IMG/VR virus record: IMGVR_UViG_3300022918_000092 | Coordinates: 1-38,851 of that record | Source: a virus | DNA length: 38,851 bases | Direction: 5' to 3' (one strand) | Shown: in pieces, positions 1-38,851 of the stretch | How the letters are laid out: each line of letters starts with the position of its first letter | How positions within the stretch are numbered: position 1 is the stretch's first letter | Notes under the pieces: model-generated | The model's database searches: none | Seen by the model: only the letters and a program-made list of their open reading frames with translations | Told to the model about the DNA's origin: nothing | Position numbers and translations under genes: made by a program

Positions 1-119
1 TCGCTGGCCTGAAAAAAGCGTCGATCGAGATCGACCGTAAGGTTCTGGCTGATCTGGCAGTGAACGAAAAAGCGGCGTTTGCTGCGATTGTCGAGAAAGC
101 TAAAGCCACTTTGGCCTAA
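1..119 (+). CDS. rplT: 50S ribosomal protein L20, C-terminal end
   Basis: The first 39 codons are open in the frame starting at base 3 and end in TAA at 117-119. The peptide (key stretch [19 protein letters not shown]) matches the C-terminus of L20, a 23S rRNA-binding protein needed early in 50S assembly. The N-terminal two thirds lie outside the window. In gammaproteobacteria rplT lies just upstream of pheST, and that order is kept here. A hairpin follows the stop codon directly. Confidence 0.93.
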
Positions 120-131
120 GTCCCCGACAAT

Positions 132-161
132 CACCGGGTCTCAGTTTTTCTGAGCCCGGTG
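132..161 (+). terminator. Hairpin after rplT
   Basis: CACCGGG-T-CTCAG and CTGAGCCCGGTG pair around a T5 loop, with one bulged T. There is no clear T-tract after the stem. It probably ends or attenuates infC-rpmI-rplT transcription before pheS. Confidence 0.6.
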
Positions 162-172
162 TTAAACGTCAT

Positions 173-1243
<1,071 letters not shown>

Positions 1244-1324
1244 GGCGCTTGGCGATGGGCAGCCAAAGAGGCCGCCATCGCAGAGCACCGGGGTCGCCCG
1301 TAACGAACTTTTTTGGAGAGCAGG

Positions 1325-3703
1325 ATGAAATTCAGTGAACAATGGTTGCGCGGCTGGGTAAGCCCGCAAGTGTCCCGGGACGAGCTGGTTGCTCGTCTGT
1401 CGATGGCCGGCCTTGAAGTCGATAGCGTCACTTTGGCTGCTGGTGAATTCAGCGGCGTGATCGTCGGCGAAGTGCTGAGCACCGAGCAACACCCGGATGC
1501 CGATAAACTGCGCGTCTGTCAGGTCAGCAATGGCTCGGAAACCTTCCAGGTTGTCTGCGGTGCACCGAACGTGCGTCCAGGCCTGAAGATCCCGTTCGCC
1601 ATGATCGGTGCCGAGCTGCCGGGCGACTTCAAGATCAAAAAAGCCAAGCTGCGCGGCGTTGAATCCAACGGCATGCTGTGCTCCCAGTCCGAGCTGCAAG
1701 TGGGCGAGGGCAATGACGGCCTGATGGAGCTGCCTGCCGATGCACCGGTGGGGCATGATTTTCGTGAGTACCTTGGGCTGGATGATGCCAGCATCGAAGT
1801 CGACCTGACGCCAAATCGCGGCGACTGCCTGTCACTGGCGGGCCTGGCCCGGGAAGTCGGCGCGCTGTACGCAACTGAGGTGACGGTCCCGGCTGTCGCC
1901 GCAGTGCCAGTCACTCACGATGAAGTGCGTCCGGTTGACGTGTTGGCCAGCGCTGCCTGCCCTCGTTATCTGGGGCGCATCATTCGCAATGTCGACCTGT
2001 CGCGACCAACGCCGCTATGGATGGTTGAGCGCCTGCGCCGTTCCGATATTCGGAGCATTGATGCCGTTGTCGACATCACCAACTATGTGATGATCGAACT
2101 CGGTCAACCGCTGCACGCGTTTGATCTGAAAGAGATCAACGGTGGTATTCGCGTACGCATGGCAGAAGAGGGCGAAAAGCTTGTTCTGCTGGATGGCCAG
2201 GAAGTCACCCTGCGGGCGGACACCCTGGTTATTGCTGACCACCAGCGCGCTTTGGCCATCGCCGGAGTGATGGGTGGTGAGCACAGCGGAGTTTCCAGCG
2301 AAACCCGTGACGTGTTCCTCGAAAGCGCCTTCTTCGATCAGATTGCTGTTGCTGGCAAAGCCCGCTCTTATGGGCTGCATACCGACGCTTCGCACCGTTA
2401 CGAGCGCGGTGTCGACTGGCAGTTGGCTCGAAAGGCAATGGAACGAGCTACTGGCCTGTTGCTGGAAATCACCGGTGGCGAAGCTGGCCCCGTGATTGAA
2501 ACTGTCAGCGAAAAAGATTTGCCTGCCATTGCCCCGGTCACTCTGCGTGCTGAGCGTATCGAGCAGATGCTGGGTCTGAGAATGGACCCTGCTGAAGTTG
2601 AGGGGTTGTTGACTGGCCTTGGCCTGAGCGTTTCCGCTGTAGCAGCAGGGCAGTGGCAGGTTGAAGTGCCAAGTCATCGCTTCGACATCAGCCTTGAGGT
2701 TGACCTGATTGAAGAGCTGGCACGTCTGTATGGCTACAACCGTCTGCCGGTTCGTTACCCCCAGGCGCGTCTGGCTCCGCAGGCCAAGGCTGAAGCCCGC
2801 AGTGACTTGCCTGAACTACGCCGTTTGCTGGTGGCTCGTGGTTATCAGGAAGCCATTACCTACAGTTTCATCGACCCTAAACAGTTCGAGCTTTTCAGTC
2901 CCGGCGTTCAGCCGCTGATGCTGGCAAACCCGATTTCCAATGACATGGCGGCAATGCGCGCTTCATTGTGGCCGGGTCTGGTCAAGTCTCTGCAACACAA
3001 CCTCAATCGTCAGCAGGATCGTGTCCGCCTGTTTGAAAGTGGTTTGCGTTTCGTCGGTCAGCTGGACGGCCTGAAGCAAGAGCCGATGTTGGCGGGTGTG
3101 GTGTGCGGTAGCCGACTGCCCGAAGGGTGGGCGCAAGGTCGCGACGTTGTCGACTTCTTTGACGTCAAAGCTGATGTTGAAGCGGTGCTGGGTTTCGCGG
3201 GTGCGCTGGATGCCTTCACATTCATGCCGGGTAAACACCCCGCGCTGCATCCTGGTCAGACTGCCCGCATCGAACGCGATGGCCGTGAAGTCGGCTATGT
3301 TGGCGCCATTCACCCTGAACTGTCGAAAACCTTGGGACTGGATCGTCCAGTGTTCGTTTTCGAGCTGGTACTGGCTGAAGTTGCACTGGGTAAAATGCCG
3401 AAATTCCAGGAGTTGTCGCGGTTTCCTGAAGTCCGACGTGACCTGGCGCTGATCGCAGATGAAGGCGTCGCCGCGACTGCAGTGCTCGAGGTTATTCGAG
3501 AAAATGCAGGCGAATGGCTCACAGACCTCAGGCTATTTGACGTCTATCAAGGTAAAGGCATTGATCCGCATAGAAAAAGCCTTGCAGTCGGCTTGACCTG
3601 GCAGCATCCATCGCGCACTCTTAACGACGATGAGGTCAATGCGGCGACGCATAAAATCCTCACCTCACTCGAGGAAAGGTTAAACGCCACGTTAAGGAAG
3701 TAG
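1325..3703 (+). CDS. pheT: Phenylalanine--tRNA ligase beta subunit
   Basis: This is the large PheRS subunit, which carries the tRNA-binding and editing domains. It has 792 residues, the usual size in Pseudomonas. In order there are an N-terminal OB-fold tRNA-binding domain (about 40-150, with the VVCGAPNVRPGLKIPFAMIG region), B3/B4 editing domain, B5 domain, a catalytic-like core, and a C-terminal ferredoxin-fold anticodon-binding domain ending near SLEERLNATLRK. I chose ATG 1325 because GGAGAG lies just upstream; a TTG at 1313 is in frame but has no better ribosome site. ihfA starts 3 bases after the stop, so translation is probably coupled. Confidence 0.98.
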   Translation: MKFSEQWLRGWVSPQVSRDELVARLSMAGLEVDSVTLAAGEFSGVIVGEVLSTEQHPDADKLRVCQVSNGSETFQVVCGAPNVRPGLKIPFAMIGAELPGDFKIKKAKLRGVESNGMLCSQSELQVGEGNDGLMELPADAPVGHDFREYLGLDDASIEVDLTPNRGDCLSLAGLAREVGALYATEVTVPAVAAVPVTHDEVRPVDVLASAACPRYLGRIIRNVDLSRPTPLWMVERLRRSDIRSIDAVVDITNYVMIELGQPLHAFDLKEINGGIRVRMAEEGEKLVLLDGQEVTLRADTLVIADHQRALAIAGVMGGEHSGVSSETRDVFLESAFFDQIAVAGKARSYGLHTDASHRYERGVDWQLARKAMERATGLLLEITGGEAGPVIETVSEKDLPAIAPVTLRAERIEQMLGLRMDPAEVEGLLTGLGLSVSAVAAGQWQVEVPSHRFDISLEVDLIEELARLYGYNRLPVRYPQARLAPQAKAEARSDLPELRRLLVARGYQEAITYSFIDPKQFELFSPGVQPLMLANPISNDMAAMRASLWPGLVKSLQHNLNRQQDRVRLFESGLRFVGQLDGLKQEPMLAGVVCGSRLPEGWAQGRDVVDFFDVKADVEAVLGFAGALDAFTFMPGKHPALHPGQTARIERDGREVGYVGAIHPELSKTLGLDRPVFVFELVLAEVALGKMPKFQELSRFPEVRRDLALIADEGVAATAVLEVIRENAGEWLTDLRLFDVYQGKGIDPHRKSLAVGLTWQHPSRTLNDDEVNAATHKILTSLEERLNATLRK

Positions 3704-3706
3704 CGT

Positions 3707-4009
3707 ATGGGGGCTCTGACGAAAGCTGAGATGGCCGAACGTCTGTACGAAGAGCTGGGCCTGAATAAACGAGAAGCCAAGGAATTGGTGGAGCTGTTCT
3801 TCGAGGAAATCAGGCACGCTCTGGAAGATAACGAGCAGGTCAAATTGTCCGGATTCGGCAATTTCGACCTGCGAGATAAACGCCAGCGTCCAGGTAGAAA
3901 CCCGAAGACCGGGGAAGAAATTCCTATCACGGCTCGCCGTGTAGTCACGTTCCGTCCAGGGCAGAAGTTGAAAGCCCGAGTTGAGGCATATGCTGGAACC
4001 AAGTCATAA
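3707..4009 (+). CDS. ihfA: Integration host factor alpha subunit
   Basis: This nucleoid protein forms a heterodimer with IhfB that bends DNA in transcription, replication and phage site-specific recombination. The 100 residues match Ihf[21 protein letters not shown] at the start, then [10 protein letters not shown], then the DNA-intercalating arm [14 protein letters not shown] with its proline. It follows pheT by 3 bases in the conserved pheST-ihfA operon. IHF is a usual co-factor of lambda-type integrases, so the prophage has inserted a short distance from a gene whose product it probably needs. That link is by known biology, not by sequence evidence here. Confidence 0.98.
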
Positions 4010-4346
4010 CGATGAGCTCCCGCCGATTCCTGGCAAACGCTACTTCACCATTGGTGAGGTCAGTGAGCTCTGCGCGGTAAAACCGCACGTTCTGCGTTAT
4101 TGGGAGCAGGAGTTTCCTCAACTCAACCCCGTAAAGCGCCGCGGTAATCGCCGGTATTATCAGCGTGAAGACGTTTTGATGATCCGGCAGATTCGTGGCT
4201 TGCTCTACGAGCAGGGTTTCACCATCGGCGGTGCGCGGTTGCGCATGACGGCGGGAGAGCCCAAGGATGAAACCCAGGAGTACAAGCAATTGCTCCGGGA
4301 AATGATCGTCGAGCTTGAAGACGTTCTGGTGGTTTTGGCCAAATAG
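3990..4346 (+). CDS. MerR-family transcriptional regulator
   Basis: This 118-residue protein begins with an N-terminal MerR winged helix: [20 protein letters not shown] is helix-turn-helix 1, and the wing contains [14 protein letters not shown] short helical dimerisation tail follows ([20 protein letters not shown]). No C-terminal effector or cysteine metal site is present, so the signal is unknown. ATG 3990 overlaps the ihfA stop by 20 bases, so expression is tied to the pheST-ihfA operon. An in-frame TTG at 3981 is less likely. It lies directly before tRNA-Pro, an arrangement common in Pseudomonas. Confidence 0.9.
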
Positions 4347-4361
4347 AAGTCGGTCAGATAC

Positions 4362-4390
4362 TTCCATAATTCAAAAGCTTAGGTTATATT
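4362..4390 (+). promoter_or_regulatory. Possible tRNA-Pro promoter
   Basis: TATATT at 4385-4390 is a fair -10 box. A weak -35 (TTCCAT, 4362-4367) sits 17 bases upstream. The tRNA begins 42 bases after the -10 box. The -35 match is poor, so this is tentative. Confidence 0.4.
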
Positions 4391-4432
4391 CCTCGAAGTT
4401 TTCGCACTTAGCGAAGCTGATACACGCCTAGT

Positions 4433-4509
4433 CGGGGCGTAGCGCAGCCCGGTAGCGCACTTGCATGGGGTGCAAGGGGTCGAGTGTTCGAATCACTCCG
4501 TCCCGACCA
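4433..4509 (+). tRNA. tRNA-Pro (anticodon GGG)
   Basis: This is a 77-nt cloverleaf. The acceptor arm CGGGGCG pairs with CGTCCCG, and CCA is encoded at 4507-4509. The anticodon stem CTTGC/GCAAG encloses loop ATGGGGT with anticodon GGG. The T arm GAGTG-TTCGAAT-CACTC is perfect. The gene is intact. It is immediately followed by the phage integrase gene in the opposite orientation, so its 3' part is the likely attB/attL core. Confidence 0.97.
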
Positions 4510-4521
4510 TTTATTCTGTAG

Positions 4522-4556
4522 ACGGCTCAAGCACTTACGGTGTTTGAGCCGTTTTC
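4522..4556 (+). terminator. Intrinsic terminator after tRNA-Pro
   Basis: ACGGCTCAAGCAC (4522-4534) pairs with GTGTTTGAGCCGT (4540-4552) around TTACG, with one G-U pair, and is followed by TTTTC. It ends tRNA-Pro transcription. It lies in the attachment region, so it may be host DNA or the first phage DNA. Confidence 0.75.
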
Positions 4557-4570
4557 ATTTCTGACCCCAT

Positions 4571-4600
4571 AATCAAAACAGAATCAAAATAAAATCAAAA
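4571..4600. repeat. Three AATCAAAA repeats, likely integrase arm sites
   Basis: AATCAAAA occurs at 4571-4578, 4582-4589 and 4593-4600, an exact 11-bp period (one helical turn). The repeats lie between the tRNA-Pro attachment region and the integrase stop codon. Lambda-type integrases bind short direct repeats in the arms of attP through their N-terminal domain. The position and spacing suggest that role; it is inferred. Confidence 0.55.
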
Positions 4601-4602
4601 CG

Positions 4603-5712
4603 TCAGCCCGAAATCTCCTTGATATCGAGGTCAGCGACTACCTCTGACCAGATGATGTCGTTGTGGTCTTTCTGGTAATTCCGCGTCATCCCCTCCGTTG
4701 TATGCCCCGCAATTCTTTGCCCGTCCTTGCCCGCCCGCTTGTACAGGTGGAGCGACAACGCGCGCACCTCATGAAAGCCTGGCTGCTCGGCCTCGGTCCA
4801 CTTGCTGTAGCAACCTGCAGCGTCCCTCGCGTCCTTGAACGCTCTCGTCAGAAACCTTTCCTCGACCTTCGTCCAATGCTCTTTGCCCCGTGCCTGGGAT
4901 TGTTTTTTCCGCTCTGGCTTTCGGTGGATCAGAAAAGGGGATGCGATGTCGTCACGGCATCGCGATATCACCGCGGCCAGTTCTTTCGTAAGAGCAAATT
5001 TGATCCAGCCCGCGTCACTGGCCTTTTCTGTTTTGCTCTGAATCACGTGCAGGCCGCCGTCGTGCACATCGCTGAATTTCATGCTCAGCACGTCGCCTCG
5101 GCGCTGGGCAGTGATGAGTGCCAGGTCGATGGCATTCTGTAACCAAGGCGGGGAGGCCTCGCGAATAGCCTTCAGCCCCTCAATGGTGTGCCGCTTGCGT
5201 GTCTTCTTCTCGATCTTTGGAATCGTGCTCGCAGCGGGGTTATCCGGGCAGAGACCCTTTGACGCGGCATGATTAAAAACGTCAACCAGCAGCGCCCGTG
5301 TCTGGTTCGCGCCACGTGCTGTCATGCCGTCGAGCATTTCCGCGATGTGTCGGATCGTGATCTGGTCTATGGGCTGGTCACCAAAAGCGGCCTTTATCTG
5401 CTTAGCACGGACCTTGTACAGTGCCAGCGTGGCCTTTGCCAGCTCACGCGGTGGGAGGATTTCGCGCTCATAGGTATCCAGGAACGAATACAAGGTCTGC
5501 GTTCCGCCCATGACGCCAGATACCAAATCAGTCCCCCCCATGAGCAAACTGTTCAGCTGCTTTGCTGCCTGGACCGCCTTATGCCGATCCGTGCCCATGC
5601 CGTGCCATGCCCCAGTGTCGGGTCGGCGGTACTTGAATGATTCGCCGCCGTTATTGGCATAGAGATTTGGCGGTAGCCCCTTGTGCCTGGGGCTGCGGGG
5701 GCGTGGCGACAT
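4603..5712 (-). CDS. int: Tyrosine recombinase, prophage integrase (lambda Int type)
   Basis: This 369-residue integrase should catalyse insertion and excision of the prophage at tRNA-Pro. The N-terminal arm-binding domain (about 1-60, with a KYRRPDTG stretch) is followed by a SAM-like core-binding domain (about 70-160) and the catalytic domain. All six catalytic positions are visible: Arg204 (TAQRRGDV), Lys227 (IQSKTEK), His314 and Arg317 (FHEVRALS), His337 (AGHTTEGM) and the nucleophile Tyr346 (RNYQKDH). Its 3' end faces the tRNA gene and its start overlaps the excisionase stop by one base. It is unrelated in detail to the second recombinase at 20042-21319. It appears intact. Confidence 0.95.
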   Translation of the reverse strand: MSPRPRSPRHKGLPPNLYANNGGESFKYRRPDTGAWHGMGTDRHKAVQAAKQLNSLLMGGTDLVSGVMGGTQTLYSFLDTYEREILPPRELAKATLALYKVRAKQIKAAFGDQPIDQITIRHIAEMLDGMTARGANQTRALLVDVFNHAASKGLCPDNPAASTIPKIEKKTRKRHTIEGLKAIREASPPWLQNAIDLALITAQRRGDVLSMKFSDVHDGGLHVIQSKTEKASDAGWIKFALTKELAAVISRCRDDIASPFLIHRKPERKKQSQARGKEHWTKVEERFLTRAFKDARDAAGCYSKWTEAEQPGFHEVRALSLHLYKRAGKDGQRIAGHTTEGMTRNYQKDHNDIIWSEVVADLDIKEISG

Positions 5713-5951
5713 TAGGCGGCTCCCCTGAGCACGGAATCAACCAAGTCGTTCCCGGTTGCGTTTTGGTATGAAGTCCAGTCGATGAACCAGAGCTTTCCGA
5801 CCCGTTCACCGGGCAGAGCGTCATTCCTGATCTGATTGCGGATAGCTTGGGAGCACAGCGGCGTGCCGTTCTCACCCCATACACGCCGCTGAAACTCGCT
5901 GATTTTCACCAGTTCGCGGCGCGCCGGTACTGCTGGGCGCTTAGATTTCAT
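5712..5951 (-). CDS. xis: Excisionase-like small DNA-binding protein
   Basis: This 79-residue basic protein is encoded directly upstream of int, with its stop overlapping the int start. It shows the winged-helix pattern of phage excisionases: VKISEFQRRVWGENGTPLCS then QAIRNQIRNDALPGERVGKLWFIDW, resembling the helix and wing of the Xis/AlpA/MerR fold. Xis proteins bend attL/attR DNA and turn Int towards excision. GGAG lies 6 bases before the ATG at 5951. The call rests on position and residue pattern. The 193 bases further upstream hold no convincing gene. Confidence 0.75.
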   Translation of the reverse strand: MKSKRPAVPARRELVKISEFQRRVWGENGTPLCSQAIRNQIRNDALPGERVGKLWFIDWTSYQNATGNDLVDSVLRGAA

Positions 5952-6144
5952 GTGATGCTCCGTGCCGGACTATTGCGGCAGAGTGAGTCGTTAATCGATC
6001 TGGTAGTACACGTGGCAGTCGACGTCTTGGGCTTTAAGCGATTTCTGGATCGCCAAAACCCCTGTGGCTACTTAACGAGTAGGATCTCTGTCGATTTTCA
6101 GGTCATAATCGACGATCCTTGTGCTACATGTGTGGAGAGATGTA

Positions 6145-6492
6145 TTGGACGTCAAGATATTTTATGGAAGTGTAGAGCTCATTACTTCTGGGATAGTGCA
6201 TGTAGTAGGTGATCATTTAAAGATGACGATTGATGGGTTACCCATCGACGTATTCTTTTTGGATGATGCGCACGGGCCTAGATGGGCTACTGATGGCGCG
6301 GATAATCGACTCGAACTAAAACTCTATAACTTAAATGGACTTATGCCGGAAGGTCGAATTGAGCCAATACCCGTGGCTTCGAACGAACGGGGCGATATTC
6401 TCCTAAGTTTTCGCGTTGGAGTTATCGACAAAGCTCGATCCTTGAGAGTTTTCGAGTACTCGCTTTTCCAAGAAGGTAGCTCCGATGTCTGA
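6145..6492 (+). CDS. Hypothetical cargo protein (possibly DUF6864 family)
   Basis: This protein of about 115 residues is encoded on the strand opposite to the surrounding left operon. I chose TTG 6145 because GGAGAG (6134-6139) lies 5 bases upstream; GTG 6121 is the longest alternative. The sequence looks soluble and beta-rich (DVKIFYGSVELITSGIVHVV, then MTIDGLPIDVFFLDD, then VRVFEYSLF-like strands at the end). It resembles what I recall of DUF6864 domain proteins, a group without known function; this needs a profile search. It is richer in AT than its neighbours. The next gene overlaps it by 8 bases, so the two form a unit, probably acquired cargo. Confidence 0.7.
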   Translation: MDVKIFYGSVELITSGIVHVVGDHLKMTIDGLPIDVFFLDDAHGPRWATDGADNRLELKLYNLNGLMPEGRIEPIPVASNERGDILLSFRVGVIDKARSLRVFEYSLFQEGSSDV

Positions 6493-6790
6493 AGTACACT
6501 CTAAGGGCAGCAGTGGCGGGGCATTTGGCAGGCAATCTCCCCAAGCCAAAACCTCTAGCTCGGGAAGGATAGCTGAGACGATAGGCACCGGTGAAAATGC
6601 AAAGAACTCTATCGTATGGATGACCATAACTTGGAGTTTTTTCATCGGGACCGGCCTAAGCCTTTTATTCTTCTCTTTGGTAGTTGCGTATAAGGATTTT
6701 AACTATATCGAGCAAATTAGATCCGTCTGGGCAATGTTTATCCCAATTATCACCTTAGCTTTGGGTTATGCATTCGGGAAGAGCAAGTAG
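6485..6790 (+). CDS. Small two-helix membrane protein, partner of the preceding gene
   Basis: This 101-residue protein has a Ser/Gly-rich soluble N-terminus of about 40 residues. Two hydrophobic helices follow (about 45-68, IVWMTITWSFFIGTGLSLLF, and about 80-97, AMFIPIITLALGYAF), and it ends in GKSK. It is predicted to sit in the inner membrane with both ends on the same side. ATG 6485 overlaps the upstream stop by 8 bases, so translation is coupled. A soluble protein paired with a small membrane protein in opposite-strand phage cargo suggests superinfection exclusion or host defence. This is inference. No family is recognised. Confidence 0.7.
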   Translation: MSEVHSKGSSGGAFGRQSPQAKTSSSGRIAETIGTGENAKNSIVWMTITWSFFIGTGLSLLFFSLVVAYKDFNYIEQIRSVWAMFIPIITLALGYAFGKSK

Positions 6791-6815
6791 TGGGGTTGCT
6801 GAGTCTCAGCGGTCG

Positions 6816-8895
6816 TTACGCAGCGCATATGTCGACGTAGCAGCTTGGCCACGGGTCGTTGGCTTGGGCGATCGCCGCCATGGGAGGCGGGCTGACGCTG
6901 TTGCCACACATGTGCACTTGCTGGGTTTTGGTGAATGGTTTGCCGTCTGCGCCCTTGTCGATGATGTAGTCGGCGGGGAAGCCCTGCGCCTTATACAGCT
7001 CCGCAGGTTGCAGCATCCGAAGGCAGATGTCGACGATCACGTAGGGCGTGCCCTTGACCATCACGGTTACCAGCGCCAAGCGATCCTTGGTGGTGATCGT
7101 TGGCGCGGGCTGGTCGCAACTGCTCATGTTCTCGGTGCCGTAGTAACTGATCAGGAAGGCGGCGACCCGTAGCGCGCCTTCTTCATGCTCCGGGGAGAGC
7201 TTGAACGAGACGACTGAGCTTTTGCCGCCACCACCGGCTGTAACCGTTGGCGCTGGCTCGTCCAAGCCCTGGCCGACGCTGGCGCCGAACTGACGCTCCA
7301 TGAATGCCGACACCAGGCCGTGATGGGTGCCGCCGGCGCTGATGGTGTGCAGCGGGTCGTTCAGGTGGCGGGCATCGCAGTTACCGCGCAAGTGCACCAG
7401 GTTCGCGGCCACCAGTTGTTGCTGACTGCCGGTGTTGGTGACCGTTGTCATTGGCTCGTCAGCGCCCTTGGCGTGGGTGGCGTTGAAGCCGCCATTCATT
7501 TGGGCCATGAAGACGGTGCTGATGGACTGTCCGCCGCCACTGGCAGTAACGGTGCCGACTGGGCCGCAGATGTCGTTCACACCGTGGCTGCGTCGTTTGG
7601 TTTTTCCTGATCCTTCACCGTGCCCAGCCTGAACGATGTAGGCCGATGCGAGCGCGCGATGGTTTTGAGTCATGAGCGAGCCCGCTGGTTGGTCGACGCC
7701 GACTGGCTTACCCGCGTATTCAGGACCGCCAGCCCCGACCATTACCGGGCTGATCAGTGTCAGTTCGCCGCGATTGGCGCAAGTGACTGTTGGCAACGGT
7801 TCCATTGGATCGTTAATGCGATCGCTGCCCTGGTGAGTGGCTGGCGCGATAACTGGGCTGACAACCGAGAAGGCGCCGCCTTTCGGGTAAGAAGTTACGG
7901 TTCGCAGCGGCTCATGTGCCGACTGCACAGCTTCGCCAGACCAGTTAGCAATCGGCACGATGAAGGGTGTCGGGTTGTCGATCACAAACTTCTTCATGCC
8001 CTTGGCTACGCGTCGAAGGGTGGCGGGGGCCAGGTCCTTCTTACGGCCGAAAATGCTTTTGCCGAGGTCGCTGAAGTCGATGCACTCAGCGGCGGTGCGC
8101 CAAGGCTTCTGACCTTTGGCGGGTTTCTTGGCGTGCGTCGGCTCTGGCCAGACAATCGGCTGCCCATCGCAGCGGGCCAGCATGAACAGACGCTCACGGC
8201 TGGTTGGTGCGCCGAAGTCACAGGCCTTGATCACCTTCCACTCAACGACGTAGCCCATGCCCTCAAGCAGAGCCACGAAGCCATGTGCGGCCGCGATGTT
8301 TAGGATCAGGGACCAAAAACTGATTCTCGACCGGAACACGCTCACCAGGTGAGGCTACCCGGTTGATCGTCTTACCTTTGCTCGTTGGGTGCGGAACTTG
8401 GTCAAGCGTCACCACGCGGCCGGTGGCTTTGTCGCGCTTTGCAATCAATCGACCCCATTGCAGGATTTGTTTGACGTTCTCCAGGCTCATCACCCGGGGT
8501 TTCTTCTTGCCGCCCCACTTGAGACCGATCCATGAAAGGTTACGAATCTCACGCTTGCGCGGTTGGCCGCCGGCCGCCTGGCTGTGATGGGTACAATCCG
8601 GAGACATGTGAAACCAGCCAACTGCGCGCCCGCCGCATTCCGTGTCCGGATCACCCTCGAACACGTCAGTGGTGAAGTGCTTGGTGTGCGGGTGGTTGAC
8701 GGTGTGCATGCTGATCGCCGCCGGACTGTGGTTTTTCGCCACGGTGACAGCGCGGCCCAGCCCGATTTCCAGCCCGGTACCGGCACCGCCGCCACCGCAG
8801 AAGAAGTCGACAACGATTTCATCGTCTTGCGTGTTGAAGCCAAGGCCGTACTGGGTTTTGAAATCGAAGGGGTGTTTCTTCTGGTGAGCGGACAT
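6816..8895 (-). pseudogene. DNA cytosine-5 methyltransferase, frameshifted
   Basis: Two overlapping frames together give one C5-methyltransferase. The N-terminal frame (8895 to 8263) has motif I VVDFFCGGGGAGTGLEIGLG, the catalytic-Cys motif SPDCTHHSQ (this subfamily has SPDC in place of PPCQ) and motif VI SLENVKQIL. It stays collinear with the family up to VPDPKHRGRTW, then runs into a stop at 8265-8263. The C-terminal frame (about 8280 to 6816) continues with FVALLEGMGYVVEW, motif VIII SRERLF and motif X MCGNSVSPPP. The frame changes between 8266 and 8280. The target-recognition part holds about eight degenerate DEPxPTVT-like repeats. The intact enzyme would protect phage DNA from restriction. 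GAGG precedes ATG 8895. Confidence 0.85.
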
Positions 8896-9027
8896 AGATC
8901 ATCCTCGCCGGTGTGGCGTGTTCGTTGAAGTGGGTTTGGAATTGCCGGATTAGCCGTTATAGCGACGTGATTTAAAGCCGTGTCGAGGCCGGCCTAAACT
9001 CAAATCTCAACCCCAGAGGGTGCCGAG

Positions 9028-9246
9028 ATGACCGACAAGCACGTAATGGAACTGAAGCAGGCGCTCATCGCCGTATTGGCAACGGCGGCGAGCATGGGCA
9101 TTGATATTGACGAGCTTTCAGAGCTGGCGGCCGAGGACCTGGCCGCAGATGATGCGCCTGAATGGTTCGACCAATTCAAGCCTGGTGCTGTGCAGGAGCT
9201 TCGCCGGTGCCGAGACTTGGTGAATGGTACGGATCACGCTGGCTGA
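9028..9246 (+). CDS. Hypothetical small acidic protein
   Basis: This 72-residue protein is rich in Asp, Glu and Ala and predicted helical (MELKQALIAVLATAASMGID, then IDELSELAAEDLAADDAPEW). GAGGG lies 7 bases before ATG 9028. It is encoded on the plus strand between minus-strand genes, so it needs its own promoter or is read through from elsewhere. The family is not recognised. Its acidity and size would fit a DNA mimic or inhibitor, but nothing else supports that. Confidence 0.5.
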   Translation: MTDKHVMELKQALIAVLATAASMGIDIDELSELAAEDLAADDAPEWFDQFKPGAVQELRRCRDLVNGTDHAG

Positions 9247-9254
9247 TATTTGGG

Positions 9255-9659
9255 TTAGGCGCGGCGTACTTTGAAAAAGCACATTGCCTTTGCGTCGACG
9301 CAGCAGTCTTCAAGCTCTCGATAGGCGAGGTACTTCGCTTGATTGCGGGTAGCCGCCCAGACCTCAGTCAGATATCCCTGCGCATCCCGGTTCCAGCTCA
9401 GCTCGTCCCAGCCAAAATTGAATGGCAGAACCATCCACTTTTTGAGAGGAAGATTTTCGGCCATCTCGCCGTATTGCATTTCCCGAGTTGGGTGGTAGTT
9501 ACGGATGCGCTTCTTCGGGTCGCTATCGAGCACCACGCCGATGTACTGGCCGCGGTCGGCCAGGATCACGCCGGGTTCGTCGTTAGCGATTACCCGCCGC
9601 CCGACCTCGGCCGGAACGTTGTAGTGCTGGCGTACATACGCGCAGTTATAGTTGCTCAT
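9255..9659 (-). CDS. Conserved phage protein of unknown function
   Basis: This protein has 134 residues from ATG 9659 (MSNYNCAYVRQHYNVPAEVG). GGAG sits about 7 bases upstream; the in-frame ATG at 9671 has no comparable site. The N-terminal half (YVRQHYNVPAEVGRRV, GVILADRGQYIGVVLDSD) is a pattern I know from small proteins in Pseudomonas prophage left operons. It is probably a beta-rich SH3-like fold that handles a nucleic acid or protein ligand. The C-terminal half is not familiar and contains Cys residues (ELEDCCVDAKAMC). The function is unknown. Confidence 0.75.
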   Translation of the reverse strand: MSNYNCAYVRQHYNVPAEVGRRVIANDEPGVILADRGQYIGVVLDSDPKKRIRNYHPTREMQYGEMAENLPLKKWMVLPFNFGWDELSWNRDAQGYLTEVWAATRNQAKYLAYRELEDCCVDAKAMCFFKVRRA

Positions 9660-9761
9660 GGTGGGCTCCATTGCAGGCGCAACCCTCCCGATACCGGATG
9701 AGGTGGCGCAGATGAGTTAAGTGGGGTATTACAGGTGACCGGCATGGAACCGGATTGAGGA

Positions 9762-10370
9762 ATGAAGTTGGAAACCAAAGATTTAGTGACGTTTGTCGTT
9801 TCTGGTGCTGCGTTCGTTGTCTCCCTTGCGAGCTTTTACTTTGCCCAGATTCACAAACCATCAGGCGCAATGTTAATTCTGCTAGAGCGAAACTTTTCCG
9901 CCGCCGTATGGAAAAGGGGGCTAGGGCATGAGGACTATCTACCGCCAACCAGCACAATGGTCTCTCCGCAAATCAGGCATCTTCGGTACAGTTTGAGTAA
10001 TACTGGCAAGCAGACGCTTTACGTTAAGTCAGTCGATCTTCTCCGTGGGGCCGACACCAGAGGAAACCTCAGAAGCCACGTCCCGTTCACGGTGATTCCG
10101 TCTGGCGATGTGGATGCTTTCCTCATCGCACCAGGGGACATAAAGATTATTGAACTTGATCAGCCTATGGATTATGAGTTCCCCGATGACTACGATTTCG
10201 TAGAGAACTGTTACGAGCTTGTGAGCCTAGAAGTGGTATCTGCTGATGGTCACCGCTATCAGATGTGTCACAACATCACTGGGCTGCAGAGCTGGGGGAT
10301 GGATATTCATCACCCTATATGGGATGGCACGACTCTTGGTAACCCAATACGCGGAACCGGGTTTGTCTAG
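9762..10370 (+). CDS. Hypothetical membrane-anchored protein, probable cargo
   Basis: This 202-residue protein has one N-terminal hydrophobic helix (about 9-28, TFVVSGAAFVVSLASFYFA) and a long soluble beta-rich domain (RYSLSNTGKQTLYVKSVDLL, then LIAPGDIKIIELDQPMDYEF). It looks like a membrane anchor with an Ig-like or sandwich domain. It lies on the plus strand, against the operon. GAGG abuts ATG 9762 too closely for a standard site; TTG 9774 would have better spacing, so the start is uncertain. No family is recognised. Lysogenic conversion or exclusion is possible but inferred. Confidence 0.65.
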   Translation: MKLETKDLVTFVVSGAAFVVSLASFYFAQIHKPSGAMLILLERNFSAAVWKRGLGHEDYLPPTSTMVSPQIRHLRYSLSNTGKQTLYVKSVDLLRGADTRGNLRSHVPFTVIPSGDVDAFLIAPGDIKIIELDQPMDYEFPDDYDFVENCYELVSLEVVSADGHRYQMCHNITGLQSWGMDIHHPIWDGTTLGNPIRGTGFV

Positions 10371-10393
10371 TCGGTCCTCCGCAGCACGCCACG

Positions 10394-10741
10394 CTAAATC
10401 GGTGGACTAACCTCATCTCCTGGGTCTTTCTCGATGATCTTCACACTGAGCCTAACGAACTCACATGACTGTTCTTTGGAGATTTCGAAACCTGACTTGT
10501 CAGACTGCAGCATTTGATCCTGCTCTTCAGCGCTGGCGCGCATCAGGAATAGTCCCAAGTTCTGCCATGCTTCCTGAAGGTTCTTGATGCCGTTGCGCTT
10601 CATGGCAGCGGCCATCCCGGCTTTCACGCCGGCCGCCATGTCGATCGTGATCTTCTCGATCCCCAGCTTGCTGGCCTTTTGCTGTTCCCGCTGCCGGTAC
10701 TCCCGCGAGTGATCCGCCGGCGTCTTTTTTGATAGGGCCAT
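10394..10741 (-). CDS. Hypothetical phage protein, basic N-terminus
   Basis: This 115-residue protein has a basic N-terminus with a possible helical DNA-binding segment (SREYRQREQQKASKLGIEKI). A helical middle follows (KAGMAAAMKRNGIKNLQEAW) and then an acidic tail. The family resembles small left-operon proteins of Pseudomonas prophages, but I cannot name it. It is separated by 75 bases from the next gene upstream, and the ribosome site before ATG 10741 is weak. Confidence 0.65.
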   Translation of the reverse strand: MALSKKTPADHSREYRQREQQKASKLGIEKITIDMAAGVKAGMAAAMKRNGIKNLQEAWQNLGLFLMRASAEEQDQMLQSDKSGFEISKEQSCEFVRLSVKIIEKDPGDEVSPPI

Positions 10742-10816
10742 TCGGTACGATCCCGGATGCTGGTATGTGAATTTGAAGTGGGCGTCGCCGTTGGTTCGCG
10801 CGTGATTGCATGCGCA

Positions 10817-11506
10817 TCATCTGTGGATGCGCTGTAGCGGGTAGCTGACGCCGTACATCTCGACGATGCGGTCGAGCTTCTTGCCGGCAATGCCGAGGCG
10901 CTGGGCGCAGGTTCGACGCGGCAAGCCGAGATCCCGGATAGCCGTGATGCTCTCGATTAGCTTCCGGTCGGCTGCCTCATCGACACGGCCTGGGAGCTTG
11001 ATGCCGTGATCCCGAGCCATTCGCCTGAGCCGGTCCTTCGTCAGGCCGAATTTTCTAATCGCGTCCTGCTGGCTGCACCCATCGGCGAACATCTTGATGA
11101 TCTGGGGCGCTAACTCAGCTTCAGCCGCTCGTTTACGCTTGATCGCTGATTCATGGCTGACCGTGTTGAACACCACGCCGTAGCTGGACGCGATGAAGTT
11201 CAGTCGGCGGGTGCTGAGCCCCAAGTCTTTCGCCGCCTGGGCAACGCCGATATCGATGTAGGCGACCAGCTTTTCGGCAACCGAGCGCTCAAATTGCAGG
11301 GCCTTTGCCGCACGGTTCAAATTGGCCGCCTGGCTCAGCTTGGCGCTGGGCGGGATAACCTCGTTGTTGTAGGTCAGCGGCCGGTAGTAGGTGGTTCCGA
11401 TCTGGTCGACCTTGCCGCCCCGACTCAAGAATTCGCGTGTGGCAGCCTCCAGTCGTTCAGAGGCGCTGCGGTTGTGCTGAACCATGCTCAGCTCGGTGCT
11501 GATCAT
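10817..11506 (-). CDS. Protein with repeated helix-turn-helix segments
   Basis: This 229-residue protein shows at least three helix-turn-helix-like units of the homeodomain/resolvase sort: VAQAAKDLGLSTRRLNFIAS (about 93-112), CSQQDAIRKFGLTKDRLRRM (about 148-167) and LPRRTCAQRLGIAGKKLDRI (about 198-217). Each has the form AxxLGxxxxxLxxI. It probably binds DNA through tandem copies. ATG 11506 overlaps the upstream stop as ATGA, so translation is coupled. Its role in the phage is unknown; regulation of the left operon or host takeover are options. Confidence 0.7.
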   Translation of the reverse strand: MISTELSMVQHNRSASERLEAATREFLSRGGKVDQIGTTYYRPLTYNNEVIPPSAKLSQAANLNRAAKALQFERSVAEKLVAYIDIGVAQAAKDLGLSTRRLNFIASSYGVVFNTVSHESAIKRKRAAEAELAPQIIKMFADGCSQQDAIRKFGLTKDRLRRMARDHGIKLPGRVDEAADRKLIESITAIRDLGLPRRTCAQRLGIAGKKLDRIVEMYGVSYPLQRIHR

Positions 11507-11850
11507 GGATGCGCACCGAAGAAGGCGAACAGGCCGATGATCACGGACAGGGCGGCAGTCCAGTAAAGCATCATGGTCCCGAAGCCCGCTGGCTTCTTAG
11601 GGGCCGGCGCCAGCTCAAGCTGCTGCGCGAACTTGCACGCCGTGTCATGACCGGTGCAGATCTGTTTAACCTCGCCGGTGGCCCGCTCGACGACGCCGAA
11701 CTGGTTGTTGCCGTTCGGGATCACGCTGAACATCGGCAGGGAGGCTGGATTGAGGCGGTCAACCTTGCCGTAGAACTCGGCGGTTGAGAGGGTGCAACGT
11801 TGGCGCAGGCCTTCGAGAATGGCGCGGCGCTGGCTGATTGACTGGTGCAT
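11503..11850 (-). CDS. Hypothetical protein with C-terminal membrane helix
   Basis: This protein has 115 residues from ATG 11850, which is preceded by GGAGAG; an in-frame ATG at 11898 lies inside the upstream hairpin and is less likely. A soluble region (TLSTAEFYGKVDRLNPASLP, GNNQFGVVERATGEVKQICT) is followed by a C-terminal hydrophobic helix (about 93-112, GTMMLYWTAALSVIIGLFAF). It is a tail-anchored inner-membrane protein by appearance. It is coupled by ATGA to the HTH gene downstream. The family is not known to me. Confidence 0.65.
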   Translation of the reverse strand: MHQSISQRRAILEGLRQRCTLSTAEFYGKVDRLNPASLPMFSVIPNGNNQFGVVERATGEVKQICTGHDTACKFAQQLELAPAPKKPAGFGTMMLYWTAALSVIIGLFAFFGAHP

Positions 11851-11862
11851 TGAACTCTCCAA

Positions 11863-11938
11863 GACCGCATTGGCCAGATGCCAGGCACGGGTGACCAAAC
11901 CCAGCCGTGAGACTGGCCTGGCATCTGCCGATGCGGTC
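11863..11938. repeat. Long imperfect hairpin before the 11850 gene
   Basis: An arm of 24 bases at 11863-11886 (GACCGCATTGG...CCAGGC) is the inverse of 11916-11938 with one mismatch and one bulge. A further CACGG/CCGTG pair lies inside (11886-11890 and 11905-11909). In leftward transcripts it would fold just upstream of the start codon at 11850. Its function is unknown. Confidence 0.7.
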
Positions 11939-11994
11939 GTAATGGTTGGGGGGAGGGTGATGCAGGGGGCCGCTTTCGCGGTGTGTGCTCATCC

Positions 11995-12148
11995 GCATCG
12001 GAGATTGATCGAAACACCAGGGCGCTACCCCTGCTTGGTTCCCGCCGCGTTTCTGGTATTGGCCGGCAGATCCGGCTCAGAACTTTTCGGGGCTTTGCGA
12101 TCCTAGCGCTGCAGCTCGCTTGAGCACGCTTCGATCAATCTCCGATGC
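11995..12148. repeat. Perfect 19-bp inverted repeat enclosing 116 bases
   Basis: GCATCGGAGATTGATCGAA at 11995-12013 is repeated exactly inverted at 12130-12148. The enclosed DNA has no credible gene but contains further short pairings. Two more hairpins follow to the right: CTCTC-GTT-GAGAG around 12150-12162 and ACGTCAG-G-CTGACGT at 12176-12190. With the neighbouring hairpin, the stretch 11851-12202 is a 352-base noncoding, strongly folded region. It could be a structured RNA, a protein-binding array or a small inserted element. Confidence 0.7.
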
Positions 12149-12202
12149 GCTCTCGTTGAGAGGATCGGGCAGTTAACGTCAGGCTGACGTGGCGCTGGTT
12201 GT

Positions 12203-12373
12203 TCAGTTTCCTTTCTTCGCCTTACCCGTCATCAGCACAACCAACAGCAGCGACACCAGGATCAGGTCACCAACCATTGAGAAGATGTGACTGGCCGAGT
12301 CGACAAACACCACACCACCAGCCAACCCGAAGGCAGCCCAGCGGCGAACCTTGCTGCTGAGCTCGCCCAGCAT
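12203..12373 (-). CDS. Small two-helix membrane protein
   Basis: This 56-residue open frame begins at ATG 12373, 2 bases after the stop of the TerB-like gene, so translation is probably coupled. It has two hydrophobic segments (WAAFGLAGGVVFVD, about 12-25, and MVGDLILVSLLLVVLMT, about 33-49) and a basic end (GKAKKGN). It may work with the TerB-like protein at the membrane. Phage-encoded TerB-like genes with small membrane neighbours are common, but no function is established for this one. Confidence 0.6.
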   Translation of the reverse strand: MLGELSSKVRRWAAFGLAGGVVFVDSASHIFSMVGDLILVSLLLVVLMTGKAKKGN

Positions 12374-12375
12374 GG

Positions 12376-12813
12376 TTACAGGTAGTCTTTGAGGTTGAGG
12401 TTCAGGATCTTGGCGGCCTTTTCCAGCACTACCGTTTCTTCTGGCTCGATTTCGCCATCAGCTTCGGCGACGGTCAGCATGAAGTTCAGCACCGTGGCGG
12501 CGTCATCCGCGCTGTGTGCCAGGTCCTTCAGTTCCTTTTCAGCGTTCTGGCGCAGGATGCGCGGGCCGCCGTTGAGGAAGTCATTCTTGGCGCGGTCGAT
12601 GGTGTTGCTCAGCTCCGAGCCGAAACCCTGGAGCGCCGGCGCGTTGCTGATCAGCTTCTCGATCTTGTCGAGTTCGGCGGCCTCAAGGTCGCCATCAGCA
12701 GCGGCCACGTAGAAGCAGCCGTAGACGCAGGCCTGCATCAGGTCGCGATTGGTCATGACTGCGACAGCGGCGCGCGCTTCGCCAGATTTCTTGCCGAAAA
12801 ATTTACCTAACAT
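12376..12813 (-). CDS. TerB-like (tellurite resistance family) protein
   Basis: This 145-residue protein has the all-helical TerB fold. The acidic, metal-binding-like motifs are visible: AAADGDLEAAELDKIEKLI (about 37-55) and its repeat AEADGEIEPEETVVLEKAAK (about 115-134). Both share the pattern A-x-A-D-G-x-(I/L)-x-x-x-E, and the second precedes the C-terminal helix. TerB proteins bind divalent metal and are linked to membrane stress and phage inhibition. Whether it protects the lysogen is not known. AAGG precedes ATG 12813. The small membrane gene follows at once. Confidence 0.85.
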   Translation of the reverse strand: MLGKFFGKKSGEARAAVAVMTNRDLMQACVYGCFYVAAADGDLEAAELDKIEKLISNAPALQGFGSELSNTIDRAKNDFLNGGPRILRQNAEKELKDLAHSADDAATVLNFMLTVAEADGEIEPEETVVLEKAAKILNLNLKDYL

Positions 12814-12880
12814 GGGGTTACCTTCGAGGGTTGGGGACTTTCCCGATGCAGCCTGTCGCCAAGCTGCATGAGTGAAAGTG

Positions 12881-13264
12881 TCAGCCGTACAACTCCAACG
12901 TGTCCGGGCGGCGAGCAGGGCGCATATCAGTCATGCGCCTTTCGCTCGACCGACGTTCCCGTCTCATCGGCTGGTCATCGATCATTGCGTGTATGGCGAT
13001 CACCGCTGCCAGCACTACGCAAACGGGCGAGATGATCCGCCGCCGCATACATTCCGCGACCATCGCCGTCTGGCGATTCACTCCAAGCTTGAACATGGCG
13101 TTCGACAAACGCTTAACTACGGTGCCCGGCGCAACGCCGAACATCCTGGCGATCTCTTTTGCTGTCATGCCTTGGGCAACCGAGAGAACAAACTGAAGCT
13201 CTCTCGGTGCCAGCCCTTGCCCTAAATTTCCTTTCCACCCTCCGTAAGTGATTGTCGAATCCAT
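12881..13264 (-). CDS. LuxR-type HTH regulator with C-terminal membrane helix
   Basis: This protein has 127 residues from ATG 13264, chosen for AGGAG 7 bases upstream. The LuxR/GerE helix-turn-helix is clear: APRELQFVLSVAQGMTAKEI then ARMFGVAPGTVVKRLSNAMF and KLGVNRQTAMVAECMRR (about 18-72). A hydrophobic helix (about 77-92, SPVCVVLAAVIAIHAM) and a very basic tail follow. There is no receiver or autoinducer domain. It probably binds DNA near the membrane. Similar proteins occur in Pseudomonas prophage left operons. The target is unknown. Confidence 0.8.
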   Translation of the reverse strand: MDSTITYGGWKGNLGQGLAPRELQFVLSVAQGMTAKEIARMFGVAPGTVVKRLSNAMFKLGVNRQTAMVAECMRRRIISPVCVVLAAVIAIHAMIDDQPMRRERRSSERRMTDMRPARRPDTLELYG

Positions 13265-13336
13265 CGTGCTGCTCCTGTTTGTACTCCTGGTTAACTTCCC
13301 GTCTGGCCCTGTCGCCAAGGCCAGCCAGCGAAATTT

Positions 13337-13579
13337 TCAAGAAACCCGCTTCAGAACTGCACGGCTAAATGCGTGAATGTTCATGTGCGTAGCTACTGTC
13401 ATTGCTTTGCGCTGTTTGATGTGTCCGCGCATCGCCAGATCCGCCAAATCGACCTGATCAGCCTCTAGCGCTGCTATTGCCTCATCGACACCGCCGTACC
13501 ACTTTTCCAGCAGCTTGGCGCACGATGCAGCTGCCTCGTTAACCACCTCATCACTTGCTTCAAATACTGCTGTGCTCAT
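13337..13579 (-). CDS. First gene of the left operon, unknown function
   Basis: This protein has 80 residues from ATG 13579 (MSTAVFEASDEVVNEAAASC). GGAG lies 7 bases upstream; the TTG at 13603 is less likely. It is helical and mildly acidic, with a basic C-terminal third (GHIKQRKAMTVATHMNIHAF, KRVS). It is the first gene after the PL-type promoter and nut-like site, where lambda has N, but it lacks the arginine-rich N-terminus that binds boxB. The function is unknown. Confidence 0.65.
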   Translation of the reverse strand: MSTAVFEASDEVVNEAAASCAKLLEKWYGGVDEAIAALEADQVDLADLAMRGHIKQRKAMTVATHMNIHAFSRAVLKRVS

Positions 13580-13704
13580 TTCATTGCTCCATTCAATTTC
13601 CAATACCGCCTCATCGAAGCGGCATCAGTAAATCTGTGGTCTTTCTCAGCAAACCTTGCGTGCCGAATTACCGGTCACGGAAGCAGGCCGTGTTGCGTGT
13701 TGTT

Positions 13705-13722
13705 CCCTGATCGCAATCAGGG
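13705..13722 (-). promoter_or_regulatory. boxB-like hairpin of a nutL-type site
   Basis: Read leftward, CCCTGAT-TGCG-ATCAGGG forms a perfect 7-bp stem with a 4-base loop. It lies 13 bases after boxA in the direction of transcription, the order seen in nut sites. Confidence 0.6.
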
Positions 13723-13735
13723 TCTGTCTTCAGGC

Positions 13736-13747
13736 TGTTAAAGAGCG
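13736..13747 (-). promoter_or_regulatory. boxA antitermination element
   Basis: The leftward transcript contains CGCTCTTTAACA, identical to the boxA consensus of rRNA operons and close to the lambda nut boxA (CGCTCTTA). NusB/NusE bind this RNA to make RNA polymerase resist termination. It lies between the PL-type promoter and the first left gene. Confidence 0.75.
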
Positions 13748-13795
13748 GTGAGGCCGGTAGCCTCTATCGGAGCGGAGTATTGCTGCGATGGGGTA

Positions 13796-13825
13796 AATAT
13801 GAACTAACGGTTCATATTGAGTCAA
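13796..13825 (-). promoter_or_regulatory. PL-type early left promoter
   Basis: On the minus strand TTGACT (13825-13820) and CATATT (13801-13796) are separated by 18 bases. An operator core (13801-13813) lies between and over the -10 box, and another (13826-13838) abuts the -35 box. This is the expected layout for a repressed early promoter driving the leftward operon. Confidence 0.7.
13797..13817. promoter_or_regulatory. Repressor operator OL1
   Basis: ATATGAACT-AAC-GGTTCATAT has near-perfect dyad symmetry over 21 bases, with core GAACT-N3-GGTTC at 13801-13813. It is the most symmetric of six related sites and overlaps the PL-type promoter. Confidence 0.75.
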
Positions 13826-13839
13826 GTACCAAAGGTACA
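13825..13839. promoter_or_regulatory. Repressor operator OL2
   Basis: AGTACC-AAA-GGTACA contains core GTACC-N3-GGTAC (13826-13838), matching GWACY-N3-RGTWC. Its centre is 25 bases from OL1. Confidence 0.7.
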
Positions 13840-13899
13840 TATTTTTGAGAAAGTACAAATTTGAAGGAAATTGAACTTATGCCTGTAGGGGGATTTACC

Positions 13900-13916
13900 G
13901 CGAACCAATGGTTCGC
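13900..13916. promoter_or_regulatory. Repressor operator OL3
   Basis: GCGAACC-AAT-GGTTCGC is a perfect dyad with core GAACC-N3-GGTTC (13902-13914). It lies just before the DUF1654 gene promoter region, so it may also affect that gene. Confidence 0.65.
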
Positions 13917-13931
13917 TATGCTCCCTTAAAA

Positions 13932-13947
13932 CTGGATGTATATACAG
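13932..13947 (+). promoter_or_regulatory. LexA (SOS) box
   Basis: CTG-GATGTATATA-CAG fits the CTG-N10-CAG LexA box with an AT-rich alternating centre. It lies 13 bases before the ATG at 13961, overlaps the likely -10 region (TATATA, 13939-13944) and is followed by AGGAGG. Confidence 0.75.
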
Positions 13948-13960
13948 TAAAGGAGGATTT

Positions 13961-14275
13961 ATGAGCGTGGCGCAGGTAAAGGCAAAACCAGCAGTACGAG
14001 TTGAGATGTCCGGGGTAGAGCGCTTGGGGCTGCGCGTGTCAGGGATGATCAATCACCCGATAGCGCAGGCGCGGCGCACGGTGAAAATCCATCGTCTGGA
14101 TACGGACGGTGACCGGGAATGGGAGGAGGTGATGAGCGTGCTATCAGCCACTGAGGAGCTGGACGTGACCTTTGAGGATGACGGCGCGGTGACTGTGAGA
14201 TGGGAGCCGATCCCGCTGGATGATCTACCCTTTGAGACTGCCGATGACCCAGAAGAGGAGGCCGCACCTTTCTGA
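13961..14275 (+). CDS. DUF1654 protein under SOS control
   Basis: This 104-residue protein matches the DUF1654 pattern known from Pseudomonas and its phages: YERLGLR-like start (VERLGLRVSGMINHPIAQAR), then VKIHRLDTDGDREWEEVMSV, then LDVTFEDDGAVTVRWEPI. The family's function is not established. AGGAGG stands just before ATG 13961, and a LexA box covers the promoter, so DNA damage should switch it on. It lies alone on the plus strand between the left operators and the PIN gene and ends at a two-way terminator. One idea is an SOS-induced antirepressor; this is inference. Confidence 0.8.
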   Translation: MSVAQVKAKPAVRVEMSGVERLGLRVSGMINHPIAQARRTVKIHRLDTDGDREWEEVMSVLSATEELDVTFEDDGAVTVRWEPIPLDDLPFETADDPEEEAAPF

Positions 14276-14288
14276 CAGGCAATAAAAA

Positions 14289-14312
14289 GCCCGGCATTTA
14301 GCCGGGCCTTGT
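14289..14312. terminator. Two-way intrinsic terminator
   Basis: GCCCGGC-ATTTA-GCCGGGC (14289-14307) has an A-run on its left and CTTGTTC on its right. It can end both the DUF1654 transcript and the converging cI-PIN transcript. Confidence 0.8.
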
Positions 14313-14328
14313 TCATTTACTGCGAACA

Positions 14329-14850
14329 TCACATTTTCGGTTCGAAGCCATACTGCATTGGAGGTGGCCCAATGTCGGACAAGGACTTCACTGATAGCCC
14401 CATGGACGCGGCTTTTTTTGTAAGGCCTATGTCATGGGTCCATATCTCAGAGACGCCAGCCGCTACTGCGATAGCCAGGATCTGTCGATCAACCCGCAGC
14501 TTCGCTTTTGTAGCGTTAGGGTCCATCAACCTTTGCTCCGCGTCCGTTACGAGCATCGCGCATTCGATTGCGGCAACCTGATCAAAAGCTGCAACCTCAA
14601 TGGATTTCACAGAATTGATCACGTCCAGGTGTGCCTGGAAAGCCGTCTTATCAATTCCAAATAGGTACTCGGATAGCACTGGCGCTGGTAATACGACCAG
14701 TCCCCCAACAGCATCTACGTGATCAACTAGCGCTAGGGCCCGCTCGAATGGACGGTCTACAATTTCGCCATTTTCTGGGTTACGAAGATCGGTAGACCTT
14801 TGGTTTTGCATAATCTGAACAAGCACATTGGTATCTATTACGATTTTCAC
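14329..14850 (-). CDS. PIN-domain nuclease, probable toxin of a two-gene module
   Basis: This protein has 173 residues from GTG 14850 (start KIVIDTNVLV). The four acidic PIN residues are present: Asp6 (IVIDTNVL), Glu61 (VLSEYLFG), Asp121 (RVDRQILAIA) and Asp140 (IWTHDIGL), together with the Thr/Asn after the first Asp. PIN proteins are Mg-dependent RNases, often VapC-type toxins acting on tRNA or rRNA. The start codon comes one base after the stop of the partner gene, with AGGGG just upstream, so the two are coupled. At 173 residues it is longer than typical VapC (about 130), with extra sequence between the first two acidic residues. It lies where lambda has rexB. Confidence 0.85.
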   Translation of the reverse strand: MKIVIDTNVLVQIMQNQRSTDLRNPENGEIVDRPFERALALVDHVDAVGGLVVLPAPVLSEYLFGIDKTAFQAHLDVINSVKSIEVAAFDQVAAIECAMLVTDAEQRLMDPNATKAKLRVDRQILAIAVAAGVSEIWTHDIGLTKKAASMGLSVKSLSDIGPPPMQYGFEPKM

Positions 14851-14851
14851 C

Positions 14852-15562
14852 CTAGCCCCTAGATTCCAGAATTTCCGAGTGGGGGCTAGGCATGTCATCC
14901 CATTTGACGCCCCCGGCAGCTTTTAACTTTGCGATTGCAGCCTTGAAGCCAACGTCCTCAAGCTTTACGTAGGAGGAGATCACAAGCTTGATCAACCTCC
15001 AGCTACCATCTGGGCGGCGCTCCCACTCTCCTTCACCCTGTAGCCTCACGGGCTTAAAGAGGAGTTGGGCAAGTCGTTCAGCGATCTGAACGTTTGTCTC
15101 GCACAACAGCGTCTCACCATCTGCGCCCTCAAGACGAACAGGTACGGTCGCGTCCTTGCCGCCAACGCTATAGAGGCGGCCCTGAACGCTCGAGCTCTTA
15201 ATCACGCGAAGCGGGGGTTCCGCCAGCTTCCCCTTAGGGAATTGGATGATTTGAGCTCCCTCGGCCTTAAGATATCCATCAACTCGATCATCAAGCATGA
15301 AATCTGAGAGCTTGCGAAATGCCCGCGTTGGCCGTTTTCCACCGATACCGCTGGCAACCTCACGAACCTGGTTCAGGATTACCGGATAGCACGCATCTTC
15401 AACCCTGCACACAAGCTGGGCAGATCCATCTTTGACACAGTCGAAATGGACTGCCGGCTCAGATCCGTAGAACGAAGACAGCTCGCGCAGGTACTCAGCA
15501 AGGCGCTTCATAGAAAGCCTTTCTGGGGTGGTTCCGTCGAGGTAGAGCGTTATATCTTTCAT
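14852..15562 (-). CDS. Large partner of the PIN protein, unknown family
   Basis: This protein has 236 residues from ATG 15562 (MKDITLYLDGTTPERLSMKR). An N-terminal helical part carries AEYLRELSSFYGSEPAVHFD. The C-terminal part is strand-rich and OB- or barrel-like (QGRLYSVGGKDATVPVRLEG, then PVRLQGEGEWERRPDGSWRL). It ends in a helical tail (GFKAAIAKLKAAGGVKWDDM). It is far longer than common VapB antitoxins (70-90 residues) and has no obvious ribbon-helix-helix or AbrB domain. A consensus -10 box lies 6 bases before the ATG with no ribosome site, suggesting a leaderless mRNA. GC is below that of the neighbours. The likely role is antitoxin or sensor for the PIN nuclease; this is inference from gene order. 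Confidence 0.7.
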   Translation of the reverse strand: MKDITLYLDGTTPERLSMKRLAEYLRELSSFYGSEPAVHFDCVKDGSAQLVCRVEDACYPVILNQVREVASGIGGKRPTRAFRKLSDFMLDDRVDGYLKAEGAQIIQFPKGKLAEPPLRVIKSSSVQGRLYSVGGKDATVPVRLEGADGETLLCETNVQIAERLAQLLFKPVRLQGEGEWERRPDGSWRLIKLVISSYVKLEDVGFKAAIAKLKAAGGVKWDDMPSPHSEILESRG

Positions 15563-15568
15563 AATTCG

Positions 15569-15574
15569 ATTATA
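15569..15574 (-). promoter_or_regulatory. Consensus -10 box giving a leaderless transcript
   Basis: On the minus strand TATAAT (15574-15569) is followed by 6 bases and then ATG 15562, which places the predicted start of transcription on the A of the start codon. No clear -35 box (TTACCA with 15-base spacing is the best) and no ribosome site are seen. It may give the PIN pair expression independent of cI. Confidence 0.5.
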
Positions 15575-15633
15575 GACAGCCATCCATGGTGGTAACTATA
15601 GGCATTCATCGCCGCAAGATTTAGCCCAACGCC

Positions 15634-16497
15634 TCAAACCAAATGCGCATTCCATACCAGCAGAACTCTCGCCTGAATGTAGGTCTCGTCAACCCTGATC
15701 GTCTCTGGCGGATGCCTAGTGTTGTCCGAAATCATCTTGATCTGGTTGTCGCCCATCCATTGCAGGCGCTTGATGTACAGGTGCCCATCCCACGAAAACA
15801 TGTAAATCCCATCACCGGCGAACTCCCGAATACTGATGTCCACCAACAGCGGGTCGCGGTGCTTGATGGTCGGCGCCATCGACTGGCCCCAGCCCGTCAC
15901 CATCTTCAGGTTAAAGTGCTCGGTGAACTCGACGCCCATCTCACGTAAATGCTGCGGGCTGACGCGTACGTCCTGAAGCATCTCGGGGTAGTCGTGCGGT
16001 ATCTGGCCGCCACCCATTGCTGCGCGGACGTCGTAGTGCGCAATCCACACCTCATCCCCGGCAACACCGGGGCGGTAGTAGTCGATTTCGATTGCGCCGC
16101 CACCATCCTCAGCGCTGGCCGCCGCGAGTAATCGTCTACGGGCATCCTCGGAAAGACCTTTGCCCTGTTTGGCGAGCATGTCGCGAACGATATCGGAAGC
16201 AGATTGCTTATCCGTGGCGGTTGGTTTATCGGCCCTGGCGATCTGCGAAAGCGCTGGATCCTCGCCCGCACCATGCTGGAGCCACTCGATCTTTACCTCG
16301 AGCGCATTGGCGATGGCCTGCATTTTCGCAGGGCCAGGCATCGACTCACCATTCAGCCACTTGCTCGACGCCTTTGGGGTGACCTTGGCTATTTCAGCCA
16401 GCCGAGCGCCTGCGCCCCACTGGTCAATGCCGTGAGCTGAAAGGGATTTCTTGAGGCGAGCCACGAAGGCTGTGCGGATTTCTTCTATCTGAACCAT
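15634..16497 (-). CDS. cI: CI-like phage repressor (XRE HTH plus S24 peptidase)
   Basis: This protein has 287 residues from ATG 16497. The XRE-type helix-turn-helix spans about 25-72 (GAGARLAEIAKVTPKASSKW). The S24/LexA-like C-terminal domain has Ser206 (GWGQSMAPT) and Lys243 (HLYIKRLQW), the usual catalytic pair. Where self-cleaving repressors show Ala-Gly, this one has VRAAMGGGQ, i.e. Met-Gly at 161-162, so RecA-stimulated self-cleavage is doubtful. A -10-like GATATT lies 6 bases before ATG 16497, giving a leaderless mRNA as for lambda cI. An ATG at 16542 would add 15 residues but would be inside the operators. It should bind the six GWACY-N3-RGTWC sites. Confidence 0.92.
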   Translation of the reverse strand: MVQIEEIRTAFVARLKKSLSAHGIDQWGAGARLAEIAKVTPKASSKWLNGESMPGPAKMQAIANALEVKIEWLQHGAGEDPALSQIARADKPTATDKQSASDIVRDMLAKQGKGLSEDARRRLLAAASAEDGGGAIEIDYYRPGVAGDEVWIAHYDVRAAMGGGQIPHDYPEMLQDVRVSPQHLREMGVEFTEHFNLKMVTGWGQSMAPTIKHRDPLLVDISIREFAGDGIYMFSWDGHLYIKRLQWMGDNQIKMISDNTRHPPETIRVDETYIQARVLLVWNAHLV

Positions 16498-16504
16498 AGG
16501 TTCA
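16490..16504. promoter_or_regulatory. Repressor operator over the cI start (OR3-like)
   Basis: TGAACC-ATA-GGTTCA is a perfect dyad with core GAACC-N3-GGTTC (16491-16503). It overlaps the cI start codon and the predicted PRM start, so it would let the repressor limit its own synthesis. Confidence 0.75.
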
Positions 16505-16533
16505 ATATCGCATGCAGTTGCATGTACTTTCAG
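16504..16533 (-). promoter_or_regulatory. PRM-type promoter of cI
   Basis: On the minus strand CTGAAA (16533-16528) and GATATT (16509-16504) are 18 bases apart, and the ATG lies 6 bases after the -10 box. Both hexamers match 4 of 6 consensus bases, as usual for a promoter needing activation. Confidence 0.5.
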
Positions 16534-16545
16534 TTCCGACATAAT
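16518..16545 (+). promoter_or_regulatory. PR-type early right promoter
   Basis: TTGCAT (16518-16523) and CATAAT (16540-16545) are spaced 16 bases. One operator fills the spacer and the next covers the start site. It should drive the cro-to-Q operon. Confidence 0.6.
16524..16536. promoter_or_regulatory. Repressor operator OR2-like
   Basis: GTACT-TTC-AGTTC fits the core GWACY-N3-RGTWC. It lies between the -35 and -10 boxes of the PR-type promoter and over the PRM -35 box. Confidence 0.6.
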
Positions 16546-16564
16546 ATGTACTGCAAGTTCATAT
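16544..16564. promoter_or_regulatory. Repressor operator OR1-like
   Basis: ATATGTACT-GCA-AGTTCATAT is a 21-base dyad with one mismatch and core GTACT-N3-AGTTC (16548-16560). It is the closest counterpart of OL1 and overlaps the PR start. Confidence 0.75.
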
Positions 16565-16580
16565 TTGACCCGGAGGCCAC

Positions 16581-16820
16581 ATGAGCCCGCTCAAGAAATC
16601 GATTGATGACGCCGGTGGCGTTCCGGCGGTTGCCCTGGCCTGCGGTTTGACCCCGCGAGCAGTTTACAAATGGCTGACTGCCGAATGCCTGCCGCGCACT
16701 GAGTACACCGGAGAGACGCGCTATGCCGAACGAATTTCAAGCTTGGCATCGGGCAATGGAAAGCCCTTCGATGCGTCATGGCTGCTGGCGGAAGCCCACC
16801 CCAAAAAATCCGCCGCTTGA
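16581..16820 (+). CDS. Cro-like HTH regulator
   Basis: This 79-residue protein is the first gene of the right operon. The helix-turn-helix is of Cro/YdaS type: IDDAGGVPAVALACGLTPRA then VYKWLTAECLPRTEY. Its expected job is to bind the same operators as the repressor and lower cI expression during lytic growth. GGAGG lies 5 bases before ATG 16581. It is divergent from cI, with 83 bases of operators and promoters between. Confidence 0.85.
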   Translation: MSPLKKSIDDAGGVPAVALACGLTPRAVYKWLTAECLPRTEYTGETRYAERISSLASGNGKPFDASWLLAEAHPKKSAA

Positions 16821-16935
16821 AGTCAGCCCCTACGGGAACTAAGCGGTGTGTGGCAATTATCAGCGCGATAGCAGGGGGGCAGTAGTACAGCGGATTAGCT
16901 GGTGATTCATCCAGTACCGAATCGCAGACACAAAA

Positions 16936-16961
16936 AAGCCGGGATTACGGCCCGGCTTCTT
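16936..16961 (+). terminator. Terminator between cro and the antirepressor
   Basis: AAGCCGGG (16936-16943) pairs with CCCGGCTT (16951-16958) and is followed by CTTC. The U-tract is weak. It resembles the tR1 position of lambda and could be passed by antitermination. Confidence 0.7.
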
Positions 16962-16985
16962 CAACCACACTTTGTGAGGTCGATT

Positions 16986-17729
16986 ATGCACACCATATCC
17001 ACCCCGATCAATAGCAGGGCTGATTCGTCAGTTTTGCATCAATCGTCAAATCTGACGCGTCAGGTCATGTCGTCGCGTGAAATATCCGAACTGGTAGAGG
17101 CACGACACAACGACGTGCTCGCCACAATAGAACGGCTTTTCTCGAAGGGGCTTTTACGATCTCCTCGTAAAAGCCGCCGGGAAGCTACAGGCGGGCGCCC
17201 CATTGAGGTTTACGACCTTATCGAACGGGATACCCACCTTGTTGTTTCTGGATACAGCGACGAGCACAGAGCCCGAGTGATTGATCGTTGGCAGGAACTG
17301 GAAGACCAGGCATCACGCCAGTTCGCAGTTCCATCGACCTTGCCCGAAGCGCTACGGCTCGCTGCTGACCAAGCGGAAGAGAACGAACGGCTCATCGGTG
17401 TCATTCAGCTCCAGGCACCCAAGGTCGCCGCGATCAAGCGTTTGGCTGCTGCCCATGGCGCCGTGTGCCTTACCGATGCCGCCAAGCTGCTTCAGGTCAA
17501 GCCGCGCCAGTTCATCGAATGGATGGTCAATCGCGATTGGCTTTACCAGCGTGGAAACCGCAAACGCCTGACAGCCAAGCAGGATCGGATTGATCAGGGC
17601 TACATGACTCATAAGTTTACCGAGCTGAAAGCCAATGAGCTGACAGGCGAGACCAAGGCCGTTCCTCAGCCTCTGGTAACGCCCAAGGGTATGGCGCGCC
17701 TCGCTGAAATGCTGCAGGAGGCTTTGTAA
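16986..17729 (+). CDS. Rha/KilAC-domain phage antirepressor
   Basis: This protein has 247 residues from ATG 16986. The N-terminal part is a Rha-type domain (about 35-125: MSSREISELVEARHNDVLAT, then ATGGRPIEVYDLIERDTHLV). The C-terminal part is a KilAC domain (about 140-247: AAHGAVCLTDAAKLLQVKPR, QFIEWMVNRDWLYQRGNRKR, PLVTPKGMARLAEML). Such proteins counteract the repressor or host regulators early in lytic growth. Two longer upstream starts exist, but they overlap the terminator. The stop codon overlaps the next start by one base. Confidence 0.88.
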   Translation: MHTISTPINSRADSSVLHQSSNLTRQVMSSREISELVEARHNDVLATIERLFSKGLLRSPRKSRREATGGRPIEVYDLIERDTHLVVSGYSDEHRARVIDRWQELEDQASRQFAVPSTLPEALRLAADQAEENERLIGVIQLQAPKVAAIKRLAAAHGAVCLTDAAKLLQVKPRQFIEWMVNRDWLYQRGNRKRLTAKQDRIDQGYMTHKFTELKANELTGETKAVPQPLVTPKGMARLAEMLQEAL

Positions 17730-18472
17730 TGGCCGGTGACTGGATCAAGTTTGAACTCACCACCCTGGACAAGCCCGAGGTCTGCCAGATCGGTGACCTT
17801 GCCGACATCGATCCCGATGCCGTCGTGGGTAAGTTGATGCGTGTATGGGGCTGGTTCGACCAGCAGACCGAAGATGGTAACGCTCCGAGCGTTAGTAAAA
17901 AGTTACTGGATCGTCAGGTTGGCGTTATCGGTTTCTGCGAACACATGAAGTCTGTTGGGTGGATGGTCGAGGCGGACGGCGTTATCTCCCTGCCTCATTT
18001 CGAACGGCACAACGGAAAGACCGCTAAAAACAGGCTTCTCACGGCGAAACGCGTTGCAAATCACAAGTCTGCTAACGGAAAAAGTAACGCTCAAATCGTT
18101 AGCGGAGCGTTACCTAAAGAAGATGTAGAGAAGAAAGAACACCCTCTCTCTGCGCATGACGCAGTCGATCCTCGGATGCCGTCCGCAATGACTCTTGATT
18201 GGGTTGCAGATCCGAAGCTGCTGAAAACCTATGCGCTGCATCAGGGCATGACCGTCGATTCGATCACCGACACTGACTTGGCCGACTTCACCAGCTATTA
18301 CGAGCCGAAGGGCCAGGTGAACACCCAGGCTGAGTGGGTCAGCATGTTGGTGAAGTGGGTGAAGAACAACCGAACCCGGTCTGCTGCTTCAAACGTCACT
18401 GCATTGCGGCCGCGGGCTGCTGCTGACTTTGATGCTGACGATACAACATGGATGAACGGGGTGAAGCCATGA
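17729..18472 (+). CDS. Replication initiator, O/DnaT-like
   Basis: This 247-residue protein has an N-terminal winged-helix-type domain (GDWIKFELTTLDKPEVCQIG, VVGKLMRVWGWFDQQ, ISLPHFERHNGKTAKNRLLT) like phage O proteins that bind the origin. Its C-terminal domain (about 152-225: TLDWVADPKLLKTYALHQGM, FTSYYEPKGQVNTQAEWVSM, LVKWVKNN) is DnaT-like, the primosome part that contacts ssDNA or DnaB. It should recruit the host helicase together with the following P-like protein. Repeats of TAACGCTC lie within its coding sequence, as lambda ori lies in O. The next start overlaps as ATGA. Confidence 0.85.
   Translation: MAGDWIKFELTTLDKPEVCQIGDLADIDPDAVVGKLMRVWGWFDQQTEDGNAPSVSKKLLDRQVGVIGFCEHMKSVGWMVEADGVISLPHFERHNGKTAKNRLLTAKRVANHKSANGKSNAQIVSGALPKEDVEKKEHPLSAHDAVDPRMPSAMTLDWVADPKLLKTYALHQGMTVDSITDTDLADFTSYYEPKGQVNTQAEWVSMLVKWVKNNRTRSAASNVTALRPRAAADFDADDTTWMNGVKP
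17876..18114. repeat. Repeats in the O-like gene, candidate replication origin
   Basis: TAACGCTC occurs at 17878-17885 and 18085-18092, and inverted (GAGCGTTA) at 17887-17894 and 18105-18112. The first pair forms a dyad, and GGTAACGCTCC / GGAGCGTTACC is an exact 11-bp inverted repeat at 17876-17886 and 18104-18114. In lambda-like phages the initiator binds iterons within its own gene. An AT-richer part lies around 18040-18130. Confidence 0.5.
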
Positions 18473-19158
18473 GGTCCGTTGCCACCATCGCTGCCCGCGC
18501 CGTCGCCGGGGTCGTTTCAGGCGAATACATCGACACAGTACCAGCCGTCGACGCTCAGGAGCAGAAATCCCAGTCCGATGCTGTCGGCCTGATCATCAAT
18601 CAGCTTTTCCGGGACCTTCGCTCTATCCATTCGGCGTGGCGGCAGGCATGGCCGAATCAGGCTGCATACGACGCTTCCAAACTGACCTGGCTGCGGGCAT
18701 TCATCGAAAACGGGGTATGCACCCAAGAGCAGATCGACATAGGGCTTACCCGTTGCCGTGCTGAGAACACCGACTTCATTCCGAGTCCTGGCAAGTTCGT
18801 CCACATGTGCGTTCCGCTGCCGGAGATGATCGGCTTGCCAAGCGTTGAAACCGCTTACGAGCAGGCGCTGCGCAACTGCCACCCGGCGATGCGCGGACAA
18901 GAGAAATGGTTTCACCCAGCGGTCTATCACGCCACGGCAGCGGCCGGATTCCACAGCTTGCCGTTGCTCAGTCGCGAATTGGGTCTGGTCAGCTTCGAAA
19001 AGCGTTACATGGTCCAGGTCTGCAAGGTTTGGCGCGGCGAGGATGTCGGCCCGCTGCCCGCTGCGGAGATTGCCGGACCTGCACCTGTGATCACTATGGA
19101 AGTTGGAAATAAGGCGCTCGCCGAGTTGCGCGCCCGCCGTGGAGGTTCGCGTGCCTGA
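18469..19158 (+). CDS. Replication protein P-like (helicase loader)
   Basis: This protein has 229 residues from ATG 18469, which overlaps the O-like stop as ATGA. The lambda P type is seen in the middle: IINQLFRDLRSIHSAWRQAW, TWLRAFIENGVCTQEQIDIG, CRAENTDFIPSPGKFVHMCV, and AYEQALRNCHPAMRGQEKWF. These proteins bring DnaB to the initiator at the origin. The N-terminal 40 residues are variable. A small gene begins inside its last codons. Confidence 0.88.
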   Translation: MRSVATIAARAVAGVVSGEYIDTVPAVDAQEQKSQSDAVGLIINQLFRDLRSIHSAWRQAWPNQAAYDASKLTWLRAFIENGVCTQEQIDIGLTRCRAENTDFIPSPGKFVHMCVPLPEMIGLPSVETAYEQALRNCHPAMRGQEKWFHPAVYHATAAAGFHSLPLLSRELGLVSFEKRYMVQVCKVWRGEDVGPLPAAEIAGPAPVITMEVGNKALAELRARRGGSRA

Positions 19159-19381
19159 TCGCCGCCTAGCTGTTCCTGAGATCGATGCCTACCGCTTTGC
19201 GGTGTTCTGCTGCTCATTCAAGGTTGACCTTGGGTCGACGCCTGATCATGCCCTAGCACTGTTCGCCGATGCCGGTATGGCTCAGCGGTACGGTGCGTGG
19301 ATGTGGCCGAGCACATACGAAGTTGTCGATGTCGTCACGGGGAAGCCGGTAGGAAACCTCACCGTCAAGGGGGCGGCATGA
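19151..19381 (+). CDS. Small phage protein of unknown function
   Basis: This protein has 76 residues from GTG 19151 (PDRRLAVPEIDAYRFAVFCC), with GGAGG at 19141-19145. It overlaps the end of the P-like gene by 8 bases and is overlapped at its stop by RusA, so it is a tightly packed member of the nin-like region. Soluble; no domain recognised. Confidence 0.7.
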   Translation: MPDRRLAVPEIDAYRFAVFCCSFKVDLGSTPDHALALFADAGMAQRYGAWMWPSTYEVVDVVTGKPVGNLTVKGAA

Positions 19382-19740
19382 TCGATCTGATGCTGCCGTG
19401 GCCACCAAAGGTTCTCAGCCCCAACGCGCGTACGCACTGGGCAACCAAGAGCCGTGCGGCCAAAGCGTACCGCAGCGCCTGCTACTTGCTTTGCCGCCAG
19501 GCTGGTTTGTCCGCTCCCACAGGTCGTGCACTGCTGTCGCTGGAGTTCATTCCGCCTGATCGCCGTCGCCGTGACGATGACAACTGCATCGCCGCATTCA
19601 AGTCCGGCCGTGACGGTGTGGCTCAAGCTCTGGGTATCGACGACAGCCGTTTCGTAACCCAACTGCAGATCAGCGCCGAGACCATCAAGGGCGGTGCTGT
19701 CCGTGTTCGTATTTCTGATTACGTTGAGGTCCAACCATGA
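19378..19740 (+). CDS. rusA: RusA-type Holliday junction resolvase
   Basis: This protein has 120 residues from ATG 19378. It is a homodimeric Mg-dependent nuclease that cuts four-way junctions. The N-terminal LPWPPKVLSPNARTHW matches the family signature (LPxPPSxNxxxR type). The acidic catalytic cluster is present as RRRDDDNCIAAFKSGRDGVA then LGIDDSRF. Phage copies resolve branched DNA before packaging. It is coupled to both neighbours by ATGA overlaps. Confidence 0.93.
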   Translation: MIDLMLPWPPKVLSPNARTHWATKSRAAKAYRSACYLLCRQAGLSAPTGRALLSLEFIPPDRRRRDDDNCIAAFKSGRDGVAQALGIDDSRFVTQLQISAETIKGGAVRVRISDYVEVQP

Positions 19741-20045
19741 GCCATCAATTCAAGTCGGGCGATCTGGCAATGATCGTCGGGGCACATACCACTCCGGAAA
19801 ACGTTGGCAAAGTATGCGAGCTGGCGGAGCTTTTGGCGCCTGAGCAAATCAGCACATGGCGCGATCCTAGTGATGGCAAGCGGGTTCAGAACGGTGATGT
19901 TGGCTCAGCTTGGGTAGTGGTTGGCGACGGGCTCACATCGTGGTGCGGTTCGAATGGCTGGGTAATGGCTGACCCGATCCATCTGATGCCATTGCGCGAT
20001 GACTTTGCGCCTGAGCAGCGCAAAGCGCAGGAAATGCCAGCATGA
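19737..20045 (+). CDS. Conserved small phage protein, SH3-like by appearance
   Basis: This 102-residue protein starts at ATG 19737, overlapping the RusA stop. The sequence is strand-rich with a KOW/SH3-like opening (FKSGDLAMIVGAHTTPENVG, then GDVGSAWVVVGDGLTSW). I know similar proteins from Pseudomonas phages as unnamed. The function is unknown. Its stop overlaps the second recombinase gene by ATGA. Confidence 0.7.
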   Translation: MSHQFKSGDLAMIVGAHTTPENVGKVCELAELLAPEQISTWRDPSDGKRVQNGDVGSAWVVVGDGLTSWCGSNGWVMADPIHLMPLRDDFAPEQRKAQEMPA

Positions 20046-21319
20046 CTGCTGCCGTGCGCATCACAGATGCCGAAATCAAACGCCAAGCCGCCGGTAGTGA
20101 GCGGGATCTGCGTGACGTCGAGAATCGCGGCCTGTACCTGCGCTTCACCCGGGACCGCGCCCGGGCGTCGTGGTACTTGGTCCGCAAAGGCAAATGGAAT
20201 CTCGTTGGCAGTTTCCCCGACCTGACCGCCAAACAGGTCGTCGCGGCACTGCCTGCTATCCGACTGCGCATTGAGGCCGGGGCCAACTCGACGCTCTCCA
20301 AGTGGGCGACCACGGGCGAGCTGCTGAACTGGTTCGCAGAGCGATACGCACGGGACCGTAGCCTCTCGGACAAACGCAAGAAGACCGGCGCGTCGATGAT
20401 CAAATGCCACCTTATGCCGTGCCTGGGCGAAACACCCTTGGCCAACATCGACAAAGCCACCCTCGACAGCCAGCTCATGTGGCCGATGCAGGAAAGTGTC
20501 TCCATCGACTACGTTCGATCGGCATTCCAGTTGCTGGCGCTGGCGTTTGGTCAGGCATTCAAACTGCGCCTGATATCGGCCAACCCGATGAAGGACATCA
20601 AATTCAAAGACTTCTCAACAGCCAAGGTCGGCATCAAGGCGTCCAGGCTGCGCGGTACCCAATTACAGGATCTGCTTCACCATCTGGCAGGGGTCATCGA
20701 ATCCAATCCGCACGACGGCATGTTGGCAGTGATGATGCTCTGCCACGGCACGCGCATCGGCGAAACCCGGCAGGCCCGCTGGTCCCACATCAGCTTGGCC
20801 GAGCGTGAGTGGTTCATTCCCAGCGAGAACACCAAGACCGGCGTCGAGCATCACTTGCCACTGACAGACCAAGTGCGGCAGTTGCTGATCTGGTACCGCG
20901 ACAAACAGCAGACCGGTGGCTATGACGGGCAGTTCCTGTTCCCCGGTCGCGGCGGTGCGGGTCTCAGTGAGGGCCGGGCCAGTGCCGTGTTCGCTCGGGT
21001 AGGGAAGGGCGAGTGGACCAGCCATGACCTTCGCAAACTGGCTCGCACGTGCTGGGCAGACATCGGCATCGATCACCTGATTGGTGAGCTGCTGATCAAC
21101 CACGCCATGGGCCACAACGTGAAGGTCTACGTCCAGTCAGGCGTTATGGACCGCAAGCGTGATGCCCTGATCAAGTGGAACGCCCATCTAGACGGGAAAG
21201 GCTTCGGCCTCATTCACACATTGACCGGCTTTAGATTCGAAGATTCTGATAATCAGCTACAGACCACGGATGGCGTGGCCTCTGGCGCAGTTGCCAACAC
21301 CACCATAGGCGAGGTTTAA
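20042..21319 (+). CDS. Second tyrosine recombinase, within the early operon
   Basis: This 425-residue tyrosine recombinase has an N-terminal DUF4102-like arm domain (about 5-80, GLYLRFTRDRARASWYLVRK). A SAM-like core-binding domain (about 90-185) and a complete catalytic domain follow: Arg238 (HGTRIGET), Lys265 (ENTKTGVE), His328 and Arg331 (SHDLRKLA), His354 (INHAMGH) and Tyr363 (VKVYVQSG). It is transcribed with replication genes, not next to an attachment site, so it is not the obvious integrase. It could resolve genome multimers, act on another site, or be a captured integrase. The C-terminal 35 residues beyond the catalytic core are unusual. It seems intact. Confidence 0.9.
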   Translation: MTAAVRITDAEIKRQAAGSERDLRDVENRGLYLRFTRDRARASWYLVRKGKWNLVGSFPDLTAKQVVAALPAIRLRIEAGANSTLSKWATTGELLNWFAERYARDRSLSDKRKKTGASMIKCHLMPCLGETPLANIDKATLDSQLMWPMQESVSIDYVRSAFQLLALAFGQAFKLRLISANPMKDIKFKDFSTAKVGIKASRLRGTQLQDLLHHLAGVIESNPHDGMLAVMMLCHGTRIGETRQARWSHISLAEREWFIPSENTKTGVEHHLPLTDQVRQLLIWYRDKQQTGGYDGQFLFPGRGGAGLSEGRASAVFARVGKGEWTSHDLRKLARTCWADIGIDHLIGELLINHAMGHNVKVYVQSGVMDRKRDALIKWNAHLDGKGFGLIHTLTGFRFEDSDNQLQTTDGVASGAVANTTIGEV

Positions 21320-21321
21320 AA

Positions 21322-21522
21322 ATGAGGACATCAGGCACAACCTTGTCCGTTCGCGATGATCAAGGCGTCTTCGTAGCGGTGGGTATGGTCGAGATTTTGA
21401 AAGCCTCCGATGCTTGGGCGGCCTTCGCAGAGGACCTTGCCCGCATCAATTGTGAGGCGTATGAGCACGGAAAGAGGTCACGTCCTTGGCTTCGTCAAAA
21501 GAAAGGCCGAGGCGCCCAATGA
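21322..21522 (+). CDS. Small hypothetical phage protein
   Basis: This 66-residue protein begins 3 bases after the recombinase stop. A short strand-rich start (LSVRDDQGVFVAVGMVEILK) leads to a basic tail (GKRSRPWLRQKKGRG). Its stop overlaps the following gene as ATGA. It is part of the nin-like run. No family recognised. Confidence 0.6.
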   Translation: MRTSGTTLSVRDDQGVFVAVGMVEILKASDAWAAFAEDLARINCEAYEHGKRSRPWLRQKKGRGAQ

Positions 21523-21836
21523 AGAAGAGCCACGGCCCATCCTTTCGCAGGGCAATGAAGCCGCTCCGGGTCTGTTACGACTGTCGCGGTAGCGGGCTTT
21601 TCATCGGCATGTTCCACGAAATGGAATGCGTCACCTGCAATGCATCGGGCTGGGTCTGCGCCGAAACAGGGGAGGCACTTCCGCTGGCCGAATTGGTGCT
21701 GCAACTGAATATGAAACTGCGTGCCGTTACTCGCGATCTGGAGTTGGCAATGGCCGCCCAGTCGTTAGGCGCTCAGCAGCAATACGAACAGAACAACCGC
21801 CGCGGTGCCGGCGGATCGAATTACACAGGGGATTGA
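21519..21836 (+). CDS. DnaJ-type zinc-finger small protein
   Basis: This protein has 105 residues from ATG 21519. Two CxxCxxxG units (CYDCRGSG and CVTCNASG, about 21-48) match half of a DnaJ zinc finger and should hold one zinc. A helical, Gln/Asn-rich C-terminus follows. Such proteins are common just before the Q gene in Pseudomonas phages. The function is unknown. An RNA or protein binding role is possible. Confidence 0.7.
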   Translation: MKKSHGPSFRRAMKPLRVCYDCRGSGLFIGMFHEMECVTCNASGWVCAETGEALPLAELVLQLNMKLRAVTRDLELAMAAQSLGAQQQYEQNNRRGAGGSNYTGD

Positions 21837-21839
21837 GCG

Positions 21840-22403
21840 ATGGGCATCTATAAAGACGTGATGGGCACCCTGGTACGCGTACTGGCCGCCGACAACATCG
21901 ACAACAGCACCAAGCAGAGCTGGCAGAAGCTGATCGATGCTGACCTTCGCCAGGGTGGCAACGGCAGTTCGATCTCTGTCCGAGACAAATTCGATTACGA
22001 CTGCTGCCTGTATGCGCTGCTGCATCGCGAGCTGGCCCCGGCTCAATGGGACGTGCTGGTAGCCAAGTATTCAACGCATAAGGCGAACAAGGTGGCCTCG
22101 ATTGGTCGTCTCGCGAGCCGCATCACGTCACCGGCGCCGCAACTCTTCCTTTATAAGGCGCTGACTGCGTGGGCAATCCCGCAGCTCAAAGGCGTCCAGA
22201 CTGGCAAGCGCTCCACAGACATGATCGTGTTGCCTGCTGAGTTCTACGACATGAACACATGGGACCCGGCAGCCTCCCCGGAGCGGACTCGTCGAGGCTG
22301 GAGGGCTGGGATCCATAAGCGCCTTGAGTCGCTGGAAGAGGCGGCAGTGATTCACGCCACCGAGCTTTTCGACCTGGAACAGATATTCCTTGACGCCGCT
22401 TGA
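21840..22403 (+). CDS. Probable Q-type late antiterminator
   Basis: This 187-residue protein is the last gene of the early operon. It resembles DUF1133/phage-21-type Q proteins in my judgement: FDYDCCLYALLHRELAPAQW, DVLVAKYSTHKANKVASIGR, then TAWAIPQLKG. Q proteins bind near the late promoter and make RNA polymerase read through the terminators behind it. A promoter starts within its last bases and is followed by two terminators, exactly the site such a protein would use. Sequence support is moderate and context support strong. Confidence 0.65.
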   Translation: MGIYKDVMGTLVRVLAADNIDNSTKQSWQKLIDADLRQGGNGSSISVRDKFDYDCCLYALLHRELAPAQWDVLVAKYSTHKANKVASIGRLASRITSPAPQLFLYKALTAWAIPQLKGVQTGKRSTDMIVLPAEFYDMNTWDPAASPERTRRGWRAGIHKRLESLEEAAVIHATELFDLEQIFLDAA

Positions 22404-22428
22404 CGAATTGGCCGATTGGCCGTAAATT
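22400..22428 (+). promoter_or_regulatory. Strong promoter, late PR'-like
   Basis: TTGACG (22400-22405) and TAAATT (22423-22428) are separated by exactly 17 bases. Transcription should start near 22435 and meet a terminator within about 40 bases. This is the form of a Q-dependent late promoter. Confidence 0.75.
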
Positions 22429-22473
22429 CACCCCATCATGTCGATCTTACGCGTTATGAGAGAAGACCCCAAA

Positions 22474-22501
22474 AGCCCAGCCACCAAGCTGGGCTTTTTT
22501 G
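22474..22501 (+). terminator. Strong terminator tR'-like
   Basis: AGCCCAGC-CACCAA-GCTGGGCT followed by TTTTTT forms a textbook intrinsic terminator directly after the late promoter. Confidence 0.9.
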
Positions 22502-22514
22502 TTTCCACAAACAG

Positions 22515-22546
22515 AAAACCCGGCCGAATTTGAGCCGGGTTTTCTT
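22515..22546 (+). terminator. Second tandem terminator
   Basis: AAAACCCGGC (22515-22524) pairs with GCCGGGTTTT (22534-22543), followed by CTTCTTTT. It backs up the first terminator. The span 22404-22602 holds no gene. Confidence 0.85.
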
Positions 22547-22602
22547 CTTTTATCGTCGATTTTATTGCATAGTTAGCAGCTGCAATTGTTCGAGTAGCGA
22601 CG

Positions 22603-22857
22603 GTGGAAGCGAACAGGGATATGGTGTTTGAGGCTCTTGGCATCGTAGCGCGCCGAGCCGATGAGCGAGGCTTGATCCTGGCCGAGTTCATGGCAGCGGC
22701 TGCTGGAAGTTGGAAGATGGAAGAAGAGTTACTCCAGCATTTGATTGAGGTTGAGCTTCTGGTCCTTGATGGTGCCACGGAACATGCTGCCGCGAGAGTT
22801 CGTCTCACTTCATCTGGGCGCGATCTACTCACGCGGGAATCCACTCGACGTTCGTGA
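22603..22857 (+). CDS. Small hypothetical protein, winged-helix-like
   Basis: This protein has 84 residues from GTG 22603, or 78 from ATG 22621; neither has a strong ribosome site. Helical with a winged-helix look: LGIVARRADERGLILAEFMA, EEELLQHLIEVELLVLDGAT, then RVRLTSSGRDLLTRE. It is the first open frame after the late terminators. Its end overlaps the opposite-strand gene at 22829 by 29 bases. The function is unknown. Confidence 0.5.
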   Translation: MEANRDMVFEALGIVARRADERGLILAEFMAAAAGSWKMEEELLQHLIEVELLVLDGATEHAAARVRLTSSGRDLLTRESTRRS

Positions 22858-23053
22858 CGCCAAGTCTCTCTGCCTGAGGCTTACTCAGTTTGGGCACTGG
22901 GTCGGTTCGATATTTAGGGATCTGACCGATACCAGCATCCAGAGTCGCCCAATGCCACGCTTCCGCATTGCTCATTGTGGCCGCGCGGACATAGAAAGAT
23001 TTGTAATTGCCGTGTAATAGGTAATCGATACGGTAGTGATGTTCCAGTGGCAT
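22829..23053 (-). CDS. Small conserved Pseudomonas phage protein (DUF6555-like)
   Basis: This 74-residue protein (YRIDYLLHGNYKSFYVRAAT, NAEAWHWATLDAGIGQIPKY, KPQAERLGVTNVEWIPA) matches a small Pseudomonas family I recall as DUF6555, function unknown. GAGAG lies shortly before ATG 23053. It is a lone minus-strand gene among plus-strand late genes, with a terminator-like stretch beside it. It may be expressed in the lysogen. Confidence 0.7.
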   Translation of the reverse strand: MPLEHHYRIDYLLHGNYKSFYVRAATMSNAEAWHWATLDAGIGQIPKYRTDPVPKLSKPQAERLGVTNVEWIPA

Positions 23054-23142
23054 GGCGGGCTCTCGTTATGACAATGTCACCAGATTGATAAAAAGCCTCC
23101 CGAGAAGATTCATAGATTTTTTCAATGCTTTACATAGATTTC

Positions 23143-23169
23143 AAGCCTCGGCATTTGCCGGGGCTTTTT
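23143..23169 (+). terminator. Intrinsic terminator before the lysis cassette
   Basis: AAGCCTCGGCA (23143-23153) pairs with TGCCGGGGCTT (23156-23166) with one G-T pair, then TTT. It ends transcription entering from the left unless antitermination holds. Confidence 0.8.
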
Positions 23170-23186
23170 GCATTCTGGAGTGACGG

Positions 23187-23558
23187 ATGGACCCTACTGA
23201 CCTCGGACCAGGCACAGCTACCTGGCTGGGCGGTACTGGCACGGTGTTGCTTGCGGGCTTCTTGTGGCTGCGCAAGTTTCTCTCGCGGGACGCAGCCGAT
23301 CGGGCGATGGATAACGCCGATATTGGCACGGTCCGCCGGCTGAACGAGCTGTTGGACTCAGAGCGCCAAGCGCGCAGGGAGGCCGAAGCACGTGCCGATC
23401 AGTTCGCCAAAGAACGTAACGAGCTCGCCGCAGCAGTTGGCCGGATGGAAGGGAAGATTGAAGCCCTCACCAGCCAAGTCGCCCAGCTGACTCAGCGTGT
23501 CACCCAGCAAAGCGACGAGATCACTCGGCTTCGCACCAAGTTGGGAGGAATCAACTGA
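23187..23558 (+). CDS. Membrane-anchored coiled-coil protein of the lysis cassette
   Basis: This 123-residue protein has one hydrophobic helix (about 11-28, ATWLGGTGTVLLAGFLWL). A long charged coiled coil follows (about 45-118, with many E/R/A heptads, e.g. LLDSERQARREAEARADQF). GGAG precedes ATG 23187 at a good distance. It could be a one-helix holin, a pinholin-like protein or a spanin accessory. The next gene overlaps by one base. The exact role is not determined. Confidence 0.65.
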   Translation: MDPTDLGPGTATWLGGTGTVLLAGFLWLRKFLSRDAADRAMDNADIGTVRRLNELLDSERQARREAEARADQFAKERNELAAAVGRMEGKIEALTSQVAQLTQRVTQQSDEITRLRTKLGGIN

Positions 23559-23896
23559 TGGACAAATGCGCACTCAACTTCATCGCACGTCATTGGTGGC
23601 GTCGGGTAGAGGTTTGGCTGATCGCTATTCTGCTGCTATCGGGTGGTGCCATGCTCGGCTTCCAAGCGGCGCAGTGGTCGCTCGCCGGTTGGTATAGCGC
23701 TCAGGTCTCAGAGGTTCGCCGCGGCTATGACGAAGCCACAAAGCAGCGTGATCTCCGACTCACCAAGTTGGCGGACAAGACCACTGATGCTGCGTCGAAG
23801 GTTGAAGCAGCGTCAGCCAGCGCTGTTCATGCGGCAGATACTGCGAGCAAGGCTGCTGATAAGGTCAATGAGGCGGTGGAGCGGCAGAGCCCATGA
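23558..23896 (+). CDS. One-helix membrane protein, holin candidate
   Basis: This 112-residue protein has a basic N-terminus (ARHWWRRVEVW), one membrane helix (about 20-42, LIAILLLSGGAMLGFQAAQW) and a long Ala/Ser/Lys/Asp-rich helical tail (AASASAVHAADTASKAADKV). It overlaps both neighbours by a few bases. Position before Rz and the membrane topology make it a holin or antiholin candidate, without a recognised family. Confidence 0.6.
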   Translation: MDKCALNFIARHWWRRVEVWLIAILLLSGGAMLGFQAAQWSLAGWYSAQVSEVRRGYDEATKQRDLRLTKLADKTTDAASKVEAASASAVHAADTASKAADKVNEAVERQSP

Positions 23897-24390
23897 CCGC
23901 CGCGCTCAAGCTTGTTCCCCTCTGGGTATGGGCAGCACTCGGTCTGCTGACATCTATTGGCTATTTGGCGTGGCGGCTGGATAGCGTTAAGGCTGATCGT
24001 GTCGCCGTGACGCTGGAGCGTGACACCGCCCAGGCCAAGGCCGCGTCATTGGCAGGTACCCTGCGCCTGCAGCGCCAAGTAACCCATGACATAGATCAGG
24101 TAGCCGACGATGCGAAAGCCAATGCTGACCATGTTACGGCTGCTGTCGCTGTTGCTGCTGATCGGGCTGACAGCCTGCAGCAGCAAATCACCAGTCTCCT
24201 TTCCGCCAGAAAGTCCTGTTCTGCCCCGGCTACCGCAGGAGGCAAGACAAGAGACGACCTTGCCGCAGTGCTTGCCGACTTGCGTCGAAGCGCTGACGAA
24301 AGAGCGGGAAGCCTGGCTGAAGCGCTTGACCGCAGTCGAATAGCGGGGCTGGCCTGCGAGGCTGCTTACTCAGCGGCACAGAACAGATGA
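23893..24390 (+). CDS. Rz-like inner-membrane spanin (DUF2514 type)
   Basis: This 165-residue protein has an N-terminal membrane helix (about 9-27, PLWVWAALGLLTSIGYLAW). A long periplasmic coiled coil follows (VKADRVAVTLERDTAQAKAA onward), as in i-spanins, and the C-terminal AGLACEAAYSAAQ is typical of DUF2514. It should join the outer-membrane lipoprotein encoded inside it to fuse the two membranes at lysis. The Rz1 gene lies in its +1 frame at 24110-24343. Confidence 0.85.
   Translation: MTAALKLVPLWVWAALGLLTSIGYLAWRLDSVKADRVAVTLERDTAQAKAASLAGTLRLQRQVTHDIDQVADDAKANADHVTAAVAVAADRADSLQQQITSLLSARKSCSAPATAGGKTRDDLAAVLADLRRSADERAGSLAEALDRSRIAGLACEAAYSAAQNR
24110..24343 (+). CDS. Rz1-like outer-membrane spanin lipoprotein, nested in Rz
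   Basis: This 77-residue protein is entirely inside the Rz gene in the +1 frame. It has a lipoprotein signal: basic MRKPMLTMLR, a Leu-rich core, and lipobox GLTAC with lipidation Cys23. The mature part is short and Pro-rich (SPVSFPPESPVLPRLPQEA), a hallmark of Rz1. It should sit in the outer membrane facing the periplasm. The nested layout is the same as lambda Rz/Rz1. Confidence 0.88.
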   Translation: MRKPMLTMLRLLSLLLLIGLTACSSKSPVSFPPESPVLPRLPQEARQETTLPQCLPTCVEALTKEREAWLKRLTAVE

Positions 24391-24515
24391 AGAAATCCTG
24401 GTCGGTTACAGCGCCAGGCTATCCACCATTCCCCTTGATCATGCAAGAAGACCACGACCACGCTGGTGCACTGGCATTCGCCCAGGGCATCTGGCCCAAC
24501 GCAACTGTGAGGTAG
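24387..24515 (+). CDS. Very small phage protein after Rz
   Basis: This 42-residue open frame begins at ATG 24387, overlapping the Rz stop as ATGA, and ends 3 bases before the HNH gene. The sequence starts MKKSWSVTAPGYPPFPLIMQ and ends GALAFAQGIWPNATVR. Translation coupling and tight packing support it as a real gene. The function is unknown. Confidence 0.6.
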   Translation: MKKSWSVTAPGYPPFPLIMQEDHDHAGALAFAQGIWPNATVR

Positions 24516-24518
24516 TCA

Positions 24519-24899
24519 ATGGCTCGCCCGTGTCGTTCCTTCGGTTGCCCCGCGCTGGTAAAGACTGCGGACCAGAAGGGCTACTGCGATGCGCATGCCG
24601 ATCTCCGATCTGGCTGGAGTAAGCGCGAAGACAGGTCAGGCAGCACGACCTCCCGCAATTACGGTCATGCCTGGCGCATCCAGCGCGCTCGAATCCTCAA
24701 GCGTGATCACTACCTTTGCCAGTTGTGCGCAAGGTCGGGTCGGGTTGAGTCTGCGAACGAGGTTGACCACGTGATCAGCCGTGCAAATGGCGGCACCGAG
24801 GACGATGACAACCTCCAGTCCCTGTGCGGCCCATGCCACAAGGCCAAAACGGCGTCGGAAAGGGGCAAATCGGCCGGTTCTGGTCGCGAATCTCGCTAA
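24519..24899 (+). CDS. HNH endonuclease of the packaging module
   Basis: This 126-residue protein has a zinc-type HNH core: C67xxC70 (CQLCARSG), Asp83-His84 (VDHVISRANGG), Asn98 (DDDNLQSL), C103xxC106-H107 (CGPCHKAK). An N-terminal cluster (Cys5, Cys10, Cys23, His26) may bind a second zinc. HNH proteins next to terminase are needed for cos cleavage in HK97-type phages such as HK97 gp74. The position right before terS agrees. Confidence 0.93.
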   Translation: MARPCRSFGCPALVKTADQKGYCDAHADLRSGWSKREDRSGSTTSRNYGHAWRIQRARILKRDHYLCQLCARSGRVESANEVDHVISRANGGTEDDDNLQSLCGPCHKAKTASERGKSAGSGRESR

Positions 24900-24904
24900 T
24901 GAGA

Positions 24905-24932
24905 ACGAATCGCAGGGGGAGGGGCAAAAGTT
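24905..24932. other. Candidate cos (packaging) site
   Basis: The 110-base gap between the HNH and terS genes contains CGCAGGGGGAGGGGCAAAAG. G-rich tracts of this form are found at the cohesive-end site of HNH/P27-type phages, at the same place. It is a position-and-motif inference. The cut positions cannot be read from this sequence. Confidence 0.4.
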
Positions 24933-25009
24933 CAGGCCTTTCGTTGACATGACCGTCCCCTTGGCCTTTTACACGCGCCCGCGAAAAATGAATTTCAGGA
25001 GTTGAGCGA

Positions 25010-25489
25010 ATGCCGGGGGTCAAGGGGCGCTCCGGCCGTCGCCCGAAACCCACGGCCAGCAAGGAGTTGGCCGGGAATCCCGGCAAACGAAAACTCAACA
25101 AAGATGAGCCCAGCTTTGAGCTTGTCACCAATATCGACCCCCCGGAGTGGCTATGTCCGAACTCACAAGAGATGTGGGCTCGGGTCGTTCCGGCGCTCCT
25201 GGCTGAAAAGGTTCTTTGCGTCACCGATCTGCATAACGTCGAGGCGTTCTGTACGGCCTATGCCAACTGGCGTGCGTCACAGGCCTCGGTCGTTCAGTTC
25301 GGAATCGTGGTCACTTCGCCGATGGGATCACCGATCAAAAACCCTGCGCTCACCGCCGCGAAAGAGGCCATGGCGCAGATGGTTACCTTCGGCTCGCTGC
25401 TTGGTCTCGACCCTTCAAGCCGCACGCGACTTGTGGGAGCGAAAAAGACCGGCGAAGCCAACGCCTTCTCGGCATTACTTAATGGATAA
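25010..25489 (+). CDS. terS: Terminase small subunit, P27 family
   Basis: This 159-residue protein begins MPGVKGRSGRRPKP, the basic start typical of P27-type TerS. The helical core contains MWARVVPALLAEKVLCVTDL and EAFCTAYANWRASQ, and the end is SLLGLDPSSRTRL, also a family mark. It recognises the packaging site and loads the large subunit. GGAG stands before ATG 25010. TerL starts 3 bases after the stop codon. Confidence 0.93.
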   Translation: MPGVKGRSGRRPKPTASKELAGNPGKRKLNKDEPSFELVTNIDPPEWLCPNSQEMWARVVPALLAEKVLCVTDLHNVEAFCTAYANWRASQASVVQFGIVVTSPMGSPIKNPALTAAKEAMAQMVTFGSLLGLDPSSRTRLVGAKKTGEANAFSALLNG

Positions 25490-25491
25490 CC

Positions 25492-27207
25492 ATGGCCTTC
25501 AAACACCCGAACGTCGAAGCGGCGAACCGCTGGGCGCGCGCGGTGATTCGTGGTCATGTACCGGCATGCCGGTATGTCCAACTGGCTTGCCAGCGGCACA
25601 TAGATGACCTGATCAAGAGCAAGGCCGCGAGCTTCCAGTACAAATTCGACGCCAAAAAAGCTGAGAAGTACCTGAAGCTTGCCCAGCTGATGCCACACGT
25701 GAAAGGCGAGTGGGCACGCAAGCGGCAGCTGATCACCCTGGAACCTTGGCAGAAGTTTGGGCTTGCCGTCACGTTCGGCTGGGTCAAGAAGCGTTCCGGC
25801 CTACGCCGATTTCGCGAGAGCTACTGGGAGGTCCCGCGCAAGAATGGAAAGAGTGTTATCGCGGCATCGGTCGGCATCGGCATGTTCGTCGCCGATGGCG
25901 AATTCGGCGCGGAGATCTACAGCGGTGCGACCACTGAGAAACAGGCATGGGAGGTTTTCCGACCGGCACGCTTGATGGTGCTTCGCTCGCCCATGCTGAT
26001 GGAGGCCGCTGGCATCGAGGTCAACGCCTCAAACATGAGCAAGCCAATCGACGGCAGCCGCTTCGAAGTGGTGATTGGCAACCCGGGCGACGGCGCGTCG
26101 CCAAGCTGCGCCATCGTCGACGAGTACCACGAACACGATTCTGCTGCGCTGTACGAAACGATGGTCACGGGTATGGGCGCCAGGCTCCAGCCGCTGATGT
26201 TCATCATCACCACGGCCGGCAGCAACATTGAAGGCCCGTGCTATGAGATGCGGCGCCGCGTCGTCGAAATGCTCGAAGGCACGGTGACTGACGAAGAGCT
26301 TTTTGGGTGGATTTGGACCATCGACGAAGGCGACGACTGGACCGACCCAACGGTGATGGCCAAGGCCAACCCGAACATGGGTGTCTCGGTCTATCAGGAG
26401 TATCTGGAAAGCCAGCAGTTGAAGGCGGTGAAGAACGCCAGTTTTCAGAACACGTTCAAAACCAAGCACCTCAATGTGTGGGTTTCGGCCCGCGCCGCCT
26501 ATTTCAACATGGAGGCGTGGAGTGACTGCGCTGACCCTGGCCTGGCGTTTGAGGACTTCGAAGGCTCCGAATGCCTGATGTGCCTCGACTTGGCATCCAA
26601 GACCGACATTTGCGCCCGGGTGAACCTGTTCTATCGAATGATCGACGGCGTTTTGCACTACTACTGCATCGCGCCGCGCTTCTACCTGCCTGAGGAAACT
26701 ATCCAGTACGGCAAGGAGCGGGCTGTGATTGAGCGCTATCAGAAGTGGCTGAATCAGGGCGTCCTGACTGGCTGCGATGGCGCCGAGGTGAGTTTCAATC
26801 TGGTGCGTGACGACCTGCTCGAAGATGCCAACCACGTTGCGCTGACAGAGATCCCGCACGACGAATGGGGCGCGTTTCAGATCGCTCAGGATTTTGAAGC
26901 GCTCGGTCACACACCGGTGAAAATCCCGAAAACGGTTAAGACATTTTCACCCGCCATGAAGGAACTGAACGGCGCAATCCTCAGCGGCCGGTTTCACCAT
27001 GACGGCAACCCAATTCTCAGCTGGATGATGGGCAACGTCACTGCCAAGCCCGACGCAAACGAAAACGTTTTTCCTCGAAAGGAGAAGAACGCGAACAAGA
27101 TCGACGGCCCGGTGGCCCTGCTGATGGGCGTCAACCGCGCAATGATCCTGGCTGGCAGCCCTGACACCAGCGGCTTCTACGACAACCCAATTATGGTAGG
27201 CATTTAA
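25492..27207 (+). CDS. terL: Terminase large subunit (Terminase_1 family)
   Basis: This 571-residue ATP-driven packaging motor and nuclease has an ATPase domain with Walker A PRKNGKS (115-121) and Walker B CAIVDEYHEH with Asp210-Glu211; TTAGSNIEG follows as the coupling motif. The nuclease domain carries CLDLASKTD (about 363-371) and further acidic residues near DGAEVSFN. The length is usual. Its stop overlaps the portal start by one base. Confidence 0.95.
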   Translation: MAFKHPNVEAANRWARAVIRGHVPACRYVQLACQRHIDDLIKSKAASFQYKFDAKKAEKYLKLAQLMPHVKGEWARKRQLITLEPWQKFGLAVTFGWVKKRSGLRRFRESYWEVPRKNGKSVIAASVGIGMFVADGEFGAEIYSGATTEKQAWEVFRPARLMVLRSPMLMEAAGIEVNASNMSKPIDGSRFEVVIGNPGDGASPSCAIVDEYHEHDSAALYETMVTGMGARLQPLMFIITTAGSNIEGPCYEMRRRVVEMLEGTVTDEELFGWIWTIDEGDDWTDPTVMAKANPNMGVSVYQEYLESQQLKAVKNASFQNTFKTKHLNVWVSARAAYFNMEAWSDCADPGLAFEDFEGSECLMCLDLASKTDICARVNLFYRMIDGVLHYYCIAPRFYLPEETIQYGKERAVIERYQKWLNQGVLTGCDGAEVSFNLVRDDLLEDANHVALTEIPHDEWGAFQIAQDFEALGHTPVKIPKTVKTFSPAMKELNGAILSGRFHHDGNPILSWMMGNVTAKPDANENVFPRKEKNANKIDGPVALLMGVNRAMILAGSPDTSGFYDNPIMVGI

Positions 27208-28505
27208 TGGCGCGCGATAAGAAACCCGGGCGGGTTCGATCTGCCCTCCAGAATTGGCTGGGCGTGCCGGTTGGTTTGACCATTGATTCGTACTGGCAAG
27301 AATGGTTCGGCACTTCGGCGTCGGGCAAGTCGGTCACGGTGGACAAAGCTCTGCAGCTCTCTGCGGTCTGGGCATGCGTTCGCCTACTGTCTGAAACGGT
27401 GTCGACGCTGCCGTTGAAGCTGTACGAGCGTCACAGCGACGGCGGGCGAATTCCTGCTACCAACCACCCACTTTACGAAATATTAACGAAGCGTCCGAAT
27501 GCTGAAATGACGCCGGGTCGTTTCATGCTGATGATCGTCGCCAGCATCTGCTTACGTGGCAACGCCTTCGTCGAGAAGCGCCGGGTTGGTTCGCGGATTG
27601 TCGCGCTGGACCCTCTGTTGCCGCAGCTGATGACCGTGAAGCGCCTGGAAAACGGGCGCCTTGAGTACAAATACACGGTCAAGGGCCAGCCCAGGGTCAT
27701 TGCTGAAGACGACATGATGCACATCCGTGGCTTTGGCCTCGATGGCGTGTGCGGCATGCTGCCGGTATCGACCGGTAAAGAGATCTTCGGCGCTGCGATG
27801 TCGGCAGAAGAGGCGGCGGCCAAGGTATTCGCTCAGGGCATGCAGGCATCCGGCATCCTGAGTAGCGACACTGTACTTAAGCCAGAGCAGCGCGAGCATC
27901 TGCGCAAGAGCCTTGAAGCTTTCATGGGCTCCAAAAACGCCGGCAAGATCATGGTCGCCGAGGCGGGGTTGAAGTACCAGGGCATCACCATGAACCCCGA
28001 AGCGGCTCAGATGCTTGAGTCCCGCTCGTACGGCATTGAAGAGGTGTGTCGCTGGTTCCGGGTGCCACCGTTCATGGTGGGACACATGGACAAGCAGAGC
28101 AGTTGGGCTTCCAGCGTAGAAGGGCAAAACCTGCAGTTCCTCACCAACTGCCTTCGGCCGCTGCTCGAAAACATCGAACAGGAAATCATTCGCTGCCTTT
28201 TGGATCGCGACGACCGCTACTTCGCGGAATTCTCGGTTGAAGGTCTGCTCCGGGCTGACAGCCAGGGGCGAGCGAGCTATTACAACATCTGCCTACAGAA
28301 TGGCTGGATGAGCCGCAACGAGGTCCGTCGCCTTGAAAACCTTCCGCCGATCCCCGGCGGTGACGTCTACACCGTGCAATCTAACCTGCTCCCTATTGAA
28401 ATGCTGGGGCAGGGCGCGGGCAGCGGTGAGCAAGTCCGCGCCGCGTTGACCGCCTGGCTCACCCCGAACGAACAAGGCCGGAGCTCCGGCAACCCTGGAG
28501 ACTGA
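27207..28505 (+). CDS. Portal protein, HK97 family
   Basis: This 432-residue protein forms the 12-subunit ring at the capsid vertex through which DNA passes. Family marks include SAVWACVRLLSETVSTLPLK, HPLYEILTKRPNAEMTPGRF, then RSYGIEEVCRWFRVPPFMVG and a C-terminal stem region. It begins at the last base of terL. The length is normal. Confidence 0.95.
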   Translation: MARDKKPGRVRSALQNWLGVPVGLTIDSYWQEWFGTSASGKSVTVDKALQLSAVWACVRLLSETVSTLPLKLYERHSDGGRIPATNHPLYEILTKRPNAEMTPGRFMLMIVASICLRGNAFVEKRRVGSRIVALDPLLPQLMTVKRLENGRLEYKYTVKGQPRVIAEDDMMHIRGFGLDGVCGMLPVSTGKEIFGAAMSAEEAAAKVFAQGMQASGILSSDTVLKPEQREHLRKSLEAFMGSKNAGKIMVAEAGLKYQGITMNPEAAQMLESRSYGIEEVCRWFRVPPFMVGHMDKQSSWASSVEGQNLQFLTNCLRPLLENIEQEIIRCLLDRDDRYFAEFSVEGLLRADSQGRASYYNICLQNGWMSRNEVRRLENLPPIPGGDVYTVQSNLLPIEMLGQGAGSGEQVRAALTAWLTPNEQGRSSGNPGD

Positions 28506-28508
28506 CCC

Positions 28509-29381
28509 ATGACTATTCGAAGCCTTCCGGCAGCGCCGGCGGGTCGTCCGTGCGCGGGCGTTTCCTTTGATCTGATGCCGCAAGCCATGGAGCGCTGGAA
28601 CGCAGGCATTCAAGCTGCTGCTGAAGACGACAAAAACACCATTTCGGTACTCGATGCCATCGGCTTTGACCCATGGTCGGGGGAGGGTGTAACGGCCAAG
28701 CGAATCAGCGCAGCGCTTCGCTCGATCAATGGGGCCGACGTCACCGTCAACATCAACTCCCCGGGCGGCGACATGTTCGAGGGGCTGGCGATCTATAACA
28801 TCCTCCGCGAGTACAAAGGTCACGTCACGGTGAAGGTGCTGGGTCTGGCCGCTTCTGCGGCCTCGATCATTGCCATGGCCGGTGATGAGATTCAGGTCGC
28901 CCGATCTGGCTTTCTGATGATCCACAACGGTTGGACCATCGCCGCCGGTAACCGCCATCAGTTTCGTGAAATCGCAGACATGATGGAGCCGTTTGACGCT
29001 GCGATGGGCGACATCTACGCAGCCCGCACTGGCGGCGAGCTCAAGGCCATGCAGAAGCTCATGGATTCCGAAAGCTGGATCGGCGGCTCCGCCGCGGTTG
29101 AGCAGGGGTTTGCCGATTCGCTTCTCGATTCAGATTCAATCAAGGAAGGGACGAAGGCGCAGAGCAGTGTGATTGCCGCTCGAAAGCTCGACCTTCTCCT
29201 TGCCAAGCAGGGGATGCCGCGCAGTGAGCGCCGCTCCCTGATTCAAGAGATCAAGTCCGGCACGCATGACGCTGTCGGACCCGGTAAGCAAGACGCTGCC
29301 GAAAGCCTGGCCAGCCTGGCCGAACCTATCGCCGATCTTGAACGCGCCCTCGCACGTTTCTCGGCAGCCGCTACCAAATAA
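28509..29381 (+). CDS. Head maturation protease, ClpP-like (S14)
   Basis: This 290-residue protein should cleave the capsid protein scaffold during head assembly. The ClpP fold is clear: VNINSPGGDMFEGLAIYNIL, nucleophile Ser116 (GLAASAASI) and His139 (FLMIHNGW). The Asp of the triad probably lies near ESWIGGSAAVEQGFADS. About 80 extra residues at the C-terminus are disordered, and may help scaffold. It lies between portal and capsid, the normal order. Confidence 0.93.
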   Translation: MTIRSLPAAPAGRPCAGVSFDLMPQAMERWNAGIQAAAEDDKNTISVLDAIGFDPWSGEGVTAKRISAALRSINGADVTVNINSPGGDMFEGLAIYNILREYKGHVTVKVLGLAASAASIIAMAGDEIQVARSGFLMIHNGWTIAAGNRHQFREIADMMEPFDAAMGDIYAARTGGELKAMQKLMDSESWIGGSAAVEQGFADSLLDSDSIKEGTKAQSSVIAARKLDLLLAKQGMPRSERRSLIQEIKSGTHDAVGPGKQDAAESLASLAEPIADLERALARFSAAATK

Positions 29382-29392
29382 GGAAACTCCAA

Positions 29393-30598
29393 ATGTCCGA
29401 ACAAGCCCAACTGCTTGCGAAAATGAGCGCCGAGCTGGAAAAGGCATCCAGCGAGTTCAGTGCAAAAGCTGAATCCGCCCTCGGCGAAGCCAAAAAAGCT
29501 GGCGCCCTGTCCGCTGAAACCAAGGCCGCCGTCGATGAGATGGCCTTGAAATTCAACACCCTGACCGAAGCTGAAAAGCAGCTGAAATCCCAGTTGGGTG
29601 AGCTGGAGCAAGAATTCGCCCGTCTGCCTACGCAGGCATCGGCCCAGCAGATGGAATCGCTGGGCGGCACCGTGATCAAGAGCGAGGCTCTGGTCGAGTT
29701 CGCCAAGAGCATCCAGGGTAACCGTCGTGTAAGCGTGCCGGTAAATGCCGCGCTGCTCAGCACAGGCGTGGCACAGGGTGTTGTCGAGCCTCAGCGTTTG
29801 CCTGGCATTGATGTGATGCCCAAACAGCGCCTGTTCATCCGTGATTTGATTGCACCGGGCCGTACCACTTCCCCTGCAATTTTCTGGGTGCAGCAGACCG
29901 GCTTCACCAATGCAGCCCGTGTGGTTGCGGAGAACACCGCCAAGCCGTACAGCGATATCGTGTTCGATACCAAAATCACTCCGGTGACTACCATCGCGCA
30001 CATGTTCAAGGCGTCCAAGCAAATCCTGGACGACTTCGCGCAGCTGCAATCGACCATCGACGCTGAAATGCGCTACGGCCTGAAATATGCTGAAGAGTCC
30101 GAAATCCTGTTCGGCGACGGCACCGGTGTGCACTTGCAGGGCATCGTTCCTCAGGCCAGCGCATACGACCCGGCTTTCGTGCCGGAAGAACTGACTTTCA
30201 TCGATCAGTTGCGCTTGGCAATGCTTCAGTCTCAGTTGGCTCGCCTGCCCGCCAGTGGACACGTTCTGCACTTTACGGACTGGGCAAAAATCGAGCTGAC
30301 CAAAGACTCGCTGGGTCGTTACATCATCGGCAACCCGCTGAGCCTGGCTGGCCCAACCCTGTGGGGTTTGCCGGTTGTTGCTACTGAGCTGGCTGCATTC
30401 CTGGGCAAGTTCCTCACCGGTGCCTTCCAAACTGGCGCTCAAATCTTCGACCGTGAAGACGCGAACGTGGTGATCTCTACCGAGAACGCCGATGACTTCG
30501 AGAAGAACATGATCTCGATCCGCTGCGAAGAGCGTCTTGCACTGGCGGTCAAGCGTCCGGAAGCGTTCATCTACGGCACCTTCGCCCCGGCGGTCTAA
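29393..30598 (+). CDS. Major capsid protein, HK97 fold
   Basis: This 401-residue protein starts with a helical delta domain (about 1-90, AELEKASSEFSAKAESALGE) that acts as a scaffold and is removed by the protease. The HK97-fold shell follows (TVIKSEALVEFAKSIQGNRR, then QTGFTNAARVVAENTAKP; FKASKQILDDFAQLQSTID; and NVVISTENADDFEKNMISIR near the end). AAGGAAA precedes ATG 29393. The cleavage point is not obvious. Confidence 0.95.
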   Translation: MSEQAQLLAKMSAELEKASSEFSAKAESALGEAKKAGALSAETKAAVDEMALKFNTLTEAEKQLKSQLGELEQEFARLPTQASAQQMESLGGTVIKSEALVEFAKSIQGNRRVSVPVNAALLSTGVAQGVVEPQRLPGIDVMPKQRLFIRDLIAPGRTTSPAIFWVQQTGFTNAARVVAENTAKPYSDIVFDTKITPVTTIAHMFKASKQILDDFAQLQSTIDAEMRYGLKYAEESEILFGDGTGVHLQGIVPQASAYDPAFVPEELTFIDQLRLAMLQSQLARLPASGHVLHFTDWAKIELTKDSLGRYIIGNPLSLAGPTLWGLPVVATELAAFLGKFLTGAFQTGAQIFDREDANVVISTENADDFEKNMISIRCEERLALAVKRPEAFIYGTFAPAV

Positions 30599-30640
30599 TC
30601 CCTGACGGGCCGCCAGATCGGCGGCCCCATTGGAGGCAGC

Positions 30641-30904
30641 ATGAAACTGAAAACTCTCAAGCCCCTGTACCTGGGCGGCGTGACTGTGGTCGAAGGCCGA
30701 TCCTTCGAAACGGGCGAGCAGCACGGGCGAGAACTGATCCAGAAAGGCTATGCCGCACTGGACGAGTCAGGCGACGAAGCTGTTGTCACTCTTGATGACG
30801 AGCCAAGTGGCAGCGCCATGGCGCTGACCAGCGATCCGCTCAGTCAAAACCTGACTCTCGATGCCGGCGGCAAAGGGAAAAAGGCAACCAAAAAGGCGGA
30901 CTGA
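30641..30904 (+). CDS. Small head-module protein of unknown function
   Basis: This 87-residue protein starts with LKTLKPLYLGGVTVVEGRSF and ends in a Lys-rich tail (GKGKKATKKAD). Proteins with this opening and a basic end are common after the capsid gene in Pseudomonas phages. GGAGG lies before ATG 30641. The resemblance of its start to the small protein at 31585 suggests a shared role, perhaps as a head or neck accessory. Confidence 0.65.
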   Translation: MKLKTLKPLYLGGVTVVEGRSFETGEQHGRELIQKGYAALDESGDEAVVTLDDEPSGSAMALTSDPLSQNLTLDAGGKGKKATKKAD

Positions 30905-30906
30905 TC

Positions 30907-31248
30907 ATGTCGGTTATCGATATCGCAGTTGCCATGCTCCACGTCCGAGCCGATGACGCTGATCGTGACCATGTGCAGCTTCTACTCGATGCCGCAGAGG
31001 ACAGCGCTGGCCAGTACATCAATCGGGCGTTTTATGCCGACGCTGATGCTTTGGCTGCTGCGGTACTCGACGGTACGGCTGGCGATGAACCCATTGTGGT
31101 CACCCAGTCCATTGTCGCGGCTTGCTTGCTGATACTTGGCCATCTGTACGCAAACAGGGAAGACGTGGTGGTAGGCGCGATCTCTAGCGCGCTGCCGATG
31201 GGCTCTCGGTCACTGTTGGCGCCGTATCGAATCGGGTTGGGCGTGTAA
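30907..31248 (+). CDS. Head-tail connector, gp6-like
   Basis: This 113-residue helical protein has the gp6/Phage_connector form (VAMLHVRADDADRDHVQLLL, AAEDSAGQYINRAFY, QSIVAACLLILGHLYANRED). Such proteins make the ring under the portal. It overlaps the next gene by one base, and its position between capsid and head closure agrees. Confidence 0.85.
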   Translation: MSVIDIAVAMLHVRADDADRDHVQLLLDAAEDSAGQYINRAFYADADALAAAVLDGTAGDEPIVVTQSIVAACLLILGHLYANREDVVVGAISSALPMGSRSLLAPYRIGLGV

Positions 31249-31574
31249 TGCGCGCCGGTCCACTGCGTAACCGGTGCACGCTCCAGGCCCGGCAGCGAGT
31301 TAAAGATGGTGCCGGCGGTTTTACTGAAGACTGGGCTGATATTCCCGGCGGAGGCCTCTGGGCAGAAATCACCATGCCCACCGGCCGTGTTGCTGTTGTC
31401 GCTGATCAGCTCACCGGATTGGTGACTGCCGAGATCCGAATCAGGCCGCGTTCCGACGTAGTCGCCCAGATGCGCCTGGTGCATAAAACCACCACCTACC
31501 TGATCGAGGCGGTTCTGCCCGATAACGAGCGCTCCATGCTTCGGCTGTTGTGCTCCAACGTTCCACACCCCTGA
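31248..31574 (+). CDS. Head-tail joining (head closure) protein
   Basis: This 108-residue strand-rich protein belongs to the SPP1 gp16/HK97 gp7-type head-closure family (Phage_H_T_join). MRAGPLRNRCTLQARQRVKD, VAVVADQLTGLVTAEIRIRP and TYLIEAVLPDNERSMLRLLC follow the family pattern. It starts at the last base of the connector gene. Confidence 0.87.
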   Translation: MRAGPLRNRCTLQARQRVKDGAGGFTEDWADIPGGGLWAEITMPTGRVAVVADQLTGLVTAEIRIRPRSDVVAQMRLVHKTTTYLIEAVLPDNERSMLRLLCSNVPHP

Positions 31575-31584
31575 GGTATTTCCA

Positions 31585-31767
31585 ATGAAAGTACGAGCAC
31601 TGGCCGGATTGTCTGGCCCGTTTGGTTCGAAGCTGTCTGGTGATGAGTTCACTGTCGCTGCGGACGTAGGCAAGGATCTGATTGATCGCAAGCTTGCTGA
31701 AGCTGTGACCGAAGCAGCTGCGGCGAAGGTAGACCCGAAAGCGAAAAGCGGTGACGCCAAGGAGTAA
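31585..31767 (+). CDS. Small protein of the connector cluster
   Basis: This 60-residue protein (MKVRALAGLSGPFGSKLSGD, ending in a Lys/Ala-rich tail) has GAGGT before ATG 31585. The next gene begins 3 bases after it. The opening and basic tail recall the protein at 30641. The function is unknown. Confidence 0.65.
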   Translation: MKVRALAGLSGPFGSKLSGDEFTVAADVGKDLIDRKLAEAVTEAAAAKVDPKAKSGDAKE

Positions 31768-31769
31768 CC

Positions 31770-32270
31770 ATGGGTCGCCGCTCGCGTCTGGATGGTGATT
31801 TCAAACTGCGCAAAACGCTTCGAAACATCCACACCACGCTTGATAACGAGCTGCGCGGGGCAATGCAGGAAGCAGCCAACATCGTGCTGGCTGCCCAGCA
31901 GGAACTGATCCCGAAGGATACGGGCGCAGCGGCGGCAGCGCTCACCGCGTTTGTTTCGAAAAACGGTCTGGATGCGCAGATCGGTATCCGGGGCAAGAAG
32001 AACAACAAGGACCTTTATTACATGCGCTTTGTTGAGCATGGCACCAAGGGTTACAGCGGCGATAAGCGTGCCGGGAACCGAAAGAGACGTGACACCAACA
32101 AGTCGAACGGTGGCACCTTCTTTGGTAAATATCCCGACATTCCGGCCCGTGCCGCCCATCCGTGGTTGCGGCCCTCGTACGACATGAACAAGGAAGACAT
32201 CGTGCGAATCATTGAAGGCGCCATCAGCTCAACGTTGGCGCGTGCGGCGGGGGAGCTTGGCAATGGCTGA
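31770..32270 (+). CDS. HK97 gp10-family tail terminator or neck protein
   Basis: This 166-residue protein has the gp10 family pattern: LDNELRGAMQEAANIVLAAQ, LIPKDTGAAAAAL, YYMRFVEHGTKG, IPARAAHPWLRPSYDMNKED. Such proteins help finish head-tail joining. The next gene overlaps by 8 bases. Confidence 0.9.
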   Translation: MGRRSRLDGDFKLRKTLRNIHTTLDNELRGAMQEAANIVLAAQQELIPKDTGAAAAALTAFVSKNGLDAQIGIRGKKNNKDLYYMRFVEHGTKGYSGDKRAGNRKRRDTNKSNGGTFFGKYPDIPARAAHPWLRPSYDMNKEDIVRIIEGAISSTLARAAGELGNG

Positions 32271-32649
32271 TCCATCTGTTGCGCTACAGGTTGCGCTCTA
32301 CCAACTGCTCAGCTCGACGCTTACGGTTCCGGTGCATGACTCGGTTCCCGAAGACACGCCGTACCCGTACGTCGTTATCGATTCCGAGATATCGAGCAAC
32401 GCGTCGCCGCTCTCTGGCAAAAAGCGCGATGACCGGCTGCTGTACCTGAGTGTCTGGTCTGACTATCAGGGCCAGTCCGAAGTAAAGCGGATCAATGCCG
32501 AAATCGCCCAGGCGCTGGACGGCATCAAACTCTCATTGAGCACGGGCAGGGCAGTTGCCATTCGCGTGCTAAGAACATCTTCAAACCGCGAGCCAGACGG
32601 CCGTACCTACATGGGCGCCGTCACCCTCCGAATCATCACCCAGCACTAA
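32263..32649 (+). CDS. Tail completion protein, DUF3168
   Basis: This protein has 128 residues from ATG 32263 (ADPSVALQVALYQLLSSTLT). The DUF3168 pattern is seen in PVHDSVPEDTPYPYVVIDSE and LLYLSVWSDYQGQSEVKRIN. The fold matches lambda gpU-type tail terminators, which cap the tail tube. It overlaps the preceding gene by 8 bases, so translation is coupled. Confidence 0.9.
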   Translation: MADPSVALQVALYQLLSSTLTVPVHDSVPEDTPYPYVVIDSEISSNASPLSGKKRDDRLLYLSVWSDYQGQSEVKRINAEIAQALDGIKLSLSTGRAVAIRVLRTSSNREPDGRTYMGAVTLRIITQH

Positions 32650-32698
32650 CCGACACGCCGCCACGCGGCTCTATCACCTGTCCTCAGGAGGACTACCC

Positions 32699-33169
32699 AT
32701 GCCTATCAATACCGGCGCTGGCACGCGACTTTATATCGGTCCACGCCTCACCGCGAAACTGCCTGTTGCTGAAGCGGCCGCGATCACCTTGCTGTCAGGC
32801 CTGACCTATGTCGAGGTCGGCGAGCTTGAGAGCATCGGCGACTATGGCGACAGCACGAACGACGTGACTTTCGCTGGCCTGGCCGCTGGCCGAGCAGAGC
32901 ATCTCAAGGGTCTGGCAGATGCCGGTCAGTCTGAACTATCCATCGGTTTTGACAAAGGCGATGCCGGTCAACTGGCGCTGGTCCAGGCTTATCTTGATCG
33001 CTCGCGCTACGACTACCCGATCAAGGCTGTGTACGTAGACGGCAACACCGACTACTTCGCCGCGAAGGTCATGAGTAACAAGAAGACCGGCATCAGCGTT
33101 GAAGGCGTTGTGAAGCGCACCGTCACCCTGGGTATCAACTCGCAAATCTACGAAGTAGAAAGCGAGTAA
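32699..33169 (+). CDS. Major tail tube protein
   Basis: This 156-residue protein (INTGAGTRLYIGPRLTAKLP, YVEVGELESIGDYGDSTNDV, TFAGLAAGRAEHLKGLADAG) follows the tail tube pattern of HK97-type siphophages. The end VVKRTVTLGINSQIYEVESE is typical. A good AGGAGG stands before ATG 32699. Its place just before the tail assembly chaperone agrees. Confidence 0.92.
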   Translation: MPINTGAGTRLYIGPRLTAKLPVAEAAAITLLSGLTYVEVGELESIGDYGDSTNDVTFAGLAAGRAEHLKGLADAGQSELSIGFDKGDAGQLALVQAYLDRSRYDYPIKAVYVDGNTDYFAAKVMSNKKTGISVEGVVKRTVTLGINSQIYEVESE

Positions 33170-33237
33170 TCCGGCCTTACGTCGCCGCACATCGCGGCGG
33201 CGTCCATCACCCCATAATTTGCTAGAGAGAGCCTCCC

Positions 33238-33594
33238 ATGTCCAAGACTGACCACGGTACAGTTGTTGTAAGCAGCGGCGACATCAGTTTTACCCTGAAG
33301 CCTACCCTGCGTGCATTCCGCGAGATTGAGCGTCGTTTCGGCGGTGTCATTGCTGCGATGCAGGCCATCGGCGTAGCAAACGTCAGCAACGTTTCGTTCA
33401 TCATCGCCGCCGGTACCGGCGTCGACACAGGCAAGCGCAAAGACGTCGAAGCGGTTGAAGAGCTGGTGTTTGCTGCTGGCGTGAACACCGTAACCAACCA
33501 GGTGCTCCCGTTCCTCAATGCGCTCCTCAACCCGGCGGGCAAGACCGACGCGGAGATTGAGCAAGAGAAAGAAGAAGCAGCGGGAAACGAGTAA
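33238..33594 (+). CDS. Tail assembly chaperone, zero-frame product (G-like)
   Basis: This 118-residue protein (GDISFTLKPTLRAFREIERR, IGVANVSNVSFIIAAGTGVD) matches tail chaperones of the GTA/HK97 kind. They coat the tape measure protein during tail assembly. The end of the gene carries GGGAAAC (33582-33588) in the phase G-GGA-AAC, shortly before the stop TAA at 33592. A fraction of ribosomes should slip to the -1 frame and make a longer G-T product of about 205 residues. Confidence 0.92.
   Translation: MSKTDHGTVVVSSGDISFTLKPTLRAFREIERRFGGVIAAMQAIGVANVSNVSFIIAAGTGVDTGKRKDVEAVEELVFAAGVNTVTNQVLPFLNALLNPAGKTDAEIEQEKEEAAGNE
33582..33588 (+). promoter_or_regulatory. Programmed -1 ribosomal frameshift site GGGAAAC
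   Basis: G-GGA-AAC is in the exact zero-frame phase for the X-XXY-YYZ rule and is close to lambda G-T GGGAAAG. After a -1 slip reading goes on with CGA GTA AAA GCG and stays open for 88 codons. Only a weak downstream pairing (GCCGG with CCGGC) is visible. Confidence 0.88.
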
Positions 33595-33854
33595 AAGCGG
33601 GGCCGGAAATCAGCACGGTAGACCTGATCTTCAAAATTGCAACCGGCTGGCTGGGCTGGTCTGCCAGTCAGGCGTGGGATACCCCGATGGTTGAAACGCT
33701 CATGGCTTGGGATTCTAAGCGTCAATTCATGATCGACACCAATCCACACGGCAAGGGCGAAGACACGAGTAAACAGTCGAAAGTACAGGTCGCCAAAGAT
33801 GCACGTATGAGCTTCCGTGTTGCTGCGATGGCGAGGAATAAAGTTATAGCGTGA
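33588..33854 (+). CDS. Tail assembly chaperone, -1 frame extension (T-like)
   Basis: This 88-codon extension is read only after the -1 slip. It has no fitting start codon or ribosome site of its own near its beginning. Its product (LIFKIATGWLGWSASQAWDT, LMAWDSKRQFMIDTN, FRVAAMARNKVIA) has the ...GW...A..M...... pattern of phage T-like domains. The T domain contacts the tail tube protein while the G part binds the tape measure protein. It is not a frameshift error. Confidence 0.85.
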   Translation, partial: RVKAGPEISTVDLIFKIATGWLGWSASQAWDTPMVETLMAWDSKRQFMIDTNPHGKGEDTSKQSKVQVAKDARMSFRVAAMARNKVIA

Positions 33855-33862
33855 CTGCTCTT

Positions 33863-33891
33863 TTGATCGAGCTCTAGGGGGATGGTAGATT
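33863..33891 (+). promoter_or_regulatory. Possible promoter of the tail-region cargo gene
   Basis: TTGATC (33863-33868) and TAGATT (33886-33891) are 17 bases apart. Both match 4 of 6 or better. They lie just after the chaperone stop and before a gene that also has its own terminator. Confidence 0.5.
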
Positions 33892-33917
33892 GCCGTCCTT
33901 CACACGGAGGTTGCGTC

Positions 33918-34307
33918 ATGAAAGTGGTAGTTGCTCTGTTGCTCGGCTTGATCGTCCTGATCCTTGCGCCGTGGCTTATTTGGTTTTTCGCGGCCGGCGC
34001 TGCGGTCTACGGGCTAATTCTCGGGATCGTCGCTGTGGTTTCGGTCCTGCTCATGGTTGGAAGCGTTCTCTGGCCGCACATCAGGGCATGGAATTCTAAA
34101 AGACGCGTCGCTGCACAGATCCATGAAGGAAACAGGATCTTTCGTGAAAAATATGCTGCACAGAATTCGGAATTAGGAGGGGCGCTTGATTGGGTTGATG
34201 ACCTCGATGACTCCAGAAGGCCCTGTGGTAAATGCCAAATGGAGATGAAATCTAGCGCCGCTCGGTGCCCGTCCTGCGGGCACAAAGTAAAAACTACCGA
34301 TACTTAG
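33918..34307 (+). CDS. Membrane protein with C-terminal zinc ribbon, cargo gene
   Basis: This protein has 129 residues from ATG 33918, with GGAGG 7 bases upstream; an earlier in-frame start at 33882 lacks a site. Two strongly hydrophobic helices (about 2-25 and 28-52: VVVALLLGLIVLILAPWLIW, AVYGLILGIVAVVSVLLMVG) are followed by a charged middle and a zinc ribbon (CGKCQMEMKSS then CPSCGHK). It stands between the tail chaperone and tape measure genes, where structural genes normally abut. Its own promoter and terminator mark it as a moron, probably expressed in the lysogen. Exclusion of related phages is a reasonable guess, not shown. Confidence 0.8.
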   Translation: MKVVVALLLGLIVLILAPWLIWFFAAGAAVYGLILGIVAVVSVLLMVGSVLWPHIRAWNSKRRVAAQIHEGNRIFREKYAAQNSELGGALDWVDDLDDSRRPCGKCQMEMKSSAARCPSCGHKVKTTDT

Positions 34308-34326
34308 TCGCCTGATTCCAGGCGAC
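34307..34326 (+). repeat. Perfect hairpin at the end of the cargo gene
   Basis: GTCGCCTG-ATTC-CAGGCGAC starts at the last base of the stop codon. It has no T-tract of its own but stands 10 bases before a strong terminator. Confidence 0.7.
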
Positions 34327-34335
34327 GAATAACAG

Positions 34336-34359
34336 GCCCGCCATGAGCGGGCTTTTTTT
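34336..34359 (+). terminator. Intrinsic terminator between cargo and tape measure genes
   Basis: GCCCGC-CATGA-GCGGGC followed by T7 is a strong terminator. Late transcription must read through it to reach the tape measure gene, in agreement with Q-type antitermination. Confidence 0.9.
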
Positions 34360-34376
34360 CGCCTGGAGAAAAGTAC

Positions 34377-37300
34377 ATGGCTGATGCCGACGTTCAAGGC
34401 ATGTTGATTCGCATTGAGGCGACAACGGCGCAGCTTCGTCAGGAAATTGCGCGAGGCGAGTCAGCGGTTGCGCAATCGGCCGGCAAAATGGACACAAGCC
34501 TTGGTCGCATCGATCACGCGTTTGATCGTGCGGGGTCCAGCGCTCAAAGCGCATCAGGTGCGATCAAAAGCGCAATTGCAGCAGCGGTAAGTGCCGCTTC
34601 CATCGGCACCATCATCAAAGCTGCCGACTCATATTCGCAAATGTCCGACCGTATCGGCCTCGCCACCAAAAGCTTTGCTGAATACAACACCGTCCAAGAG
34701 CGCTTGCTCGCCACGGCCAACCGTACCTACCGGCCACTTGAGGAGGCGCAGGAGCTTTATATCCGCACCTCGGACAGCCTGAGGTCTATGGGTTTGAGTG
34801 CTACTCAGTCCATGGACGTGATGGACAGTTTCAGCTATCTGCTGGTGACCAACTCCGCGTCGGCAGATAAGGCTAAATCCGCTATCGATGCGTATTCGAA
34901 GTCGCTGCAGACCGGCAAGGTTGAAGCTGATTCTTGGCAGGCGATCCTCGCCGCAATGCCAACCATTGTTGACACTCTTTCCAAATCGACCAGCAAATCA
35001 GCCGAGGAGATCCGTAGCCTTGGCGCTCAAGGTAAGCTCAGCCTCGACACTTTGACTCAGGGTTTGCGGAAGAGCGCTGAAGCGAACGGCCTGCTTGCTG
35101 ACAGCATGGGCGTAGCAGTTCGCGATGCAATGGTGGCGCTCAACAACGCCTTCACCGTGTATATCGGGCAGCTCAACGAAACAACTGACGGCACTGGCCT
35201 GCTTGCCTCCGGGATTTCGGTACTGGCGGACAACTTTGGAACAATTGCCGAGGTTGCCGGTGTCGCTGCGGTCGGTGCCTTGGCAGCTTACGCGCGCGGG
35301 CTTGCAGCCTCGGCTGCGGGTGCAGTACTTGCGACCAAGGCGGCTATCGATGACGCCATGGCTCGGCGCGCCCAGGCGACGGCTGTATTGCTCGCCGCTC
35401 AGGCCGATCAGCAGAAGGCGCAGACAGCAGTATTCCTGGCTGAGAAAGAGCTGGCCGCATCGAAAACCCGTATCAGTGGCATGGCAGTCGAAAAGCAGTT
35501 GTCCTTGCAGCTTGCTGAAGCCCGGATGGTTGAGGCTCGGGCCACAACTGCGGTAGGGGTCGCTCAGGGCGCTATTGTCGGAACGGGCCGAACTCTCCTT
35601 GGTTTGTTGGGTGGTCCGGCAGGTATAGCGCTCCTCGCCATTGGCGCCGCTACCGCCTTTCTGACGCTTCGGGATAACACCAGTGCGCTCGAGAAGAAGC
35701 TGGGTGATCTTTCTGATCCAATCGAAAAGCTCACAAAGCGGTTTAACGAGCTTGATCGGGCTGGCAAGTCGGTAACTCTGCGCGGGCTCCAGGAAACAAT
35801 TTCCGACACCCAAAGCAAGGTCGCCCAGATGTCGGGCGCCATGGCCGACAAGTTCGAGAACGACCTCCGCAACATGGGCGCAGCGGGTGCTGACGGTCTC
35901 ATGGCTGGGTTGGTCAGCCTGCCAACCGACACCCAAGCCGCGCTTGATTTGGTCCGCAAGGCTTCAAAAGACCAAGCTTCGGGCATCGTAGTTGATTGGA
36001 AGGCTGTGGCCGACGAACTGCGCCTTGTTCCCGGCGTCACCGAGGCAATGGCCGTCGCTCTCGAAGAAAGCGGTACTTCCTCGGCGTCGGCGGCTGCGCA
36101 GCTTAATAAGCTCAAGGAGACTGTTTCCCAGCTGACTGGCGAAACCAACGCACTCACGCAGGCCGAGCGCGAAAACGCTGCTGCGAAAGCGGAAGCCGCT
36201 GGTGTTGGCCAGAAATACCTGGAGCAGTTGCAAAAGCAGCTTGCTACTTCCCAGGACAAAACCGCCGTAGAGGCTGCGAATCGATTCATTTCCGAGAACA
36301 AGCTTCTCACTAAGGAAATGGCGGCAGAGATTCTGAAAGTCGCGTCCGCCAAAGATGCCCAAAAAGCAGCAGATGACGCTGCTGCCAAGGCAACTAAAAG
36401 TGGAACCAGCGCAGCTAAAGAGGCAGCCACCGAGCTAAAGAACCAGGCTAAGGCGCTTACTGATCTTAAAACGCAGTCCGACATAGCCATTGCTTCTGCG
36501 ACTGGCCTGGCCGCTGCCTACCTGGCTGGCACGGACAAGTCCCGAGAATTTAGCCTGCAGCAGAAGATCGAAGAGGCGCTGCTCAAAACCGGCTCCGCTG
36601 CCCGTGCAGAGGTAATTGCCAAGCTCACCGCTCAGCAGGATGCGCAGGACCGCCTGAACGTCAGCAAAGCTGCGTATGACCTGGGTAAAGAAACGGCCGA
36701 CATAATCGCTCAGGCCAAAGCCACGCTTCAGGGTGCGGACGCGCTCGCGGCCTATAACTCTGAAAAGTCGATGACCATTGCCCTTGCGGGTAAAAACATC
36801 GCCGTTGGTAGTGAGGAATACAAACAGCTTCTGGCTGCAAACAAGGCGCAGCTGGATGCTGTGAAGATTGCCCAACAGGCTGGCAACGCTACCGGGATCA
36901 TGGATCGCCTGTACCCGGAATCAGCTCTGCTGAAAAGCTACGTCGAGGACCAGAAAGCGCTCAACGCCGCGATGGAGCTGTACCCCGCCAATGCTGCCCA
37001 GTATGAGGATGCGCTGGCAAAGCTCGGGAACGAGTACGAGGTAAACCGTAGCAAGGCCACCATCTGGGGCCAGATGACCGAGGGTGCGATTGATCGCATC
37101 GACGAGGCGTTTGCCAATGCGTGGGGAAACATCGGCGACGGCGCTGCAAGCCTGTGGGACAACCTCAAGACAGGTTTCAAGCAGACTCTGGGCGAAATTG
37201 CTCACATGCTCACCACCAAGCCACTGCTGGCTTCGATCAGCAACTGGCTGACCGGCACTGACAATGGCCAGGGCCTGTCATCCGTCTGGAGCAAGCTGCT

Positions 37301-37421
37301 AGGGAGTGCCGGCGGATCCTCGTCGGGCTCATCTGGTGGTGGCCTGTTTAGCGGACTGGCTGGCGTTGGTCAGAACCTGCTCAGAACCTGCTCTCTGCCT
37401 GGAACACCATCACTGGCGTAG
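34377..37421 (+). pseudogene. Tape measure protein, N-terminal part, truncated by a duplication
   Basis: The first 998 codons are a normal tape measure protein. The start is coiled and Ala/Gln-rich (ATTAQLRQEIARGESAVAQS). A TMP domain carries SYSQMSDRIGLATKSFAEYN and YIRTSDSLRSMGLSATQSMD. A hydrophobic part (about 403-425, GLLGGPAGIALLAIGAATAF) and long helical stretches follow. At 37371-37392 an exact 11-bp tandem repeat (CAGAACCTGCT twice) shifts the frame, and translation ends after about 16 foreign residues at 37421. Without one copy the frame runs on past the window edge. The tape measure sets tail length and takes part in DNA entry, so this form is probably inactive unless the repeat is lost or is a sequence error. 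Confidence 0.85.
37371..37392 (+). repeat. 11-bp tandem duplication within the tape measure gene
   Basis: CAGAACCTGCT stands at 37371-37381 and again at 37382-37392 with no change. Eleven is not a multiple of three, so the downstream frame is displaced. Removing one copy joins GVGQNLL to SAWNTITGVGSSVASGY in one open frame. Confidence 0.95.
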
Positions 37422-38851
37422 GCTCTTCCGTGGCGTCGGGCTACGCGTCAGGCGGTATCGGCGGCGCGATCTCGGGCGGTGCAGGTTATTACGGCAACAT
37501 GCTCAACGGCATCGCCACCACGTTGTCGAGCGGCTTCACCAGCCTGATCGGCGGTAATATCGCGATCACTGGTGCGACTGCTGCTGCTACTGCTGCCACG
37601 ACTGCCGCGTTAACCGGTGTCACTGCCGAGGTTGCTGCAAGTACGGCGGCCACAGTTGGTGCTGAGGGCATCACAGCCGCAATGCTGAGCGGTGCGGTGG
37701 CCGAGGGGGCTGCGTCAGTAGGTACAAGCATCGGAGTGGCGGGCGCGACAACTGCGGCTGCATCCAGCGGCATTGCCGGGGCAATATCGGGCGCACTCAG
37801 CAGCGCGGCGGCCATGTGGCCGCTGGCAATCGTGATGGGCATGTACCAGTCCGGCAAGCTGTACGACGCCGGGGTTCGCCCGAGCATGAGCGAAATGCAG
37901 GCCACCGGCGGCGACACCGCGCTGGGTAAGGCAACCATGGCTCCAATTGCCCTGCAATCCGGCATCATGGAGCTGACCGACAAGATCAACGGCAGCATCG
38001 TTGGCGGCAAGCTGGCTGCGATTCTCAGCGGTTCGACCTTGCACCAGGCTGTATGGGGAGCGGTCGGCAAGAAGCTTTTTGGCGGTGGCTACGAGAACAA
38101 AGACTCCGGTATTCAGCTTGACGTGACCGATGGCGTGTTTGACGCCGGCGGGTTCGTGAAGCAGAAGAAAAAGGGTGGCCTGATCTCTGGATCGAGCAAG
38201 ACCAGGTATCTGCAGACTGACTTGGCACCCGAGCTGGAAGACTCGTTAGGCGCTGCTTACAACGACAAGGTCCTGAATTCCATGGGGCTGTTTTCGGCCC
38301 TCGGCGTGACCTTGAGCGAAACGGTTCTCGACGGTCTAACCATGGGTGTGACCCGGATCAGCACCGAAGGCAGGAATCAGGAGGAGATTCAGAAGGATCT
38401 GGACGCGTGGTTTACCTCGCTGGGCAATTCCGCTGTAGCTGCAATCAGTGACGCGACCAACGCTGGGGTAGGCAACTACACCTTCGACGAACTGACGACG
38501 TTCACGAACAATCTTTACTCCATCAACGACATATTCAAACTGCTGAACATCAACGCGCTGCCCGTGTCGGTCTGGGGCGGCAAGTTGACAGAGCAGTACG
38601 TCGCGATGGCTGGCGGCATGGAGGCTTTGCAGTCCGCGGCGACCTCCTACTACAACGCGTTTTTCAGCGAAACAGAGCGGGCCGACGATACACTTGCGGC
38701 AGTCCGAGCTCAGTTTAAGAGCCTGAACCTGACGCTTCCTGATAGTGCGCCTGGTTTCCGGGCGATGGTCGAGGGCATCGACAGCACGACGGACGCCGGC
38801 CGCGCGATGTACATCCAACTGATGGGCTTGAGCGACAGCGCCAAGGCGGCA
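37393..38851 (+). pseudogene. Tape measure protein, C-terminal part out of frame, open to the edge
   Basis: From 37382 the second frame is open for about 490 codons to the window end, with typical tape-measure composition. An Ala/Gly/Thr-rich hydrophobic part (SLIGGNIAITGATAAATAAT, AALTGVTAEVAASTAATVGA) and AAAMWPLAIVMGMYQSGKLY are followed by a tail-tip-side region (GVFDAGGFVKQKKKGGLISG, and FTNNLYSINDIFKLLNINAL). It has no start codon with a ribosome site near its beginning. It is the continuation of the gene broken at 37371-37392. The true stop lies beyond the window. Confidence 0.85.

Follow-up and report, generated by a model that had tools for sequence, protein, structure and literature searches.

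A private 11-bp tandem duplication, probably a recent loss-of-function mutation, in the tape measure gene of a Pseudomonas-type prophage

The prophage and its tail genes

The window, that is, the whole stretch of DNA analyzed here, is the complete IMG/VR virus record IMGVR_UViG_3300022918_000092 of 38,851 bases. Positions 1-4516 were chromosome-like, being 80-91% identical to Pseudomonas genomes (L049, L050, L055 and L056). They end at a tRNA-Pro(ggg) gene (4433-4509, + strand), which marks the host/prophage boundary and is the likely attachment site; short stretches that match the 3' part of this tRNA gene recurred in prophage-bearing contigs. The tyrosine integrase gene of the prophage (4603-5712, - strand) comes next, and the prophage carries terminase, portal, protease, capsid, neck and tail genes. 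Because the host-like sequence ends at the tRNA gene and the integrase lies next to it, the record is most likely an integrated prophage plus its left host flank, in a Pseudomonas-like bacterium. A second tyrosine-recombinase gene (phrog_1; 20042-21319, + strand) was found inside the prophage and is kept in the related record G005 (94%).

In the tail region, the gene for the major tail protein (32699-33169) is followed by a tail assembly chaperone gene of the G/GT type (33238-33854, + strand) and, from 34377, by the tape measure gene, an order that is typical of tape-measure systems. The chaperone gene was intact. Its -1 slippery heptamer, G_GGA_AAC (GGGAAAC), lies at 33582-33588, just before the zero-frame stop at 33592-33594, and reading on in the -1 frame gives 88 more codons before a stop at 33852-33854; the heptamer was conserved in several related records. 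One small ORF of 141 amino acids (33882-34307) with two CxxC pairs (CGKC...CPSC) lies between the chaperone and tape measure genes. It had no PHROGs match. Since alignments with several relatives break at this point, the ORF may be a moron.

The tape measure gene runs on the + strand from 34377 to a premature stop at 37421 (1014 aa). Its N-terminal part matched PF20155 (TMP_3) with 156.6 bits (cut-off 41; E 8e-46) and phrog_1107 with an E value of 2.3e-169, and by profile it is like the tape measure families PF20155, phrog_1107 and phrog_339. Unlike the proteins of these families, however, the copy in the window is interrupted about half-way by an 11-bp duplication. For the N-terminal part, the matches among named phages were Pseudomonas phages at 60-80%, and for the C-terminal part they were two Vibrio phages at 35%; all are distant.

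The duplication and the broken reading frame

The sequence CAGAACCTGCT occurs in exact tandem at 37371-37392 and nowhere else in the 38,851-nt window. The first copy occupies 37371-37381 and the second, identical copy 37382-37392, both as read on the + strand; the second copy is surplus relative to all 13 relatives that were aligned here. Identity with a period of 11 spans 24 nt (37370-37393), and the unit lies between the two copies of a 2-bp direct repeat, TC. This was the sole exact tandem duplication with a period of at least 10 in the window, and order-2 Markov simulations gave an expectation of 0.08 per window for periods of at least 10 and of 0.01 for period 11.

The tape-measure frame ends at a TAG codon (37419-37421) about 10 codons past the frame shift. 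The remainder of the gene (37394-38851, + strand) is out of frame and stays open until the contig end, for about 490 of the roughly 870-1030 codons expected; counted from 37370, the post-repeat frame comprises 494 codons with no stop before the contig end. In a profile search this frame matched the tape-measure families phrog_25966, phrog_7740 and phrog_24709. An earlier note on this DNA had described the tandem unit and an open downstream frame of about 490 codons with tape-measure features, and both descriptions were borne out. The note had placed the feature at 37371-38851; the start is correct, whereas the end is the end of the contig, which lies 1.46 kb downstream of the duplication and still within the tape-measure gene, and not the end of the gene.

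Relatives across the junction and the age of the break

We compared the junction base by base with that of 13 relatives, comprising nine viral contigs and four bacterial loci (P. baetica and P. iridis), in which the downstream part was 58-95% identical over the best segment. At the junction all 13 carried the 11-bp unit once and had an unbroken frame, and the duplication was absent from every one of them. An alignment-based search added 32 more loci, giving 45 distinct loci, and in each of the 45 the frame holding the downstream part can be followed back across the junction region for hundreds of codons. Thus the single uninterrupted reading frame that is seen in 45 of 45 relatives is lacking in the window. 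The continuous frames were 1168-2201 codons long, some being shortened by contig ends, and where both gene ends were present the tape measures of relatives had about 1700-2200 aa. In those of the 13 with a complete 3' end, roughly 870-1030 codons lie behind the junction, which is about half of the protein. We also searched viral_contigs for the duplicated 24-mer, the single-copy version of the region and three other window-specific patterns, and there was no match. Because the frame is continuous in all 45 relatives, these data, from a comparison with homologous tape measure genes that the earlier note had proposed as a check, show that the frame break is private to IMGVR_UViG_3300022918_000092. 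A conserved split gene was rejected on the same grounds, the gene being a single frame in every relative.

Against L002, their nearest relative, the post-junction codons had a dN of 0.028 and a dS of 0.648 (dN/dS 0.043); the last 300 pre-junction codons had a dN/dS of 0.074 against L003, the nearest relative there. These codon ratios indicate that the post-junction part is under strong purifying selection, with no sign of relaxed constraint. Since there is no downstream decay and the break is private to one record, the break is either recent or not real.

The window's version of the 11-mer was found in none of the 34 relatives that were readable there, and only 15% of relative pairs were identical to each other at the homologous 11-mer. 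Because both copies in the window are identical while relatives differ at this 11-mer, copying by slippage is favored over the joining of two diverged parents; the comparison thus argues for duplication of one sequence rather than an unequal join. For the same reason, an origin by unequal recombination of two parental sequences at the hinge was considered less likely. The earlier note had proposed that a single unselected slippage event broke the gene, and this proposal agrees with everything observed: a single copy in 13 of 13 relatives, an open frame in 45 of 45, identical copies flanked by TC, and no downstream decay.

Explanations for the break

In the reading that we favor, with a probability of roughly 0.63, the duplication arose recently by slippage and inactivated the tape measure of an integrated siphophage prophage of the Pseudomonas type. 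Replication slippage, the presumed maker of the duplication, would have been primed by the flanking TC direct repeat, so that 11 bp were copied twice at the hinge joining the gene's two halves, and the change would be present in the cell's DNA. With the shifted frame ending about 10 codons on, the C-terminal half of roughly 900 codons would not be made as part of the protein. In the distant phage TP901-1, a tape-measure mutant without the last 30 residues produced heads only and formed neither plaques nor lysogens (PMC5099701). As TP901-1 needs these residues for tails, a truncation that removes about half of the protein, as here, should be no less severe, and by this analogy it is a reasonable inference that the prophage is unable to make tails: loss of the C-terminus would prevent tail initiation, and induction would yield tailless heads.

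The locus resembles prophage pseudogenes with a small indel, in that a single private frameshift lies in a virion gene whose remainder is undecayed and whose frame is intact in relatives. The sole difference from other such pseudogenes is that the indel here is an exact 11-bp tandem duplication. We take the frameshift to be private and ordinary: a probable recent knock-out, possibly an artefact. If it is real, this is another prophage in early decay, and induction would probably kill the host without the release of infectious particles; no general picture is altered by the break.

The main alternative, possible though less likely, is that the duplication arose in assembly or sequencing, either because two contigs or haplotypes with an 11-bp overlap at the mosaic hinge were joined uncollapsed or because an erroneous read path was kept. 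The duplication is known from one record only, a single uncultivated-virus contig, and viral_contigs held no second copy of the haplotype. At roughly 37335-37350, just upstream of the duplication, the identity profile turns from L003-like (96-100%) to L002-like (about 87%); tape-measure genes of co-resident prophages have exact stretches of 181-215 bp in common, and several contigs, this one among them, end inside the gene. With the duplication within about 35 bp of the mosaic switch and the contig end in the same gene, a chimeric or mis-joined assembly is therefore possible, and more generally, since assemblies often break in these Pseudomonas tape-measure genes, single-contig indels there deserve suspicion.

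On the other hand, many relatives switch modules at the same Gly/Ser-rich hinge, so that the mosaic point itself is natural, and indels that break a frame were not in general excess in the contig. In the regions aligned with close relatives (92-98%), we saw no uncompensated frame-breaking indel besides the duplication that lay clearly within an identified gene; the other indels there kept the frame, were compensated a few bases on, lay at the edges of alignments or, where checked, fell outside identified genes. Together with the intact -1 frameshift site of the chaperone gene, this argues against a generally poor assembly. In addition, in graph assembly with a k of 21 or more, a duplicated junction normally has to occur in the reads.

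The earlier note had also offered a reversible switch. Tail production would then be turned on and off as the 11-bp unit is gained and lost, and the population would toggle between a tailless (domesticated) and a tail-competent state. We regard this as very improbable. Like slipped-strand contingency loci, the site has an intragenic tandem repeat whose 11-bp unit is not divisible by 3, so that slippage to another copy number would alter the frame, and the downstream frame is unspoiled. But a recent mutation explains the open frame equally well. Unlike those loci, which lie in surface or restriction genes, the repeat lies in a virion gene and has two copies only, with no conserved tract and no polymorphism among relatives, all of those aligned having a single copy. 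The best period-11 repeat at the site reached 6/11 in the 13 aligned relatives, and none of the 34 reached 8/11; as no relative has such a repeat there, this is not a conserved contingency locus. Among the papers searched, none brought slipped-strand mispairing and phase variation together with a tape measure, and the switch gained no positive support.

Translational rescue of the C-terminal half by ribosomal frameshifting or restart is scarcely credible: the two frames overlap over 37352-37421 and the downstream frame has a GTG at 37430, 8 nt past the stop, but the overlap contains no X_XXY_YYZ slippery heptamer, which together with the continuous frame of relatives led us to reject a programmed -1 frameshift, no clear ribosome-binding site was found before the GTG, and no relative uses a shift at the junction.

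Mosaic joint and contig ends in the tape measure gene

The tape-measure gene (34377-38851) was mosaic, being 96-100% identical to L003 over much of 36751-37335 and then about 87% identical to L002. Relatives change modules at the same place, which makes the Gly/Ser-rich hinge a mosaic joint in these Pseudomonas tape-measure genes. The exact 181-215 bp stretches were common to the co-resident pairs L013/L014 of P. iridis and L011/L012 of P. baetica, and also to L062/L071. Contigs ending inside the tape-measure gene were L013, L014, L074, L075, L082, L084, L094, L095 and L099. Exact sharing of this length between co-resident prophages is a likely cause of such assembly breaks.
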